From Roseithermus sacchariphilus (lineage in GTDB: Bacteria; Bacteroidota; Rhodothermia; Rhodothermales; MEBIC09517), in contig CP030158.1 in NCBI GenBank assembly GCA_003285105.1, forward strand, positions 4,202,449 to 4,266,448: a stretch of DNA of 64,000 nt, in the 5' to 3' direction. Positions 1 through 64,000 of this stretch are shown here, in pieces. Numbering within the stretch: the stretch's first letter is position 1; each line of letters begins with the position of its first letter. The translations under genes were made by a program, and so were the position numbers. Below the pieces are notes generated by a model that saw only the letters and a program-made list of their open reading frames with translations, was not told the origin of the DNA and ran no database searches.

Positions 1-683
1 TGGTGCAGATCCACGACGGGCAGTTCGCCTACGCCGCCTGGCTGATCGTGCTGGCGGGCTTCTTCGACATGCTCGACGGCATGATGGCCCGGCTCACGAA
101 CTCGCAGAGCCTCTTCGGCGTGGAGCTGGATTCGCTGTGCGACGTCGTCTCGTTCGGGGTGGCTCCGGCCTACCTGGTCTACGTCTTCGGCCTGAGCGAA
201 CTGGGCGTGCCGGGGCTGATCGTGGCCTCGCTGCCGGCCCTCTGCGGCGCCGTCCGCCTGGCCCGCTTCAACGTCTCGTTCGACGGCGAGAAGAAGGACT
301 ACTTCACGGGGCTGCCCATCCCCATGCAGGCCGCGGCCACGGTGGCGCTCATCCTGCACCTGCAGGACGCCTCGTGGTTCGGCGAACCGCCCTTCAGCAT
401 CCGCAACGTGCTGATGCCAGCCGTGATCGTCCTCTCGGCGCTGATGATCTCGAACATCCCGTTCGACGCCGCTCCCCGCCCCTCCCCCGGCTACATCCGC
501 GCCCATCCGTACAAGTCGATCGGCTACCTGGGCGGCGTCCTGCTGGTGCTGTTCCTTCAGGCGACGGGCCTCCTGCTCGGGCTGGTCGCCTACCTGCTGC
601 TCGGCATCGGCCAGGCCGGCTACCGGCTCGTCCGCGCCATCCTGGCGGCCCCCGACCCTACGGACACCGCCGAACCGCCCTGA
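1..683 (+). CDS. pssA: CDP-diacylglycerol-serine O-phosphatidyltransferase, 5' truncated
   Basis: Makes phosphatidylserine from CDP-diacylglycerol and serine at the inner membrane, the first committed step to phosphatidylethanolamine. The visible part carries the full CDP-alcohol phosphotransferase signature DG-x2-AR-x8-G-x3-D-x3-D, beginning about 25 residues into the readable frame, followed by several hydrophobic segments. Family members normally have another 15-25 residues and a first membrane helix before this motif. The in-frame GTG at position 3 is therefore probably internal, and the true start lies before the window. Assignment to phosphatidylserine synthase rather than another CDP-alcohol transferase rests on the FGVAPAYLVY stretch after the motif. 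The gene stops 118 bases before purS. Confidence 0.85.
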   Translation, partial: VQIHDGQFAYAAWLIVLAGFFDMLDGMMARLTNSQSLFGVELDSLCDVVSFGVAPAYLVYVFGLSELGVPGLIVASLPALCGAVRLARFNVSFDGEKKDYFTGLPIPMQAAATVALILHLQDASWFGEPPFSIRNVLMPAVIVLSALMISNIPFDAAPRPSPGYIRAHPYKSIGYLGGVLLVLFLQATGLLLGLVAYLLLGIGQAGYRLVRAILAAPDPTDTAEPP

Positions 684-801
684 TTTCGTGGAAACTACGT
701 GGCGACAGAGCCCGCCCGGATGGTATCTTGACACCGGGCTGCGGAACACCCCCGGGGAAACCCGTCGGCCCGCTATCGTCCATCTTCTACCGACCACCGC
801 T

Positions 802-1065
802 ATGTTCAAAGCCCACGTCGCCGTCACGCTGCGTCCCTCCATCCTCGACCCTCAGGGCAAGGCCATCCAGCACGCCCTCCACAACCTCGGGGCCACGGCC
901 ATCGAGCGCGTGCGCGTCGGGAAATACATCGAGCTGTGGGTCGAAGAAGACGATGAGGCGGCGGCGGAAGCCATCGTCCGGGAGGCCTGCGAGAAGCTGC
1001 TCGCCAACCCGGTGATGGAAGACTTCACGATCGAACTGGAACGCGTCGAAGGCGAACCCGCCTGA
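802..1065 (+). CDS. purS: Phosphoribosylformylglycinamidine synthase subunit PurS
   Basis: Small subunit of the three-part FGAM synthase (PurS-PurQ-PurL), which converts FGAR to FGAM with glutamine-derived ammonia in de novo purine synthesis. The 87-residue product matches the family length and has the typical opening (FKAHVAVTLRPSILDPQG) and the RVGKYIELWVEEDD strand. ATG at 802 is chosen because the conserved domain begins directly after it; upstream in-frame sequence is low-complexity. No purQ or purL is adjacent, whereas purK and purE lie near 60 kb, so the pathway genes are dispersed. Confidence 0.92.
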   Translation: MFKAHVAVTLRPSILDPQGKAIQHALHNLGATAIERVRVGKYIELWVEEDDEAAAEAIVREACEKLLANPVMEDFTIELERVEGEPA

Positions 1066-1103
1066 ACGCATCCGTATCGTTGCACCCGACATCTCGCTGC
1101 TCC

Positions 1104-1442
1104 ATGACGGTGCCGGTTCCCACGCTGCCCCCCCTGCCCGTCCTGGCCGACGCCCCGCGCCCGGCGGCGCCGGAGACGGACGTCCTCGTCGACGTCGCCA
1201 CCGACGAGCGGCTGGACGACCCCTGGCGCGTCATCCTCTACAACGACGACATCCACTCGTTCGACGAGGTGATCCTGCAGCTCGTCAAGGCGACGGGATG
1301 CACCCCCGCCCGTGCCGAGGAACTGGCCTGGCGGGTGCATACCCAGGGCAAGGCCGCCGTCTTCGAGGGGTCCTTCGAAGACTGCTTCCGCGTGCAGGGC
1401 GTCCTGCGCGAGATCCAGCTCGTCACGGAGATCGAGGGCTGA
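1104..1442 (+). CDS. clpS: ATP-dependent Clp protease adaptor ClpS
   Basis: Adaptor that binds N-degron substrates and delivers them to a ClpA/ClpC unfoldase. The 112-residue product has a proline/alanine-rich N-terminal tail of about 35 residues and then the ClpS core. Core motifs include the WRVILYNDD strand (substrate pocket Asn-Asp) and the VHTQGKA segment carrying the conserved His. A TTG at 1080 would add eight residues, but the ATG at 1104 is more credible. The tail is longer than in E. coli ClpS. No Clp ATPase gene lies in this window. The next gene starts 11 bases downstream. Confidence 0.9.
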   Translation: MTVPVPTLPPLPVLADAPRPAAPETDVLVDVATDERLDDPWRVILYNDDIHSFDEVILQLVKATGCTPARAEELAWRVHTQGKAAVFEGSFEDCFRVQGVLREIQLVTEIEG

Positions 1443-1453
1443 GACGCACCGCC

Positions 1454-2485
1454 ATGCCTGCTGCTGCCCTGCGCTGCCTCCTGCTGCTCGGCCTGCTCCT
1501 GCCGCCCGCTGCCCTGCACGCCCAGGGCACCCTGCACCGCGCCGACCTGGGCCGCTGCCCGCTCGACGGCGGGGCGGTGCTGGATCCCTGCCTCGTCGGC
1601 TACCGGACCTTCGGCACGCTCGACGCCGGGCGGACGAACGCCATCCTCTTCCCGACCTGGTTCACCGGCACCTCCGAGCAACTCATCGGTCAGCTCGGCG
1701 ACGGCGGTCTGGTGGACACCACCCGCTTCTTCGTGGTGCTGGTCGATGCGCTGGGCAACGGCGTCTCCACGTCCCCCTCGAACAGCCCGACGCAGGCCGG
1801 CGAGGCCTTCCCGACCATCACCATCGGGGACATGGTCCGCGCGCAGGCCCGGCTGGCAACGGAGGTCCTCGGGCTGGAACGGTTGCACGCCGTGATGGGC
1901 ATCTCGATGGGCGGAATGCAGGCGCTGCACTGGATGGTCGCCTACCCCGACCGGGTCGACCGCGTCGTGTCCATCGTGGGGACGCCGGCGCAGACCGGGG
2001 CGGACCGGCTGCTCTGGACCGCCCAGCTGGAGGCCATCGACGCCATTGGCGCCATCGCAGGCGGCGAGGCCGCAGAGGCCGAGGTGCTCGAAGCCGTGGC
2101 GGCCATGCAGGCCTACGCGCTGACGACGCCGGCCCACCTGGCCGCCATGCCGCCCGAGGCCTTCCACACCTACCTGGCCGACCAGCAATCCGCCACGCTG
2201 CGCTTCGATGCGTACGACCGCGCCGCGCAGCTCCGGGCCATGCTGGCGCACGACATCTACGCCGCCACCGGGCTCACGCCCGACACCATCGCCGACCGCG
2301 TCCGAGCCCGGGTCCTGATCGTCGTCGCCCGCCAGGATCACATGGTCAACCCCGCGCCGGCCCTCGCCCTGGCGTCGCAGATCGACGCCGCCACGCTCGT
2401 CCTGCCCGGCCCCTGCGGCCACCTGGCCCCCGGCTGCGAAGGCGAGACGATGCGCCCCGTCGTGCGCGCCTTCCTGGAACGCTGA
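1454..2485 (+). CDS. Exported alpha/beta hydrolase of the homoserine acetyltransferase (MetX)-like family
   Basis: A 343-residue protein with a clear N-terminal signal peptide (Leu-rich core ending in ALHA-Q), so probably periplasmic or secreted. After the signal it shows an alpha/beta hydrolase fold with a nucleophile elbow GISMGGMQAL, which closely resembles the MetX elbow. Near the C-terminus it has ARQDHMVNP (acid position) and GPCGHLAPGCEG (likely catalytic His). True MetX enzymes are cytoplasmic, so a role in methionine synthesis is unlikely; an exported esterase or acyltransferase is the better guess. The substrate is unknown. ATG 1454 is selected because the signal peptide starts there. 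Confidence 0.75.
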   Translation: MPAAALRCLLLLGLLLPPAALHAQGTLHRADLGRCPLDGGAVLDPCLVGYRTFGTLDAGRTNAILFPTWFTGTSEQLIGQLGDGGLVDTTRFFVVLVDALGNGVSTSPSNSPTQAGEAFPTITIGDMVRAQARLATEVLGLERLHAVMGISMGGMQALHWMVAYPDRVDRVVSIVGTPAQTGADRLLWTAQLEAIDAIGAIAGGEAAEAEVLEAVAAMQAYALTTPAHLAAMPPEAFHTYLADQQSATLRFDAYDRAAQLRAMLAHDIYAATGLTPDTIADRVRARVLIVVARQDHMVNPAPALALASQIDAATLVLPGPCGHLAPGCEGETMRPVVRAFLER

Positions 2486-2513
2486 CTGGCCGCCCCACCC
2501 CAGGCCCGCCGCC

Positions 2514-3155
2514 ATGTCCGGCCCGACCGACACCTACCGCACGCTCGCCGGGCCGTCCCGGGCCGAGATCAAGGTCAAAGGCTCGCGCTTCATCGCCGAG
2601 GCGTTTCCCGTCCCCGACGCCGACGCGGCCGAGGCACGGATCGCCGCCCTCCGCAAGCGCGAATACAACGCCACCCACGTGTGCTCGGCGTATCGGGTCG
2701 GACGGGACGGCCAGACCTTCCGCTACCACGATGACGGCGAGCCGAGCGGCACCGCCGGCGCCCCCATCCTCCGCCAGATCGAAGGCCGCGGCCTCACCAA
2801 CACGCTCGTCGCGGTGACGCGCTATTTCGGCGGGACGAAGCTCGGGACGGGCGGGCTGGTGCGGGCCTACGGCGACGCCGCCGCGGCCGCCCTGGACGGG
2901 GCCACCCTCGTCGAGCGGGTCGTTCGCGTGCCCGTGCGGCTGCAGTTCGCCTACGCCGACACCGCCCCCGCGATGCGCACCCTGGAGGCCTTCGACGCCG
3001 AGATCCGGGAGACCCGGTACACCGACGACACCGAACTCCTCGTCGCCGTGCGCGCCTCCGAGGCCGACGCCCTCATCGCCCGGTTCATCGACCACCTCGC
3101 CGGCCGGGGCCGGGCGGAACGGCTGGAAGACGAGGCATCGGACCCGGAAGCCTGA
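2514..3155 (+). CDS. YigZ/IMPACT family protein
   Basis: A 213-residue member of the UPF0029/IMPACT family (YigZ in E. coli, YvyE in Bacillus). The diagnostic block DGEPSGTAGAPIL followed by VTRYFGGTKLGTGGLVRAY is intact in the middle of the N-terminal domain. The C-terminal ferredoxin-like half is present, so the length is normal. Biochemical function is uncertain; eukaryotic IMPACT regulates translation through Gcn1. The gene is convergent with rnhA, separated by only 13 bases. Confidence 0.85.
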   Translation: MSGPTDTYRTLAGPSRAEIKVKGSRFIAEAFPVPDADAAEARIAALRKREYNATHVCSAYRVGRDGQTFRYHDDGEPSGTAGAPILRQIEGRGLTNTLVAVTRYFGGTKLGTGGLVRAYGDAAAAALDGATLVERVVRVPVRLQFAYADTAPAMRTLEAFDAEIRETRYTDDTELLVAVRASEADALIARFIDHLAGRGRAERLEDEASDPEA

Positions 3156-3168
3156 GGCCTCTCCCCTT

Positions 3169-3615
3169 TCACCGCTTGTAGGCGTCCATGGCGGCCACGG
3201 CCAGGCGGTCGACGTAGTTGTTCAGTTCGTCGTCGGCATGGCCTTTGACCTTGACGAAGGTGACGTCGTGCTGCTCGACGAGCGGGATGAGCTGTCGCCA
3301 CAGGTCCTGGTTCTCGACGGGCTTCTTCGAGGCCGTCTTCCAGCCGCGCCGCCGCCAGGCGTCCAGCCACCCGTCGTTGAAGGCCCGGGCCAGATAGGCG
3401 CTGTCCGTGTGCAGCGTCACCCGGCAGGGCTCCTTGAGCGCCCGGAGCGCCTCGATGGCGGCCTGCAGCTCCATGCGGTTGTTCGTCGTCCGCTCCGTGC
3501 CACCGCTGAGCTCCTTGCGATGCCGGCCGTGGATCAGCAGCGCGGCCCAGCCGCCGGGGCCGGGGTTGCCGCTGCACGCGCCGTCGGTGTAGATGGTGAT
3601 GTGTTTTCGAGGCAT
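3169..3615 (-). CDS. rnhA: Ribonuclease HI
   Basis: Cytoplasmic endonuclease that cuts the RNA strand of RNA-DNA hybrids. The 148-residue product carries the four metal-binding carboxylates: Asp11 in YTDGACSGNPGPGG, Glu49 in NNRMELQAA, Asp71 in HTDSAYL, and the C-terminal Asp in KGHADDELNN...VDRLA. Length and spacing match E. coli RNase HI. The gene is divergent from obg, with 148 bases between the two starts. Confidence 0.95.
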   Translation of the reverse strand: MPRKHITIYTDGACSGNPGPGGWAALLIHGRHRKELSGGTERTTNNRMELQAAIEALRALKEPCRVTLHTDSAYLARAFNDGWLDAWRRRGWKTASKKPVENQDLWRQLIPLVEQHDVTFVKVKGHADDELNNYVDRLAVAAMDAYKR

Positions 3616-3763
3616 GGAGGGAACGGCCGGGGCGAGAGCAGGAGAACGAGCAAGGTAACCGCACGCCGGCGACGATGCTTCAAAAGAGCCGTGAAAACCC
3701 GGACGCGACTGGCACGTTTAGCAACGCAGTACGCATTCCTCCGGCCTCATCCCCCCTCCTCCC

Positions 3764-4792
3764 ATGAAATTCGTCGATTACGTCACCATCACCGTTCGCA
3801 GCGGCAAAGGCGGAGCGGGAGCGGTGGCCTTCCGCCGTGAAAAATTCGAACCGCGGGGCGGCCCGGCCGGCGGCGACGGCGGGCACGGCGGCTCGGTCAT
3901 CCTGGAAGCCGACCCTCACCTCTACACCCTGCTCGATCTGCGCTACAACCGCCACCACTTCGCCCCGAACGGGCTGCCCGGCGAAGGCGGTAACCGCAAA
4001 GGCAAGGACGGCGCGGACATCGTGCTGCGCGTCCCCCCCGGCACCGTCGCCACCGACACCGACACGGGGGAGGTCCTGGGCGAGTTGAACGCCCCCGGCG
4101 ACCGGCTCGTGCTCGTGCACGGCGGCCGCGGCGGGCGGGGCAACGCCTTCTTCAAGTCCGCCACGAACCAGGCCCCCCGGTATGCCCAGCCCGGCGAGCC
4201 GGGCCAGGAGCGCAACGTCACGCTGGAGCTGAAGCTGCTGGCCGACGTCGGGCTCGTCGGCTTCCCCAACGCCGGCAAGAGCACCCTCATCTCCACGCTC
4301 TCGGCGGCCCGCCCGAAGATCGCCGACTACCCCTTCACCACGCTGGAGCCCGCGCTGGGCGTCGTCTACGTGGGCGAGTACCAGTCCTTCGTCATGGCCG
4401 ACCTGCCGGGCATCATCGAAGGCGCCCACGAGGGCAAAGGGCTGGGCGACCGCTTCCTGAAGCACATCGAGCGCAATGCGGTGCTGCTGTTCGTCATCCC
4501 CGTCACCAGCGAGGACCCGGGCGCCGAGTACGCCACGCTGCTCGACGAACTGCGGCAGTACAACCCCGAGATGCTCTACAAGCCGCGCATCGTGGCGCTC
4601 ACGAAGATCGACCTGCTGCCCCCCGAGGAGCGCACCGCCCTGCCCGAGGCCGTCCGGGACCGGTTCCCCGCGGAGGTCGAGCTGTTCCCCGTCAGCGCCG
4701 TCGCCCAGATCGGGCTCCAGCCCCTCAAGCAGCGGCTCTGGGAACACATCCAGGCGGAACGGGCGCACGAAGCCGAGGCGTCGGGGAGATAG
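3764..4792 (+). CDS. obgE: GTPase ObgE/CgtA
   Basis: Essential Obg-family GTPase acting in late 50S ribosomal subunit assembly and stress control. The 342-residue product begins with the glycine-rich Obg fold (residues 1-158, with repeated GGxGG turns such as GGPAGGDGGHGGSV). The G domain follows, with P-loop GFPNAGKST near residue 163, switch II DLPGIIEGAHEGKGLG, and NKxD-type motif TKID. There is no long C-terminal OCT domain; the protein ends soon after the G domain, as in many Bacteroidota. It is followed after 84 bases by an unrelated HNH gene. Confidence 0.95.
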   Translation: MKFVDYVTITVRSGKGGAGAVAFRREKFEPRGGPAGGDGGHGGSVILEADPHLYTLLDLRYNRHHFAPNGLPGEGGNRKGKDGADIVLRVPPGTVATDTDTGEVLGELNAPGDRLVLVHGGRGGRGNAFFKSATNQAPRYAQPGEPGQERNVTLELKLLADVGLVGFPNAGKSTLISTLSAARPKIADYPFTTLEPALGVVYVGEYQSFVMADLPGIIEGAHEGKGLGDRFLKHIERNAVLLFVIPVTSEDPGAEYATLLDELRQYNPEMLYKPRIVALTKIDLLPPEERTALPEAVRDRFPAEVELFPVSAVAQIGLQPLKQRLWEHIQAERAHEAEASGR

Positions 4793-4876
4793 GCGGGGGC
4801 ACGAGCTCCGACGTGCAGAGCAGCGAAGAACCATCGAGAGACCCTGATATCCTAGCGGGATTTACAATCGGATCCC

Positions 4877-5614
4877 ATGCCTACTCCGCACTCCCCCCAT
4901 ACACCCGACGCCGGGGACTACCTCGAAGCCCTGAAGCAAGTTGGAAGCCGCAATCACTACATCAGCATGCTTCAGGCACACTATCATGCAGCGGAACGCA
5001 CGATCACACCGAAGCAGATGGCCCATGCAGTGGGCTATGCACACTTCGGAAGCGCCAACCTGCACTACGGTATCCTGGCTCGCAAGGTAGGAGATGTGCT
5101 GAACTACCATCCGCAACCGGAGAGCCTGGGTACACTGGTGATCTTCGAAAAACGGCAGGGAGAATGGCACTGGATCATGCGTCAGGAAGTAGCGCATGCC
5201 CTCGAAATGCTAGGTTGGGTGAACCCTGTTACCTGGTCGCTACCCGACGAAGTGGACGAGGCCTCCCACCTGATCGAGGGTGCCATCCGCCGTATATCAG
5301 TCAATGCCTACGAGCGCAATCATGAGGCTCGCAGGCGTTGTATCGATCATTATGGCACTCAATGCTTTATTTGTGGCTTCGATTTCGAACGCACCTATGG
5401 TAAGGTGGCTAAAGGCTACATCCATGTTCATCATCTAGTGCCTCTTTCCGAGATTGGAGAATCGTACAACGTCGATCCTCTAAAAGACTTGCGCCCCGTC
5501 TGCCCGAACTGCCATGCGGTCATTCACCTCCGGCAACCACCCTACACGGTTGAAGAGGTGAGAGCCTTCATCCAGGCACAGAACAGCTCTTCGATAACAC
5601 AACCAGAGTTCTGA
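4877..5614 (+). CDS. HNH endonuclease domain protein
   Basis: A 245-residue protein whose last 100 residues form an HNH nuclease domain. Visible features are CFICGFDF (first Cys pair), IHVHHLVPLSEIGE (catalytic His-His), then LRPVCPNCHAVIH (second Cys pair and His). The N-terminal 140 residues (including TPKQMAHAVGYAHFGSANLHYG) are not a domain I can name with certainty; the layout resembles McrA-like restriction or standalone HNH proteins. The coding sequence is visibly less GC-rich than its neighbours, particularly in the second half, which suggests horizontal acquisition. No methylase or other defence gene lies beside it. Its biological role is unknown. Confidence 0.8.
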   Translation: MPTPHSPHTPDAGDYLEALKQVGSRNHYISMLQAHYHAAERTITPKQMAHAVGYAHFGSANLHYGILARKVGDVLNYHPQPESLGTLVIFEKRQGEWHWIMRQEVAHALEMLGWVNPVTWSLPDEVDEASHLIEGAIRRISVNAYERNHEARRRCIDHYGTQCFICGFDFERTYGKVAKGYIHVHHLVPLSEIGESYNVDPLKDLRPVCPNCHAVIHLRQPPYTVEEVRAFIQAQNSSSITQPEF

Positions 5615-5652
5615 TCGGGTCTTCCTTACCCCCTCAGGTTACACACCCGGCG

Positions 5653-6858
5653 GTGGGCCGTCTATGGGGGCGTCCCGCCCGTAGCACCCGTCTCCTGCCA
5701 CCCGTGCCGTCTCCCGGACTGCCTTCGCTCTTTGACGCCGACACCGCCGAGGCGCCCGACGAAGCCCGGGAGCAGCGGGCGCTCGTGGCGCTGTCGATGG
5801 TGCCGGGGGTGGGGCCGGGGCGTGTGCGGGCGCTGCTGGCCCGGTTCGGCTCGGCGACGGCGGCGCTGGCGGCCCCGGCGCCCGCGCTGGCCGAGGTGCC
5901 GGGCATCGGGCCGCAGACCGCGCGAGCCATCCGGGGGTTCGACGAGCACGCCGCGGCGCACGCTCAGTTCGACCAGGCCGCCCACGTCGGGGCGAGGCTG
6001 GTCGCCTCGTGGGACGACCGCTTCCCGCGGCTCCTGCGGCAGATCTACGATCCCCCGTCGTTCCTCTGGATGCGCGGCACGCTGACCGATGCCGACGACC
6101 AGGCCATCGCCATCGTCGGCACGCGGCGGGCGACGGACTACGGCAAGCGGCTGGCGGCCGAGTTCGCCGCGGAGCTGGTCCGGCACGGCTTCACCATCGT
6201 CAGCGGCCTCGCCTACGGCATCGACGCGGCGGCACACCGGGCGGCGCTGGACGCGGGTGGCCGTACGCTCGCCGTGCTCGGCTCGGGCGTGGATCGCATC
6301 TACCCGGCCCGGCACACCCGGCTGGCTCGTGCCATCACCGAACAGGGAGCGCTGCTCTCGGAATACGCCCTCGGCGCAAAGCCGGACGCCGTCAACTTCC
6401 CCCGCCGCAACCGCATCATCAGCGGGCTGACGCGGGGCACGCTCGTGGTCGAAGCCTTCGAGACGGGCGGCGCGCTCATCACGGCGCGGCTGGCGCTGGA
6501 GCAGAACCGCGAGGTCTTCGCCCTGCCGAGCCCAGCCCACAGCCCGGCCGGCCGGGGCGCCAACCGGCTCATCCAGCAGGGCCACGCCAAGCTCGTCCTG
6601 ACGGTCGGCGACATCCTGGACGAACTCGGCCTCGCCGCTCCCCCTTCACCCTCGTCGCCCGAAGCGACCCCACCCCCACCGCCGCTCTCCGGCGTCGAAC
6701 GCACCCTCTACGACGCCCTCACCCCGCAGCCGCAACACATCGACGCCCTCTGCCTCCAGACCGACCTCGACCCCTCCACGGCGCTCGTCTACCTGCTGAA
6801 CCTGGAGTTCAAGGGGCTCGTCCGGCAAATGGCGGGGAAGCAGTTCTATCGGGCCTAG
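5653..6858 (+). CDS. dprA: DNA-processing protein DprA
   Basis: Single-strand DNA-binding recombination mediator that loads RecA during natural transformation. It has an N-terminal helix-hairpin-helix region (VPGVGPGRVRALLARFG, VPGIGPQTARAI). A Rossmann-like core follows, with IAIVGTRRATDYG, SGLAYGIDAAAH, the NFPRRNRIISGL block and ETGGALITARLALEQ. A C-terminal winged-helix domain of about 70 residues follows a proline-rich linker. The start is uncertain: GTG 5653 gives 401 residues, and GTG 5704 would remove an arginine/proline-rich 17-residue lead. No other competence genes are adjacent. Confidence 0.93.
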   Translation: MGRLWGRPARSTRLLPPVPSPGLPSLFDADTAEAPDEAREQRALVALSMVPGVGPGRVRALLARFGSATAALAAPAPALAEVPGIGPQTARAIRGFDEHAAAHAQFDQAAHVGARLVASWDDRFPRLLRQIYDPPSFLWMRGTLTDADDQAIAIVGTRRATDYGKRLAAEFAAELVRHGFTIVSGLAYGIDAAAHRAALDAGGRTLAVLGSGVDRIYPARHTRLARAITEQGALLSEYALGAKPDAVNFPRRNRIISGLTRGTLVVEAFETGGALITARLALEQNREVFALPSPAHSPAGRGANRLIQQGHAKLVLTVGDILDELGLAAPPSPSSPEATPPPPPLSGVERTLYDALTPQPQHIDALCLQTDLDPSTALVYLLNLEFKGLVRQMAGKQFYRA

Positions 6859-7006
6859 CACGGGGCGAAGGAGGACGGTTGGGATAACGACAGGGATTCC
6901 CTTCGGATCGTCGCACTTCGTCCTTCGCACGTAACCCTGAGGAAGCATTCCTGAACCAGCGTGCGTACCACGACGCGTTTCGCTTCCCACCCACGCGCTT
7001 TCCCCC

Positions 7007-8140
7007 ATGCCCGACCGCCTTGCCGCGCTGCGCCGGCAGTTTCCCCACACCGCCGACACCGTCTACCTCAACCACGCCGCCGTCAGCCCCCTCAGCCGGC
7101 GCGTGGTGGACGCCCTGGATGCCTACCTCACCGAGCGGCACCGGACGAACATCGAGAACTATTTTGACTTCGCGCCGACCATCGAAGAAACGCTGGAGCA
7201 GATCGCGCGGATGCTCGGCACGAGGGCAGACCGCGTCGCGTTCGTGCCGAACACGTCGAGCGCGCTGAACGTGCTGGCACAGGGGCTCCGCTGGCAGCCG
7301 GGGGACCGGATCGCGCTTCCGGGCTGCGAGTTTCCGGCCAACGTCTACCCCTTCATGAACCTCCAGCGGCACGGGGTGGCGGTCGATTTCATCCCGCATC
7401 GCGAAGGCACCTTCACGCTGGAGGACATCGAGCGCACACTGACGCCGCGCACCCGGCTGCTGACGCTGAGCTGCGTGCAGTTCCTCTCCGGCTACCGCGC
7501 CGACCTGCCGGCCATCGGGCGCCTCTGCCGTGAACACGGCGTCATCTTCTGCGTCGATGCCATCCAGGGCCTCGGCGCGCTGCGCCTCGACGTCGAGGCC
7601 TGTGGCATCGACTTCCTGGCCTGCGGCGGCCACAAGTGGCTGATGGCGACGCAGGGCATCGGCCTTCTGTATCTGACCGAGGCGTTGCAGAGCCGCATCG
7701 ACCCGCCGGCCGGCTGGCTCCACGGACCCGTCGACTGGGACCACTTCTTCGACTACGAACTGGCCTTCCACCCGGACGCGCGGCGCTTCCACCTCGGCAC
7801 GATGAACGCGCCCGGCATCGCGGCTCTGCATGCGGCGCTGACGCTCCGCGAGGAAACCGGTCCGGCCTGGTGCGAGGCCCAGGTGCTGGACCGCAGCCGC
7901 CGGCTCGCCGAGGGGCTGGCCGGCCTCGGCCTGCGTCGCTACGGCACCGACGACCCGGCTCACGCCTCCGGCATCGTCACCGTGCACCACCCCGCCCCGG
8001 AGGCGCTGTTCGAACACCTCCGGCAGCATCGCATCCACACCGCGCTCCGCAACCGGCTGCTCCGCTTCTCCCCCACGTACTACAACCACCCGGACGAGGT
8101 CGAGGCAGCGCTGGACGCCGTTGCCGCCTTCGCCCCCTGA
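7007..8140 (+). CDS. Aminotransferase class V (cysteine desulfurase/isopenicillin epimerase-like)
   Basis: A 377-residue fold-type I PLP enzyme. It opens with YLNHAAVSPLSRRV, the class V substrate-binding segment, and has FVPNTSSALNVLA (cofactor phosphate region), the cofactor Asp in FCVDAIQGLGAL and the Schiff-base Lys210 in CGGHKWLMATQGIG. The HKW context is typical of the CsdA/epimerase-like branch rather than the housekeeping IscS, and no catalytic-loop Cys of the IscS or SufS type is evident. The reaction is therefore unassigned; a selenocysteine lyase, isopenicillin-N epimerase or amino-acid lyase type activity is possible. It stands alone between dprA and mscS. Confidence 0.82.
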   Translation: MPDRLAALRRQFPHTADTVYLNHAAVSPLSRRVVDALDAYLTERHRTNIENYFDFAPTIEETLEQIARMLGTRADRVAFVPNTSSALNVLAQGLRWQPGDRIALPGCEFPANVYPFMNLQRHGVAVDFIPHREGTFTLEDIERTLTPRTRLLTLSCVQFLSGYRADLPAIGRLCREHGVIFCVDAIQGLGALRLDVEACGIDFLACGGHKWLMATQGIGLLYLTEALQSRIDPPAGWLHGPVDWDHFFDYELAFHPDARRFHLGTMNAPGIAALHAALTLREETGPAWCEAQVLDRSRRLAEGLAGLGLRRYGTDDPAHASGIVTVHHPAPEALFEHLRQHRIHTALRNRLLRFSPTYYNHPDEVEAALDAVAAFAP

Positions 8141-8393
8141 TACCCTGCTCCCACCGCACCCGCACCTCTCCTGTGTCGCTCCCTCACACCATTGTCACAT
8201 CTCGTCACCGGAACGGCACATTCCTTCCCTTCCACAGAGATCATCTGAGAGACGACGCCCGTACAAGCAATAACGGGCCACGCGTAACGAGGGTGGCAGA
8301 ACGATAGCGGTAGACATCATCCGTCAACCCGCTCGATAACCCGACGTGGGCGCCCGGCCCGTTCAGACTCCTGTTCACCAATCCCCTCTTGCC

Positions 8394-9308
8394 GTGGATC
8401 TCAACCAGACGTTCAACCTCCTCGTCGACAAGCTTCAGGGATGGCTCGACGCCCTGATCCTGGCCCTGCCAAACCTCGTGGCGGCCGTGCTGATCGTCAT
8501 CGGCTTCGCCTTCGCGGCCCGGCTGGTCCGACGGCTGATCGTGAGCGGCATGGACCGGGTCTCGGCGTACCGGCAGGTCAACAAGCTGCTGGGTACGATC
8601 GGCTATCTGGGCGTCCTGGCGGCCGGCGTGTTCATCGCGCTCGGGATTCTGGACCTGGACAAGACGGTCACCTCCCTGCTGGCCGGGGCCGGGATCATCG
8701 GGCTGGCACTCGGCTTTGCCTTTCAGGACATCGCCACCAACTTCATCTCGGGCATTCTGCTCTCCATCCGCCGCCCGTTCACCGAGGGCGACATCATCGA
8801 ATCCAACGGGTACCTCGGCACCGTCGCCGACGTCAACCTGCGCTCGACGAAGCTGCGCACCTTCCAGGGGCCGCTGGTGATCATCCCGAACAAGGAGATC
8901 TTCCAGAATCCCCTGACGAACTACAGCGAACTGGGCCGGCGGCGCGTCGACCTGCGTTGCGGCGTCGCGTACGGAGACGATCTGGAGCAGGCCCGCCGCG
9001 TGGCGCTGGACGCCCTCGAAGGCCTCGACGTCCGCGACGCGAACCGGCCCGTCGAGCTGTTCTACGATGAGTTCGGCGACAGCTCGATCAACTTCACGGC
9101 CCGCTTCTGGATCGACTTCCGCAAGCAGACCGACTTCCTGCACGCCCAGAGCGAGGCCATCATCCGCCTCAAACGCGCGTTCGACGACCACGGCATCACC
9201 ATCCCGTTCCCCATCCGCACGCTCGACTTCGGGGTGGTCGGCGGCGAAAAGCTCAGCGACGTGCTGCCGCCCTCGCTCTATGCGACCTCGCCGGCCAACG
9301 GCTCCTGA
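8394..9308 (+). CDS. mscS: Small-conductance mechanosensitive channel, MscS family
   Basis: Inner-membrane tension-gated channel protecting against hypo-osmotic shock. The roughly 304-residue product has three N-terminal hydrophobic helices. The third is the pore helix, rich in Gly/Ala (LAGAGIIGLALGFAFQDI, then NFISGILLSIRRPF), followed by the beta domain (GDIIESNGYLGTVADVNLRST...IIPNKEIF) and an alpha/beta C-terminal cage domain. GTG 8394 is chosen because the first helix follows immediately; GTG 8346 would add 16 unconserved residues. It is a compact MscS without periplasmic extensions. The 253 bases upstream hold no gene. Confidence 0.92.
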   Translation: MDLNQTFNLLVDKLQGWLDALILALPNLVAAVLIVIGFAFAARLVRRLIVSGMDRVSAYRQVNKLLGTIGYLGVLAAGVFIALGILDLDKTVTSLLAGAGIIGLALGFAFQDIATNFISGILLSIRRPFTEGDIIESNGYLGTVADVNLRSTKLRTFQGPLVIIPNKEIFQNPLTNYSELGRRRVDLRCGVAYGDDLEQARRVALDALEGLDVRDANRPVELFYDEFGDSSINFTARFWIDFRKQTDFLHAQSEAIIRLKRAFDDHGITIPFPIRTLDFGVVGGEKLSDVLPPSLYATSPANGS

Positions 9309-9412
9309 GCCGCACGGGGCGCGCATCAGGCAGGGCGCATCGCGGCGGGAAGCCTGAGGCCCGGAGCGGCGTACACGGTCCCTCTGCGTTCCCGCCCGCC
9401 GCCCTTCTGCCC

Positions 9413-10489
9413 ATGCCCCCCGAAGAAACCATCGTCACGCTGGACGTCCCGCCCGGCTACCAGGAACACGAGCGGCTGGACGTCTACCTGACGCGCTGCC
9501 TGCCCAACGCCACGCGGGCCAAGGTGCAGCGCGGGATCCGCCAGGAGCGGGTGCAGGTCAACGGCGCGGTCGTCACCCGGCCCTCACACACTGTCCAGGC
9601 GGGCGACTGCATCGTGTGCCGCCTGCCCAAGCCGCCCCCCATCGAGGCCCGCCCCGAGCCCATTCCGCTCGACGTCGTCTACGAGGACGATCACCTGCTC
9701 GTCGTCAACAAGCCGGCCGGCATGGTGGTGCATCCGGCCTACGGAAACCGCACCGGCACGCTGGTCAACGCCCTGCTGCACCACGTCGGTGCCGGCACGC
9801 TGAACGTCGACGACGTCGAGGACGAGGAGGCCGACGAGGAGGTGGGCCTCTCGACGATGAACGCGGCACCGTCGTACGCCGGCGATCCCGGCATCCGCCC
9901 CGGCATCGTCCACCGGCTCGACAAGGACACGTCGGGGCTGCTGGTCGTGGCCAAGGACGACGAGACGCACGCCGGTCTGGCCCGGCAGTTCGCCGAGCGA
10001 ACGATCCGGCGGCGCTATCTGGCGCTCGTCTGGGGCGTGCCGGACCCGCCCGCGGGCCGCGTCGAGGCGCCGCTGGGGCGGGATCCGCGGGATCGCAAGC
10101 GGATGGCGGTGGTGCCCCCCGAGCGGGGCAAGTACGCCGTCACCCACTACGAGCTGGTCGAGCCGCTGGCTTTCACGGCCCTCGTGGCGTTCCGCCTGGA
10201 GACGGGCCGTACCCATCAGATCCGCGTCCACGCACGGCACATCGGCCATCCCGTCCTGGGCGACCCGACCTACGACGGCATGGCGATCCGTCGGGGGCCG
10301 ACGCACGGCACGCGGCAGGCGTTCTTCCGCAACCTGTTTGAGCGGATGCCGCGCCAGGCGCTGCACGCCCACACCCTCGGCTTCACCCACCCCCTCACCG
10401 GCGAGGCGCTCGACTTCTCGGCTCCGCTGCCGGAGGACATGGCGTACGTGCTGGAGCGGCTGCGCGCGGTCGACGGGGGATGGGCCTGA
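9413..10489 (+). CDS. rluD: 23S rRNA pseudouridine synthase, RluD family
   Basis: Isomerises specific uridines to pseudouridine in the large-subunit rRNA. The 358-residue product has an N-terminal S4 RNA-binding domain (residues 15-75, ERLDVYLTRCLPNATRAKVQ). The RsuA/RluD catalytic domain follows, with HRLDKDTSGLLVVAK containing catalytic Asp170, and the GRTHQIRVHARHIGHPVLGD motif. An acidic insertion (DVEDEEADEEVG) precedes the catalytic motif. Assignment to RluD rather than RluA or RluC is by S4 presence and length. The gene is followed by an 11-bp tandem repeat before a convergent membrane-protein gene. Confidence 0.92.
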   Translation: MPPEETIVTLDVPPGYQEHERLDVYLTRCLPNATRAKVQRGIRQERVQVNGAVVTRPSHTVQAGDCIVCRLPKPPPIEARPEPIPLDVVYEDDHLLVVNKPAGMVVHPAYGNRTGTLVNALLHHVGAGTLNVDDVEDEEADEEVGLSTMNAAPSYAGDPGIRPGIVHRLDKDTSGLLVVAKDDETHAGLARQFAERTIRRRYLALVWGVPDPPAGRVEAPLGRDPRDRKRMAVVPPERGKYAVTHYELVEPLAFTALVAFRLETGRTHQIRVHARHIGHPVLGDPTYDGMAIRRGPTHGTRQAFFRNLFERMPRQALHAHTLGFTHPLTGEALDFSAPLPEDMAYVLERLRAVDGGWA

Positions 10490-10505
10490 CGCGGGTGCCG
10501 GATGA

Positions 10506-10557
10506 CCGCTCCGGCACCGCTCCGGCACCGCTCCGGCACCGCTCCGGCACCGCTCCG
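10506..10557. repeat. Tandem 11-bp repeat, 4 full copies plus a partial
   Basis: Four exact tandem copies of CCGCTCCGGCA (10506-10549) and eight bases of a fifth fill most of the 69-base gap between the 3' ends of rluD and the convergent membrane-protein gene. It lies outside both coding regions. It might act in transcription termination or simply be slippage-prone filler. Confidence 0.9.
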
Positions 10558-10558
10558 A

Positions 10559-11530
10559 TCACCCCGCATCGCCGTCCGCCGGCTCCGGCCGGTCCGGCAC
10601 GGGCCGCGCGGCGTCGGGCCTGGCGTCGGGCAGAGCCTCGACCGCCGGCGCCGCGTCCGTCGCCGCGGCCTTCACCGAATCGTTCGGCAGGTACTCGGCC
10701 AGTTGCGCGCGCAGCTCCGGCGGAAGTCGCTCCAGCAGTTCCCGGTACAGCTCGTCCTGGGTCTTGAAGAGCGTGTTGAAGAGCTCCCGCAGCTTCTCGA
10801 TGGCGTTCTTGCTAAACAGCCCCACCAGCGCCCCGATGGCGGCCAGCGCCCACAGGTTCAGTTCGTCAGGCGCCCCTTCGCCGGCCGAGACGACGAGCAA
10901 GCCGCCCTTGATGACGAAATAGAAGATCAAGCCGAGCAGCATCCCCATCAGCAGGCGCGCCACGTACCACGGCGTGTAGGCCACGTCGAAGTCCTGAATG
11001 ACGCTCGCGTGGCGGAGGTACCCCAGCATCGTCGTGATGCTGCTGCCCAGGCCGGCGGCAAAGAGCATCACCATCGACTCCTTGATGGCCCGGGCCGTCG
11101 AGGCATCGACGGTGGGGAAGAGCGTCCGCAGCCCTTGCGGCCACAGGGGGGGATGAATGGAGAGATAGAGCCCCAGCAGCGCGAACACGACGAAGGCAAA
11201 GAGCCAGGCCCCGACGACGACGGTGTTTCCCTGCGGAAAGCCGATGCGCACCACCCCGTCTTCGTCCGGCGGAGGCGCTACGACGGGCGCGCCGCTCAGC
11301 AGGGCCACCCCTCGCGCGGCCACGTGCACCAGCAGAAACAGCAGCACGCCCAGCCACAACCCTATCATCGCCAGCACCAAGGGCATCCAGCCTTCTGCGG
11401 CGGCGGCGGGCATCAGCACCCCCTGCACGTAGAGCAGGACGAGCATCAGCCCGATGCTGTACCACAGCAGCACGCCCAGCCCGCGGACGGTGCCGAACCA
11501 GCGGACGTACCATTTGCGGGGAGCGTTCAT
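10559..11530 (-). CDS. Conserved-looking multi-pass membrane protein of unknown function
   Basis: A 323-residue protein I do not recognise. Six hydrophobic stretches are visible, roughly at residues 15-37, 46-72, 104-126, 145-165, 188-215 and 228-250. After the last one comes an amphipathic charged segment (EKLRELFNTLFKTQDELYRELLERL) and a disordered Pro/Ala/Asp tail. It is probably an inner-membrane protein with a cytoplasmic C-terminal helix that could mediate oligomerisation. The 5' end faces the 406-base gap before a glycosyltransferase gene on the other strand. Confidence 0.6.
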   Translation of the reverse strand: MNAPRKWYVRWFGTVRGLGVLLWYSIGLMLVLLYVQGVLMPAAAAEGWMPLVLAMIGLWLGVLLFLLVHVAARGVALLSGAPVVAPPPDEDGVVRIGFPQGNTVVVGAWLFAFVVFALLGLYLSIHPPLWPQGLRTLFPTVDASTARAIKESMVMLFAAGLGSSITTMLGYLRHASVIQDFDVAYTPWYVARLLMGMLLGLIFYFVIKGGLLVVSAGEGAPDELNLWALAAIGALVGLFSKNAIEKLRELFNTLFKTQDELYRELLERLPPELRAQLAEYLPNDSVKAAATDAAPAVEALPDARPDAARPVPDRPEPADGDAG

Positions 11531-11936
11531 CCTGTTCGGTCCGGGGCGGCAGCGGCCGATGCAACGGCCGCAGGCCGGGGCGTCCGACGCGATGCGACCG
11601 GCGAGCCCTGTGAAGCAGGGGAGTCACCCGAGGCGGCGCCCCCCTCTGCCGCACCGCCTCCCTACCTCCAGCCCCCGCACGGGGACCGGCACGAGCCGCT
11701 GCGACAACGCATCCACCCCGAAAGTAGACACCGCACAGCGAAGATGCGAGGTGGGACCACACGAATCAGGCAAAGTGGCGGTCAGCCGTCAGCCCGCAGC
11801 CTGCTATGCATGGCAGAAACGCAAGGGGTCCAAAACTTTTGTGTGCTCACCCTGCATGAATACCGAATTCTGGTTGGAATTCTTTGTCTTACTGGCGTAA
11901 GCTTTTTCTTTTTCCACGCTCAACCCCCGAGCTATC
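11531..11936. other. 406-base divergent intergenic region
   Basis: Lies between the starts of the membrane-protein gene and the glycosyltransferase gene. The first 250 bases are GC-rich without recognisable structure. A short run of GTCAGCC-type heptads lies at 11781-11801. The last 120 bases are clearly more AT-rich, as expected for a promoter region. A weak sigma70-like pair TTGGAA (11874) and TAAGCT (11898) with 18-base spacing could drive the glycosyltransferase. No RNA gene was recognised. Confidence 0.5.
11781..11801. repeat. Three degenerate heptad repeats (GGCTGAC family)
   Basis: Three contiguous 7-mers GTCAGCC, GTCAGCC, CGCAGCC. On the other strand they read GGCTGCG-GGCTGAC-GGCTGAC, the same heptads as in the longer array at 62692-62768. 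Intergenic; function unknown. Confidence 0.6.
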
Positions 11937-13229
11937 ATGCACCTCCTCATCCTGACCGCAGGGACACGCGGGGACGTTCAGCCGTACGTGGCGCTGGGTC
12001 GCGGAATGCGGGCATCGGGACACACTGTCACAATCTGTGCTCCTGCTCATTTCGAGCACTTCATCACAGAGCACGGCCTGGCCTATGCCTTCCTGAATAA
12101 CGACATCATAGACCTGATGCATTCCGAGGAAGGCCAGTTGGCGATGGAAAACACGGGTACGCTCTGGGAAACGATCCTCACGATGCGCCGCATCATGCCG
12201 AAGATGGGTGCTCTTCAGCGCCACCAGATCGAGGACTTCTGGGCCGCAGCCGAGACGACAAACCCGGACCTCATCCTTTTCCATCCCAAGGCCCTTGGGG
12301 CACCCGACTTTGCCGAGTACCTGGGCCTTCCCTGCATGTTAGGATTCTACCTACCGATGTACGTACCAACCCGGGCCTTCCCGGCGATGGGCTTCCCTCA
12401 GCTGCCCTTCGGCGGCTGGTATAATCGGCTCACGTATCACTGCATCAACCTGGCGACGTGGTTGGGTACCGGACGCTACATCAATGAATGGCGCGAGGCC
12501 CGTGGTCTTCCGCGCCGACGTGGCGGGGCCTACTTGCAGCGAGCTGACGGGTTTACTATTCCCGCCCTGCATGCTTACAGCCCGGCGATCATACCCCACC
12601 CTGCCGATTGGCCTCCATCAGCCGTAACGACCGGCTACTGGTTCCTTGACCAAGAAGACACCTGGCAGCCACCCGATGCCTTGCAGGCGTTCCTCGCCGC
12701 GGGTGAGCCACCTGTGTACGTCGGCTTCGGCAGCATTTTCGGCCGCGACCCGGCCCGGCTGACTCGAATCGTTGTGGAAGCCGTCCAGGCCGCGGGAGTG
12801 AGAGCAGTCCTCGCTCAGGGCTGGGGGGGCCTTATTCTGGACGGTTTCAATCTGCCGGACACGATCTTTCCCATCGAGGTGGTCCCGCACGACTGGCTGT
12901 TTCCACGCGTCTCGGCGGTGGTACATCACGGCGGCTGTGGTACAACGGCGGCGGGGCTGCGCGCCGGACGACCGACCGTCGTCTGCCCGCTGTTCGGCGA
13001 CCAACCCTTCTGGGGAGCGAAGGTAGCCGACCTGGGTGCCGGCCCCGATCCGCTACCGCAGAAACAACTCACCGCCGAAGCGCTTGCCGCCGCCATCCGG
13101 CAGGCCACAACGGACGCCGCCATAATCGAGAAGGCCGGACGCCTCGGCCGTCAAATTCGCCGCGAAAACGGCGTGTCTGAAGCGGTCTACTTCATCGAGA
13201 CGTGGATGCAGCAGCAGTCGACCTCATAA
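11937..13229 (+). CDS. Glycosyltransferase family 1, sterol/macrolide UGT-like
   Basis: A 430-residue GT-B enzyme. The N-terminal acceptor domain starts with LLILTAGTRGDVQPYVALG, the hallmark of sterol 3-beta-glucosyltransferase (UGT80)-like and rhamnosyltransferase proteins. The C-terminal donor-binding domain has YVGFGSIFGRDP and the signature HHGGCGTTAAGLRAGRP around residue 330, then CPLFGDQPFWG. It probably transfers a hexose from a nucleotide sugar to a lipophilic acceptor (sterol, hopanoid, carotenoid or glycolipid); the acceptor cannot be read from sequence. It faces an MFS exporter gene convergently, 18 bases away. Rhodothermota make glycosylated carotenoids, so that acceptor is worth considering (inference). 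Confidence 0.82.
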   Translation: MHLLILTAGTRGDVQPYVALGRGMRASGHTVTICAPAHFEHFITEHGLAYAFLNNDIIDLMHSEEGQLAMENTGTLWETILTMRRIMPKMGALQRHQIEDFWAAAETTNPDLILFHPKALGAPDFAEYLGLPCMLGFYLPMYVPTRAFPAMGFPQLPFGGWYNRLTYHCINLATWLGTGRYINEWREARGLPRRRGGAYLQRADGFTIPALHAYSPAIIPHPADWPPSAVTTGYWFLDQEDTWQPPDALQAFLAAGEPPVYVGFGSIFGRDPARLTRIVVEAVQAAGVRAVLAQGWGGLILDGFNLPDTIFPIEVVPHDWLFPRVSAVVHHGGCGTTAAGLRAGRPTVVCPLFGDQPFWGAKVADLGAGPDPLPQKQLTAEALAAAIRQATTDAAIIEKAGRLGRQIRRENGVSEAVYFIETWMQQQSTS

Positions 13230-13232
13230 CCT

Positions 13233-13268
13233 CACGCGGCTCCCGCACTATGGGGCTGCATCCGCGTG
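13233..13268. terminator. Possible bidirectional hairpin between convergent genes
   Basis: CACGCGG at 13233-13239 is complementary to CCGCGTG at 13262-13268, spanning the gap between the glycosyltransferase stop and the MFS stop. The stem is 7 bp, the loop is long (22 bases) and there is no T-run, so this is only a weak candidate. Confidence 0.3.
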
Positions 13269-14651
13269 CGGCTTCGCTTCATCGTGCGCCCGCGCCGTCG
13301 CCAGCTCGTCGGCCCGGCGCTTGAGGCCGGCGGTGGCGAGCAGCAGCCCCGCCGCCACGGCACCGATCACGCGGAAGGCCGCCTGGTAGCCCTCCGCTCC
13401 GGCGCCCGCCGAGGCCACCACCGCCCCGATCATCGCCCCGCCCAGCAGTTGCCCGATGCTGATGAACAGCGTGACCACCCCCTGGGCCACCGTACGCTCG
13501 GCCACGCGGGCCTCGGTGAGCAGGATGTAGCTGAGCGCCGAGCCCAGCAGGCACGACAGCCCCAGCCCGATCGCCACCGTCCCGGCGTAGAACCCGAGCC
13601 GGGTCGTCCCCGCCAGCCCGACGCCCAGCAGCCCCGCCGCCATCAGCCCCGTGCCGGCCTGAATCACCCGGCGCGACCCGACGCGGTCCAGCAGCCGCCC
13701 CGCCACCGGCGAGCCCAGCGCCACCGCCACCACGAGCGGCAGCAGCATGAACGACGCCGCCGACTTCGTCACCCCGAACGCCGCGATGGCAAGACCGGGG
13801 ATGAACACGAACGACGCCTCCGTCAGCCCGGCCCCGACGGCGAACAGAGCGGCCAGGCGCACCTGGCGGCTGTGCAGCAGCGCCGGCCGCAGCAACGGCG
13901 CCGCGGCACGCCGCTCCACCGCCACGAACACGGGCACCAGCACCGCCGCGCCCAGCAGCAGCGGCCAGACCCGCGCCGACGCCAGGCTCGCCGCCACCGC
14001 CCCGGCCTCGATCCGGTTGACCCCCAGCGCCAGCAGCACCAGCAGCGTCCCGAGCACCCCCATCCCCTGCACGTCCAGCGGCAGCTCCTCGGCGGCCCGC
14101 GTGTCCGGCAGCACCCGCAGGCTCCACAGGAACACGACCGCCGCCAGCGGCAGGCTCACCACAAACAGCCACCGCCAGCCGAACAGCAGCAGGATGCCCC
14201 CGATCATCGGCCCGAGGATGAAAGCCAGCCCGAACACCGCCCCGATGATGCCCAGCGTCCGCCCCCGCTGCTCCGGCGGGAACAGATCCCCGACGACGGC
14301 GCTCGCCACGGGGAAGATGCCCGACGCCCCCAGCCCCTGCAATGCACGCCCGATGAGCATCGCCGTGACGTTCGGCGCCAGGGCAACGATCAGCGCTCCG
14401 GCGGCAAACAGCGCCACGTCCGCCAGGTAGACCGTCCGCCGCCCGTGCACGTCGGACAGCCGCGTCATCAGCGGCAGGCCGATGAGGTTGCACAGCACGA
14501 ACACGTTGAACACCCACGCCACGGCACGCTCATCCAGCCCGAAGTGCTCCCGGATCGCCGGCAACGCCGGCCCGACGATGGCGATGTCGAGCGCCGCCAT
14601 CAGCACGCCGAGGAAGAGGACGGGCAGGACGCGGCGCGAAGCGAGGGTCAC
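13248..14651 (-). CDS. MFS transporter, drug:H+ antiporter-like
   Basis: A 467-residue inner-membrane protein with 12 or more hydrophobic helices. MFS motif A appears between helices 2 and 3 (RLSDVHGRRTVYLAD). Arg in LIGRALQGLGA (motif B region) and a motif-C-like GAVFGLAFILGPMIGG in helix 5 point to the antiporter (efflux) branch. It probably exports a drug or metabolite; the substrate is unknown. It ends with a hydrophilic tail. No regulator gene is adjacent. Its start lies 286 bases from the iron-uptake receptor start on the opposite strand. Confidence 0.88.
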   Translation of the reverse strand: MTLASRRVLPVLFLGVLMAALDIAIVGPALPAIREHFGLDERAVAWVFNVFVLCNLIGLPLMTRLSDVHGRRTVYLADVALFAAGALIVALAPNVTAMLIGRALQGLGASGIFPVASAVVGDLFPPEQRGRTLGIIGAVFGLAFILGPMIGGILLLFGWRWLFVVSLPLAAVVFLWSLRVLPDTRAAEELPLDVQGMGVLGTLLVLLALGVNRIEAGAVAASLASARVWPLLLGAAVLVPVFVAVERRAAAPLLRPALLHSRQVRLAALFAVGAGLTEASFVFIPGLAIAAFGVTKSAASFMLLPLVVAVALGSPVAGRLLDRVGSRRVIQAGTGLMAAGLLGVGLAGTTRLGFYAGTVAIGLGLSCLLGSALSYILLTEARVAERTVAQGVVTLFISIGQLLGGAMIGAVVASAGAGAEGYQAAFRVIGAVAAGLLLATAGLKRRADELATARAHDEAKPHADAAP

Positions 14652-14742
14652 GACAGCAGCAGAGCAGGATGGTCAGACGGACGGCCGTAAGAACGGAAAG
14701 GAGGTGGAGAATGGGAAGCCCGTATGGGATCCTCCGGGGCGT

Positions 14743-14784
14743 GCACAGGCGGATGGCCTCTGGCCGATGGCTTCTGGCGGCTGC
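14743..14784. repeat. Short array of the 14-bp repeat, about 3 degenerate copies
   Basis: Three 14-base units (14743-14756, 14757-14770, 14771-14784). The middle one, CCTCTGGCCGATGG, differs by one base from the CCTCTGGCGGATGG form in the large array at 20740-21047. It lies in the gap between the MFS gene and the receptor gene, about 80 bases before the -35 box of the uptake operon. Confidence 0.75.
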
Positions 14785-14862
14785 GTTGCAGCCCACTCAT
14801 TACCCCAGACCCCGTGCAAGCAGGTTCACTCAAACTTAACCAGGGCCAACACCCAGCCCGGA

Positions 14863-14891
14863 TTGCATGGCCAGCGCCCCCTATTTATAAT
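14863..14891 (+). promoter_or_regulatory. Sigma70-type promoter of the iron-uptake operon
   Basis: TTGCAT (14863-14868), 17 bases, then a perfect TATAAT (14886-14891). The start codon of the receptor is 47 bases beyond the -10 box. The AT-rich block stands out sharply from the surrounding GC-rich sequence. Confidence 0.65.
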
Positions 14892-14902
14892 CAGTCTAAA
14901 TA
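14882..14902. promoter_or_regulatory. Candidate operator palindrome overlapping the -10 box
   Basis: TATTTA (14882-14887) and TAAATA (14897-14902) are exact inverted repeats separated by 9 bases. Over the full 21 bases, 8 of 10 symmetric pairs match. It covers the -10 element and the start-site-proximal region, where a repressor would block transcription. The right half GTCTAAAT resembles MntR/DtxR-type sites and the left half AT-rich Fur-type sites. The regulator identity is open. Confidence 0.5.
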
Positions 14903-14937
14903 CTCATATCCTGACCCCTGTCTCTCACCAGATTGCC

Positions 14938-17193
14938 ATGACCCGACCAGACACCCTCTTTGTCCTTGTACAGAGGACGTTTCTTGCCCTGGTGTTCGTG
15001 TTTCTATACTGCACCGGGATAGCCTTCGCCCAGACGGGGACGATCGCCGGGCGAGTGCTGGACGCCGCGACGGGCACCCCTCTGGCAGGCGTAAACGTGC
15101 GGCTGCTCGAAGCCTCCCTGGGCACCAGCACCGATGCCGAGGGACGTTTTACACTGATCAACGTCCCTGCAGGGGAGCATACCATCGTGGCCAGCTTCAT
15201 CGGATACGGCACCGTCTCGCGGGTGACGCGCGTGTCCGACGGAGCACACATTCAGCTTGACCTCACCATGACGGCCGAGACGCTCGGCCTGGAAAGCATC
15301 GTCGTCACCGGCGTGCGAGTGACTGAGGCGGAGCCGGGTAACCTCATCCTGACGGATCGAGACCTTTCGCGCGTTCAGGCTTCCACCCTGGCCAGTTTCC
15401 TCTCGAACCAGTCTACGGTAGCCGTCGGTGGTGGATCACCGGTGGCACAGAAAGTCTACGTTCGGGGGTTCGAGGACGTCATGCTCAACGTGCGGATCGA
15501 CGGAGCACAGAATGCAGGCGAACTCTATCACCATCAGGCCCGACTCCAGCTCGAGCCCGAGTTCATCAAGCAGATTGTGCTGGATGCAGGCGCCGGTGCC
15601 GCCACCAACGGACCGGGGGCCCTCACCGGTTCCATGCACGTCACCACCAAGAGCGCCTTCGACATGCTGGAACCTGGTCGTTCACTGGGCGCCTGGGCCA
15701 AGGGTACAGTGGGCACGAACGGCGAAAACCGGTATAAAGGCTCAGGCCTGGTCTATGGTCGCCTGACGGAGGGACTCGGTCTGATTGCCGGATTGACCTA
15801 TGAAGACGGAGGCGACTATGCCGACGGCCATGGTAACCTCGCTACTCCGACGGCCTTCGAACACTGGAGGGGCTTTTCCAAGCTCAGCGGCAACTTCGGA
15901 CCACACACGTTCCACCTGTCCTTCGAACGCCTGGATGATCAGGGGGTCTATTACGAACGCCCCAATTTGATCGGCTTCCGCGAAACGTATCAACTGGCCG
16001 ATCACGACATGGGGCGGAGCACCGTTTCGCTGAACTACTCCTACCGCCCCGAGTCGGAAACCGTCGATCTACAGACCCGTGCCTACTGGACCGAGAGCAC
16101 GTTCGAGAATGCACGGCTCTCTACGCCGGACACCTTCTACGGCAAGGGGTCCTTTGCCAGCCTGGGGTTCGAGGTGCGCAATACCTCACGGTTCGGGGCC
16201 GTCAGCCTGATCTACGGGGTAGACGGCCGCTGGGACGACGGATACGGGGCACAGAACGCCACTCCGCCACCCTTCTGGGGTACCTCCGAGCAAAGTGCCT
16301 CCGTCGCAGGCGTCTTCACCCAGGCCCATCTGCCCCTGCTCGAAGAGCGCATCGAACTGTCTGGCGGCCTGCGGATCGATCGCTACGAGCACGAGGTACT
16401 AAGCGGCGTTGGAGAAGGGGCATCGAACCACGCCGTCGGGCTCAGCCCGAACGTTGCGGCCCAGTTCGAATGGATCGACGGCCTGACAGTGCGAGGCAGC
16501 TACGCCCAGGCATTCCGTGGTGTCACGATCCGCGAAGCATTTTTCAGCAGCCTCTACACGCACCGTGGTGACCTGAAGCCGGAGCGGGCCGACAACCTCG
16601 AACTCGGGTTGCAGTTCGAGCGGGCGGGCTTTTTTGTACGCGGCACGCTCTACAGGCAGACGATCCAGAACTTCGTGGACGCTGTCTATCAAGGGGAAGA
16701 GGTATGGGGATACTGGGAAAACGTGGGCGATGCCCGCGTCGACGGCTACGAAGCCGAAGTGGGAGGCCGCTGGAATACATCTCGTTTCAGCGTCGGGGTC
16801 TGGGAGTCGGAGCCGACGTTGAACGACGAGCCCCTGACCGATGCCATGCTCGGGCTGGGTACGAGCATCGGTCGCACCTGGACAGCCCGCCTGGAACACC
16901 TCCTGGCAGCTCCCGGGATTGATCTTGTACTGATCGGTCGGTTCGTGGAGAAAGAGGAGAATACCATCGGCGAGAACGCCCCGGACAAGCCCTCGTACGG
17001 GGTCGTCGACCTGCATGCAGCATGGCAACCACAACCCCTGGATCGGATCCGTCTCGGAATTTCGGTAACCAACCTGCTGAACGAATTCTATTATGATCAC
17101 GCAACGTACTTCTGGCTACCACAGGCCCAGACGTACGTCGGCTTCCCTTCCCGCGGACGCGAATTGCTCCTTTCGCTCTCATATCGCTTCTGA
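14938..17193 (+). CDS. TonB-dependent outer-membrane receptor, siderophore/metal-complex type
   Basis: A 751-residue receptor with a signal peptide ending at about residue 31. A CarboxypepD_reg-like domain follows (residues 34-115, GTIAGRVLDAATGTPLAGVNV), then a plug domain (IVVTGVRVTEAE, VYVRGFEDVMLNVRIDGAQ, GAGAATNGPGALTGSMHVTTK) and a 22-strand barrel ending in SLSYRF with terminal Phe. It imports a ligand across the outer membrane using TonB energy. The substrate is inferred to be a ferric siderophore or haem-like complex from the downstream FecCD-type ABC genes and DUF2218. It is first in a five-gene operon, with the next start 4 bases after the stop. ATG 14938 is chosen because the signal peptide begins there. 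Confidence 0.88.
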   Translation: MTRPDTLFVLVQRTFLALVFVFLYCTGIAFAQTGTIAGRVLDAATGTPLAGVNVRLLEASLGTSTDAEGRFTLINVPAGEHTIVASFIGYGTVSRVTRVSDGAHIQLDLTMTAETLGLESIVVTGVRVTEAEPGNLILTDRDLSRVQASTLASFLSNQSTVAVGGGSPVAQKVYVRGFEDVMLNVRIDGAQNAGELYHHQARLQLEPEFIKQIVLDAGAGAATNGPGALTGSMHVTTKSAFDMLEPGRSLGAWAKGTVGTNGENRYKGSGLVYGRLTEGLGLIAGLTYEDGGDYADGHGNLATPTAFEHWRGFSKLSGNFGPHTFHLSFERLDDQGVYYERPNLIGFRETYQLADHDMGRSTVSLNYSYRPESETVDLQTRAYWTESTFENARLSTPDTFYGKGSFASLGFEVRNTSRFGAVSLIYGVDGRWDDGYGAQNATPPPFWGTSEQSASVAGVFTQAHLPLLEERIELSGGLRIDRYEHEVLSGVGEGASNHAVGLSPNVAAQFEWIDGLTVRGSYAQAFRGVTIREAFFSSLYTHRGDLKPERADNLELGLQFERAGFFVRGTLYRQTIQNFVDAVYQGEEVWGYWENVGDARVDGYEAEVGGRWNTSRFSVGVWESEPTLNDEPLTDAMLGLGTSIGRTWTARLEHLLAAPGIDLVLIGRFVEKEENTIGENAPDKPSYGVVDLHAAWQPQPLDRIRLGISVTNLLNEFYYDHATYFWLPQAQTYVGFPSRGRELLLSLSYRF

Positions 17194-17196
17194 TCC

Positions 17197-18366
17197 ATGC
17201 ATGGTATGCGCCACCAATGGGGGCCGCTGACTCCGGCTCTCATGGCCGGTCTTCTTCTGCTGGGCGGCTGCAGCCCCGAGCCCCAGACCCATGAATCCGG
17301 CATTGCCCCGGACACGTCGGTGACGTCGGCTGCGCTCGTCGTCACCGACGTGTCCGGGCGCGAGGTGGTGCTCGCCGGACCGGCCCGGCGCGTGTTGCTG
17401 GGTGAAAGTCGCCTGCTGCTGGCGCTCTCGATCGTGCACCCTCACCCGGTCGACGTCATCGCCGGATGGCAGGGAGATCTGGCCCGGCTCGACCCAGTCA
17501 CCTATGAGCGCTATCGAGCGGCCTACCCACGCCTCGACAGCATCCCTGTCGTCGGGCTCATCGGTGAAGAGTCCTTCTCCATCGAAAAGGCCCTTGCTAC
17601 TGAACCCGACGTGGCGATCCTGAGCGGGGGGCATGGTCCGTCCGAAGCATCGGTCACGCTGATTCGCCAGTTGGAAGCGGCCGGTATCCCGGTCGTCATC
17701 ATCGACTTCAACACGCACCCGCTCCAGCATACGCTCCCGAGTATTCGACTGCTTGGCGCGGTGCTGGGGCAGGAAGAACGGGCCAACGCCTACGCCGCGT
17801 TTTACGAGGAGCGCATGAACCGCATCAAGGAACGCCTTGACCACACCCCGGGCGAGCGGCCCTCCGTCTTGATGCACATGCATGCGGGCGCCTGGGAATG
17901 CTGCCGGTCCCCCGGTTCGGGCAACCTGGGTGAACTGATTACCTTTGCAGGAGGGCGAAACATCGCAGCAGATGTGATCCCGGGCGCGCTGGGCTTACTC
18001 AACCCCGAATATATCCTCAGCCAGAACCCGGAGGTCTACATCGGAACGGGCATGCCCGGAAGGAGCCACCAGGGGGGGCTGGAGTTGGGCACGGGAGTCT
18101 CCCCAGAGACCGCACGCACCAGCCTTCAGAACGTCATCCGGCAACCTGAACTCGCAGAACTGTCCGCCGTGTTCAACGGTCGCGTGTACGGACTCTGGCA
18201 CAACTTCTACACGTTGCCCGTGAACGTGCTGGCTGCGGAAGCCATGGCCCGCTGGTTTCATCCGGATCTGTTTGCGGACGTGGACCCGGCAGCGACGTTG
18301 AAGGAGATCAATGAGCGCTTCCTGAGGGTCCCCCTGGAAGGCACGTTCTGGATCGGACTCGAGTAA
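17197..18366 (+). CDS. Iron-complex ABC transporter substrate-binding lipoprotein
   Basis: A 389-residue TroA/FecB-type periplasmic binding protein. The signal ends in a lipobox (LLLLGGC), so it is lipid-anchored. The two-lobe fold is recognisable: TDVSGREVVLAGPARRVLL near the start, AGWQGDLARLDPVTYERYR, FSIEKALATEPDVAILSGG and a C-terminal ALYG-like GRVYGLWHNFYTLPVNVLAAEAMARWFHP. This last block is shared with siderophore-binding proteins linked to proteobacterial TonB receptors. It shuttles the chelate from receptor to permease. A Cys pair (WECCRSPGSG) in lobe 2 is unusual. Confidence 0.85.
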   Translation: MHGMRHQWGPLTPALMAGLLLLGGCSPEPQTHESGIAPDTSVTSAALVVTDVSGREVVLAGPARRVLLGESRLLLALSIVHPHPVDVIAGWQGDLARLDPVTYERYRAAYPRLDSIPVVGLIGEESFSIEKALATEPDVAILSGGHGPSEASVTLIRQLEAAGIPVVIIDFNTHPLQHTLPSIRLLGAVLGQEERANAYAAFYEERMNRIKERLDHTPGERPSVLMHMHAGAWECCRSPGSGNLGELITFAGGRNIAADVIPGALGLLNPEYILSQNPEVYIGTGMPGRSHQGGLELGTGVSPETARTSLQNVIRQPELAELSAVFNGRVYGLWHNFYTLPVNVLAAEAMARWFHPDLFADVDPAATLKEINERFLRVPLEGTFWIGLE

Positions 18367-18426
18367 GCCTCGATCACACCCGCTACGCGTTCGCTGGCCC
18401 CTGCGTGCTCACTGCTCCGCCTCGAC

Positions 18427-19536
18427 ATGCCTGCCGACGACCCGATCAGCGTCTCCGAGGATCATCGCATCACACGCCTCGCCCCCCCTGCCCCCTCGAT
18501 GCCCGACGTGCTGACGGCCTACGCACAGGCCATGCGCCGTCGTGTTCTGGTCGTCGCGCTCCTGAGCGTGGGATGCCTTCTCACTTTTGGCCTCGACCTC
18601 CTGATCGGTCCGTCGGAACTCGCCCCGAGGCTGGCTCTGCAGGGGCTTTTCGAACCGGAAACACTCAGCCGCCCTCAGGCCATCATCATCTGGGAAGTGC
18701 GGCTGCCCACAGCGCTCATGGCCTTGCTCGTAGGGGCTGCGCTTTCGCTGGCCGGCGCCGAAATGCAAACGATTCTCAACAACCCGCTGGCGAGCCCGTT
18801 CACGCTCGGCATCTCGGAAGCCGCCTCCCTGGGAGCTGCCCTCGCCATCATGCTGGGCATCGCGATACCGGGCCTGGCAAGCACCTGGCTCGTGCCGATC
18901 AACGCGTTTCTGTTCGCCTTCGGGGCCGTACTGCTGCTACAGATGCTAGCACGCGTACATGACGCGAGCGCGCATACCCTGATCCTCTTCGGCATTGCGC
19001 TCGTCTTTCTGTTCGATGCCCTCGTCGCCCTCATCCAGTTCGTGGCCAGCGCCGAAGCATTGCAGCAGTTCGTATTCTGGACCCTGGGAAACCTCTCGCG
19101 GGGAGGCTGGGACGGCGTACGTGTCCTGTCGCCTCTTCTGGCCTGCATCGTTCCGTTCTCGCTGGCCGGAGCCTGGCAGATGACGGCCCTGCGCCTGGGC
19201 GAGGACCGTGCACGTAGCTTCGGGGTCAACATCCGGCGCGTCCGCTTCATGAGCCTCGTACGCGTGAGCCTGCTTGCATCGGGCGCAGTGGCCTTCGTGG
19301 GTACCATTGCTTTCGTGGGGCTGGTCGGCCCCCACATCGCCCGGATGCTCATCGGAGAAGACCACCGATTCTTTCTACCGGCGAGCCTGCTGACGGGCGC
19401 ACTCGTCCTATCCCTCGCCTCGATCACCAGCAAACTGATCATCCCAGGCGTGTTGATCCCGGTCGGTCTGGTGACGTCACTGATCGGCGTGCCCGTCTTT
19501 CTCATCCTCGTCCTGCGCAAACGGCGAGCCCTATGA
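18427..19536 (+). CDS. FecCD-family ABC transporter permease
   Basis: A 369-residue inner-membrane permease of the BtuC/FhuB/FecD family with about ten hydrophobic helices. Diagnostic stretches are WEVRLPTALMALLVGAALSLAGAEMQTILNNPLASPFTLGIS near residues 78-120 and the ATPase-coupling region VAFVGTIAFVGLVGPHIARMLIGEDHR. A 45-residue hydrophilic N-terminal extension precedes the first helix. One permease gene suggests a homodimer. Its stop overlaps the ATPase start (ATGA), indicating translational coupling. Confidence 0.92.
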   Translation: MPADDPISVSEDHRITRLAPPAPSMPDVLTAYAQAMRRRVLVVALLSVGCLLTFGLDLLIGPSELAPRLALQGLFEPETLSRPQAIIIWEVRLPTALMALLVGAALSLAGAEMQTILNNPLASPFTLGISEAASLGAALAIMLGIAIPGLASTWLVPINAFLFAFGAVLLLQMLARVHDASAHTLILFGIALVFLFDALVALIQFVASAEALQQFVFWTLGNLSRGGWDGVRVLSPLLACIVPFSLAGAWQMTALRLGEDRARSFGVNIRRVRFMSLVRVSLLASGAVAFVGTIAFVGLVGPHIARMLIGEDHRFFLPASLLTGALVLSLASITSKLIIPGVLIPVGLVTSLIGVPVFLILVLRKRRAL

Positions 19537-20369
19537 GCACAGAGTGTACCCTGGACGCGCCGACCCTCGCCATCGAGCGTCTAACGGTCGGGTATGGGAA
19601 CACGCCCGTCATCGAGCACCTGACGCTCGACCCGATCGAGGCGGGATATGTCGTCGCGCTGGTCGGCCCGAACGCAGCCGGGAAATCGACGCTGCTCCGG
19701 GCGCTGGCCGGGTTGATTCCGGCAGTCGGACGGGTAACCCTGGGAGGGCGCGACCTGCTGAGCATGTCGCTTCCTGAGCGTGCCACACACGTTGCCTTCA
19801 TGCCCCAGACTCTACCACAGGGAGTTGCGCTGACCGTATTCGAATCCGTTCTGAGTGCGTTGAAGGCCTCGCCGCTTCACGAAAACCATCCTACGGACTC
19901 CCGCCGCCTGCGGCACCATGCCGTGCATACGCTCGAACGCGTAGGCATTGAACATCTAGCACTCGTGCCCCTCGATCATCTATCGGGCGGACAGCGCCAG
20001 CTCGTTGCCCTAGCTCAGACGCTCGCGCGTGATCCCGTCTTGATGCTGCTCGACGAACCGACGAGCGCCCTTGACCTGTTGCACCAGGTGAGCGTCCTGC
20101 AACTGGTTCGGTCCCTGGCTCGGGACGGGCGCATCGTCGTGCTGGTGCTGCATGATTTGAACCTGGCAGCCCGATGGGCCGACCACGTCATTGTGCTGCA
20201 TCAGGGCACCCTGTTTACGGCCGGCCCCCCGGAGGAAGCCATTACCCCCCGGGTCCTGAGCCGCGTATATGGCGTATCCGCTCGCGTCGAACGGTGCTCC
20301 GGGCACTTCCTGCAAGTGATGGTTGATGGTCCTCTGGACCCTCCGCTTCACCCATCCCGTCGCGTCTGA
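19533..20369 (+). CDS. ABC transporter ATP-binding protein, iron-siderophore type
   Basis: A 278-residue ATPase powering the FecCD permease. It has Walker A GPNAAGKST, Q-loop MPQTLPQG, signature LSGGQRQLVALAQTLARDP, Walker B VLMLLDEP, D-loop SALD and the switch His in VLHDLNLAARWAD. Sequence after the switch (HQGTLFTAGPPEEAITPRVLSRVYGV) is typical of FecE/FhuC/BtuD subunits. It starts inside the permease stop codon. The Walker A has Ala-Ala where many relatives have Gly-Ser; this is tolerated in FecE-type proteins. Confidence 0.93.
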   Translation: MSTECTLDAPTLAIERLTVGYGNTPVIEHLTLDPIEAGYVVALVGPNAAGKSTLLRALAGLIPAVGRVTLGGRDLLSMSLPERATHVAFMPQTLPQGVALTVFESVLSALKASPLHENHPTDSRRLRHHAVHTLERVGIEHLALVPLDHLSGGQRQLVALAQTLARDPVLMLLDEPTSALDLLHQVSVLQLVRSLARDGRIVVLVLHDLNLAARWADHVIVLHQGTLFTAGPPEEAITPRVLSRVYGVSARVERCSGHFLQVMVDGPLDPPLHPSRRV

Positions 20370-20402
20370 CGTGCTTCATCACAAATCACTCACGTATATG
20401 CC

Positions 20403-20711
20403 ATGCCCGTGTATATCTCCGAATCACACGTCAAAACGGCCACCCCGTCCCGTTACATCAAGCGTCTGTGCAAGCACTTCGCCCACAAGGTCCCGGCTAC
20501 CTACACGGACGATTATGGACGTGCCGATTTTCCCTTCGGGGTCTGTATGATGCGAGCCTCGGACGGCCTCCTCGTATTGCACGGCGAGGCGGACACCAGA
20601 GCCGCCCTCGATCGCCTCGAATGGGTGGTCACGACACACCTCGAAGGGTTCGCCCGGCATGAATCGCTGGACATCCAATGGACCCCGATCCAGCCGCAGG
20701 AAGCGCCCTGA
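20403..20711 (+). CDS. DUF2218 family protein
   Basis: A 102-residue cytoplasmic protein matching the DUF2218 pattern: SRYIKRLCKHFAHKVPATY, a GRADFPFG turn, and a C-terminal ALDRLEWVVTTHLEGFARHE helix. The family is commonly found beside siderophore uptake or reduction genes in other bacteria, and this is the fifth gene of such an operon. A role in intracellular handling of the imported complex is inferred only. Conserved His, Cys and Asp residues (CKHFAHK) could bind metal. The 14-bp repeat array begins 28 bases after its stop. Confidence 0.8.
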   Translation: MPVYISESHVKTATPSRYIKRLCKHFAHKVPATYTDDYGRADFPFGVCMMRASDGLLVLHGEADTRAALDRLEWVVTTHLEGFARHESLDIQWTPIQPQEAP

Positions 20712-20739
20712 TTCCCGCCCCGTTTGTCGTGATACCTTG

Positions 20740-21047
20740 CCTCTGGCGGATGGCCTCTGGCAGATCGCCTCTGGCGGATGGCCTCTGGCGGATGGCCTCT
20801 GGCGGATCGCCTCTGCCGAATCGCCTCTGGCGGATCGCCTCTGGCGGATCGCCTCTGGCGGATCGCCTCTGGCGGATCGCCTCTGGCGGATCGCCTCTGG
20901 CGGATCGCCTCTGGCGGATCGCCTCTGGCGGATCGCCTCTGGCGGATCGCCTCTGGCGGATCGCCTCTGGCGGATCGCCTCTGGCGGATCGCCTCTGGCG
21001 GATCGCCTCTGGCGGATCGCCTCTGGCGGATGACCTCTGGCGGATGG
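20740..21047. repeat. Tandem array, 22 copies of a 14-bp unit
   Basis: The unit is CCTCTGGCGGATCG. Copies 7-20 are identical, while copies 1-6 and 21-22 carry substitutions (GG or GA at the end, CAGATCG, CCGAATCG). This edge-degenerate pattern is typical of arrays expanded by unequal exchange or slippage. Each junction contains GGCG-GAT-CGCC, a small inverted repeat. It lies between the DUF2218 gene and the GH3 lipoprotein gene. Because 14 is not a multiple of 3 and the unit has no stop, several frames stay open; none has codon evidence of being a gene. The remaining 166 bases to 21213 hold no recognised gene. Confidence 0.95.
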
Positions 21048-21213
21048 CGTCTCGGCACTTGCCCATCGACCATCAGAGCTCGCCTCTGCGCCGTAACTTC
21101 ATGCCGACTCTTCGGCGGGCGGGCGACACTTTGGGAAGGCCGCGTTATCTTTCCCTCTGCGCCGGCCTCGCCGGCACGCAGGCTCCTCGTCGTCCGTTCC
21201 GGTTGCTGCCCCC

Positions 21214-24135
21214 ATGTCGTTGCCTCGCCCACGCACCGCGCTCTTTCTGCTGGTCCCCCTCACCATCATCGGCTGCTCGCTACTCGGGATGCGGGCCTCC
21301 GCCCCGGAGCCGCCGCCGGAGGACTTCTGGGACGCCTCCAGCGCCTGGACCGCTCGCACGCTGGAGACGATGACGCTGGAGCAGAAGGTCTCTCAGCTCT
21401 TTGCCACCCGCGCCTACGGGTACTATACCAGCCAGGACGACCCCGCCTACCGCAGGCTCGTGGACCTCGTCGAGCGGTTCGAGATCGGGGGCGTGATCTT
21501 CTTCCAGGGCGAACCCGTCGCCCAGGCGCTCCTGGCCAACGACCTGCAGCGCCGCGCCCGGGTGCCGCTGCTGATCTCGCAGGACATGGAGTGGGGCCCC
21601 GGCATGCGCGTCGAGCGGACGACCACCTTCCCCCGCACGATGGCCACCGGCGCCACGCGCAACCCCGACTATGCCTACACCGTCGGCTACGTGACGGCCC
21701 GCGAGGCCCGCGCCCTCGGCACCCACCACGTCTATGCCCCCGTCGCCGACGTCAACAACAACCCGCTCAACCCGATCATCAACGTCCGCTCCTTCGGTGA
21801 GGACCCCGTGCTCGTGGCGGACATGGTGACGGCCTTCGTGCGCGGCATGCAGGACGGGGGGGTGATGGCGACGGTCAAGCACTTCCCCGGCCACGGCGAC
21901 ACGGACGTGGATTCGCACCTCGACCTCCCGGTCATTCCCTACGACCGCACCCGGCTCGATTCGCTCGAACTCGTCCCCTTCCGGGCGGCCATTCGTGGCG
22001 GGGTGATGAGCGTGATGACGGCGCATCTGGCCTTCCCCCGGATCGAGGAGGACCCCAACGTACCCGGCACCCTCTCGCCGCGCATCACGACGGACCTGCT
22101 GCGCCGGGACCTCGGCTTCCGGGGGCTGGTGGTGACCGACGGCCTGGAGATGCAGGGCGTCACGAAGCACTTCGGCGTGGGCGAGGCGGCCGTCCGCGCG
22201 CTGGAGGCCGGTGCCGACGTGCTGCTGCTCTCGACGGACGAGTACGCCGCCCGGGCCGCCGTGCTGGAAGCCATCCGCACCGGCCGGCTGAGCGAGGCAC
22301 GCATCGACCGCTCGGTGCACCGCATCCTGCGAGCCAAGGAATGGGTCGGCCTGCCGGAGCAGCGCGCCGTGGACCTCTATGCCATCGGCCGGCACGTGCA
22401 CACCGCTTACCATCAGGCCCTCACCGAGGTCGTCGCCCGCGCCTCGCTGACGCTGCTGCGCAACGAGGGCGACCTGCTCCCGCTGCTGAACGCGCCGCGC
22501 CTCTTCAGCGTGACCCTGAGCGACAGCGACGACCCCTCCACCGGGCAGGCGTTCCTGCGGCAGCTCCGCGCCCACGGCACGATGCGCAGCCTCCAGACGC
22601 GCCTGCTGGACCGCCGCTCGGACGAGGACGACGCGGAGGCCGTCCTGAACGCCGTCGCCGGCAGTAGCGCCGACGTCGTGCTCGTGCCGACCTACCTCTA
22701 CGTGCGCGACAGCAGCGGCCGCATCGGGCTCTCGGACGAGCACCGGCGGTTCCTGGACCGGCTGATCGCGCTGGGCAAGCCGGTGGTCGTGATCTCCTTC
22801 GGCAACCCCTACATGGTGATCGGGCTGGCGCGGCAGCCGGCGGTCTACCTGGCTGCCTACGGAGCCAGCGAGGCCTCGCAGAAGGCCGCCGCCCAGGCCC
22901 TCTTCGGGCAGGCCCGCATCGACGGCCGGCTGCCCATCACCATCCCCGGCGTCCATGCCTTCGGCGAGGGGCTAACGATCGAGCAGGCCACGCTGCGACG
23001 CGGCTTCCCCGAGGAGGTCGGCCTGCGCTCCCACGCGCTGCTGCGCATCGACTCGCTGCTGCGCGCGGCCATCGACGAGCGGGCCTTCCCCGGCGCGGCG
23101 GTGGCCGTCGGACGCGCCGGCGTGCTGGCCAAGCTCGACGGCTATGGCTACCTCACCTACGACTCCGAAACCCCCGTCACCCCGCGCACCCTCTTCGACC
23201 TGGCCTCGCTGACGAAGGTCGTCGCCACGACGACCGCTGCCATGAAGCTCTACGAGGAGGGCCGCCTCGACCTGGACGCGCCGGTCGTCCGCTACCTGCC
23301 GGCCTTCGGCGCAAACGGCAAGGACCGCATCACCATCCGCCAGCTCCTCACCCACACCAGCGGCCTCGTCCCCTTCCGCCCCTTCCACACGCTCGGCCTC
23401 ACCACGCGAGACGCCGTCATCCAGGCGATCCTGAACGAGACGCCGGTCTATGAGCCGGGCACGGACATGCGCTACAGCGACCTGGGCATGATCACGCTGG
23501 CGCTCGTCATCGAACGCATCACCGGGCAGGACTTCGCCACGTACGTCAGGGAGGCGGTCTTCGAACCGCTGGGCATGACACACACCGGCTTTCGCCCGGT
23601 CGGGCAGACGGACGCGAGCGTCGTGCCGACGGAATACGACAACGGCTTCCGCAAGCGGCTCATCCAGGGGGAAGTGCACGACGAAACGGCCTGGATCCTG
23701 GGCGGGACGGCCGGCCACGCCGGGCTCTTTTCCACGGCCGAAGACCTGGCGCGCTTCGCCCACATGCTGGTCAACGAGGGCCGGGTCAACGGGCAGGCGT
23801 TCCTCCAACCCGAGACGATCCGGCTCTTCACCACACCCGTGGCCCCCGGCGTGCACACCCGGGCGCTGGGCTGGGACACCCGCAGCCCCGAGGGCTATTC
23901 CTCGGCCGGGCAATACTTCGGGCCGCGTAGCTTCGGCCATACCGGCTTCACCGGCACCTCGCTCTGGATCGACCCGGACCAGCAGCTCTATGTCATCCTG
24001 CTGACCAACCGCGTCTACCCCACCCGCGAAAACCGCGCCCACATCGCCATCCGCCCGCAGGTGGCCGACTTCGCCTACGAGGCCATCGCCGGGCCGCCCG
24101 CGCCGCTGCTGCCCGGGCACGCCTCGGCGGAGTGA
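21214..24135 (+). CDS. Lipoprotein fusing GH3 beta-N-acetylhexosaminidase and serine beta-lactamase-like domain
   Basis: A 973-residue protein with a lipobox (IIGC) near residue 20. Residues 45-390 form a GH3 catalytic domain: KHFPGHGDTDVDSHLDLP supplies the His-Asp pair of NagZ-type enzymes, and VVTDGLEMQGV holds the nucleophile Asp309. A GH3 C-terminal-like domain follows to about 590. Residues 600-960 are a class C beta-lactamase/DD-peptidase-like domain with SLTK (Ser665, Lys668), Tyr754-Ser-Asp in place of YxN, and His909-Thr-Gly in place of KTG. It likely acts on peptidoglycan fragments or other amino-sugar polymers in the envelope. This fusion is known in Bacteroidota. Confidence 0.88.
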   Translation: MSLPRPRTALFLLVPLTIIGCSLLGMRASAPEPPPEDFWDASSAWTARTLETMTLEQKVSQLFATRAYGYYTSQDDPAYRRLVDLVERFEIGGVIFFQGEPVAQALLANDLQRRARVPLLISQDMEWGPGMRVERTTTFPRTMATGATRNPDYAYTVGYVTAREARALGTHHVYAPVADVNNNPLNPIINVRSFGEDPVLVADMVTAFVRGMQDGGVMATVKHFPGHGDTDVDSHLDLPVIPYDRTRLDSLELVPFRAAIRGGVMSVMTAHLAFPRIEEDPNVPGTLSPRITTDLLRRDLGFRGLVVTDGLEMQGVTKHFGVGEAAVRALEAGADVLLLSTDEYAARAAVLEAIRTGRLSEARIDRSVHRILRAKEWVGLPEQRAVDLYAIGRHVHTAYHQALTEVVARASLTLLRNEGDLLPLLNAPRLFSVTLSDSDDPSTGQAFLRQLRAHGTMRSLQTRLLDRRSDEDDAEAVLNAVAGSSADVVLVPTYLYVRDSSGRIGLSDEHRRFLDRLIALGKPVVVISFGNPYMVIGLARQPAVYLAAYGASEASQKAAAQALFGQARIDGRLPITIPGVHAFGEGLTIEQATLRRGFPEEVGLRSHALLRIDSLLRAAIDERAFPGAAVAVGRAGVLAKLDGYGYLTYDSETPVTPRTLFDLASLTKVVATTTAAMKLYEEGRLDLDAPVVRYLPAFGANGKDRITIRQLLTHTSGLVPFRPFHTLGLTTRDAVIQAILNETPVYEPGTDMRYSDLGMITLALVIERITGQDFATYVREAVFEPLGMTHTGFRPVGQTDASVVPTEYDNGFRKRLIQGEVHDETAWILGGTAGHAGLFSTAEDLARFAHMLVNEGRVNGQAFLQPETIRLFTTPVAPGVHTRALGWDTRSPEGYSSAGQYFGPRSFGHTGFTGTSLWIDPDQQLYVILLTNRVYPTRENRAHIAIRPQVADFAYEAIAGPPAPLLPGHASAE

Positions 24136-24151
24136 TGAGAAGGGCGACGTT

Positions 24152-24199
24152 CGAAGGGCGGAAGGGAAAACGCGTCGATAGACCGCCCTTCCCCCTTCG
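24152..24199. repeat. Dispersed hairpin element, copy A
   Basis: An inverted repeat starting 17 bases after the GH3 stop. CGAAGGG-C-GGAAGGG (24152-24166) pairs with CCCTTCC-CCCTTCG (24186-24199), 14 bp with one bulged C. There is no T-run. Its first 31 bases match 24 of 31 bases of the element at 30031. Confidence 0.6.
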
Positions 24200-24293
24200 G
24201 AACATTCTTTGCCACGGGGGCTACACGGAGCGCTTCTGACAGATCGTCAGGATGCGCCTGGTTTGCCCTGCATCAACCTGCTTCATACGAACC

Positions 24294-24584
24294 ATGCCGA
24301 CGTATGTGTATCGCCGGGAGGACGGCACCAAGTTCGAGATCGAACAGCGCATCACGGATGCGCCGCTGGAAACCTGCCCGATGACCGGGCAGCGCGTCAC
24401 CCGGGTCATCAGCGGCAGTGCCGGCCTCGTCTTCAAAGGCAGCGGCTTCTATCTGACCGACTACGCGCGCAACGGCAATGGCAACGGCAAGTCGGCCTCA
24501 TCGGACGCAGCCGAAACGAGCACGAAGAGCGAAAACAAGACGTCCGCCTCCAGCACGGCCGGCACCGCTTCGAGCACCGACTGA
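24294..24584 (+). CDS. FmdB-like small protein lacking the zinc-ribbon cysteines
   Basis: A 96-residue protein aligned by eye with FmdB-family regulators: MPTYVYRREDG at the start, CPMTGQRVTRVISG, then GLVFKGSGFYLTDYARN. In typical members two CxxC pairs form a zinc ribbon. Here the first pair is absent and the second is reduced to a single Cys, so metal binding is doubtful. The C-terminal 35 residues are Ser/Thr/Asn-rich and probably disordered. ATG 24294 gives the conserved N-terminus directly. A strong terminator follows. Function is unknown. Confidence 0.75.
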   Translation: MPTYVYRREDGTKFEIEQRITDAPLETCPMTGQRVTRVISGSAGLVFKGSGFYLTDYARNGNGNGKSASSDAAETSTKSENKTSASSTAGTASSTD

Positions 24585-24609
24585 TCGCGGCACGGCCGTT
24601 TCCTTTCCG

Positions 24610-24643
24610 CACCGATGCCTCTCCCGGCGTCGGTGTTTTTTTT
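24610..24643 (+). terminator. Rho-independent terminator after the FmdB-like gene
   Basis: Stem CACCGATGCC (24610-24619) pairs with GGCGTCGGTG (24626-24635), with one T-G wobble and a 6-base loop, followed by eight T. It begins 26 bases after the stop codon. Confidence 0.9.
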
Positions 24644-24670
24644 GCCCGAGGCCGCCCGCCACCGACCGGT

Positions 24671-26086
24671 TCAGCGCACCGAGCCGTTTCGCCAGCGTTC
24701 GAGCGCGCGGGACCACGGTCGCTCGTAGTAGGGTCGGCGCTCGAGGAGGTAGTGCTCGAAGACCAGGTCCGCCGGAAAGGGCCGGATGCGCTGGAAGACG
24801 AAGGTCGACAGCGGATCGTCGCCGACGTAGCCGTAGTGCCACACCTCCGCGTCGATGCGCGTCTCGACGTAGGCCGGCGCGCCGAAGATCACGTAGATCA
24901 TCCCGCGGTCGGTCTTCCATCCTTCCTTGAAGGTGGAGAAGCGCAGGTTGGCTTCTTCGATGCGGCTGTAGTACCGCTCGATCAGGTCGGCGGCGACCTG
25001 CCGGTTGGCGACGAGCCGGCCCCAGAAGGCGTCGAAGCGGCGTTTGCGCTCCCAGGGCGTCTCGCCGGCGCGGATGTCGCGCAGCTCGCGCTCGGAGGCG
25101 ATGTAGGCCAGCGCCTCGATCATCTCGTCGATCAGCACGAGCCGGGGGAACCACGGGCTACGCACGGTGAAGTCCCGCACCCGTTCCAGGCGGCGGCCCG
25201 GCGCCGGCCCGTCCGGTCGGGCCGTGATGCGGACCCGGTAGACGCCGGGATCCAGCGCCGGCAGGCTGAACTCGACGACGGCCTCCCCCGCCTCGGCCGC
25301 CAGTCTCCGGCGCGAGACTTGCAGCGTGTCCGGCCGTTCGTCGCGCAGGCCACGGTAGGCCAGCGATCCAAACGACGGGCCGACGTAGTACGGCGGCGTG
25401 GCGATGCTGGTGTCGCTCTCGAAGCGCAACAGCGTCATCTCCAGCGTCGCCGCCTCGGCCCGGCCGGCCCGGTACACCTCGACCACCGCCCGCAGCGAGT
25501 CGACGTCCGCGGGGACGTGCAGGGACACGATGGGCGACGGGGGCGCTCCGGGGCGGCGGCCTTCCAGGCGGATGCCGCCGAGCGCCGGCTCCACGGACGC
25601 ATCCGCCACCTCGACGCGCTGCCGACGCAAGGCCTGCTGCCCGCTCTCCAGGTCCAGCAGGGTGACGTCCACGACGTACGTGCCGGGGGGGGCTTCCAGC
25701 CGGAGGGTCCGCAGCAGCGGCTCGAAGGTCCGGGTCGCCTCGTAGGTGGTCACCTGCACCGTGTCCGTGCGGAGTTGCTCCTGCAGCACCTCCCGGCCGC
25801 GCGCGTCCAGCAACCGCACCAGCGTCTCGAACCGCGCCCGATACCGCCGCCCCGCTGCTTCTTCGACGAAGACCAGCGACAGCCGGGGGATGCTGAGGTA
25901 GACGTCCACGCCGGGCGTCCCCTCCTGCCACGTCGCCAGCGCCTCCAGGTCGAAGTTGGGCACGCCGGGCTCGAAGGCCAGCGTCCGGCCGGCGCCGGCC
26001 TCAGGCAGGCGCGCCCCGCCACAGCCGGCGGCTCCCACCGCCAGCATCAGGCTCAGCACACCGATTCCCCACCGAAGCGCCGTCAT
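24671..26086 (-). CDS. GWxTD domain lipoprotein
   Basis: A 471-residue envelope protein. The signal ends with AAGCGG, a probable lipobox. Residues 30-310 are predicted beta-rich repeats. The C-terminal GWxTD domain follows (about 320-465): KRRFDAFW, then GWKTDRGMIYVIFGAP, which gives the family its name, and EVWHYGYVGDDPLSTFVF. GWxTD proteins occur widely in Bacteroidota, Gemmatimonadota and Acidobacteriota; their function is not established. The gene is last of the minus-strand run, 114 bases downstream of tpiA. Confidence 0.85.
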   Translation of the reverse strand: MTALRWGIGVLSLMLAVGAAGCGGARLPEAGAGRTLAFEPGVPNFDLEALATWQEGTPGVDVYLSIPRLSLVFVEEAAGRRYRARFETLVRLLDARGREVLQEQLRTDTVQVTTYEATRTFEPLLRTLRLEAPPGTYVVDVTLLDLESGQQALRRQRVEVADASVEPALGGIRLEGRRPGAPPSPIVSLHVPADVDSLRAVVEVYRAGRAEAATLEMTLLRFESDTSIATPPYYVGPSFGSLAYRGLRDERPDTLQVSRRRLAAEAGEAVVEFSLPALDPGVYRVRITARPDGPAPGRRLERVRDFTVRSPWFPRLVLIDEMIEALAYIASERELRDIRAGETPWERKRRFDAFWGRLVANRQVAADLIERYYSRIEEANLRFSTFKEGWKTDRGMIYVIFGAPAYVETRIDAEVWHYGYVGDDPLSTFVFQRIRPFPADLVFEHYLLERRPYYERPWSRALERWRNGSVR

Positions 26087-26200
26087 GTCTGGCGTGGCTG
26101 TGGTTCGCGCAACCGGCTCGGACGGCGCCTTCCTCGGGCGGGGCCGGGGGGCGGAATCCTCCCGAACGCCCCTCGCCCCGGGCGATCCTTCCGGCCCGGC

Positions 26201-26944
26201 TCAGGCGGCCCGGACGATGGCGGCAAAGTCAGCCGCCTTCAGGCTGGCGCCCCCGATCAGGCCGCCGTCCACGTCCGCCTGCGCCAGCAGTTCGGCGGCG
26301 TTGCCGGGTTTCATGCTGCCGCCGTAGAGCACGTGGATCGCCGCGGCCGTGGCCTCGCCATAGCGCTCGCGCAGCAGCCCCCGGATGAAGGCATGCATGG
26401 CCTGCGCCTGCTCCGGCGTGGCCGTCCGCCCCGTGCCGATGGCCCAGACGGGCTCGTAGGCCAGCACGAGCGTGGACGGGTCCTCGACGTCGATGCCCTC
26501 GAGCGCCCCGGCCACCTGCGTCCGCACGACGGCTTCCGCCTCGCCGGCCTCACGTTGATCCAGCGTCTCACCGATGCAGATGATCGGCACGAGGCCGTGC
26601 CGGCGCGCCTGCTTGACCTTCTGGTTGACCAGCGCGTCCGTCTCGCCGAAGTACTGCCGCCGCTCGGAATGGCCGAGGATGACGTAGGTGCACCCGACGG
26701 AGGTCAGCATCGCCGCCGACACCTCCCCGGTGTAGGCCCCCTGCTCCTCGAAGTGCATGTTCTGCGCCCCGAGCCGCACCGGCGACCCGTCGACGACCTC
26801 GTGGACGGCCGCGAGGCTGACGAAGGGCGGGCAGACGGCAACCTGGACGTCGCCGGGGTCCCCGACCTCTTTCACGACGGCCTCGGCCAGCGCCACGGCG
26901 GCCGGGAGGTCCGTGTTCATTTTCCAGTTTCCGGCAATCAGCAT
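26201..26944 (-). CDS. tpiA: Triosephosphate isomerase
   Basis: Interconverts dihydroxyacetone phosphate and glyceraldehyde-3-phosphate in glycolysis and gluconeogenesis. The 247-residue TIM barrel has GNWKMN with the catalytic Asn and Lys near residue 8-10, the electrophilic His in ILGHSERRQYFGE, the catalytic Glu in LAYEPVWAIGTGRTATPEQAQ with loop 6, and the phosphate-binding LYGGSMKPGN and GGLIGGASL. All key residues are intact. It starts 27 bases after the preceding thioredoxin-fold gene stop and is probably co-transcribed with it. Confidence 0.97.
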   Translation of the reverse strand: MLIAGNWKMNTDLPAAVALAEAVVKEVGDPGDVQVAVCPPFVSLAAVHEVVDGSPVRLGAQNMHFEEQGAYTGEVSAAMLTSVGCTYVILGHSERRQYFGETDALVNQKVKQARRHGLVPIICIGETLDQREAGEAEAVVRTQVAGALEGIDVEDPSTLVLAYEPVWAIGTGRTATPEQAQAMHAFIRGLLRERYGEATAAAIHVLYGGSMKPGNAAELLAQADVDGGLIGGASLKAADFAAIVRAA

Positions 26945-26971
26945 AGAGAATCGTGCAGGTTGATGGTTCGT

Positions 26972-28387
26972 TCAGGGGCCGTCGACGCCGGCCTGGTCTT
27001 CGAAGAGGCCGAGACGGGTCATCACATCGTCGCGAACGGCCATGATGGCATTGCCCACGTACTTGCTCAGGATGCGGCCTTCGGGGTCGATCAGGATGCG
27101 CGTGGGCAGGGCGGTGACGGCATACCGCTCGGCGACGTCGTAGGACGGCCCGCCGGGGCCGATGATGTGGATGCCGGGGAAGGCCCGTCCCTCGAAGAAG
27201 GCCTCGTTGAGGAGCGTGTCCGGCTGGAGTGAGATCGAGACGATGTCGAACGTGCCGGGGGCGGCCACCTCGTAGAGGGTGTTGCGGATGGGCAGCTCCT
27301 GCTGGAAGGCCGGCAGCTCGGGCCGGTAGAACTCCAGCAGCACGAGGCGGCCGCGCAGGTCTTCGAGGCTCACCGCCTCGCCGTCGTACGTCGTGGCGGT
27401 GAAGCCCGGCGCCGGCATGCCGGGCATGAGGTGTTGCAGCTCGTATTCCGCCTGGCGGGCCCAGGCCGTCCAGACCGAGTCCGTCGTGGTGGCTTTCAGC
27501 TCCCGCACGGCTGCCAGCGCCCGGTCGTTCTGCAGGCTGTCCATGTAGGCGATGACGATCTCCGACTGCAACGCGGCCCAGTCCGCCGGCTCGGTCACCT
27601 GCCGCTGGTAGGCCCGCACGAAGGCGATGGCCGAGTCCTGCCCGGCCAGCCGGGCCACGGCGCCCCGGCCGATGCGGACGACGTCCACCAGGCGGGGGTT
27701 GTCGGGCTGGATCTGCCGCATGCGCTCGACCAGCAGCGAGTCGTTCCAGTCGTCCAGCGTGATGATGGACTGTGCGGCGGCCATCGCACCGCCCAGGGTG
27801 TTGGGATACTGCTCCTGGAGGTTCCAGAGGATCGTGGCCGTCTGCTGGATGCTGCGCCGCAGCTCGGCTTCCTGGAAGTTGCCTTCCTGCACGATCTTCA
27901 TCAGCTCCTGGTTGTGCTGGGCCTGCGTGTTGCGGAAGGCCAGCCAGGCGGCATTCTCGCGCGAGCGGACGGCGATGGGGCGCTGCCCGGCCGGCAGCAC
28001 CAGCCGCATCTGCGCGGAGTCGCCATCGGCCACGACCATCTCGTCCACCTTCAGGATCTGCCCACGCCGGGCGATGACGACGGCATAGATGCCGCGGTGG
28101 GGTGCCGTGATGTCCATGCGGAAGAAGCCGGTGCTGTCCGTCACGGCATAGCCGAGCGTGTCGAGCTCGGCCGAGGGCGAGGTGGAGCTGGCAACGAGCA
28201 CCTCGAAGCCCCGGTAGTCCGGGATGGAATCGACTTCGGCGCGGACGGTGATCTGGCCTTCCAGATAGCTTCGAACCGGCGGCGGGGCAGACTCGGCGGC
28301 TCCACAGGCCACGAGCGCGCCCGCGGTCAGGCCGAGCACCAGCAGCGCGCCGAGGCTGCCGCGCAGCCATGCTCCTCGATACGTCAT
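26972..28387 (-). CDS. Thioredoxin-fold (TlpA/AhpC-like) lipoprotein without a CXXC motif
   Basis: A 471-residue lipoprotein (LVACG lipobox near residue 28). The N-terminal 130 residues resemble the DUF4369-type beta domain found before Bacteroidota thioredoxins. A helical middle region follows, then a C-terminal thioredoxin fold (MPGMPAPGFTATTYDGEAVSLEDLRGRLVLLEF, then ALPTRILIDPEGRILSKYVG with the cis-Pro motif). Where WCxxC is expected, around residue 355, the sequence reads YRPELPAFQQ, so there are no redox cysteines. It is probably a non-catalytic, substrate-binding or chaperone-like relative in the periplasm. Confidence 0.8.
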   Translation of the reverse strand: MTYRGAWLRGSLGALLVLGLTAGALVACGAAESAPPPVRSYLEGQITVRAEVDSIPDYRGFEVLVASSTSPSAELDTLGYAVTDSTGFFRMDITAPHRGIYAVVIARRGQILKVDEMVVADGDSAQMRLVLPAGQRPIAVRSRENAAWLAFRNTQAQHNQELMKIVQEGNFQEAELRRSIQQTATILWNLQEQYPNTLGGAMAAAQSIITLDDWNDSLLVERMRQIQPDNPRLVDVVRIGRGAVARLAGQDSAIAFVRAYQRQVTEPADWAALQSEIVIAYMDSLQNDRALAAVRELKATTTDSVWTAWARQAEYELQHLMPGMPAPGFTATTYDGEAVSLEDLRGRLVLLEFYRPELPAFQQELPIRNTLYEVAAPGTFDIVSISLQPDTLLNEAFFEGRAFPGIHIIGPGGPSYDVAERYAVTALPTRILIDPEGRILSKYVGNAIMAVRDDVMTRLGLFEDQAGVDGP

Positions 28388-28485
28388 AACCTACTCTGAA
28401 AATGGATCCGGGGAATCGCCTGGCCGCACAGGGCCGGGCCGGACGCGCAACGCGCCAGACGCCGATCCGTTTCACGGACGGGCGT

Positions 28486-29991
<1,506 letters not shown>

Positions 29992-30030
29992 GAGGTATAT
30001 GTGAGGGGTAGCAATAAAACCAGGAAAGAG

Positions 30031-30097
30031 CGAGGGGCGGAAGGGGAACGGTGTCGCCAGAGCGTCCTTCGCGTTTCGCCCTTCGACCGCCCCCTCC
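30031..30097. repeat. Dispersed hairpin element, copy B
   Basis: Lies in the 117-base gap between bcp and gatB. The left arm, GAGGGGCGG then AAGGGGAACG (30032-30050), pairs discontinuously with CGTTT, CCCTT and CCGCCCCCTC on the right (30072-30096). It shares 24 of 31 bases with the start of the element at 24152, including CGGAAGGG. Confidence 0.55.
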
Positions 30098-30108
30098 GAC
30101 CGCCGCGG

Positions 30109-30588
30109 CTAGGCGACGCCGAACTTGTCCAGCACCTCCTGCGCGTGTTCGCCGACGCGGGGGCGTTTGATGATGTGCCGGATGATGCCGTCTTCGTCGA
30201 TCAGGAACGTGGTGCGCTTGATGCCCATGAAGGTGCGGCCGTACAGGTTGCGCTCGCCCCAGACGCCATACCGGTTCAGGATCTCGTGCTCCGGGTCGGC
30301 CAGGAGCGGAAAGGGGAGCTCGTACTTGTCCGCAAACGTGGCGTGCGAGTCCACGTCGTCCGCGGAGACCCCGAGGACGGCAATCCCGGCATCGAGCAGC
30401 GCCTGGTAGCCGTCCCGCAGGCTACACGCCTGTTTGGTGCAGCCGGGGGTGTCGTCCTTCGGGTAGAAATACAGCGCGACCTTGCGGCCCCGGTAGTCGG
30501 ACAGGCGGATCGTCTCGCCGTCCTGGTTCCGGGCTTCGAAGTCGGGAGCCGGCTGCCCGACCTCGGGCATGGGCGTGGCGTCTGGCAT
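30109..30588 (-). CDS. bcp: Thioredoxin-dependent peroxiredoxin, BCP/PrxQ type
   Basis: Reduces hydrogen peroxide and alkyl hydroperoxides using thioredoxin. The 159-residue product has the peroxidatic Cys50 and resolving Cys55 in DDTPGCTKQACSLRD, the PrxQ spacing, plus GVSADDVDSHATFADKY and RTTFLIDEDGIIRHI. ATG at 30588 is chosen; a longer in-frame start at 30642 adds 18 unconserved residues. All catalytic features are intact. The 204-base upstream gap contains a small 10-bp repeat. Confidence 0.95.
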   Translation of the reverse strand: MPDATPMPEVGQPAPDFEARNQDGETIRLSDYRGRKVALYFYPKDDTPGCTKQACSLRDGYQALLDAGIAVLGVSADDVDSHATFADKYELPFPLLADPEHEILNRYGVWGERNLYGRTFMGIKRTTFLIDEDGIIRHIIKRPRVGEHAQEVLDKFGVA

Positions 30589-30735
30589 GGTGACGTCTCG
30601 AAGGTGGGTGGATGGATGCGACGGGCCGGACGACGCAGACACCGTGCGCAGGTTCCGCCCGGCCGATCCCGGCGCGCCGACCGGGAAGATACCGAATCAC
30701 TTCGGGACCTGCTGCGCCGCGGAGCCGGCAGGGCC

Positions 30736-30775
30736 GGGCCTCCATGGGCCTCCGAAGGCCTCCACGGGCCTCCGG
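30736..30775. repeat. Tandem 10-bp repeat, 4 copies
   Basis: GGGCCTCCAT, GGGCCTCCGA, AGGCCTCCAC, GGGCCTCCGG in the gap between the fused E1 gene and bcp. It sits inside a larger inverted repeat: GAGCCGGC (30722-30729) and GCCGGCTC (30787-30794), the latter overlapping the E1 stop codon. Confidence 0.75.
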
Positions 30776-30792
30776 GCGAGGCCGGCGCCGGC

Positions 30793-32781
30793 TCAGAACC
30801 GCAGGAGGCGCTCCAGCGCCGGGCGGAGGCGGGGCCGGGGCGAGTGCAGTTCCTGCTCCAGGTACTCGGAGAACGGCACGGGGAAGTCCTCCGCGGCGAC
30901 CCGCACCGGCGGGGCGTCCAGGAGCGTGAAGGCTTCCTCGGCGACGGACGCGGCCACCTCGGCGCCGAAGCCCGCCGTGCGGACGGCCTCGTGGAGCACC
31001 AGCAACCGGGACGTCTTCTCGATCGAGGCCAGCACGGTGGCACGGTCCCACGGCACCAGCGTGCGCAAGTCGATGACCTCCAGCTCCACGCCCTGCTCGT
31101 GCCAGTAGGCGGCCTCCTCCAGCGCCCAGTGCACCCCCAGGCCGTAGGTGACGAGCGTCGCGTGCCGTCCGGTGCGAACGACGGCGGCCCGGCCCAGTTC
31201 GAGGTGAAACGGGGCGTCGGTCACCGGCCCCCGGATGGCGCGGTAGAGGTACTTGTGCTCGAAGAACAGCACCGGGTTCGGCTCGTCGATGGCCGCCCGC
31301 AGCAGCCCCTTGGCATCCTGCGGCGTGGACGGGACGACGACCTTGAGCCCCGGCACGTGGCAGAACCAGGCCTCGGGCGATTGCGAGTGGAACGGCCCGG
31401 CACCAATGTGCCCGCCGAAGGGGGCCCGGATCGTCACGTTGACGGGAGCGCCCCAGCGGTAGTGCGTCGTGGCGAGGTTGTTCACGATCTGGTTGAAGCC
31501 GCACGTGATGAAGTCGGCATACTGGATCTCCACGACCGGCTTGAAGCCTTCGAGCGCCAGCCCCATCGCCGCCCCGAGGGCTCCGCTCTCGATGATGGGC
31601 GTGTTGCGCACGCGCTCCCGGCCAAACTTCCCGACGAACCCCTGCGTGACCTTGAACACACCGCCGTACTCGGCGATGTCCTGGCCCATCAGCACGATGC
31701 GGTCGTCCTCCTCCATGGCCTGCCGCAGGGCGTCCGAGATGGCATCGATGAACCGCTTCTCGGAGGCCGGCCCCGCGGGCGGGCGGTGGCCGGTGAAGGC
31801 CGGCGCGAACACGTCGGCCCGTTCGCGTTCCAGCGTGCTGGTGACCGGCGGCTGCTGCAGCGCCCACTCGGCCAGCTCCTCGACCCGCCGGCGCTGCTCG
31901 TCCTCGATGGCCTGTAGCTCCGGCTCGGTGACCAGGCCCTCCTCCAGCAGCAACGTGCGGAAGCGCCGGATCGGGTCGCGCGGCCCCCAGCGGGCGAAGA
32001 GGTGGTTCGGGACGTACTTCGTGCCGGAGGCTTCTTCGTGGCCGCGCATACGGAAGGTCTTCATCTCCAGCAACGTCGGCCCCTCACCGGCCCGGGCCCG
32101 CCCGGCCGCCCGGCGCACCGCGTCGATCACGGCCAGCACGTCGTTGCCGTCCACCACCTCGCCCGGCAGGCCGTATCCGGCCGCCGCCGTCGCCAGGTCC
32201 TCCACGGCCATCGCCTCGCGCGTGGGCGTCGAGAGGCCGTAGCCGTTGTTCTCGATGACGAACAGCACCGGCAGCTTCCAGACGGCCGCCAGGTTGAGCG
32301 CCTCGTGGAAGTCGCCCTCCCGCGTCGCCCCCTCGCCCACGAAGGCGCAGGCGACGAACCGCTCCTGCCGGAGCTGGGCCGCAAGCCCGAGCCCGCAGGC
32401 GACGGGCAACATCGCCGCCAGGTGCGAGATCATCCCGACGATGCGATACGCCGGCAGCCCGAAGTGGAACGTCCGGTCGCGCCCGTTCGTGAAGCCGCCT
32501 TCCTTGCCCATGAGCTGGCAGAAGAGCCGGTCCAGCGGCACGCCGCGCGTGGTCCAGACGCCCAGGTTGCGGTGCATGGGCAGGATGTAGTCGGCCGGCT
32601 CGAGCGCCCACGTGCAGCCGACGGCGATGGCCTCCTGCCCGTAGCCGCTGAACCACTTCCGCAGCCGCCCCTGCCGGATCAGCCGCAGCTTCTTTTCCTC
32701 GATGGCCCGCGGTAGATGCAGGGCCGCAAACAACGCCTTGACGTCCAGATCGGCCACGAGGCCGGGGGTGTCGCGTGTCAT
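30793..32781 (-). CDS. Fused alpha/beta 2-oxoacid dehydrogenase E1 component
   Basis: A 662-residue single-chain E1 of a branched-chain 2-oxoacid or pyruvate dehydrogenase complex, using thiamine diphosphate. Residues 1-330 are the alpha part, with GYGQEAIAVG and the TPP/Mg motif starting GEGATREGDFHEALNLA and ending ENNGYGLSTP. Residues 345-662 are the beta part, with IIESGALGAAMGLALEG, RAPFGGHIGAGPFHSQSPEA (catalytic His region) and a transketolase C-terminal domain. The subunits are separate genes in most bacteria; the fusion is common in Bacteroidota. ATG 32781 is selected by homology of the alpha start. Lipoyl E2 and E3 genes are not nearby. Confidence 0.9.
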   Translation of the reverse strand: MTRDTPGLVADLDVKALFAALHLPRAIEEKKLRLIRQGRLRKWFSGYGQEAIAVGCTWALEPADYILPMHRNLGVWTTRGVPLDRLFCQLMGKEGGFTNGRDRTFHFGLPAYRIVGMISHLAAMLPVACGLGLAAQLRQERFVACAFVGEGATREGDFHEALNLAAVWKLPVLFVIENNGYGLSTPTREAMAVEDLATAAAGYGLPGEVVDGNDVLAVIDAVRRAAGRARAGEGPTLLEMKTFRMRGHEEASGTKYVPNHLFARWGPRDPIRRFRTLLLEEGLVTEPELQAIEDEQRRRVEELAEWALQQPPVTSTLERERADVFAPAFTGHRPPAGPASEKRFIDAISDALRQAMEEDDRIVLMGQDIAEYGGVFKVTQGFVGKFGRERVRNTPIIESGALGAAMGLALEGFKPVVEIQYADFITCGFNQIVNNLATTHYRWGAPVNVTIRAPFGGHIGAGPFHSQSPEAWFCHVPGLKVVVPSTPQDAKGLLRAAIDEPNPVLFFEHKYLYRAIRGPVTDAPFHLELGRAAVVRTGRHATLVTYGLGVHWALEEAAYWHEQGVELEVIDLRTLVPWDRATVLASIEKTSRLLVLHEAVRTAGFGAEVAASVAEEAFTLLDAPPVRVAAEDFPVPFSEYLEQELHSPRPRLRPALERLLRF

Positions 32782-32801
32782 ACCAGACCGGAACGACGAT
32801 G

Positions 32802-32841
32802 AAAAAACACGTGAGGGCCCGCCTCCCGACGCGCCCTCACG
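32802..32841 (-). terminator. Rho-independent terminator after the NupG-like gene
   Basis: On the minus strand, a 9-bp GC-rich stem CGTGAGGGC / GCCCTCACG (arms 32833-32841 and 32810-32818, 14-base loop) is followed after two bases by six T. It lies 29 bases past the permease stop and just before the E1 start. Confidence 0.88.
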
Positions 32842-32869
32842 CAAACGATGCACGATGTACGAGGTGCCC

Positions 32870-34126
32870 TCAGACCTCTGCCGCCGTACCGGCGGGCGCG
32901 GGCATCTCCTTCGAGACGTCGTCCCGGAAGCTGACGGCAAAGAACACGGCGATGGCCGCGGCAAAGGCCGCCGGGATCCACCAGAAGCTCTGCCACTGTT
33001 CCAGCGTCAGCAACGTGGCCTCGCCCAGGAACGCGTTGTACACGTTGCCGGCCACCTGCGCCCCGATGAGCATCCCCACGCCGTAGGTGACAAACACGAG
33101 CAGCCCCTGCGCCTGCCCCCGCACCGCCGGCGTCGACTTCTTGTCGACGTAGATCTGGCCGGTGACGAAGAAGAAGTCGTAGCAGATGCCGTGGAGCAGG
33201 ATGCCGAAGAGGATCATCCAGACGACCGAGGCCGGGGCGGCCAGCGCGAAGAGCGCATAGCGGAGCACCCAGGCGCCCATGCCCACCAGCAGCATCCACT
33301 TCACCCCGAGGCGGGCGAAGAAGAAGGGCATCAGCAGCATGAAGATCACCTCGCTGGCCTGCCCCAGCGTCTGCGTGGCGGCGATGTTCTCGAAGCCGGT
33401 GGCTTCCAGGAAGAGCTGTGTGAAGTTGTAGTAGGCCGCCAGCGGGATGCAGATCAGCAGCGAGCTGACGAGGAAGATGTAGAACGGACGGCTGCCCAGC
33501 TGGCGAAAGGCGTCGGCGCCCAGGATGCTGCCCAGCGACACGCGCTCACCGGCCGCCGGCGGCGGGGTATGCGGCAGCGTGAAGGCGTACACCCCCAGCA
33601 CCAGGCTGGCGATGCCCGTCGTGTAGAGCGGCAGCGCCGTCTGCTCGGGTTTGAGCCCCTCCACGAAGCCGCTCAGCACGAAGCTGATGAACAGCCCGGC
33701 CACGATCCACCCGATCGTGCCGAAGACGCGAATCAGGGGGAACTGCTTCTCCTGATCCTGGATGTTGTGGAACGCCAGCGTGTTGGACAGCCCCAGCGTG
33801 GGCATGTAGCACAGGTTGTAGAGCAGCAGCAGCAGGATGAACACGGTGGGCGTGCCGGAGGTCTGCGGCACGAACAGCATCACCACCCCGCCGAGCAGGT
33901 GGAGCACCCCGAGCACCTTCTCCGTGGCGAAGTAGCGGTCGGCGATGAGGCCGAGGAAGAACGGGGCCACGATGGCCGCCACCGGGTTGACCGTGTAAGG
34001 CCAGTGCGTCAGATCGCCCATGCCGTGGTTAGCCATGTAGACGGCCACGGTGGTGTACCAGGCTCCCCAGACGAAAAACTGGAGGAACATCATGGCGCTC
34101 AGGCGCGCGCTAATGAACGACTTCAT
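32870..34126 (-). CDS. Nucleoside permease-like MFS transporter (NupG family)
   Basis: A 418-residue inner-membrane protein with 12 hydrophobic helices. It opens with SARLSAMMFLQFFVWGAWYTTVAVYM, a pattern typical of NupG/XapB-type nucleoside:H+ symporters. Further blocks are GLIADRYFATEKVLGVLHLLGG, PLIRVFGTIGWIVAGL, EVIFMLLMPFFFARLGVKWMLLVGM and LLHGICYDFFFVTGQIYVD. The exact substrate is not certain; nucleosides or related purines/pyrimidines are the family norm. The start is the ATG at 34126, where the first helix begins. Its 265-base leader region holds three strong inverted repeats. Confidence 0.85.
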   Translation of the reverse strand: MKSFISARLSAMMFLQFFVWGAWYTTVAVYMANHGMGDLTHWPYTVNPVAAIVAPFFLGLIADRYFATEKVLGVLHLLGGVVMLFVPQTSGTPTVFILLLLLYNLCYMPTLGLSNTLAFHNIQDQEKQFPLIRVFGTIGWIVAGLFISFVLSGFVEGLKPEQTALPLYTTGIASLVLGVYAFTLPHTPPPAAGERVSLGSILGADAFRQLGSRPFYIFLVSSLLICIPLAAYYNFTQLFLEATGFENIAATQTLGQASEVIFMLLMPFFFARLGVKWMLLVGMGAWVLRYALFALAAPASVVWMILFGILLHGICYDFFFVTGQIYVDKKSTPAVRGQAQGLLVFVTYGVGMLIGAQVAGNVYNAFLGEATLLTLEQWQSFWWIPAAFAAAIAVFFAVSFRDDVSKEMPAPAGTAAEV

Positions 34127-34170
34127 CGGTTCGGGTACGAATGGTGGAGAGGGGGACAGCGCAACGCAGC

Positions 34171-34227
34171 GGCACGCCGACCCCGCCCGGGACGCGGGGC
34201 GGGGTGGCGGCCGCCGTTCGGCGTGCC
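34171..34227. repeat. Long compound inverted repeat upstream of the NupG-like gene
   Basis: Outer arms GGCACGCCGA (34171-34180) and TCGGCGTGCC (34218-34227) are perfectly complementary. An inner stem, CCCCGCC (34181-34187) with GGCGGGG (34198-34204), sits between them. It lies 45-101 bases before the permease start on the minus strand. It may be a leader structure or a protein site. Confidence 0.75.
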
Positions 34228-34302
34228 AGCCAGTATCGGAAAAAGGGCTGGAAATGTCGAGACGTCCGTGCATCGTCTGCCCCCCGTCGCCCGAAACAGA
34301 CA

Positions 34303-34332
34303 GGGGCGCAGGCCGTCGCCGACCTGCGCCCC
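34303..34332. terminator. Perfect 10-bp hairpin downstream of the DUF5666 protein gene
   Basis: GGGGCGCAGG (34303-34312) pairs with CCTGCGCCCC (34323-34332), 10-base loop. It is the second of two tandem hairpins after the minus-strand stop at 34392. It has no T-run, so termination is likely but not shown. Confidence 0.5.
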
Positions 34333-34334
34333 CG

Positions 34335-34367
34335 GGGAGCCTCTGAGCCCCCTCTCAGCGGGCTCCC
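34335..34367. terminator. Compound hairpin just after the DUF5666 protein gene stop
   Basis: GGGAGCC (34335-34341) pairs with GGCTCCC (34361-34367), and inside it CTGAG (34343-34347) pairs with CTCAG (34354-34358). It starts 25 bases after the minus-strand stop. It has no T-run. Confidence 0.5.
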
Positions 34368-34391
34368 GTGTCCGGCATCACCGCGCGGTTG

Positions 34392-37013
34392 TCATTTCAT
34401 GAGCACCATGCTGCGGGTCTGCATCTGGTTGCCCTGTGTGAGCCGGTAGAGGTAGACCCCGCTCGACACCGGCGCCCCGGCGTTGTCGCGGCCGTCCCAC
34501 TCGACGGTGTACGTGCCGGCCGGCAAGGCCCCCTGGATCAGCGTCCGCACCTCCTGACCCAGCAGGTTGTAGACGACCAGCGACACCGGCGAGGCCTCGG
34601 CCCGCGTCAGTTCGAAGGCGATGGTCGTCGTCGGGTTGAACGGGTTCGGGTAGTTCTGCTGCAACCGGAAGCCGGTCGGCAGATCGTCCGTACCGTTCGT
34701 GCCGGTGGACAGCGTGGTGCCGTCACTCAGGACGACCACCTTCGTCGCCGTCGGCGTCGTGGTGCCGGCGGGGGTGTACCCGGCCTCGGCCGACGCCTCG
34801 ACCTCGGCGTACACCTCCACGCGCGCCCCGGCCGCGATCTGCTCCAGGTCGATCACCTCGCCCGCGGCATTCACGACGAGCGTGTTTTCATCGACGGCGA
34901 AGGCGGCGGCGTTCAGCGTGATCCGGCCCGAGGCCCGGGCGCTGACCGTCCCGGTGGTGATCAGGTGCTCGACCTGCTTGATGCGCCGGGCCACGAGCCC
35001 GATGCCGGCCACCAGCTCGGCCTTGATCCGCACGTACTGCCCTTCGGCCAGATCCGCGAAGGAGATCTCCGAGCCGTCGTAGCCATAGACCTTCGTGGCG
35101 GCATCGACGTGGAAGGTCAGCCCGAACACGGTGAGCGAATCGGCCCCGATGGTTTCGATCACGCCGGCGATGGAGATCTCCAGCTGCGGCAGATTCAGGA
35201 TGCGGATGTGCTGGGCGATCAGCGTGCCGTCGGCATGCATGATCCCGCGCACGTGCACGATCTGCCCGGCCGCCAGCGCCGACGGATCCACCCGGCCTTC
35301 TCCCTCCTTCACGATCTTCGTCTTCGCCGTGATCTGGAAGGTGTAGCCGAGCACCATCATCTGCCCGTCTCCCACCTCCGTGATCGCTCCGGTGAGGTTC
35401 ACGTTGGCGACGACCGGCACTCGCACCTTGATCTCACGGGCCAGCAGCGAGCCGTCTCCCTGGACGTAGCCCTCCACCTTCGCCATCATCCCGGCGGACA
35501 GGTCCGCCAGCATCAACGGCCGGCCGTAGGCATCCTCGATCTCGGCATTCTCGGGTACGTAGAACTGCAACCCGGCGATGGCGATGAGCCGCTGCTCCAG
35601 GTCGACGCCGGTGATGCGGCCGACGACCTCGACCTCGCGCTCGTCGTCTTCGAGTTTGATGTAGAGGGCGTAGAGGAGTCCGTCGCTACCCAGCTTGGCC
35701 CGGACCTCGACGTAGTCGCCCACGACCAGGTCTTCGGGCGCCAGCCGCCGGTCATCGCCCTTAATGACCGTGGCGGCCGTCAGGTAGAAGGTGATGGTGT
35801 TGACGGTGATGGAGCTGTCCGTGCGGGCCTGCACGTAGCCTTCCGTCTCGACGATCCCTTCGGTGGTGTCCTCATCGTCGTCGTCGTTGATGACCTTGAT
35901 GCGCAGGGCATAGACGGGGCTATCTGCGCGGAACGCGCCCACCACCCGGACCACCTGCCCGGGCATCAGCTCGCTGAAGCGGATCGGGCGGTTGTCCTCG
36001 TCGCGCACCTGCGTCCAGGGCAGCGTGAAGTACTCCGTGTCGCCGACGGTGAGGCTGGTGTCGGTGAGGGCTTCGATGACGCCTTCGACGCGCAGCAGGG
36101 TGAAGCCGGGCAGGTCGTTGTCGTCGTCATCGTCCACCTTGATGCGGACGGCCACCAGCACGCCGCGCTCCGTGTAGAAGAGGCCTTTGACCTCCACCAC
36201 CTGCCCCTCCATCAGCTCGCTGAACCGGATGACGTTGCGGTCGTCATCCATCACGACCGTGAGCGGGGTGACGGTGAACGTCATCTCCAGCACAGTGATG
36301 GTGCTGTCGGTCAGGCCGGTGATGCGGCCTTTGAACTCCACCTCCCGCACGGCACCCGGCGCGTCCCGGCGCTTGACCTCGATCTCGGAGGCGTAGAGCA
36401 CCCCGTCCCGGTAGACGCCTTCGACCTCGACCAGCACGCCGACCAACAGCATCGAGAAGGGCACGTCCACGCCGTGCACCTCCACCTCGGTCCGGTTGGT
36501 GACCCGGAAGGTCTGCCCGACCACGGTGATGGAGGTATCGGTCAGCGCTTCAATCAGGCCTTTGACCTCCACCTCCTCATCGTGGTCGTCCGAGCCGCTG
36601 TCGTCCGAGCCGCTGTCGTCCGAACCGCTGTCGTCTGAGCCGTTGTCGTCCGAGCCGTTGTCGTCCGAGCCGTTGTCGTCCGAGCCGGTCTTGACCTTGA
36701 CCTGCCGGGCGACGTACTCCGTGGCGTTGGGAGCCCGGAGGCCGTGCACCTCCACCCACCAGCCGACTTGCAGATCGGCCCATTGCAGGGAAACCTCCAG
36801 ATCGCTACGCAACTCGGTCGCGTCGGTGAGCATGAACTCGACGTCTCCGACGGTCAGCGTGGTGGAGGTCAGCGCCTGGATACGCCCTTCTACATGGATC
36901 TCGCCGGTCTGCGCCCGGAGCGCGGCGGGGAGCGCGATGGGGAGCGCCAGCATGAGCAGCAGGGCTACGGCCAGCCGGTTCATGTGTCGGGGAAGTCGTA
37001 GTAACCCGTTCAT
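34392..37013 (-). CDS. Secreted DUF5666 nine-repeat protein with type IX secretion C-terminal domain
   Basis: An 873-residue exported protein. A signal peptide covers residues 1-35. Nine tandem beta-rich units of about 65-75 residues follow, each built as [V/L]xGxI-x-LT-[D/S]TS[I/L]TV ... GQ[V]V[E/R]V-G ... AxxIKV; this is the DUF5666 (OB-like) pattern. Between units 1 and 2 is an acidic GSDDN/GSDDS linker of seven pentapeptides. The C-terminal 90 residues contain LQQNYPNPFNPTTTIAFEL and a final YRLTQGNQMQTRSMVLMK, a type IX secretion sorting/FlgD-like domain, so the protein is probably released or attached at the cell surface. Function unknown; adhesion or ligand binding is possible. Confidence 0.85.
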   Translation of the reverse strand: MNGLLRLPRHMNRLAVALLLMLALPIALPAALRAQTGEIHVEGRIQALTSTTLTVGDVEFMLTDATELRSDLEVSLQWADLQVGWWVEVHGLRAPNATEYVARQVKVKTGSDDNGSDDNGSDDNGSDDSGSDDSGSDDSGSDDHDEEVEVKGLIEALTDTSITVVGQTFRVTNRTEVEVHGVDVPFSMLLVGVLVEVEGVYRDGVLYASEIEVKRRDAPGAVREVEFKGRITGLTDSTITVLEMTFTVTPLTVVMDDDRNVIRFSELMEGQVVEVKGLFYTERGVLVAVRIKVDDDDDNDLPGFTLLRVEGVIEALTDTSLTVGDTEYFTLPWTQVRDEDNRPIRFSELMPGQVVRVVGAFRADSPVYALRIKVINDDDDEDTTEGIVETEGYVQARTDSSITVNTITFYLTAATVIKGDDRRLAPEDLVVGDYVEVRAKLGSDGLLYALYIKLEDDEREVEVVGRITGVDLEQRLIAIAGLQFYVPENAEIEDAYGRPLMLADLSAGMMAKVEGYVQGDGSLLAREIKVRVPVVANVNLTGAITEVGDGQMMVLGYTFQITAKTKIVKEGEGRVDPSALAAGQIVHVRGIMHADGTLIAQHIRILNLPQLEISIAGVIETIGADSLTVFGLTFHVDAATKVYGYDGSEISFADLAEGQYVRIKAELVAGIGLVARRIKQVEHLITTGTVSARASGRITLNAAAFAVDENTLVVNAAGEVIDLEQIAAGARVEVYAEVEASAEAGYTPAGTTTPTATKVVVLSDGTTLSTGTNGTDDLPTGFRLQQNYPNPFNPTTTIAFELTRAEASPVSLVVYNLLGQEVRTLIQGALPAGTYTVEWDGRDNAGAPVSSGVYLYRLTQGNQMQTRSMVLMK
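36586..36690 (-). repeat. Seven tandem 15-bp codon repeats (GSDDN/S/H)
   Basis: Seven in-frame 15-base units encoding Gly-Ser-Asp-Asp-Asn/Ser/His inside the DUF5666 protein gene. The variation is at the fifth codon. Such repeats can change copy number by slippage without breaking the frame. Confidence 0.92.
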
Positions 37014-37122
37014 GGTGTTTCTCTCGGTTCGTTTGAGGATTGCACGATGGATGCCGGCCCGTCCGGGAGCGGCCTCAGCCTCTCTTTCGACAAAGCCTGT
37101 GCCAGCCCTCTCCTTCCCCCAG

Positions 37123-37151
37123 AAAAAAACCGAAACATCCCCATTTTTCGG
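37123..37151 (-). terminator. Rho-independent terminator after the Kelch-DUF5683 gene pair
   Basis: On the minus strand CCGAAA (37151-37146) pairs with TTTCGG (37135-37130) across a 10-base loop, followed directly by seven T. The stem is short, but the T-run is strong. It separates the upstream pair from the DUF5666 protein gene. Confidence 0.7.
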
Positions 37152-37299
37152 GCGGATGGGGCTCCTGGCCCCGGTGCATCGACCGGACCGGCTTCATCGC
37201 CCGCCGTACGAAGGGGTGACGTTGCGCACGGGGGTTACACCCCTGTGCAAAGCCTGCACACCGGACGACAACGCCGGGCTATGAGCCTCCGGGGCGGGG

Positions 37300-38124
37300 T
37301 CAGGGGAGCCGCCACCGCAGCCCGCCCTGCCAGCCCGATGCATCCGGGACGACGTAGAGGTCGAGCCGCCGGCGGAAGGCGGGACCGTCGCCCGGCGCCA
37401 CGAGGGCATCCACGTAGCTGACCACCCACACACCGGCGGCTGCGAGGGCGAGGTTGTTGCGCAGCTTGTGCCACCGGTCGAAACGCTGGTAGCGATCGGC
37501 GATGCGGTCCGGCTCGCGCGCGGCGAGGTAGGCGTCTTCGGCGCGGGCGCGGGCCAGGTGAGCGGCGGCGGTGGCCCCGGCCGTGCCGACCCACGCGCCG
37601 AGGAGCCACCGGCCCTTGCGGCGCTCGCCTTTATAGAGCTGCCCCCATCCGGGGACCAGCATGGAGCGCAGCGCCGCGGCGGGCCGCGGGTCCGGGACGA
37701 CCACGTACCGCGGCGGGGCCTCGGTCGGGGAGGCCCCGGCCTCCGGCGGCGTCCAGGTTCGCTTCACCTCCTCGAAGAAGGCGATGATCTTGGGCGAGAC
37801 GAGCAGCGGGTCGAGCGTGAGGTGCGGGTTGAGCGACAGGGCCGCCTCGAACTGCCGGCGGGCCTCCACCTCCTCGCCCTGCGCGTAGGCCACCTGCCCG
37901 AGCAGGGCGTGCAGCTCGGTGAGCTGGTCGAGGCTGAAGCGCTCCGGCTCGGCCAGCGCGGCGCGGGCCTGCTGCTCGGCCTCGGCGTAGGCGAACTGCT
38001 GCAACGCCGCTCGCACGGCAGCCACGACGGCCTCCCCCGGCGCCTGCGCCCGGGCCGGCCCCACGGCCACCGAGGCCACGAGGATCAGCGCCCACCACCG
38101 GAATCCGTGTGCGTGTCCCTCCAT
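37300..38124 (-). CDS. DUF5683-like exported protein with TPR-like N-terminus
   Basis: A 274-residue protein with a signal peptide (ALILVASVAVGPARAQ). Residues 30-120 form a helical TPR-like region (AYAEAEQQARAALAEPERFS, ARRQFEAALSLNPHLTLDP). The C-terminal region carries the DUF5683-type signature SMLVPGWGQLYKGERRKGRWLL, a hydrophobic hairpin near residue 180, and a last hydrophobic segment around 235-250. Membrane association is likely. The function of the family is unknown. It starts 4 bases after the Kelch gene stop, so the two form an operon. Confidence 0.75.
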   Translation of the reverse strand: MEGHAHGFRWWALILVASVAVGPARAQAPGEAVVAAVRAALQQFAYAEAEQQARAALAEPERFSLDQLTELHALLGQVAYAQGEEVEARRQFEAALSLNPHLTLDPLLVSPKIIAFFEEVKRTWTPPEAGASPTEAPPRYVVVPDPRPAAALRSMLVPGWGQLYKGERRKGRWLLGAWVGTAGATAAAHLARARAEDAYLAAREPDRIADRYQRFDRWHKLRNNLALAAAGVWVVSYVDALVAPGDGPAFRRRLDLYVVPDASGWQGGLRWRLP

Positions 38125-38128
38125 CGCC

Positions 38129-39430
38129 TCAACGCACCCGGACGAGCGTCGTCGACAGCACCTCGCTGCCGGCCTGGAGGCGCGCCAGATACACCCCGGC
38201 CGGGGCCGTGCCGCCCCCGTCCCGCTCCCCCGACCAGGCCAGGGTATGCGTCCCGGCCGGCAGGTAGGCGTCGTGCAGCGTGGCGATGCGGCGGCCGTGC
38301 AGGTCGTACACCGCCAGATGCACCGGGGCGGGCTGCGGGAGCAAGAACCGCAGGTCCACGCGCGCACGGAACGGGGTCGGATAGGCGTCCAGGCCCATCG
38401 AGGCGGCCGGCGTCTCCCCGGGCTCCACGGCCACCCCGGTGGGCGTGATCAGTTCCACCGAGGCCAGCACATCCCGATTCCCGCGGGGGCCGCGCCCCCC
38501 CATCACGAAGATCTCCCGCCCGATGGCCACGGCGACGTGGTCCCAGCGCGGCGTGGCCAGCAGCGTCTCCAGCTGCCACCGGCGCGTCTCGGGGTCGAAC
38601 CGCTCCACGTCCGGCAGCGGACCGGACGTGGCCGGGCTGTAGCCACCGATCACGTAGATCCGGCGCTTGAGCGCGACGGCTTGCAGCCATCCCCGGGCGC
38701 GGGGAGCGTTGAACTCCAGAGCCCCCTCGCCCGGCCGGTACCGCTGCACGAGATTCAGCGGCCCGAACAGGCTGACGCCTCCGAACGTGTAGATCGCATC
38801 ATCCAGCGTCACGGCCGCCAGCCCACCCAGGGCCGTGCGGAAGGTCCAGCCGTCGAGCACCTGCCAGTCGCCTTCGTCGTCATCCGACGCGTCATCCGGA
38901 GTGCCGGCCTCCGGCACGTCGTAATACTCCACCGCCGCATCCACGCTGCCGTCTTCCCGGAGGCCGCCGATGGCGAAGATGCGCCGTCCGATCACCACGG
39001 CCGCGAGGCCCACCCGCCGGCGCCGCATGGACTCGCCCTCGGTCCAGCGGCCGGTTCGCGGGTCGAAGACCTCCACGTCGTTGGTCGGACGGCCGTCGGC
39101 ATCGCGCCCGCCGAGCAGATAGATCTTGCCGTCGACCACGACGGCGGCGGCGTGGACGCGGCCCTCGTCGGGAGCCGGCAGGTTCGTCTCCCAGGTGTCG
39201 GTCTTCGGATCGTACCGGACCATGCTGTCGAGGACGCGCCCGCGGGCATCCTCGCCGCCGATCACGAAGATCTTCCCCCCGACCACGGCGGCCGCGGCAC
39301 CGGCACGCGGCTCGGGCATCGGCGTGAGGTACTGCGCCCGGGCGGCCGGCACGGCGGCCGGCGCAGCGGCCCCCAGCAGCGCCAGCAGGAGCGCGCACCG
39401 GATCACCCGATGAGGCAGGATACTACACAT
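38129..39430 (-). CDS. Exported Kelch-repeat protein with C-terminal sorting/FlgD-like domain
   Basis: A 433-residue protein with a signal peptide and about six Kelch units between residues 30 and 340. Each has a V-x-GGKI(F/Y)(V/L)(I/L)GG core and a DPxTxxW end, forming a beta-propeller. The last 85 residues (YPTPFRARVDLRFLLP, VYDLHGRRIATLHDAYLPAGTHTLAW) resemble the FlgD/type IX C-terminal domain. It is probably a surface or periplasmic binding or scaffold protein. ATG 39430 is selected; 39484 would add 18 residues before the signal peptide. It is followed at once by the DUF5683 gene. Confidence 0.82.
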   Translation of the reverse strand: MCSILPHRVIRCALLLALLGAAAPAAVPAARAQYLTPMPEPRAGAAAAVVGGKIFVIGGEDARGRVLDSMVRYDPKTDTWETNLPAPDEGRVHAAAVVVDGKIYLLGGRDADGRPTNDVEVFDPRTGRWTEGESMRRRRVGLAAVVIGRRIFAIGGLREDGSVDAAVEYYDVPEAGTPDDASDDDEGDWQVLDGWTFRTALGGLAAVTLDDAIYTFGGVSLFGPLNLVQRYRPGEGALEFNAPRARGWLQAVALKRRIYVIGGYSPATSGPLPDVERFDPETRRWQLETLLATPRWDHVAVAIGREIFVMGGRGPRGNRDVLASVELITPTGVAVEPGETPAASMGLDAYPTPFRARVDLRFLLPQPAPVHLAVYDLHGRRIATLHDAYLPAGTHTLAWSGERDGGGTAPAGVYLARLQAGSEVLSTTLVRVR

Positions 39431-39503
39431 GCGTGCTGCGCAATTTCTGCGCGCTTGCTTCGGATTCTGTGGGTTGCTCCCCATGATAACGCAAGAGGCG
39501 TAC

Positions 39504-41303
39504 CTACCGCCGCGCGAGCAACGTCGTGAGGTCGAACCGGCGGGTTTCGCTGACGCCGGCCTCGACCTCCAGCGTCGTCTCCCAGGCCCCGAGCGTCGGG
39601 TGCACGAGGCGGAGGGTGTGGCGGCCGGGCGTGAGGATCAGCGGCCGCTCCTGCGGCGGCACGGTGTCCCGGTATTCGTCGTCGACGTACACCTCCGCCC
39701 ACGGCTGCACGTCGAGCGTCAACCGGCCGACGGTCGCCCACAGCGAGACGGTGACGTCGACCACCGAGTCGGGCCGGACTAGGACGGTGTGGGTGTAGGG
39801 AGGAAACTGAGGATGCCGCAGGACGAGCTCGTGGGAGCCGGCGGGCAGCGTCAGGGTGGTGGTGGTCACCCCGATCGAGTCGTCGCCGACGTAGACGGCG
39901 GCCCAGGGGGTGGCGGCCACGCGCACCTGTCCCGGCGCCGGCTCGGCGGCAGGCGGCTCCCCGGCGGCAAGGCGCTCCCCGGCGGCAGGGGGCGCGGCGG
40001 TGGTGTCGCGTGTGGCGGTGGTATCGCGTGCGGTGGCCGGTCCGGCCGCACCGTCGGCGAGCGGCATCGGCGCAGGCGGCGTTCCGTCCTCGGCCGCCAC
40101 CGCCTCCGCGGCGGCCTCGCCCCCGTCGTCGGCGTCTCCGTCGAGCGCGGTCGCGCCGGAGGCGGCCGCCGTGTCCGCCGGCACCGGGGAGTGCCTTGCC
40201 AGCGGGCCGGGCACGGTCGCCGCCGGCTCGTTCACGGCCGGCTCCGTGCGGGTCTGCCACCACACCGCGCCGGCGAGCAGGACGGCCATGACCAGCACGG
40301 CGGCGGACCACCGCCGCCCCCGGAAGCGGCGACCAGCCTCCTCGCGCCCTGCGGCCTCTCCGGCCGCGCGGAGCGGGGGCGATGCCACGATGGCGGGGGG
40401 CGCCGGCGGCGGGGTCGGCACGAGCGGCGGGGTGGACGAGCGATAGGCCGCCGGATCTTCCAGAAAGAGCGCCAGCCGCTCCGCATCCACAGGAAGGCCG
40501 TCGAGCAGGTCCGCCAGCGCGGCGGCGACGGCGTGCGCGGACGGCGGCCGTGCCTCGGGCGCCTTGGCCAGTAGCCGCCCGGTGAGGTCCTTCAGGGCCT
40601 CCGGCACCGTCGAGACGGCCGCGAGCCGCGGCATGGGGTCGTAGTGGACGATGGCATCGAGGAGGGCCGCCGCATCGGCGCCCCGGAAGGCCGGGTGTCC
40701 TACGAGCATCTCGTAGAGGGTCGCCCCCAGCGCGAACAGGTCGCTCGCCGGACCGGGCGGCTCGCCGAGCACCTGCTCCGGCGCCAGGTACGGCATCGTG
40801 CCCCGCACCTCCTCCGCGCCCTCGTCCGCCTCGGCCAGCGAAGCCATCCCGAAGTCCGTGAGCTTCACCCGGCCGTCGTTGCTGAGAAGCACGTTGGAGG
40901 GCTTGAGATCCCGGTGGAGGATGCCCCAGTCGTGGGCGGCGGCCAGCCCCTGCGCCATCTCCCCGGCGATCCAGGCCGCCAGCTCCCAGGGCAGCGCCCC
41001 GCGTGCGATCACGGCCGCCAGATCCGGGCCATCGACGAACTCGGCCGCCAGGTAGACCGTCTCGTCCTCCGCCCCGAAGTCGTAGATGCGCACGACGTTC
41101 GGGTGGTCGATCCGCCCGGCCAGGTCCGCCTCCGTCGTGAACCGGTGCACCGCCTCGGCCTCCCGCGCCAGGGCCGGCCGCAGCACCTTCAGCAATACGA
41201 ATCGCCGGGCCGACGGGTCGTAGGCCTTGTAGACCGTCGTAGCCGGCCCGCGGCACAGCTCGGCGAACGGCTGGAAGGATCCTATGACGTGGCGGTCTCC
41301 CAT
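39504..41303 (-). CDS. Transmembrane Ser/Thr protein kinase with PEGA domains
   Basis: A 599-residue Hanks-type kinase. The cytoplasmic kinase domain (residues 10-265) has a VLLKVL catalytic Lys, HRDLKPSNVLLSNDGRVKLTDFG containing HRD near residue 128 and DFG, and an APEQ motif in the activation segment. The usual glycine-rich loop is weak (CRGPATTVYKAY). A single membrane helix lies near residue 335, then an Ala/Pro/Asp-rich spacer. Two PEGA-type beta domains (about 445-590) lie outside, a layout suggesting envelope sensing. Its start overlaps the end of the sigma54-activator gene by 22 bases, so translation is probably coupled. Confidence 0.9.
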   Translation of the reverse strand: MGDRHVIGSFQPFAELCRGPATTVYKAYDPSARRFVLLKVLRPALAREAEAVHRFTTEADLAGRIDHPNVVRIYDFGAEDETVYLAAEFVDGPDLAAVIARGALPWELAAWIAGEMAQGLAAAHDWGILHRDLKPSNVLLSNDGRVKLTDFGMASLAEADEGAEEVRGTMPYLAPEQVLGEPPGPASDLFALGATLYEMLVGHPAFRGADAAALLDAIVHYDPMPRLAAVSTVPEALKDLTGRLLAKAPEARPPSAHAVAAALADLLDGLPVDAERLALFLEDPAAYRSSTPPLVPTPPPAPPAIVASPPLRAAGEAAGREEAGRRFRGRRWSAAVLVMAVLLAGAVWWQTRTEPAVNEPAATVPGPLARHSPVPADTAAASGATALDGDADDGGEAAAEAVAAEDGTPPAPMPLADGAAGPATARDTTATRDTTAAPPAAGERLAAGEPPAAEPAPGQVRVAATPWAAVYVGDDSIGVTTTTLTLPAGSHELVLRHPQFPPYTHTVLVRPDSVVDVTVSLWATVGRLTLDVQPWAEVYVDDEYRDTVPPQERPLILTPGRHTLRLVHPTLGAWETTLEVEAGVSETRRFDLTTLLARR

Positions 41304-42772
41304 TCCTTGAGCTTGTAGTGCAACCAGCGCCGGGAGACGTCCAGCGAGCGCGCCGTCTCGGAGATGTTGCCTCCGTGGTCCTCCAGCGCCTGCAACACGA
41401 ACCGCCGCTCCATCTCCTTCAGCGTCAGCCCGTGTTCCATCGGATGGAGCGCGTTCGTCTCGGGCAGGCGCAGGTCGGCGCGCGTGATGAGATCCCCGCG
41501 GGCCAGCACGACGGCGCGCTCGATCGTCTTCTCCAGCTCGCGCACGTTGCCGGGCCAGGCGTAGGCCTGCAACGCCTGCATCGCCTCCGGCTCGAACCCG
41601 CGAATGTGGCTGCGCGACTTGACGGCGTACCGGTCCAGGAAGTGGTGCGCCAGCAGGGCCACGTCGCCCCGGCGCTGGCGCAGCGGCGGCAGCTCGATGG
41701 TGATCGTGTCCAGCCGGTAGTAGAGATCCTCCCGGAACTCCCCCGCCTCGATCATCTCCTTGAGCGACTTGTTCGTGGCCGAGATGACGCGAACGTCCAC
41801 CTTCCGGGTCACGTGATCGCCCACGCGCTTGATCTCCCCCTCCTGCAACACCCGCAGCAGCACGGTCTGCATACGCGGGCTCAGATCCCCGACCTCATCG
41901 AGGAAGACCGTCCCGCCGTCGGCGACTTCGAAGAGGCCTTTCTTGTCGGCCGTGGCCCCGGTGAAGGCCCCCTTCTTGTGGCCGAAGAGCTCACTCTCCA
42001 GCAGCTCGTCCGGCAGCGACCCGCAGAAGACCGCGACGAACGGCTGGTCCTTGCGCGGGCCGTTGTAGTGGATGGCGCGGGCCACGAGCTCCTTGCCCGT
42101 GCCGCTCTCGCCCAGGATCAGCACCGAGGCGTCGCTGTCCGTGACGCGGGCCATCAGGTCGAAGACCTCGCGCATGCGGGGGCTCTGGCCGATGATCTCT
42201 CCGAAGCCGTGGATGCGCTGGATCTCGTGCCGCAGCCGCCGGTTCTCGTCGCGCATGGCCTGGTAGAGGCGCGCGTTCTCGATGGCGACGGCGGCCTGGT
42301 TGGCGAAGGCCGTCAGGAACGGCAGGGCCTCGCGCGTGAAGCGGCCGCGCTTGTGGAGGCTGTCCAGGTAGATGGCGCCGATCTGCTGCTCCTTCAGGCG
42401 CAGCGGCACACAGGCGATGGACTGGATCTGCTGGATGATGATGCTCTCGGTGCCGCCGTAGCCGTCGTCCTTGAGCGCCTCGTAGAGCACCACCGGCTCG
42501 CCCGTCTGGAGCACCTTGTAGACGACGCTCTTCGAGAGCCGCTGTACGTCGCCGAGTTGATCCCGGGTGAAGTTGCGCCAGCTCTCGATCTCGAAGCCAT
42601 CGGGGTGGCTGTCCGACTGCAGGAGGATGAACCCTCGTTCGGCTTCGAGGGCTTCCATGGCGATGGTGAGGACCTGCTCCAGGACCCGCTCGGGCTCGCG
42701 GATGGAGTTGATGGCCAGCGCCATCTCGGCCAGGGCTTCGAAGGACGATTGCAGCGTATCGGATGCGTCCAT
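41282..42772 (-). CDS. GAF-domain sigma54-dependent transcriptional activator
   Basis: A 496-residue enhancer-binding protein. Residues 20-165 are a GAF sensor domain (RVLEQVLTIAMEALEAERGFILL, GAIYLDSLHKRGRFT). Residues 190-430 are the AAA+ domain with Walker A GESGTGKELVARAIHYNG near 220, the sigma54-contacting GAFTGA loop near 265 and Walker B GGTVFLDEVGDLS. The C-terminal 45 residues are a Fis-type helix-turn-helix (ISETARSLDVSRRWLHYKLKEW). No response-regulator receiver is present, so the signal enters through GAF, perhaps via the adjacent kinase. ATG 42772 begins the GAF domain. Confidence 0.93.
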   Translation of the reverse strand: MDASDTLQSSFEALAEMALAINSIREPERVLEQVLTIAMEALEAERGFILLQSDSHPDGFEIESWRNFTRDQLGDVQRLSKSVVYKVLQTGEPVVLYEALKDDGYGGTESIIIQQIQSIACVPLRLKEQQIGAIYLDSLHKRGRFTREALPFLTAFANQAAVAIENARLYQAMRDENRRLRHEIQRIHGFGEIIGQSPRMREVFDLMARVTDSDASVLILGESGTGKELVARAIHYNGPRKDQPFVAVFCGSLPDELLESELFGHKKGAFTGATADKKGLFEVADGGTVFLDEVGDLSPRMQTVLLRVLQEGEIKRVGDHVTRKVDVRVISATNKSLKEMIEAGEFREDLYYRLDTITIELPPLRQRRGDVALLAHHFLDRYAVKSRSHIRGFEPEAMQALQAYAWPGNVRELEKTIERAVVLARGDLITRADLRLPETNALHPMEHGLTLKEMERRFVLQALEDHGGNISETARSLDVSRRWLHYKLKEWETATS

Positions 42773-42914
42773 GCGCGCGGCGGGTCTGGCGGTGAGCGTG
42801 TGGGAACGTCCGGGCGAAGGGGGAGCAGGAGGCGTACCGGGGTGGGCGGACCGGCGGAGCCGGAGGCGGGTCCGGCCGGGCACGCCGGCGCACCGCGCCC
42901 CCCGAACCGCACCG

Positions 42915-43943
42915 TCACTCCACCACCTGGAATCCGGCCTCTCTCGAACGGCTCCGGTTGCCGAAGGCATCCACCACGGACACCGTCCAGAAGTAATCGC
43001 CCGGGTCGAGGGCCGTGGTCAGGGTGTAGGTGTTCAGCTCGGCGCTGAGGTCGGGGATGGAGACGACGGGCGTCTGGATGTCGGCTTCGACGCGGACGAC
43101 GTCCAGCCGGAAGGTGAACGAATAGGGCAGGACGACCGGTTCCCACGTCAGTTCGAAGGGCGGGCCGGAGACGGGTTCGAGGCCCTGCGGCGCCACGGCC
43201 ACCGGCACGAAGTCGATCACCCGTACCAGCGGCGGGGCATCGACCACGGTGACCACCCCGGAGCGGTCGCGGACGCCGAGGTGCATGGCCTGCCCCTGGA
43301 GCGCCTGCAACGAGGCCGGCAGTTCGGCCCCCACGATGGTTCCGGCAAACTGCCCCGGCCCCCCGGCGCCGGCCAGCGTATCGGCGTAGCCCAGCGCCGG
43401 CACCTCCAGCCAGACGCGCTCGACGTCCTGGACGCCGTCGGGGTCGGCCACGGCCACCGTCACGTCGAGCATCTGCAGGGGCTCCTGCGGGAACCAGCGG
43501 TGGATCTGGACGGCGCGCAGGGCGGCCGTCGTCACGGCGGGACGGCCGGGCAGCGCCAGGTCCATCTGCACCACCGCCCCCAGCAAGACCGTCACCGCCG
43601 TGTCGACCGGGGCATAGCCGTCTCGCGTCACGCGCATCTGGTAGCCCCCCGAGGGGACGCCCGGGAAGGCGTACCGCCCGTCGGACGCCGTGACGGCCAG
43701 GAACGGCCCCGGCGTCAGGCGGACCTCGGCGCCGGCCAGTCCGCCAAAGGGCGGGTACACCGTGGTCACCCGCCCTTCGAGCCCCCCCACGTCCTCGAAG
43801 TCGGGCGAGAGCGGGTCGAGCGGGTTGCCCCGCGGCGCCTCCTGCAGGCACCCGGCCGTCGCACCGGCCAGCCCCGCCCCCAGCAGCAACACCGCCAGGC
43901 CCCGTCGCATCCATCCCATGGCAGGTCGAGTTCCGGCGCTCAC
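42915..43943 (-). CDS. Lipoprotein with carboxypeptidase-regulatory-like and fibronectin-like domains
   Basis: A 342-residue envelope lipoprotein with lipobox ATAGC near residue 31. A CarboxypepD_reg-like domain follows (GGLEGRVTTVYPPFGGLAGAEVRLTPGPF, DGRYAFPGVPSGGYQMRV). Beta-rich modules come next, the last of which (PFELTWEP ... YTLTTALDPGDYFWTVSVVDAFGN) looks like a fibronectin III fold. The GTG start at 43943 overlaps the stop of the upstream glycosyltransferase gene (GTGA), so coupling is likely. ATG 43919 is an alternative. Function unknown; surface binding is plausible. Confidence 0.75.
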   Translation of the reverse strand: MSAGTRPAMGWMRRGLAVLLLGAGLAGATAGCLQEAPRGNPLDPLSPDFEDVGGLEGRVTTVYPPFGGLAGAEVRLTPGPFLAVTASDGRYAFPGVPSGGYQMRVTRDGYAPVDTAVTVLLGAVVQMDLALPGRPAVTTAALRAVQIHRWFPQEPLQMLDVTVAVADPDGVQDVERVWLEVPALGYADTLAGAGGPGQFAGTIVGAELPASLQALQGQAMHLGVRDRSGVVTVVDAPPLVRVIDFVPVAVAPQGLEPVSGPPFELTWEPVVLPYSFTFRLDVVRVEADIQTPVVSIPDLSAELNTYTLTTALDPGDYFWTVSVVDAFGNRSRSREAGFQVVE

Positions 43944-45403
43944 TGCCCCTCCCCCCGCAGGGCCGTGACGACGGTACGAAACAGGATCTTGAAGTCCATC
44001 CGCAGGCTCATGTTCTCGATGTAGAACAGATCGAACTTGACCTTCTGGCGAACGTCTTCGAGGCTCTCGTCATACTTCCACTTGACCTGCGCCCAGCCGG
44101 TGATACCGGGCTTGACGCGGTGCCGGCGGTTGTAGAGGGGGATCTCCCGGGCGAGCTTCTCGACGAAGTACGGCCGCTCGGGGCGCGGGCCGACGAGGCT
44201 CATGTCGCCTTTGAGCACGTTCCAGAACTGCGGGATCTCGTCGAGCCGGGTCCGACGCAGCCAGCGGCCCAGCGGGGTGTAGCGCGGGTCGTCCTCGCGA
44301 GCCCAGACGGGGCCGGTATCGGCCTCCGCGTTCTGGTGCATCGTGCGGAATTTGTACATGGTAAAGGGCCGCCCGTGCCGCCCGACGCGCACCTGCCGGT
44401 AGATGGCCGGGCCGGGCGAGGTCAGCCGCACCAGCACGCCCAGCGTGATCCACAGCGGCAGCCCGAGCGTCAGCACCAGGAACGACACGCTCAGGTCGAT
44501 CAGCCGTTTGGCGCTTTCCTCCCAGGCCGGCATCGGCTCCGGCATCACCTCGATCAGCGGGAGGCCGTAGATGTGCTCGGTCCGCGCCATCCCCCCGATG
44601 ACGGTGTAGAAGTCGGGCACGAGCTTGAGCGAGACGGGCTTGCCGTCGCACAGCCGCAACACCTCCATCAGCGGCCCGCGGTCCTCCGAGCCCAGGGCGA
44701 TCAGCACATCCTGCACGCCGAGTTCGTCGATGAGGCGAGGCAGCGCCTCGATGGATTGCACCTCCGTCTCCAGCGCCTGCCGGGCCAGCACGTCGGTATC
44801 CCCCGGGCCACCGGCCAGATCCAGCGGGGCGCCATCCCCACCCGCCGGCACCGGCACCGTGCCGTCGCGCCGCATGCGGATCGCCCCCACCACGCGCAGA
44901 CCCGCCGCCGGATACCGGGCCACGTCGTCGTAGAGCTGCTGCACCTGCTCGCTCCACCCGACGATCAGCGCCTTGTGCACGCCGTAGCCGCGCAGGATCA
45001 GCGCCTTCTGCACCGACCGGACGCCGATGCGCCCGGCCGCCACCAGCACGAACACGGTGGCCCAGTAGAACAGCAGATTGATCCGGGCCGACTCGGCATC
45101 CAGGGCGTCGATGAACAGCAGGAAGAAGAGCACCAGAATCCCGACGGTGACGACCTTCATGAGCGACACCAGCTCGTCGAACCGGCTGGCGGCGTAGCGC
45201 TCGCGGTAGAGCCCGGCGAAGAAGAACAGCACCAGCCAGAAGCCCGTCAGCAACACGATGGGCGTCCAGACGACGGCCATCTCGAACACCGGCTCGGTGA
45301 ACAGCCCCCATCGAAACCGTGCCACCTGAAAGAGCCAGTTGGCCAGGAACAGGGCCACGGCGTCCGCCAGCAGCAGCGCGATGATTTCAGCGTTGCGCGA
45401 CAC
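43940..45403 (-). CDS. Undecaprenyl-phosphate glycosylphosphotransferase (exopolysaccharide initiator)
   Basis: A 487-residue inner-membrane enzyme that starts an exopolysaccharide repeat by moving a sugar-1-phosphate to undecaprenyl phosphate. There are four N-terminal hydrophobic helices, a CoA-binding-like Rossmann region (GYGVHKALIVG, about residue 155) and a fifth helix near 300. The bacterial sugar-transferase domain follows: PLWITLGVLVRLTSPGPAIY, RVGRHGRPFTMYKFRTM, TRLDEIPQFWNVLKGDMSLVGPRPE and RVKPGITGWAQVKWKYD. No other polysaccharide assembly genes are present. Upstream lies a sigma54-like element or small hairpin (45444-45465). Confidence 0.92.
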   Translation of the reverse strand: MSRNAEIIALLLADAVALFLANWLFQVARFRWGLFTEPVFEMAVVWTPIVLLTGFWLVLFFFAGLYRERYAASRFDELVSLMKVVTVGILVLFFLLFIDALDAESARINLLFYWATVFVLVAAGRIGVRSVQKALILRGYGVHKALIVGWSEQVQQLYDDVARYPAAGLRVVGAIRMRRDGTVPVPAGGDGAPLDLAGGPGDTDVLARQALETEVQSIEALPRLIDELGVQDVLIALGSEDRGPLMEVLRLCDGKPVSLKLVPDFYTVIGGMARTEHIYGLPLIEVMPEPMPAWEESAKRLIDLSVSFLVLTLGLPLWITLGVLVRLTSPGPAIYRQVRVGRHGRPFTMYKFRTMHQNAEADTGPVWAREDDPRYTPLGRWLRRTRLDEIPQFWNVLKGDMSLVGPRPERPYFVEKLAREIPLYNRRHRVKPGITGWAQVKWKYDESLEDVRQKVKFDLFYIENMSLRMDFKILFRTVVTALRGEGQ

Positions 45404-45443
45404 GTCGGGTACGTCACTTGTCCGTAGGGGGCGCTATCACACC

Positions 45444-45465
45444 AGAAAACGCCGTGCCAACGGCG
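45444..45465 (-). promoter_or_regulatory. Sigma54-like element overlapping a small hairpin with T-run
   Basis: Read on the minus strand, 45460-45444 is TTGGCACGGCGTTTTCT. It matches the sigma54 pattern YTGGCACG-N4-TTGCW except that GC at -12 is TC. The same bases form a hairpin: CGCCGT (45450-45455) pairs with ACGGCG (45460-45465), followed on the minus strand by four T, like a small attenuator. Both readings put it about 40 bases before the glycosylphosphotransferase start. Confidence 0.35.
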
Positions 45466-45672
45466 CAGGAAGGGGCAGGATCCGCCCAACTTATCGCCCT
45501 CCTGCCTCGGATACAAGCCGGGCGACCCCGGCACCCACCCGCCGGCCCCGCCCCACGCCGCCCCCCGACGGGCGAAACTCCGCCCGGCACGTGCCGTAGC
45601 CTTGAAACGCCGGGACGGAGCCACCGCGCCGCCCGGCCCGGCCCCACACCCCTCCACCGACACGCACCGACC

Positions 45673-45921
45673 ATGACGATCACCGGGACCGTGGTGTACA
45701 ACGACTTCGAAGGCGGCTTCTGGGGCATCGTCGCCGACGACGGCCGCTCGTTCCGCCCGCTGGATGCCTTGCCCGAGGCGGTCCGGAAGGAAGGCGGCCG
45801 GGTGGAAGCCGAGGTGGAGCCCGTGCAGGTGCTCTCGTTCGCCATGTGGGGCACGCCCGTGAAGATCCACGCAATCCGCCCGGCCGGCCCCGGCACGGGT
45901 GCCGGCCAACCGAAGGCGTGA
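45673..45921 (+). CDS. Small hypothetical protein
   Basis: An 82-residue soluble protein I do not recognise. It begins TITGTVVYNDFEGGFWGIVADDG and continues with a compact beta-rich pattern (VEAEVEPVQVLSFAMWGTPVKIHAIRP) suggesting a small OB-like barrel. Gene reality is supported by a good start (ATG), tight spacing of 24 bases to the next gene and sensible residue composition. It is probably in an operon with the membrane subtilase. The 250 bases before it contain a 12-base palindrome CGGCACGTGCCG (45585-45596). Confidence 0.65.
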   Translation: MTITGTVVYNDFEGGFWGIVADDGRSFRPLDALPEAVRKEGGRVEAEVEPVQVLSFAMWGTPVKIHAIRPAGPGTGAGQPKA

Positions 45922-45945
45922 CCGCCCCAGACCGCCCTGCTCGCC

Positions 45946-47448
45946 ATGCCGCTTGCCGCCTCCGCCCTCATCGTCCTCGCGCTGCTGCTGCTCGCCTGGG
46001 ACGCCAGCCGCCCCCACCGGGCCGGGCGGGATGCCCGCATCGCCGTGTTCGCCGTGGTGCTGCTCCTCGTCGGCGGCAGCCTGCGGGTCGCCGCCGGGCC
46101 GACCTTCCTGGACGGGGTCGTGGCGGCGCTGGCCAGCCTCGGCGTGGGGCTGCTCGCCGCCTCGCTGGTGCTGGCCCTCCGCCGGACCAGCCCGCGCTCC
46201 TTCTTCATCCTGGGCATCCTGGTGCTGGCCCTGGCCGGCGCGCTGCGCACCGCCGGCGCGCTGCTCCAGCCCCGCACGGCCGAACTCGCCCTGCTCGTCG
46301 AGCTGGGCCCGGACGACCGGATCGAGGAACTCGCCCGGCTGCTGGACCGCCATGGTGCCCGCTATGAACGCGCCTTCCCGACGGTGACCCGGGCGATGGA
46401 CATCGATCTGGCGCAGGTCTACCTGGTCTACGTGCCTGCCCGCTCCGCCGAAGCCCTCGCGGCCGCCCTGCGAGCGGATCGCGAGAACGTGGATGACGTC
46501 ACCATCAACCGATCCATCGGGCTGGAACCGCCCGTGCGGGTCCCCGCGGCCGAGCCGGCTCCGGGCCTGGCGCAGGCCAACGACCCGCTGGCGACCGAGC
46601 AATGGGCGCTGGCGCTCAGCGGCGGCCATGCCGCGCACGCGCTGCTGCAAGACCTCCGCCCGGCGCGGAAGGCACGGGTCGCCATCATCGACACCGGCGT
46701 CGACGCCGCGCACGAGGACCTGGCGGCCACGTTCCGAGACAGCCCCGCCCGCACCGACCGGCACGGCCACGGCACCCATTGCGCCGGCATCGCCGGCGCC
46801 GCCACGAACAACGGACTCGGCATGGCCTCGCTCAACTGGGAAGGCCGCTTCGTGGAGGTGACCGGCTACGGCGCGCTCGACGCCACCGGCCTGGGCACCC
46901 TCGAATCCGTCGCCCAGGCCATCATCGACGCCACGCAGGACGCCGCCGACGTCATCTCCCTCTCGCTGGGCGACTACGCCCCCGTCCCGCCGAAGGTGCT
47001 GGCCGATGCCGTGGACTTCGCCCGGGAGCGCGGCGTGATCCTCGTCGCCTCGGCCGGCAACGGCAACCGGGACGCCTGGAACCACGTGCCGTCGAACCTG
47101 GAGGGCGTCATCGCCGTGGCGGCCGTCGATGCGCAGGGGCGCAAGGCCCCGTTCTCCAACACCACCGCCCGCCTGAGCCGCCCCATCGCGGCCCCCGGCG
47201 TGAACATCGTCTCGCTGGCACCGGCCAACGGATACGCCACCATGAGCGGCACGTCCATGGCCGCCCCCTTCGTCTCCGGCCTGATCGGCGTCCTGCGGGC
47301 CCTCGCCCCGGACCTCTCGGCCGAGGACGCCTACACGATCCTGCACGAGACGGGCCTCGTCGTGGAAGACACCGACCGGATCGGCCGGGTGGTCGACGCC
47401 GGCGCGGCGGTTCGCGCCGTCCTGGACCGGCAAAAGCAGGCCGGATGA
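45946..47448 (+). CDS. S8 subtilisin-like protease with N-terminal membrane helices
   Basis: A 500-residue serine protease. Four hydrophobic helices occupy residues 5-100 (SALIVLALLLLAW, IAVFAVVLLLVGGSL, LASLGVGLLAASLVLAL, FFILGILVLALAGAL), replacing a normal signal peptide. A short propeptide-like region follows. The subtilase domain has Asp249 in IIDTGVD, His275 in HGHGTHCAG and Ser437 in SGTSMAAP, with the oxyanion Asn in SAGNGNR. The protease domain is probably tethered at the membrane. Multi-helix N-termini are unusual for family S8. The substrate is unknown. Confidence 0.88.
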   Translation: MPLAASALIVLALLLLAWDASRPHRAGRDARIAVFAVVLLLVGGSLRVAAGPTFLDGVVAALASLGVGLLAASLVLALRRTSPRSFFILGILVLALAGALRTAGALLQPRTAELALLVELGPDDRIEELARLLDRHGARYERAFPTVTRAMDIDLAQVYLVYVPARSAEALAAALRADRENVDDVTINRSIGLEPPVRVPAAEPAPGLAQANDPLATEQWALALSGGHAAHALLQDLRPARKARVAIIDTGVDAAHEDLAATFRDSPARTDRHGHGTHCAGIAGAATNNGLGMASLNWEGRFVEVTGYGALDATGLGTLESVAQAIIDATQDAADVISLSLGDYAPVPPKVLADAVDFARERGVILVASAGNGNRDAWNHVPSNLEGVIAVAAVDAQGRKAPFSNTTARLSRPIAAPGVNIVSLAPANGYATMSGTSMAAPFVSGLIGVLRALAPDLSAEDAYTILHETGLVVEDTDRIGRVVDAGAAVRAVLDRQKQAG

Positions 47449-47498
47449 CGGGCGCGACGGATGACGGGCACCGGGCAGCCTCGTCCCTCGCCCCCGTG

Positions 47499-48263
47499 CT
47501 ACTCGAGCCGGAAGACGAAGGTGATCGTGCCCGTCTGGTTCTCCTGCGGCGCGTTGGCGGGAAGCGGGTTGAAGCGCCATTGCTGCAGGGCGTCCATCAC
47601 CGCCTGCTCCAGCGCGGGATTCCCCTTGATCAGCGGCAGGCGCCCGACGATCCGGCCCTGGGGATCGACGGTGATGCGGACGCGGATCGTGGCGTTGACC
47701 TTCTCGCGATACACCGGAAGCGGCGTCTGCACCGGCCGCCGGTCGAGGCCCTCGATCTGGAAGGGGGCCGTCTTGCGCGCGTCCTGCCCCTCACCGTCAT
47801 CCCCCTGCTCGGCACCGGCACGCCCCTCCGGGTCGCCTCCGCCCAGCGGCTGCACCGGCGGGCGCTCCGGCTTCGGCTCCGGGCCGACGACCGGCGCCGG
47901 GTCGTTCTGCTCCTCGGGCGAAATCGTCTCCGTCTCGGGCGAGGTGATCTTCTCCTCGTCCACGACCTCCGGCTGATCCGGGAGGTCGACCGGGCGGGCG
48001 TCCTCCGGCGGGGCCGTCTGCGGCTCGGGTTGCTCGACCGGCTCGGGCTCGGGATCGGGCACGACTTCCTGCACCTCCGGGCGGGGATCCGGCGTGCGGC
48101 GCACCGGCTGCCCCTCGGCGAAGTCGCCAAACTCGACCTGGATGTAGCCGACGGGCTGCGGATCGGACACGCCGAGGTTCATGAAGGTGAAGAGCACCAG
48201 CAGCACCAGGTGCAACCCTACGCTGGCGCCCAGACCGATCCAGTCGTTCTTGCTGAGGTTCAT
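47499..48263 (-). CDS. tonB: TonB family energy-transducing protein
   Basis: A 254-residue protein with one N-terminal membrane anchor (LGASVGLHLVLLVLFTFMN, residues 10-30). A Pro/Glu-rich periplasm-spanning region (PDPEPEPVEQPEPQ) and a C-terminal TonB domain follow (VNATIRVRITVDPQGRIVGRLPLIKG, ALQQWRFNPLP). It couples the inner-membrane proton gradient to outer-membrane receptors. It could serve the receptor at 14938, though other receptors surely exist in the genome. ExbB/ExbD genes are not adjacent. The start is ATG 48263, just before the anchor. Confidence 0.88.
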   Translation of the reverse strand: MNLSKNDWIGLGASVGLHLVLLVLFTFMNLGVSDPQPVGYIQVEFGDFAEGQPVRRTPDPRPEVQEVVPDPEPEPVEQPEPQTAPPEDARPVDLPDQPEVVDEEKITSPETETISPEEQNDPAPVVGPEPKPERPPVQPLGGGDPEGRAGAEQGDDGEGQDARKTAPFQIEGLDRRPVQTPLPVYREKVNATIRVRITVDPQGRIVGRLPLIKGNPALEQAVMDALQQWRFNPLPANAPQENQTGTITFVFRLE

Positions 48264-48374
48264 GTGCGTCCGAAAGGGGTCCGTAAAGGAAGCGGTTGAC
48301 GGCCGTGATGGGACTCTGGAATGCGTGAGGCCAGGTGTGGGTTCGCGTGTGAGCCGCACCGCGGCGGGGCGATG

Positions 48375-49511
48375 TCAGCGGGCGAGGCCGGGTTGCTCCA
48401 GGCGAAGCTGTAGCGAGATCCGGTGCGAATAGCCCAGATCCGACGGCAGCCCGGCGAAGTCGCCGAAGCCGTAGTCGAGCGACACCTGCTTCAGGCGCAG
48501 CCCCGTGCCCACCGTCGGGACGACGTCCAGGCCGTACTGGTCGGAGGTGGTGATGCGGCTGAGGCCGGCGCGGAAGGCGAGTACGCCCCGGTAGCTGAAC
48601 TCCGTCCCGAGGCGCGGATGGAACGAGACGTCGCCCAGGTTGAAGGCATAGGCCTGCTGCCCGTCGAAGGCGAAGTCGAGGTCGAGGCCGAGCGTGAGGT
48701 GGCTGGCGCCCAGCGGCAGGACGACGCCGGAGCCGAGCCGGGCCACCGGCAGGACGAGGTAGCTGCCTCCCTCGGGCAGTTCCTGCTCGAAGACCTCCTC
48801 GAAGGTGTAGGGCTGCCCGGTATCGGGATTGACGTCCTCCAGGCGGAAGGCATCCGGGTTGATGCTCCAGGACTGCAACATCGTCGAGACGTCCTGGAGG
48901 TTGGCCCCGAGCACGAAGCGACCGGTGCGGTACTGGAGGCCGAGGTCGAAGCTGTAGCCCCAGGCGTCGGCGAAGTCGCCGATGGTGCGGCGGATGATCT
49001 TGCCGGTGAGGCCGACCGAGAGCCGCTCGCCCAGCGCGCGGGCGTAGCTCAGGAAAAAGGCATAGTCGGCCGCCGAGAAGCTGGTGAAGTACGTCTCCGG
49101 GCGCGGCTTGGGCTGGTCCCGCTCGGGGTCCCAGGCGTCCAGCGTATTCTTGATGTCGTTGACGCCGCTGCGGAAGAACGAGAGGCCGACGGTCGAGCGG
49201 GCGTTGACGGGCAGGGCCACGCTGCCGTAGTCGAACGAGACGATGCCGGCGAACCGCTCGGCGTGCATGTAGGCGACCTCGGGGTAGTCGAGGCCGTGCA
49301 GCCCGGCGGGGTTCCAGTAGCCCGCCGTCACGTCCTGCGCCAGCCCGACGTAGGCGCTGCCCATCCCGAGCGCGCGCGCGCCGACGCCGCCCGAGAGGAA
49401 GTCCGCGCCGTACTTCGCCACCCGCTGGGCCTCCGCCCGGAGGGGCATCCCCAGCACCAGGAGGATCATCCAGACGATGCTCCACCGCAAAGAATTCGTG
49501 TGTTCGCGCAT
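48375..49511 (-). CDS. PorV/PorQ family outer-membrane protein
   Basis: A 378-residue outer-membrane beta-barrel of the FadL-like fold. A signal peptide ends near residue 28 (LRAEAQ), then the family hallmark AKYGADFLSGGVGARALGMGSAYVGLAQDVTAGYWNPAGL and alternating amphipathic strands to SLQLRLEQPGLAR. In type IX secretion, PorV shuttles cargo from the translocon and PorQ aids processing; many paralogues have unknown partners. Its presence is consistent with the YPNPFNP-type cargo protein at 34392. It lies 111 bases upstream of tonB on the same strand. Confidence 0.82.
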   Translation of the reverse strand: MREHTNSLRWSIVWMILLVLGMPLRAEAQRVAKYGADFLSGGVGARALGMGSAYVGLAQDVTAGYWNPAGLHGLDYPEVAYMHAERFAGIVSFDYGSVALPVNARSTVGLSFFRSGVNDIKNTLDAWDPERDQPKPRPETYFTSFSAADYAFFLSYARALGERLSVGLTGKIIRRTIGDFADAWGYSFDLGLQYRTGRFVLGANLQDVSTMLQSWSINPDAFRLEDVNPDTGQPYTFEEVFEQELPEGGSYLVLPVARLGSGVVLPLGASHLTLGLDLDFAFDGQQAYAFNLGDVSFHPRLGTEFSYRGVLAFRAGLSRITTSDQYGLDVVPTVGTGLRLKQVSLDYGFGDFAGLPSDLGYSHRISLQLRLEQPGLAR

Positions 49512-49748
49512 CTGCTCGCGCCTCTGCGTACGTTTCGGGTCTACGGTCCGGCCCGGCCGCACGGCTCGGCCACGCCGGCATCCCGCCGGCCCCCGCCCTC
49601 CGACCGGCTCCGGCACGCACCGGACAAAGCCCATGCCGGAGCCGTCCCGGCCGTGTGCCTGCATCCAACCCTCCGGTCCGGCGAAGGTTCAGGCCCGGCA
49701 CAGTCGCACCGGCCGCTCTCCTTCACCATCCCCCCTCTGCCCGACCCG

Positions 49749-50951
49749 ATGGCCCGCATCGTCCTCCGCGCCCGCAAAGACAAGCTGATCCGCCAGGGCT
49801 ACCCCTGGATCTTCGCCAACCTGATCGACCGCGTCGAAGGCGACCCGGCCACCGGCGACGTGGTCCAGATCGCCGGGGCCGACGGGCACGTCTACGGGCA
49901 GGGCTTCTACCACGCCGACTCGCTCATCGCCGTACGCTTCCTCACCAGCGACCCCGACCGCCCCATCGACGACGCCTTCTTCCGCGCCCGCCTGGAACGG
50001 GCCTTCCGGCTGCGCGAAACCGTCTTCGGCGAGACGACGCACTACCGCCTGGTCTACAGCGAAAGCGACGGCCTGCCGGGCACCATCGTGGACCGGTACG
50101 GATCGGTGCTGACGTGGACGTCCGTCTGCGCCGGCATGGAACACCGCCGCGAACGGCTGCTGGACCTGCTGGAGGACCTCGTCCGCCCCCGCGCCATCGT
50201 CGAACGCAACGACTCCTGGCTCCGCGAAAAGGATGGCCTGGCGGAGTCCACCGGCGTGCTGCGGGGGACCTGCGACGCCCCGGTGGAGATCGACGAGGAC
50301 GGCGTTCGCTTCGCCGTGGACGTGCTCGAAGGACCGAAGACGGGCTTCTTCATCGACCAGCGGCTGCACCGGCAGATGGTGCGGCGGGTGGCGGCCGGAC
50401 GAAGGGTGCTCGACGTGTTCTGCGCCGACGGCGGGTTCGGCCTCCACGCGGCCGCCGGCGGGGCGGCCTCCGTCCACTTCCTCGACGTCTCCGGCCGTGC
50501 CCTGGAGCGGGTCCGGCACAACGCCGCGCTGAACGGCGTCGCCGACCGCTGCTCCGTCGAGCAGGCCAACGCCCTGGATCGCCTCGGTGACTACGTGGCC
50601 GAGGGCCGCACGTATGACCTCGTCGTGCTCGACCCGCCGGGCTTCGCCCGTCAGCGCCGCGAGGTGGACGACGCCACGCGGGCCTATCAGCGCATCAACA
50701 TCACGGGCCTGCAGCTCCTCCCTCCCGGCGGGCTGCTGGCCACGGCCTCGTGCTCCCAGGCCGTCAGCGAGGAGGCCTTCCTCAAGATCATCCGCTACAG
50801 CGCCCGCAAAGCCGGCGCCCGGCTGCGCCTGCTCTACCGCGGCGGCCATCCCCCGGACCACCCCGTCCTCGACGCCATGCCCGAGACGGCCTACCTCAAG
50901 TTCTTCCTGTTCGAGAAGCTCGACGACGAAGCCCCGGGGGATGGTTTCTAG
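49749..50951 (+). CDS. Class I SAM-dependent rRNA (cytosine-C5) methyltransferase, RlmI-like
   Basis: A 400-residue methyltransferase. An N-terminal PUA domain (LIRQGYPWIFANLIDRVEG), an RlmI central domain (YRLVYSESDGLPGTIVDRYG) and a Rossmann fold with GPKTGFFIDQRLHR, RVLDVFCADGGFGLHAA (SAM site), DLVVLDPPGFAR (catalytic region) and ATASCSQ (catalytic Cys of the m5C type). It probably methylates 23S rRNA. ATG 49749 is the start by alignment; upstream in-frame sequence is only the antisense of the PorV gene. It is convergent with the DUF819 gene across a hairpin of heptad repeats. Confidence 0.9.
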   Translation: MARIVLRARKDKLIRQGYPWIFANLIDRVEGDPATGDVVQIAGADGHVYGQGFYHADSLIAVRFLTSDPDRPIDDAFFRARLERAFRLRETVFGETTHYRLVYSESDGLPGTIVDRYGSVLTWTSVCAGMEHRRERLLDLLEDLVRPRAIVERNDSWLREKDGLAESTGVLRGTCDAPVEIDEDGVRFAVDVLEGPKTGFFIDQRLHRQMVRRVAAGRRVLDVFCADGGFGLHAAAGGAASVHFLDVSGRALERVRHNAALNGVADRCSVEQANALDRLGDYVAEGRTYDLVVLDPPGFARQRREVDDATRAYQRINITGLQLLPPGGLLATASCSQAVSEEAFLKIIRYSARKAGARLRLLYRGGHPPDHPVLDAMPETAYLKFFLFEKLDDEAPGDGF

Positions 50952-51015
50952 CTCCTGGCAGCTCGCTGCTGGCTGCTGGCCCTCAGCCCGTAGCCCTCAG
51001 CCAGCAGCCAGTAGC
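50952..51015. repeat. Heptad repeat array forming a 15-bp hairpin
   Basis: About nine tandem 7-base units (e.g. CTGCTGG, CTGCTGG, CCCTCAG, CCCGTAG, CCCTCAG, CCAGCAG, CCAGTAG). The two halves are inverted: 50965-50979 pairs with 51001-51015 over 15 bp with one G-T wobble and a 21-base loop. It fills the 67-base gap between convergent genes, where a bidirectional terminator is expected. It shares heptads (TGAGGGC, read on the minus strand) with the array at 62692. Confidence 0.8.
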
Positions 51016-51018
51016 TTC

Positions 51019-52266
51019 TCACACCGCCACCAGCGAAATCAGATAGGCACAGGCGAAGGCGGCGTAGATGCCCAGGATGTAGCCGCTGATGCCCATCAGC
51101 AGCCCCACCGGCGCCAGGGCCGGATGGTAGACGCCGGCCACGACGGGCGCACTCGCCGCCCCGCCCACGTTGGCCATGCTGCCGGTGGCCACCAGGAACA
51201 TCGGCGCCCGGAACAGCTTCGCGGCACCGATCAGCACGGCCACGTGGATGGCGATCCACACCACCCCCACGAGCAGGTAGCCGGGGACGTCGAGCACGGC
51301 CCGCAGGTCCGCCTTCGCCCCGATGGAGGTGAGCAGCAGGTACAGGGCCAGATAGCCCACGCGAGAGGCCCCGACCTGCTCCAGCCGCCGCAGCGGCGTG
51401 AACGACAGCGCCAGCCCCACCGTCACCACGATCAGAATCACCCAGGTGCTCCGGCTGATGATGGTGGGGTCGCCCACCGGTGGCAACGCGCCGGCGGCCA
51501 GCCGCGCCAGCGCCACACCCCCGAAGGCCAGCCCCGTCATCAGCGCCAGGTCGGCCAGCGTCGGCGGACGGCGCGACTGATCGAGGGCCGCCAGCCCGGC
51601 GTTCAGGTCGGCGACGACCCGCCGGTCCGCCCGCGTCCAGCGGTCGAACCGCTCCTGGTAGGCGCTCAGAAAGATCAGGATGCCCAGCCAGCCGTAGCCG
51701 ACGACGACGTCCACCACGATGATCGGTGCGAGCACGTCCGCCGAGGCCCCCACGCCGGTCTGCACCGCCACCATGTTGGCCGTCCCGCCGATCCAGCTAC
51801 CCGAGAGCGCGGCGAACCCCTTCCACGTCTCCGGGTCGTCGAACAACCCGCCCAGCAACCCGAAGCTGATCGGCCCGCCGATGACGATGCCCAGCGTCCC
51901 GGCCAGCATCATGATCAGCGCCAGCCGCCCCAGGCGCAGGATCGCCGGCAGGTCCACCGCCACCATCAGCAACAGCAGCGCCACCGGAAGCAGGTAGGCA
52001 GACATCCAGTCGTAGAGCGGATTCTCGGACGGCGTCAGGCCAGCCGTCGTCGTCAGCATCGGCACGAAGTAGGCCCAGATGACGGGCGGCACGATCTCGA
52101 ACAGCTTCTGCAACGGACCCAGCCGGCTCAGCCAGAAGACGAGGCCCAGAATGGCCGAAAGGACAGCGAACAGCGTGGTGGGATCGGTGATCACGAGCGG
52201 GATCGGGAAAGTCTTGAGAAAGGGACGCGATAGAACACGGGGCCGGTCACCAGTACCGCCGGGCAC
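51019..52266 (-). CDS. DUF819 family membrane protein
   Basis: A 415-residue inner-membrane protein with about 11 hydrophobic helices. It matches DUF819/YjcL-type proteins: TDPTTLFAVLSAILGLVFWLS at the start, ALSGSWIGGTANMVAVQTGVG mid-way, LLLTSIGAKADLRAV, and MFLVATGSMANVGGAASAPVVAG near the end. The paired GGTANM and NVGGAASAP loops suggest a carboxylate or amino-acid transporter-like inverted repeat. The substrate is unknown. GTG 52266 would overlap the rhomboid gene by 20 bases; GTG 52194 is an equally possible start just before the first helix. Confidence 0.82.
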   Translation of the reverse strand: MPGGTGDRPRVLSRPFLKTFPIPLVITDPTTLFAVLSAILGLVFWLSRLGPLQKLFEIVPPVIWAYFVPMLTTTAGLTPSENPLYDWMSAYLLPVALLLLMVAVDLPAILRLGRLALIMMLAGTLGIVIGGPISFGLLGGLFDDPETWKGFAALSGSWIGGTANMVAVQTGVGASADVLAPIIVVDVVVGYGWLGILIFLSAYQERFDRWTRADRRVVADLNAGLAALDQSRRPPTLADLALMTGLAFGGVALARLAAGALPPVGDPTIISRSTWVILIVVTVGLALSFTPLRRLEQVGASRVGYLALYLLLTSIGAKADLRAVLDVPGYLLVGVVWIAIHVAVLIGAAKLFRAPMFLVATGSMANVGGAASAPVVAGVYHPALAPVGLLMGISGYILGIYAAFACAYLISLVAV

Positions 52267-53026
52267 CGTCCCACTCGACGTAGCGCCGGTAGACGTTGGT
52301 GGCCTCGTCCGTGTAGCGCGTGCGCATCAGCAAGGCCAGGACCACCCCGGCCAGGAAGCCGCCGATGTGCGCGGCATAGGCTACTCCACCGATCGTCTGC
52401 TCCGCCATCATGATCGCGCCGAACCCGTTGACGAACTGGAACACGATCCACAACCCGATCGCCACGACGGCCGGGACGGAGAGCACGTAAAACCAGAAGA
52501 GGAAGTAGACGCGGTTGCGTGGGAACAGCACGAGGTACGCGCCGAGGACCCCGGAGATGGCCCCCGACGCGCCCAGGTTGGGCACGACGCTGCCCGGGTC
52601 GATCAGGATCTGGGCGAAGGTCGCCACGATACCGCTGACCAGGTAGAACAGCAGGAACGGCACGGCCCCGAACCGGTGCTCCACGTTGTCTCCGAAGATC
52701 CAGAGATAGAGCAGGTTGCCGAACAGGTGCGCGTAACCGCCGTGCATGAACATGGCGACCAGGATCGTCAGGTAGATGGGCGATGGCCCCGGAGCCTGCG
52801 GGATCTGCACGACCTGATCCGGCCCCAGCCGAACCGTCTGCGGCTGAACCAGGTCTTCGCCCGTGACGATCTCGCGGGGGATCACGCTCCATCCGTAGAT
52901 GAACGCCTCGTTGTAGCCGGCCTGCTGGAGGAAGAAGAAGACCGCCAGGTTGGCGAGCACGAGCCCGATGGTGATATAGGCGGGGCGCCGGAGGGCGCGG
53001 TCATCATCGCCGATGGGGAACAGCAT
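52247..53026 (-). CDS. Rhomboid family intramembrane serine protease
   Basis: A 259-residue membrane protease with at least six hydrophobic helices. The dyad is visible: Ser in GASGAISGVLGAY near residue 154 and His in AYAAHIGGFLAG near residue 218. HGGYAHLFGNLLYLWIFG supplies the conserved loop-1 His/Asn and GNxxxLW motif. It cuts transmembrane substrates; the natural substrate is unknown. ATG 53026 is selected (LFPIGDDDRALRRP start); an upstream start adds 26 unconserved residues. It is followed closely by the DUF819 gene. Confidence 0.92.
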   Translation of the reverse strand: MLFPIGDDDRALRRPAYITIGLVLANLAVFFFLQQAGYNEAFIYGWSVIPREIVTGEDLVQPQTVRLGPDQVVQIPQAPGPSPIYLTILVAMFMHGGYAHLFGNLLYLWIFGDNVEHRFGAVPFLLFYLVSGIVATFAQILIDPGSVVPNLGASGAISGVLGAYLVLFPRNRVYFLFWFYVLSVPAVVAIGLWIVFQFVNGFGAIMMAEQTIGGVAYAAHIGGFLAGVVLALLMRTRYTDEATNVYRRYVEWDGARRYW

Positions 53027-53226
53027 GGCCGTCAGGATCAGTTTGTCGCGCGGGGCACTACGGATTGGAGACGCCGGATCGTAGATTCCTCCGTTGCGTC
53101 TCACCGGCCGGGCGGACCGGTCCGCCCGGAGGGGCCTGCAATGTACGGCAGTTCGCTGGAGAAAGCCTGCCCCCCCGGAGGCGCCCCGCCCCGCCGCCTC
53201 GTTCTTCGCTCAGACATGCCCGTATC

Positions 53227-54333
53227 ATGATTCAACGCGTCGCCCTGCTGGGCGTCGGCCTGATCGGTGGTTCGCTGGCGCTGGCCTTCAAGCGCAGCAC
53301 CGACCGGCTCACCATCATCGGCTATGACCGCCCGGACGTGCTCGACGAAGCGCTCCGGCTGGGCGTGATCGACGCCCGCGCGGCCGATCCCGCAGCCGCC
53401 GTGCAGGAAGCCGACCTGGTCATCCTGGCCACCCCCATCGGCGCGATCCTGCACCTGCTCGACGCCATCGCCCCGCACGTCCGGCCGGGCGCGATCATCA
53501 CCGACGTGGGATCGGTGAAAGCGCCGGTGCTGGCACACGCGCGGGAGGTCCTGCCCGACCCCACCGCCTTCGTCGGGGGGCATCCCATGACCGGCTCCGA
53601 ACACGGCGGCGTCGCCCACGCCGACCCGTTCCTCTTCGAGAACGCCACGTACGTGCTCTGCCCGCCCGCCGGGATGCCCGCGGTCGAGGCCACCCGCGAC
53701 TTCGCCGGCCTGATCGAGCTGTTGCAGCGGTCCGGGGCCCGGCTGCTGATGCTGGAGGCCGACGTGCACGACCGGATCGCCGCGACGGTGAGCCACCTGC
53801 CGCAGCTCCTGGCCGTCCTGCTCATGAACCTCGCCGCCGAACGGGCCACCGAGCACGAGGCCGTGCTGAAGCTGGCCGCCGGCGGCTTCCGGGACATGAC
53901 CCGCATCGCGGCTTCCCCCTTCGCCATGTGGCGCGACATCCTCGTGGCCAACCATGGCAACATCCTCGACACCCTGGGAGACTGCGCCGCGGCCCTGCAG
54001 CGGCTCCGCAACCGCCTGGCCGCCGAGGACCTCGACGCGCTGGAGGAGGCCTTCCGGCAGGCGCGTGCCGCGCGGGAGTCCATCCCCCGGGATTCCAAAG
54101 GGTTCCTGCGCCCGCTGGCCGACCTCTACGTGCACGCCGAGGACCGTCCGGGCGCGCTGCTGCACATCGTCCAGACCCTCTACGAGGCCGAGGTGAACAT
54201 CAAAGACATCGAACTGCTCAAGATACGCGAGGGAACGGGCGGCACCTTCCGGCTCGGTTTCGTGGACGAGGCCACCGTCCAGACGGCCATCGAAACGCTG
54301 CGGCGGGCGGGCCTGAAGGCGCACCGCCTGTAG
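53227..54333 (+). CDS. tyrA: Prephenate dehydrogenase with C-terminal ACT domain
   Basis: Oxidatively decarboxylates prephenate to 4-hydroxyphenylpyruvate in tyrosine synthesis. The 368-residue product has an NAD-binding GVGLIGGSLALAF near residue 8, DVGSVKAP, and GGHPMTGSEHGGVAHADPFLF with the catalytic His, then the helical dimerisation domain (HDRIAATVSHLPQLLA). A C-terminal ACT-type regulatory domain (LADLYVHAEDRPGALLHIVQTLYEAEVNIKDIELL) points to feedback control by tyrosine. No other aromatic pathway genes are adjacent. The start is ATG 53227. Confidence 0.93.
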   Translation: MIQRVALLGVGLIGGSLALAFKRSTDRLTIIGYDRPDVLDEALRLGVIDARAADPAAAVQEADLVILATPIGAILHLLDAIAPHVRPGAIITDVGSVKAPVLAHAREVLPDPTAFVGGHPMTGSEHGGVAHADPFLFENATYVLCPPAGMPAVEATRDFAGLIELLQRSGARLLMLEADVHDRIAATVSHLPQLLAVLLMNLAAERATEHEAVLKLAAGGFRDMTRIAASPFAMWRDILVANHGNILDTLGDCAAALQRLRNRLAAEDLDALEEAFRQARAARESIPRDSKGFLRPLADLYVHAEDRPGALLHIVQTLYEAEVNIKDIELLKIREGTGGTFRLGFVDEATVQTAIETLRRAGLKAHRL

Positions 54334-54388
54334 TCGTTTTCACGCCGTTCCGCCGCCGTCTCTGCGCCGTCTCTGCGGGTTCGCTGCG

Positions 54389-54417
54389 TTGACTCTGCTG
54401 CCGGGGCAGTGTATCAT
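54389..54417 (+). promoter_or_regulatory. Sigma70-type promoter of gcvT
   Basis: TTGACT (54389-54394), exactly 17 bases, TATCAT (54412-54417). The gcvT start codon is 54 bases beyond the -10 box. Two of twelve consensus bases differ. No glycine riboswitch was recognised in the leader. Confidence 0.6.
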
Positions 54418-54470
54418 GAGGCGGCTGATCAGACCCTCGTCCATCCCCTCTGTTTCCCCGACCGTGCCCC

Positions 54471-55592
54471 ATGGAGGAGTCGTCCACCGCGCTGAAACGC
54501 ACGCCCCTGTACGACCAGCACGTGGCCCTGGGCGCCCGCATGATGGCGTTCGGCGGCTTCGAGATGCCCGTGCAGTATACCGGCATCATCGACGAGCACC
54601 GGGCGGTCCGTGAGCGGGCCGGGCTGTTCGACGTCAGCCACATGGGCGAGATCTTCGCGCGCGGCCCCCGCGCCTTCGACTTCGTCCAGCACCTCGTCAC
54701 CAACGACGCCGCCCGGCTCCACGACGGCCGCGCCATGTACACCTGCATGTGCCGGCCCGACGGCGGCATCCTGGACGACCTGCTGGTCTACCGTCTCGAT
54801 GAGGAGGAGTACCTGCTCGTCGTCAACGCGGCCAACATCGAGAAGGACCTGGCCTGGATGCAGGCCCACAACCCGATGGGGGCAGTCCTGGAAGACGCCT
54901 CCGACGCCCTTGCGCTGCTGGCGCTACAGGGCCCCCGCGCCTTCGACATCGCCCGCGCCATCACGGACGTGGACGTCAGCGCCATCCCCTACTACCGGTT
55001 CACCCGCGTCCCGCCCGGCGCCTTCTTCGGCTGCACCTTCGCGCTGCTGTCGCACACGGGCTACACCGGAGAGCCGGGGCTGGAGATCTACTGCGATGCC
55101 GAGCAGGCCCCCGCCGTCTGGGATGCCCTGCTGACCGTCGGCGAGCCGTACGGGCTGCAACCGGCAGGGCTCGGCGCGCGAGACACCCTCCGCCTGGAGG
55201 CCGGCTACTGCCTCTACGGCAACGACATCACCGAAGAGACGAACCCGCTGGAAGCCGGCCTCGGCTGGATCACGAAACTCGACAAGGGCGATTTCATCGG
55301 GCGTGAGGCCCTGCAGGCGATCCGCGACGCCGGCCCCCGGCGGCGGCTCGTCGGCTTCGTCGCCGACGGCCGCGGGATCCCCCGGCCGGGCTATGCCATC
55401 GAGGACGAGGCGGGCACCCCCGTCGGCACGGTGACCAGCGGCACGCTCTCGCCCGTGCTCCAGCGCGGCATCGGCCTGGGCTACGTCCCCAACGACCCGG
55501 CCTGGACGAAGCCCGGCACCCCCCTGCGCATCGCGACGCGCCGCGGGACGCTGGCGGCGACGGTGCACCGCCCCCCTTTTCATAAAAAATGA
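54471..55592 (+). CDS. gcvT: Glycine cleavage system aminomethyltransferase (T protein)
   Basis: Transfers the methylene group from the lipoyl H protein to tetrahydrofolate and releases ammonia. The 373-residue product has the expected start (LKRTPLYDQHVALGARMMAFGGFEMPVQY), FDVSHMGEI, the GYTGEPGLEIYC block, ARDTLRLEAGYCLYGND near 240 and a C-terminal beta-barrel (VGTVTSGTLSPVLQRGIGLGYV). All folate-binding features appear intact. gcvH and gcvP are not adjacent. It has its own promoter. Confidence 0.96.
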   Translation: MEESSTALKRTPLYDQHVALGARMMAFGGFEMPVQYTGIIDEHRAVRERAGLFDVSHMGEIFARGPRAFDFVQHLVTNDAARLHDGRAMYTCMCRPDGGILDDLLVYRLDEEEYLLVVNAANIEKDLAWMQAHNPMGAVLEDASDALALLALQGPRAFDIARAITDVDVSAIPYYRFTRVPPGAFFGCTFALLSHTGYTGEPGLEIYCDAEQAPAVWDALLTVGEPYGLQPAGLGARDTLRLEAGYCLYGNDITEETNPLEAGLGWITKLDKGDFIGREALQAIRDAGPRRRLVGFVADGRGIPRPGYAIEDEAGTPVGTVTSGTLSPVLQRGIGLGYVPNDPAWTKPGTPLRIATRRGTLAATVHRPPFHKK

Positions 55593-55706
55593 GACACCCC
55601 GCCCTGCGCCGCTCCGGCCTCGCCCCGTAGATTGAGCGGCTCCGGCAGAACCACACGCCCCTGCCGGTCGTCGGCACGTCTCACCCTGGAGAGCCTGGTT
55701 AGGACC

Positions 55707-56453
55707 ATGAACGTGGAAGTCTTCCTGACGAGTTCGAACGTTTCGGAAGAAGACGTCAAGGACAAAACCGTCATCGTGATCGACGTGCTGCGGGCCAGCT
55801 CGACCATTGCCACGGCGCTGAGCAACGGCGCCCGGGCCGTCGTGCCCGCCCCGGACATGGCCGAGGCCGGCAAGATCGCCTCGAACATGGACCAGCGCAG
55901 CTTCCTGATGGGCGGCGAGCGCGGCGGTGAGAAGATCGAGGGCTACCACCTGGGCAACTCCCCCCTCGAATACACCCACCCGACGGTCCACGACCGCATC
56001 ATCATCTTCAACACGACCAACGGCACGACGGCCATCGCCCGGGCCCGCCCCGCGCAGCACCTCGTCATCGGCTCTTTCCTGAACGCCTCGCGCGTGGTCG
56101 ACTTCGCGCGGGCCTCCGGGCTCGACGTCATCATCATCTGCGCCGGCTGGCGCAACCGCGTCTCCCTCGAAGACACGCTCTGCGCCGGGCTCCTGCTCGA
56201 TCGCCTCTGGGAAGGCCAGGAACCCGGCACGGTCTCGGACACCGCCCACATCGCCTACTCGCTCTACCGCTACGACCGGGACCACCTGGACCAGGCGCTC
56301 CGCCGCACCCACCACGCCCGCTGGCTCGTCGAACGCGGGTACGCGGCCGACGTGGAGTACTGCTTCCGCATCGACGCCCTGCCCGTGCTGCCCATCTACA
56401 AGGACAGCCGCCTGGTCCTCTACGAGGCGCTGGAGGAGGCCGAGGCCGGCTGA
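55707..56453 (+). CDS. comB: ComB family 2-phosphosulfolactate phosphatase
   Basis: A 248-residue protein of the ComB fold, which dephosphorylates 2-phosphosulfolactate in archaeal coenzyme M synthesis. Visible family motifs are VIVIDVLRASSTIATAL, GGERGGEKIEGYHLGNSPLEY, FNTTNGTTAI and IIICAGWRNRVSLEDTLCAGLL. Many bacteria without coenzyme M carry it, probably for sulfolactate or an unassigned phosphate ester, so the substrate here is uncertain. ATG 55707 starts the domain directly. Confidence 0.88.
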   Translation: MNVEVFLTSSNVSEEDVKDKTVIVIDVLRASSTIATALSNGARAVVPAPDMAEAGKIASNMDQRSFLMGGERGGEKIEGYHLGNSPLEYTHPTVHDRIIIFNTTNGTTAIARARPAQHLVIGSFLNASRVVDFARASGLDVIIICAGWRNRVSLEDTLCAGLLLDRLWEGQEPGTVSDTAHIAYSLYRYDRDHLDQALRRTHHARWLVERGYAADVEYCFRIDALPVLPIYKDSRLVLYEALEEAEAG

Positions 56454-56469
56454 TGCGCCGCGCGGAGCG

Positions 56470-56498
56470 TTGGTAATAACGGTTGTGTTTGGTACCTT
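56470..56498 (+). promoter_or_regulatory. Candidate ftsK promoter
   Basis: TTGGTA (56470-56475), 17 bases, TACCTT (56493-56498). The same region also fits the Bacteroidota form, with TAccTTTt at 56493 near the TAnnTTTG -7 box. It is the only AT-rich block in the 105-base gap, 61 bases before the ftsK start codon. Confidence 0.4.
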
Positions 56499-56558
56499 TT
56501 CGCAGGCGGGGCCGCCCCCGCCCCCGTGCCGACGCATCGACCCCTGCCCTCTTTCCCC

Positions 56559-59153
56559 ATGGCCACATCGCGCAAGAAACGGCGCAAACCGGCGAAAAAG
56601 ACGGCTTCGGCGCCGCTCGTCCCTCCCCAGCGCAAGCAGGAGGTGCTGGGCCTGATCCTGATGGTGCTGGCGCTGCTCGTCTCCCTCGCGGTGGTCACCT
56701 ATACCCCCGGCGATAACGGCCTTGCCCGCAGCCTGTCCGTCGAGGAGGCCCTGCATCCGGGGAACAACCGCGCCGCCAACGCCCTCGGCCTCGTCGGCGC
56801 GGCGCTGGCCTACTGGCTGGTCCCGCAATTCCTCGGCTACACGTCGCTGCTGCTGACCGGGCTGCTCTTCGCCTGGGGATACGTCGTCTTTCGCCAGCGC
56901 ACACCCGTCTTCCTCCCGCTCATCACGACGCTGCTGCTGGTGGGGGCCTTCGTGCTGGCGGCCCTGTTCGGCTGGTTCGGGCTGACGCTGGAGGCAGACC
57001 TGAGCCGCTGGAGCGGCCTCTTCGGCCAGGGCGTCGCCGGCTGGATGCTGAGCCTCTTCGGCAGCATCGGCTCGCTGATCCTGCTGCTGTTGATGCTGGC
57101 CGTGACGACGCTGCTGGTGGTGGACCACGACATCCAGCGCTCCCTGGATCGGCTGGAAGACGTGGCCGGAGCGGCCCGGGCCGGACTGAGCTCCTGGTGG
57201 AACGACCGCAAGGCCCGGCACGCCGAGCGCCAGGCCGAGCGCCGGCAACGGCTGGAAGAACGTCGCAAAGCGGCCGAACAGGCCCGACGGGACCGCGAGC
57301 GCCAGGCCCGATCCCCCCGCCCGGAACCGACGGAGCGTACGCGCCCGGCTGCCGACGCCCCCGCACCGGCTACGACCGCCACCCCGCCGCCCCGCACCCA
57401 GGCCCCGGCGCGCCCCACCCCGGCCTCCCCCCCGCCGGCCCCGAAACCCGCCGGCCCCGTCCGGCCCACCGTGAACGACCTGTTCCGCGAGCCGCCGGCC
57501 TCCCCCTCGCCCGCCGCGGAACCCGTCGCGGAACCCGCCGCGGCCGTGCCCGCCACCACGGAACCGCCCGAGGGCGAGCCGTCGATGACCGTGCAACAGC
57601 GCGTCGAGGAAGAGAAGGCGGACGTGATCGAACGGCCCGCCGAGGTGCCCCCGGACGAAGACCTGCCCTACTCCTTCCCCTCCGTCGACCTGCTCGACGA
57701 GGCCGAGGACGGCGAACTGGACATCGACTACCAGGAGCTCGAGGAGAACAAGCAGATCCTGCTCGACAAGCTCGAAACCTATAACATCCAGATCACCGAC
57801 ATCAACGCCATCGTCGGGCCGACGGTGACGATGTACGAGCTGACGCCGGCACCGGGCGTCAAGATCAGCCGCATCACCGCCCTGGAGGACGACCTGGCCA
57901 TGGCGATGGCGGCGCGCGGCATCCGCATGATCGCCCCGATCCCCGGCAAGTCGGCCATCGGCGTGGAGATCCCCAACCGCCACCGGGAGCTGGTCCGCAT
58001 CCGGGACATGATCGGCACGGCGCGGTTCCGCGATGCCCACATGGAACTGCCCGTCGTGCTCGGCAAGACGATCGAGGGCGAGGTCTTCCTGCGCGATCTC
58101 ACGAAGATGCCGCACCTGCTGATCGCCGGAGCCACCGGCTCGGGCAAGTCGGTCGGGCTGAACTGCCTCATCACGGGCCTGCTCTACGCCTGCCATCCGG
58201 CCAACCTGAAGTTCGTGATGATCGACCCGAAGAAGATCGAGTTGCAGCAGTACGCGCGCATCGTCGATCACTTCGGAGCCATGCCGGAGGCCTACGACGA
58301 CCCCATCATCACCGACGTCCAGCTCGCGCTCGGGGTGCTCAAGAGCTGCGAGAAGGAGATGGAGGAGCGCTACGACCTGCTGGCGAAGGCCGGGGTGCGC
58401 GGCATCAAGGACTACAACAAGAAGCTGGCCGAGGGCAAGCTCGCCGACCAGGGCGAGGACCACCGCCACCTGCCCTACATCGTCGTCATCGTGGACGAAC
58501 TGGCGGACCTGATGATGACCGCGGGCAAGGACATCGAAGGCCCCATCGCCCGGCTGGCCCAGATGGCCCGCGCCGTCGGCATCCACCTCGTCCTGGCCAC
58601 GCAGCGGCCCTCGGTCGACGTCATCACGGGCCTCATCAAAGCCAACTTCCCGGCCCGCATCGCCTACCAGGTGGCCACGAAGGTCGACTCCCGGACGATC
58701 CTCGACCGCAACGGGGCACAGGGGCTCGTGGGCAACGGCGACCTGCTCTACATGATCGGCAGCCAGCTGATCCGGCTACAGGGGCCGTTCGTGTCGGTCG
58801 AGGAGGTGGACCGCGTCACCTACGCCATCGCCGAGCAGCCCGGCCCCGGCCCCTACATCCTGCCGTCCATCGAGGAAGAACTCGGCGGCGGGGATGCCTC
58901 CACCGCCGACGTCGAGGAAACCGACGACCTCTTCGAGGAAGCCGCCCGGATCATCGTGCGCCATCAGCAGGGGTCGGTATCGCTCCTGCAGCGGAAGATG
59001 TCCGTCGGCTACACCCGCGCCGCCCGCATCGTCGACCAGCTCGAAGAGGCCGGCATCGTCGGCCCGTTCGAAGGCTCGAAAGCCCGCAAGGTGCTCGTCG
59101 CCGACGAGCGGGAGCTGGAGGAACTGCTCCATGCCGGCAATGCCCCGACCTGA
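56559..59153 (+). CDS. ftsK: DNA translocase FtsK/SpoIIIE
   Basis: Septal DNA motor that clears chromosomes during division. The 864-residue product has four N-terminal membrane helices (about residues 27-190). A charged and then Pro/Ala-rich linker follows (about 195-345), including a strongly helical Arg/Glu segment. The FtsK alpha/beta motor has Walker A GATGSGKS near residue 525, Walker B ([12 protein letters not shown]) and [27 protein letters not shown]. The C-terminal gamma winged helix ([30 protein letters not shown]) recognises KOPS-like DNA. ATG 56559 is chosen as it begins the basic N-terminus. Confidence 0.96.
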
Positions 59154-59258
59154 GGCCCGGACAGCGGCTCGCTCCGCTTCCGTCCGTCGTCCGCGTCCCG
59201 CCCCCTTCTTCTCCTCCCCGGACAGCCACCCCAGACACTCCGCTCCCCCCGTTTCTCC

Positions 59259-60404
59259 ATGCCTCACCCCTCCTCTGCTTTCCCCACCCTCGGCATCCTG
59301 GGAGACGGCCAGCTGGGCCGGATGACGGCGCAGGCGGCGATCCGGATGGGGATGCGTGTGAAGTGGCTGGCCCCTCGCGCCTCCGGCCCGATGAACGGCC
59401 TGGGCGAGGGCACCGTGGGCGACTGGAAAGACCCCGACGTGCTCCGGCGGTTCGCACACGGCTGCACCGTGGTGACGGTCGAGAGCGAGTGGGCGCCGGC
59501 GGAACACCTGGCGGAGGTGCTGCCCGAGGGCACGGCGCTCTGGCCCGGCCCGGAGACGCTGTTCGTCATCCGGGACAAAGGCCGCCAGAAGCAGACCCTC
59601 GCCGACGCCGGCCTGCCGGTTCCCGCCTTCCGCCGCTGCCCGGCCGTCGAGGATGCCCTGGCGGCAGCGCATCACTTCGGCTACCCCGTGCTCCTCAAGC
59701 AGTACCGCGGCTCGTACGACGGCTACGGCAACGCCACCGTCCGCTCGGACGAGGAACTGCGCGCGGCCTGGCCGGACCTGGCCGACGAGGACGGGCTGCT
59801 GGTGGAAGCCTGGGTGCCGTTCGTCCGCGAGCTGTCCGTGCTGGTGGCCCGGCGGCCCGGCGGCGAGCACGTGGTCTACCCCGTCGCCTACACCGAGCAA
59901 CGCGACCACCGCTGCCACGCGGTCGTCGTGCCGGCGGGCATCCCCGAGGCGGTGGCACGGGAGGCCCGGCGCGTCGGGCTGGCGGCGGTGGAAGCCGTCG
60001 GAGGCGTGGGGCTGACGGCGGTGGAGCTGTTCGAGCGGGAGGACGGGCAGATCCTGGTCAACGAGCTGGCCCCGCGCCCGCACAACACCGGCCACTACAG
60101 CATCGAAGGCAGCCACACCTCGCAGTTCGAGAACCACGTTCGTGCCATCCTCGACTGGCCGCTGGGCGACCCGGGCCTGCGGGCGCCGGCGGCGGCGATG
60201 GTGAACGTGCTGGGCCGGCGCGACGGCACGCCGAGCGCCGAGACGGTCCGTGCGGCGCTGGAGATCCCCGGCGTGACGGTGCACCTCTACGGGAAGACCC
60301 ACGTCCGCCCCCGCCGCAAGATGGGGCACGTCACCGCCACCGGCACCGACCCCGACGAGGTCCGCCGCCGCGCCGAAGACGCCGCCGCGCGCATCGTCCT
60401 CTGA
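59259..60404 (+). CDS. purK: 5-(carboxyamino)imidazole ribonucleotide synthase
   Basis: Carboxylates AIR with bicarbonate and ATP to N5-CAIR in purine synthesis. The 381-residue ATP-grasp enzyme has [18 protein letters not shown] at the start, [13 protein letters not shown], the ATP-grasp core [20 protein letters not shown], and [29 protein letters not shown]. All expected blocks are present. purE starts 50 bases downstream, giving a purK-purE operon. Confidence 0.96.
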
Positions 60405-60454
60405 GCCCCACCCCCGTCGCCTCCGTCCATCGTTTTCCTTTCCCATCCTCCTCC

Positions 60455-60961
60455 ATGAGCCACTCCGAGACGCCGCTCGTCGGCATCGCCATGGGCAGCG
60501 AATCCGACCTGCCCGTCATGCAAGAAGCCGCACAGATCCTGACGTCGTTCGACGTCCCCTACGAGATGCGGGTGCTGTCGGCGCACCGGACGCCGAAGGC
60601 GATGGCGGCCTACGCCGAGGCCGCCCACGAGCGCGGCGTGCGCGTCATCATCGCCGGCGCCGGCGGGGCCGCCCACCTGCCCGGCATGATCGCCGCCGCC
60701 ACCCCCCTGCCCGTCATCGGCGTGCCCATCCCGACGCGCCACCTGCAGGGCCTGGACTCGCTCCTGTCCATCGTGCAGATGCCCGGCGGCGTGCCGGTGG
60801 CGACGGTCGCCATCGGCGCCGGCAAGAACGCGGGGCTGCTGGCCGTGCAGATCCTGGGCGCCGCGGACCCGGCCCTCCAGCAGCGCATGATCGCCTACAA
60901 GCAGGAGCTGATCGAGAAGGTCGAGGACATGGACGCGCGCGTCCGCGCCCTGGCCCGCTGA
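60455..60961 (+). CDS. purE: N5-carboxyaminoimidazole ribonucleotide mutase
   Basis: Converts N5-CAIR to CAIR, the step after PurK. The 168-residue product has [17 protein letters not shown] with the substrate-binding SDL motif, [15 protein letters not shown] with the catalytic His, and [27 protein letters not shown]. It is a class I PurE, consistent with its partner purK. ATG 60455 is the start by homology. The next gene converges 18 bases away. Confidence 0.96.
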
Positions 60962-60979
60962 GGCGCTGCCCGACCCCGT

Positions 60980-61972
60980 TCAAGCCGGCGACGACACGCC
61001 GACCCCCTCGAACTCGGCCACGAACGGGGCGTGGTCGGACTCGGGGAACTGCCGCTCGTAGCGGAAGGCGATGCTCTCGTCGTGCAGCGTCTCGTTGTGG
61101 ATCTCCGAACGGCGGTAGTGCTGAAGCATGCGGCGGGAGATCAGCATGTGGTCGAGCAGCCGCTTCTGGCCGTGATGCAGGAACGTGAAGCGCTCGCTCG
61201 CCGGGATGGTGTTCTCGCAGGGCACCAGCTCCCGCCCGATGAGATCGGCGTTGTTCGTGTTCTCGATCCGCCCGGCGATGGCTTCCACCGGCACCTCGCC
61301 CGGGTGCGCGTTGAAGTCGCCGCAGACCACGATGCGGGCGTCGGGCTCGTCGTCGAAGATGCGGTCGACGAGCACGCGGACCTCGAGCGCCTGGCTGACG
61401 CGTTTCATCGACGAGAGGAAGTAGCCCTCGGCCCAGCCGGCGGCCGAGCGCCAGGTGTAGCGGTTCGGCTGCTGCCCCGGCACGTTGGAGGGACGGCGGG
61501 ATTTGAGGTGGACGTTGATCAGATGCACGATGACCTGCGGGGCCGCTTCGATCTGCGCGTAGAGGATGGGCCGCTCCACCCGAACCGGGTCGGCCTCGGC
61601 CTCCGCCGGGTCGGCGGTGACCTTGCGGTACTGCGGCGGGTCGATCAGCTCGTTGCGAAACTGCTGCACGTCGCGGATCGGGAAGCGGCTGACGATCACG
61701 AGGTTGCGCACGTCGTAGGCCTCGTTACGGGTCGTCTTCGTGTGCTCGATGTAAAACCCCTCGTAGGCCGTCCCCGCCAGGAGCGCCCGGAGCGCGTGGA
61801 GCTGCCGGGACTCGCCGGGACGCTCCTGGCCGTGGATCTCCTGGAGGCAGAGCACGTCGGCCCGGAGCCGTTCGAGCGAGGGGCGGAGGACGGAGATCCG
61901 ATCGGCCAGCGTGGGCGCGGAGTCGGTTTCGTCCAGGTTTTCGAGGTTGAACGTGGCGATGCGAAGTCTCAT
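60980..61972 (-). CDS. Endonuclease/exonuclease/phosphatase family protein
   Basis: A 330-residue metal-dependent hydrolase of the EEP superfamily. Motifs are present in order: RIATFNLENLDE (metal Asn), DVLCLQEIHG (metal Glu), HLINVHLKSRR (catalytic region), VVCGDFNAHPGE (Asp-Phe-Asn), LLDHMLIS and SDHAPFVAEF (catalytic Asp-His). No signal peptide is visible with the ATG at 61972, so it is probably cytoplasmic. It could be a nuclease, phosphodiesterase or lipid phosphatase; the substrate cannot be read. Confidence 0.85.
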   Translation of the reverse strand: MRLRIATFNLENLDETDSAPTLADRISVLRPSLERLRADVLCLQEIHGQERPGESRQLHALRALLAGTAYEGFYIEHTKTTRNEAYDVRNLVIVSRFPIRDVQQFRNELIDPPQYRKVTADPAEAEADPVRVERPILYAQIEAAPQVIVHLINVHLKSRRPSNVPGQQPNRYTWRSAAGWAEGYFLSSMKRVSQALEVRVLVDRIFDDEPDARIVVCGDFNAHPGEVPVEAIAGRIENTNNADLIGRELVPCENTIPASERFTFLHHGQKRLLDHMLISRRMLQHYRRSEIHNETLHDESIAFRYERQFPESDHAPFVAEFEGVGVSSPA

Positions 61973-62244
61973 GGGAGTGGGCCTCGGGACGTGTAGGAGG
62001 AGCAGGAAACGCGGGGTTGTTGCGCGGAGAAGGGCGTGCAAGAAGGGCCATCGGCAACTTCCGCATTCCGGGGCGAAGGCGCAACGCCGGAACTTCACCG
62101 ACACTTCACACTTAAGAAGAACTCTGGTCCGTCGTATCGCCCGCGGGGCCGCCGGCGGGACTGCCGGCCGGCCCGGCCGGTGAGACGGCGGATGCGAACG
62201 CGGCGTTTTGCCCTGCTCCCCCTCACCAACGACGGAGGCCCGCC

Positions 62245-62688
62245 ATGTCCACACCCATCTCTTCGATCCTGAACCGCAAGGGCCGTCAGGTGGTCACGAT
62301 CGGTCCTGAGGCAACCGTCTACGAAGCCATCGCCCGCATGGTTGAGCACAACGTCGGCTCGATCGTCGTCGTACACGATCAGCAGGTCGTCGGCATCTTC
62401 ACCGAGCGGGACTACCTGCGCCGTATCGCCTTACAGGGCCGCACCTCGAAGACGACGCAGATCCGGGAGGTGATGACGGCCAACGTGCTGTGCGTCGGCC
62501 CCCGCAGCACGGTGGAAGAATGCATGGCGCTGATGACCCGGCAGAAGTGCCGCCACCTGCCGGTCCTGGACGGCACCACGCTCGTCGGCCTCATTTCCAT
62601 CGGCGACTGCGTCCGTGCCATCTCGGAACAGGCCCGCGCCCAGGTAGACACGCTGACGCACTACGTGGCCGGGTCGTATCCGGCTTAG
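62245..62688 (+). CDS. CBS-domain pair protein
   Basis: A 147-residue protein made of two CBS domains (about residues 8-65 and 74-132) and nothing else. VYEAIARMVEHNVGSIVVVHDQQVVGIFTERDYLRRI is the first, and ECMALMTRQKCRHLPVLDGTTLVGLISIGDCVRAI the second. Such stand-alone pairs bind adenine nucleotides and modulate partner enzymes. The partner is unknown. The gene is transcribed divergently from the EEP gene, across a 272-base gap that has a small AT-rich patch near 62105-62120 but no clear promoter. Confidence 0.9.
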   Translation: MSTPISSILNRKGRQVVTIGPEATVYEAIARMVEHNVGSIVVVHDQQVVGIFTERDYLRRIALQGRTSKTTQIREVMTANVLCVGPRSTVEECMALMTRQKCRHLPVLDGTTLVGLISIGDCVRAISEQARAQVDTLTHYVAGSYPA

Positions 62689-62691
62689 GCC

Positions 62692-62768
62692 GGGCTGCGG
62701 GCTGTGGGCTGACGGCTGCGGGCTGATAGCTGAGGGCTAAAGGCTGAGGGCTAACGGCTGACGGCTCG
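62692..62768. repeat. Heptad repeat array, 11 units
   Basis: Eleven contiguous 7-base units with consensus GGGCTGA (GGGCTGC, GGGCTGT, GGGCTGA, CGGCTGC, GGGCTGA, TAGCTGA, GGGCTAA, AGGCTGA, GGGCTAA, CGGCTGA, CGGCTCG). It fills the 87-base gap between the convergent CBS and cytochrome/TPR genes. It holds stop triplets in several frames. It may act as transcription or translation insulation, but this is not shown. Confidence 0.88.
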
Positions 62769-62775
62769 TGGATGC

Positions 62776-64000
62776 CTATGGCCTCTGTTCCAATTGCCGC
62801 AGCAAAGCCCGGGCGTGCCGGTTGGTCGGGTCGAGGCGCAGGACCTCCTCGAACAGGGGCCGGGCGAGATCCGGCCGGCCGGCCTGCAGGTACGTCAACC
62901 CCAGGCTACCGTACCCCGCCGGGTCGGTGGGTGCCGCCCGGATGGCCTGCCGGAAATGCCGGATGGCGTCCTCGAAGGCCCGCCGGGCCAGCTCCATCGA
63001 GCCGAGCTGGATGTGGGCGGGCGCCAGGTCGGGGTCGAGCCGGACGGCCTGCGCGAAGGCATCCCGGGCCGCCTCGGCCTGCCCGAGGCGCAGGCGCAGC
63101 GTCCCGAGGTTGTGCCAGGCACGGGGTTGATGGACGGGGTCCAGCGCCACGACCTGCTCCAACCGGGCCAGCGCCTCCTCCACACGCTCGGCCCGGACCA
63201 GCGCGTCGGCCAGCTTCACCTGCGCCTCGATGAGCTTTGGCTGGATCGCCGCGGCACGCCGGAACGACTGGATCGCTGCCTCGGGCTGCCCCTCGACCTC
63301 CTGGAAGGCGCCGCGCCAGAAGTGCACCCACGGATCGCCGGGATAGGCCTGTGCGGCGGCGTCCAGGACGGCCAGCGCCGCCGCCGTGGAATCGGCCTCA
63401 CCGAGGGCGCGCGCCAGAGCAATGCGGGCCTCCACATGATCCGCCCCACCGGCAAACCCGGCCCGCGCCGCGTCGATCACCGTCTCGATGTAGGCCGGAT
63501 GGGCGTGCATCGTCTCGTAGAAATGCAGGTACGCAATCGCCGCCTCCAGCTGATCCCGTGGCGTGTTCGTGGTGCGCGGGGCGATGACGGCGGCGCTGCG
63601 CCCCGCCTCCTGCAATGCCACCAGGCGCACCGGCTCCCGGCCTGCCACCGCCGCGTTGCCGCGGGCGTCCTGCCGCACCGCGCGGGGCCGACGGCGGATC
63701 CAGTGGTCGCTGAAGAAGACGTGCGGGACCTCGCTCGTGCCGCTCGTCGCCATGTGGCAGGACACGCAACTCGCCGTCTCCGGCAGCCCCTCGCCGCCGT
63801 GCTCGGCCCGCGAGCACCCCGGCGCCATCGCCTCCAGCGCGACGTGATCGGCGTCGGCACCGTGGCAGGACTGGCAGGCCCGGTCGTAATGATCGGGCGG
63901 GAGCAGGTCGGCGGGGCGGTGCGGGTCGTGGCAGGTGCCGCACGTCATCTCGCTCTTCTGGTAGCACGCGCTGCGCGCCAGCCGCACCGGATGCGAGTCG
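62776..64000 (-). CDS. Multihaem cytochrome c/TPR protein, 5' truncated at window edge
   Basis: The visible 408 residues begin inside the gene (DSHPVRLARSACYQKSEMTCGTCH). Three CxxCH haem-binding motifs are seen (CGTCH, CQSCH, CVSCH) in the first 80 residues, in the pattern of cytochrome c554-like or NapC/NrfA-associated multihaem proteins. At least six TPR units follow from about residue 160 to the end (e.g. PWVHFWRGAFQEVEGQPEAAIQSFRRAAAIQP). It is probably periplasmic and may act in respiratory electron transfer or as a scaffold. The true start and any further haem motifs lie beyond 64000. Confidence 0.85.
   Translation of the reverse strand, partial: DSHPVRLARSACYQKSEMTCGTCHDPHRPADLLPPDHYDRACQSCHGADADHVALEAMAPGCSRAEHGGEGLPETASCVSCHMATSGTSEVPHVFFSDHWIRRRPRAVRQDARGNAAVAGREPVRLVALQEAGRSAAVIAPRTTNTPRDQLEAAIAYLHFYETMHAHPAYIETVIDAARAGFAGGADHVEARIALARALGEADSTAAALAVLDAAAQAYPGDPWVHFWRGAFQEVEGQPEAAIQSFRRAAAIQPKLIEAQVKLADALVRAERVEEALARLEQVVALDPVHQPRAWHNLGTLRLRLGQAEAARDAFAQAVRLDPDLAPAHIQLGSMELARRAFEDAIRHFRQAIRAAPTDPAGYGSLGLTYLQAGRPDLARPLFEEVLRLDPTNRHARALLRQLEQRP

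Follow-up and report, generated by a model that had tools for sequence, protein, structure and literature searches.

A 14-bp tandem array of Roseithermus sacchariphilus as a probable local expansion within a genome-wide family of intergenic heptamers

Described heptamer repeats and the present case

The STRR heptanucleotide repeats of cyanobacteria are tandem, dispersed heptamers, and differ in both sequence and phylum from the family described here. Heptamers are over-represented among the longer repeats of many bacterial genomes, for no accepted reason, according to a study that also refers to Calothrix heptanucleotide repeats (PMC4692102). The GGGNATC heptamers of Xanthomonas and Nostoc, which vary in copy number, resemble our family in their 7-nt unit, in their dispersed and mainly intergenic location, in their scarcity between divergent genes and in their frequent position near stop codons (Rehm et al., 2015, PMC4692102). 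By contrast, the consensus found here is [GC]GCTGAC and GGCTKCT, long arrays of 14-bp dimers are common, and runs of GG are present rather than GGG, so that the four GGG tracts expected of a G-quadruplex are lacking; no copy of the target array contains GGG, where a G-quadruplex would call for at least three G in each of four units. The TAACTGA repeats of Beggiatoaceae, cyanobacteria and some Bacteroidetes, which form long arrays in some of the latter, are likewise intergenic heptamers with a sporadic distribution in the tree (MacGregor, 2015, PMC4679880). In Beggiatoaceae they stand just before start codons (PMC4679880), whereas our family has a different unit and crowds gene 3′ ends; the target unit, CCTCTGGCGGATCG, when compared with these repeats, is not TAACTGA.

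A literature search returned nothing on heptamer repeats in Rhodothermales. The target array, found in a 64,000-nt stretch of DNA (hereafter the window), is thus probably a further case of a known but little-studied class, the bacterial heptameric repeats, and the single array that had been flagged appears to be an ordinary expanded member of its family.

A genome-wide family of intergenic heptamers

The family was sampled in sixty evenly spaced 20-kb stretches (1.2 Mb, or 1.26 Mb with the window), i.e. 26% of the genome. Tracts with a 7-bp periodicity numbered 52 in the sixty stretches, against 0-2 at lags 4, 5, 8, 10, 17, 19 and 20, 3 at lag 11 and 6 at lag 13; certain lags divisible by three (e.g., 12 and 15) were also rich in tracts, as expected of coding DNA. 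With the window included, 54 such tracts were found, where order-3 Markov surrogates of the same 1.26 Mb gave none. The commonest heptamers were GGCTGAC, CGCTGAC, GGCTGCT, GGCTGAA and GGCTTCT. Individual variants were shared by as many as 26 tracts, and this sharing suggests that the arrays have exchanged sequence or have a common descent rather than having arisen independently. In many family arrays, two heptamers are joined into a dimer and the resulting 14-bp unit is homogenised, as in L078 (532 bp, top 14-mer present 38 times), L063 (320 bp, 21 times) and L067 (199 bp, 13 times). The target is thus not unique in kind, and at least two other homogenised arrays (L078 and L063) are as large.

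The tracts are over-represented in non-coding DNA. According to gene calls made by a script and not by a standard annotator, 52 of the 54 tracts were intergenic, in a sample that is 11.9% non-coding (p 1e-45). Of 58 distances from tract ends to gene 3′ ends, 27 were at most 10 bp, as compared with 12.2 +/- 1.7 when tracts were placed at random within these intergenic regions; of 44 distances to gene 5′ ends, 9 were. Tracts occupied 8 of 65 convergent, 25 of 498 co-directional and 3 of 134 divergent intergenic regions. Within the heptamer, the GCT at positions 2-4 was close to constant, with internal variation in no more than 3-4 of 44 tracts; at each of the other four positions, 19-34 tracts varied. 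As the phase for this alignment was picked by GCT content, the most conserved triplet was also picked without such help; 24 of the 34 untied tracts then gave GCT or AGC, its complement. A leading-strand bias, as proposed for architecture-imparting sequences, was not significant (27 G-rich tracts on the leading strand vs 15). Extrapolation gives about 200 tracts for the whole genome, which, together with the fixed GCT core, the crowding at gene 3′ ends and a tie to a second dispersed repeat (see below), makes this single contig a rich case, in which the question "why seven bases" becomes testable.

The window itself holds a member with GGCTGAC-type heptamers at 62691..62766 (+ strand), 3 bp past the preceding gene call, and another at 50948..51015 (strand unassigned), where GGCTGCT heptamers are followed by the inverted CAGCC type. 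Several intergenic regions contain two inverted arrays, of GTCAGCC type and then of GGCTGAC type (L054:12098-12337, L057:8262-8605 and L086:19321-19422), which could pair into long hairpins.

The target array, its origin and competing explanations

The target lies at 20739..21052 (+ strand), where TRF reported a repeat of period 14 at 20739-21045 (21.9 copies, 96% matches, score 558). Reading it copy by copy bore out what the sequence-only reading had described, namely 22 copies of 14 bp, of which copies 7-20 are identical (20824..21019, + strand) and those at the edges carry substitutions. The core unit, CCTCTGGCGGATCG, also occurs as copy 5. In the left edge (copies 1-6; 20740..20823, + strand), copies 1, 3 and 4 are of the GGCGGATGG type while 2 and 6 have diverged; in the right edge (copies 21-22; 21020..21047, + strand), an GGCGGATGA type is followed by GGCGGATGG. 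Copies 1, 3, 4 and 22 all read CCTCTGGCGGATGG, other substitutions being found in copies 2, 6 and 21. Chance is excluded as a source of the array, since order-3 Markov surrogates (1.26 Mb) contained no tract of this kind.

Although the period of the array is 14, its unit can be read as two heptamers, GGCCTCT+GGCGGAT at the edges and CGCCTCT+GGCGGAT in the homogenised core. In line with this, self-matching was best at lag 14 and next best at lag 7 (0.45), against 0.15-0.29 at lags that are not multiples of 7. Beyond what a single window could tell, the 14-bp unit thus appears to be a heptamer dimer of the genome-wide family. The target heptamers themselves lack the GCT core, having GCC and GCG instead, and recur at few places in the genome; membership therefore rests on a linking tract and on the shared GGC and spacing. 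This tract, short and degenerate (GGCGGAT-GGCCTCT-GGCCGAT-GGCTTCT-GGCGGCT), lies at 14748..14783 (+ strand), upstream of the TonB receptor gene and about 6 kb upstream of the target, and brings GGCGGAT, GGCCTCT and GGCTTCT into one register. It is 94% identical to the target over 33 nt, and 83% identical over 36 nt to the L063 and L073 arrays (GGCTTCT/GGCTGCT). GGCCTCT likewise adjoins GGCTTCT heptamers in register at L042. These sequence likenesses support, without proving, that the target grew out of the heptamer family.

We consider it probable that the target is a locally expanded member of this family, grown by slippage or unequal recombination at a site where it is tolerated. An identical core with diverged edges is indeed the pattern expected of slippage or unequal exchange, and it supports the recent expansion proposed by the sequence-only reading; DNA slippage is the most likely mode of growth. 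From a mechanistic point of view, neighbouring GGCCTCT and GGCGGAT heptamers would have formed the 14-bp dimer, probably in the edge form, which we take as ancestral. An interior copy may then have changed from G to C at unit position 13, and slippage during replication, or unequal recombination, would have multiplied this C-13 version while older copies stayed at the edges. The array would have persisted in the non-coding DNA just downstream of the operon, where changes in length can be tolerated. The heptamer family, its intergenic location, the dimer structure and the homogenised core with older-looking edges are observed; the order of these events, their slippage or recombination engine and the absence of a specific function are what we infer.

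This scenario bears directly on the palindrome GGCG-GAT-CGCC (GGCGGATCGCC), which had been thought to mark every junction. It occurs 15 times and in none of the edge-type copies, because it requires C at unit position 13, where the edge copies at both ends have G and GGCGGATGGCC takes its place; in the simplest reading, the edge form came first, and a single substitution created the palindrome, which was then multiplied. A nucleoid or regulator landing array built of this motif, as suggested earlier, would fit the 15 palindromes at exact 14-bp spacing in the homogenised part. It nevertheless becomes very improbable, given that the motif depends on a single base absent from the edge copies and was subsequently amplified, that related arrays differ in sequence, that the exact 14-mer occurs nowhere else in the 4.81-Mb genome (15 occurrences, every one within the array), and that a 14-bp step rotates each site by about 120 degrees around the helix relative to its neighbour. 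Nothing here shows the target to be a special protein-landing site; it may have a binding or structural role. That the array, transcribed with the operon, forms a long hairpin and so shields the mRNA 3′ end, or slows the polymerase ahead of the next gene, is decidedly unlikely. The + strand RNA indeed folds better than 100 of 100 shuffles (z -5.84), and the array starts just past the last gene of the operon, with no canonical terminator nearby: an intrinsic terminator (a G+C-rich stem, then a T run) was sought at 20600-21400, and promoter-like or terminator-like matches were sought near the array, and none were found. Good folding is, however, expected of any tandem repeat with an inner palindrome, here confined to the amplified core, and some other family arrays fold no better than shuffles (L067, z +0.75 and +2.57; L054, z -1.13), so that structure is not a property of the whole family; in the window, in L057 and in L065, no known RNA family reached the gathering threshold. 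As for a repetitive peptide, open frames do exist on both strands, because a unit without stop codons and of a length not divisible by three keeps them open. Such coding is hardly credible, since every added copy would shift the frame, and the long frames overlap the DUF2218 or GH3 gene, whose own frames are better supported; the earlier view that no gene can be supported within the array stands.

Neutral slippage alone does not easily account for two features of the family, namely the near fixation of GCT (variable in 3-4 of 44 tracts) and the crowding of tracts at gene 3′ ends. These leave a binding model possible, even though the target lacks GCT. According to such a model, a DNA- or RNA-binding protein would recognise the heptamer arrays, including the target, by a conserved triplet that returns at 7-bp intervals and is GCT in most tracts, and arrays at 3′ ends would act on transcript ends, transcript stability or nucleoid layout. 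The conservation of GCT by position, within and between tracts, together with the 3′-end crowding and the scarcity between divergent genes (3 of 134), argues in its favour; the same conservation could equally come from common descent of the arrays. We know of no protein that reads such heptamer arrays, which counts against the model, as does the absence of GCT from the target. Moreover, arrays of this kind are missing from most relatives in the order, and some relatives have heptamers of another sequence, which makes a conserved binding partner unlikely. A similar role was proposed for the TAACTGA repeats (MacGregor, 2015, PMC4679880); for the present arrays, we regard it as unlikely. Somewhat less unlikely, though still doubtful, is a broader view in which the heptamer arrays, with the target as an expanded outlier, would belong to a dispersed element and have a function or be actively copied: a factor would either read GCT at 7-bp steps or copy arrays along with a core of about 141 bp, giving lineage-specific heptamers at gene 3′ ends.

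The 141-bp element, relatives and gene neighbourhood

This core is a G/C-rich, hairpin-rich palindromic element of about 141 bp, present in 31 copies and 17 clusters in the 26% sample (e.g., L065:17428-18596, L057:8387-8526 and L063:4361-4749), and once as seven tandem copies at 167-bp steps. It often lies beside heptamers: 27 of 55 tracts lay within 250 bp of it, 14 of the 17 clusters had a tract at most 160 bp away (21 tracts on the same strand and 5 on the opposite one), and 13 of the 15 intergenic regions with the core also held a tract (Fisher p 2e-16). It is absent from the whole window, hence from the 250 bp around the target, whose right flank, considered as a possible dispersed element, is single-copy in the genome. 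The element had no Rfam match; being short, G/C-rich, hairpin-rich and dispersed between genes, it resembles in these traits palindromic repeats of the REP, BIME and MITE kinds, and it borders about half of the tracts but not the target. It was also found in two genomes of the same order (Rhodothermales, as are the named relatives), G010 and G022, without GGCTGAC heptamers. A general rule that the core in G010 is bordered by that genome's own heptamers was rejected, as only 2 of 6 loci had tracts within about 125 bp, and weak ones.

The GGCTGAC pattern had 190 matches in its own genome. Of 113 other genomes of the order, 3 had it, as did 6 of 391 others from a sample of the phylum; controls were near zero. 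The exact target unit is confined to the target array in its own genome. Same-order relatives nearly lack GGCTGAC heptamers, and some carry others, such as GTGCGTA/GTGCGTG in G010 (L129:8199-8264 and 10152-10203) and TGGGTAC, GAGTTCC and AGCCAGT in G011 (L146, L147).

The array starts 28 bp past the stop codon of the DUF2218 gene, the last of an operon at 14938..20711 (+ strand), outside the array. Pfam domains confirm the uptake operon noticed earlier, with a TonB receptor, a periplasmic binding protein (PF01497), a FecCD permease, an ABC ATPase and DUF2218; iron, which had been named as its substrate, is a candidate beside haem and cobalamin. The array ends about 165 bp ahead of the next gene on the same strand, which encodes a GH3 domain fused to a beta-lactamase-type domain (21214..24135, +, by Pfam). 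Among 29 same-order loci with a homolog of this gene, none showed an array of the target kind and a few showed 8-bp or 21-bp repeats. As DUF2218 and the ABC ATPase are absent from the 1.5-kb flanks of these loci, synteny is lost and gain or loss of the array is not readable there.

Two other tandem repeats were seen in the window. At 36585-36687, about 7 copies of GTCGTCCGAGCCGCT form a 15-bp repeat, a multiple of three and apparently in a coding frame, and at 10505-10557, 4.8 perfect copies of the 11-bp ACCGCTCCGGC lie seemingly directly past a gene end.
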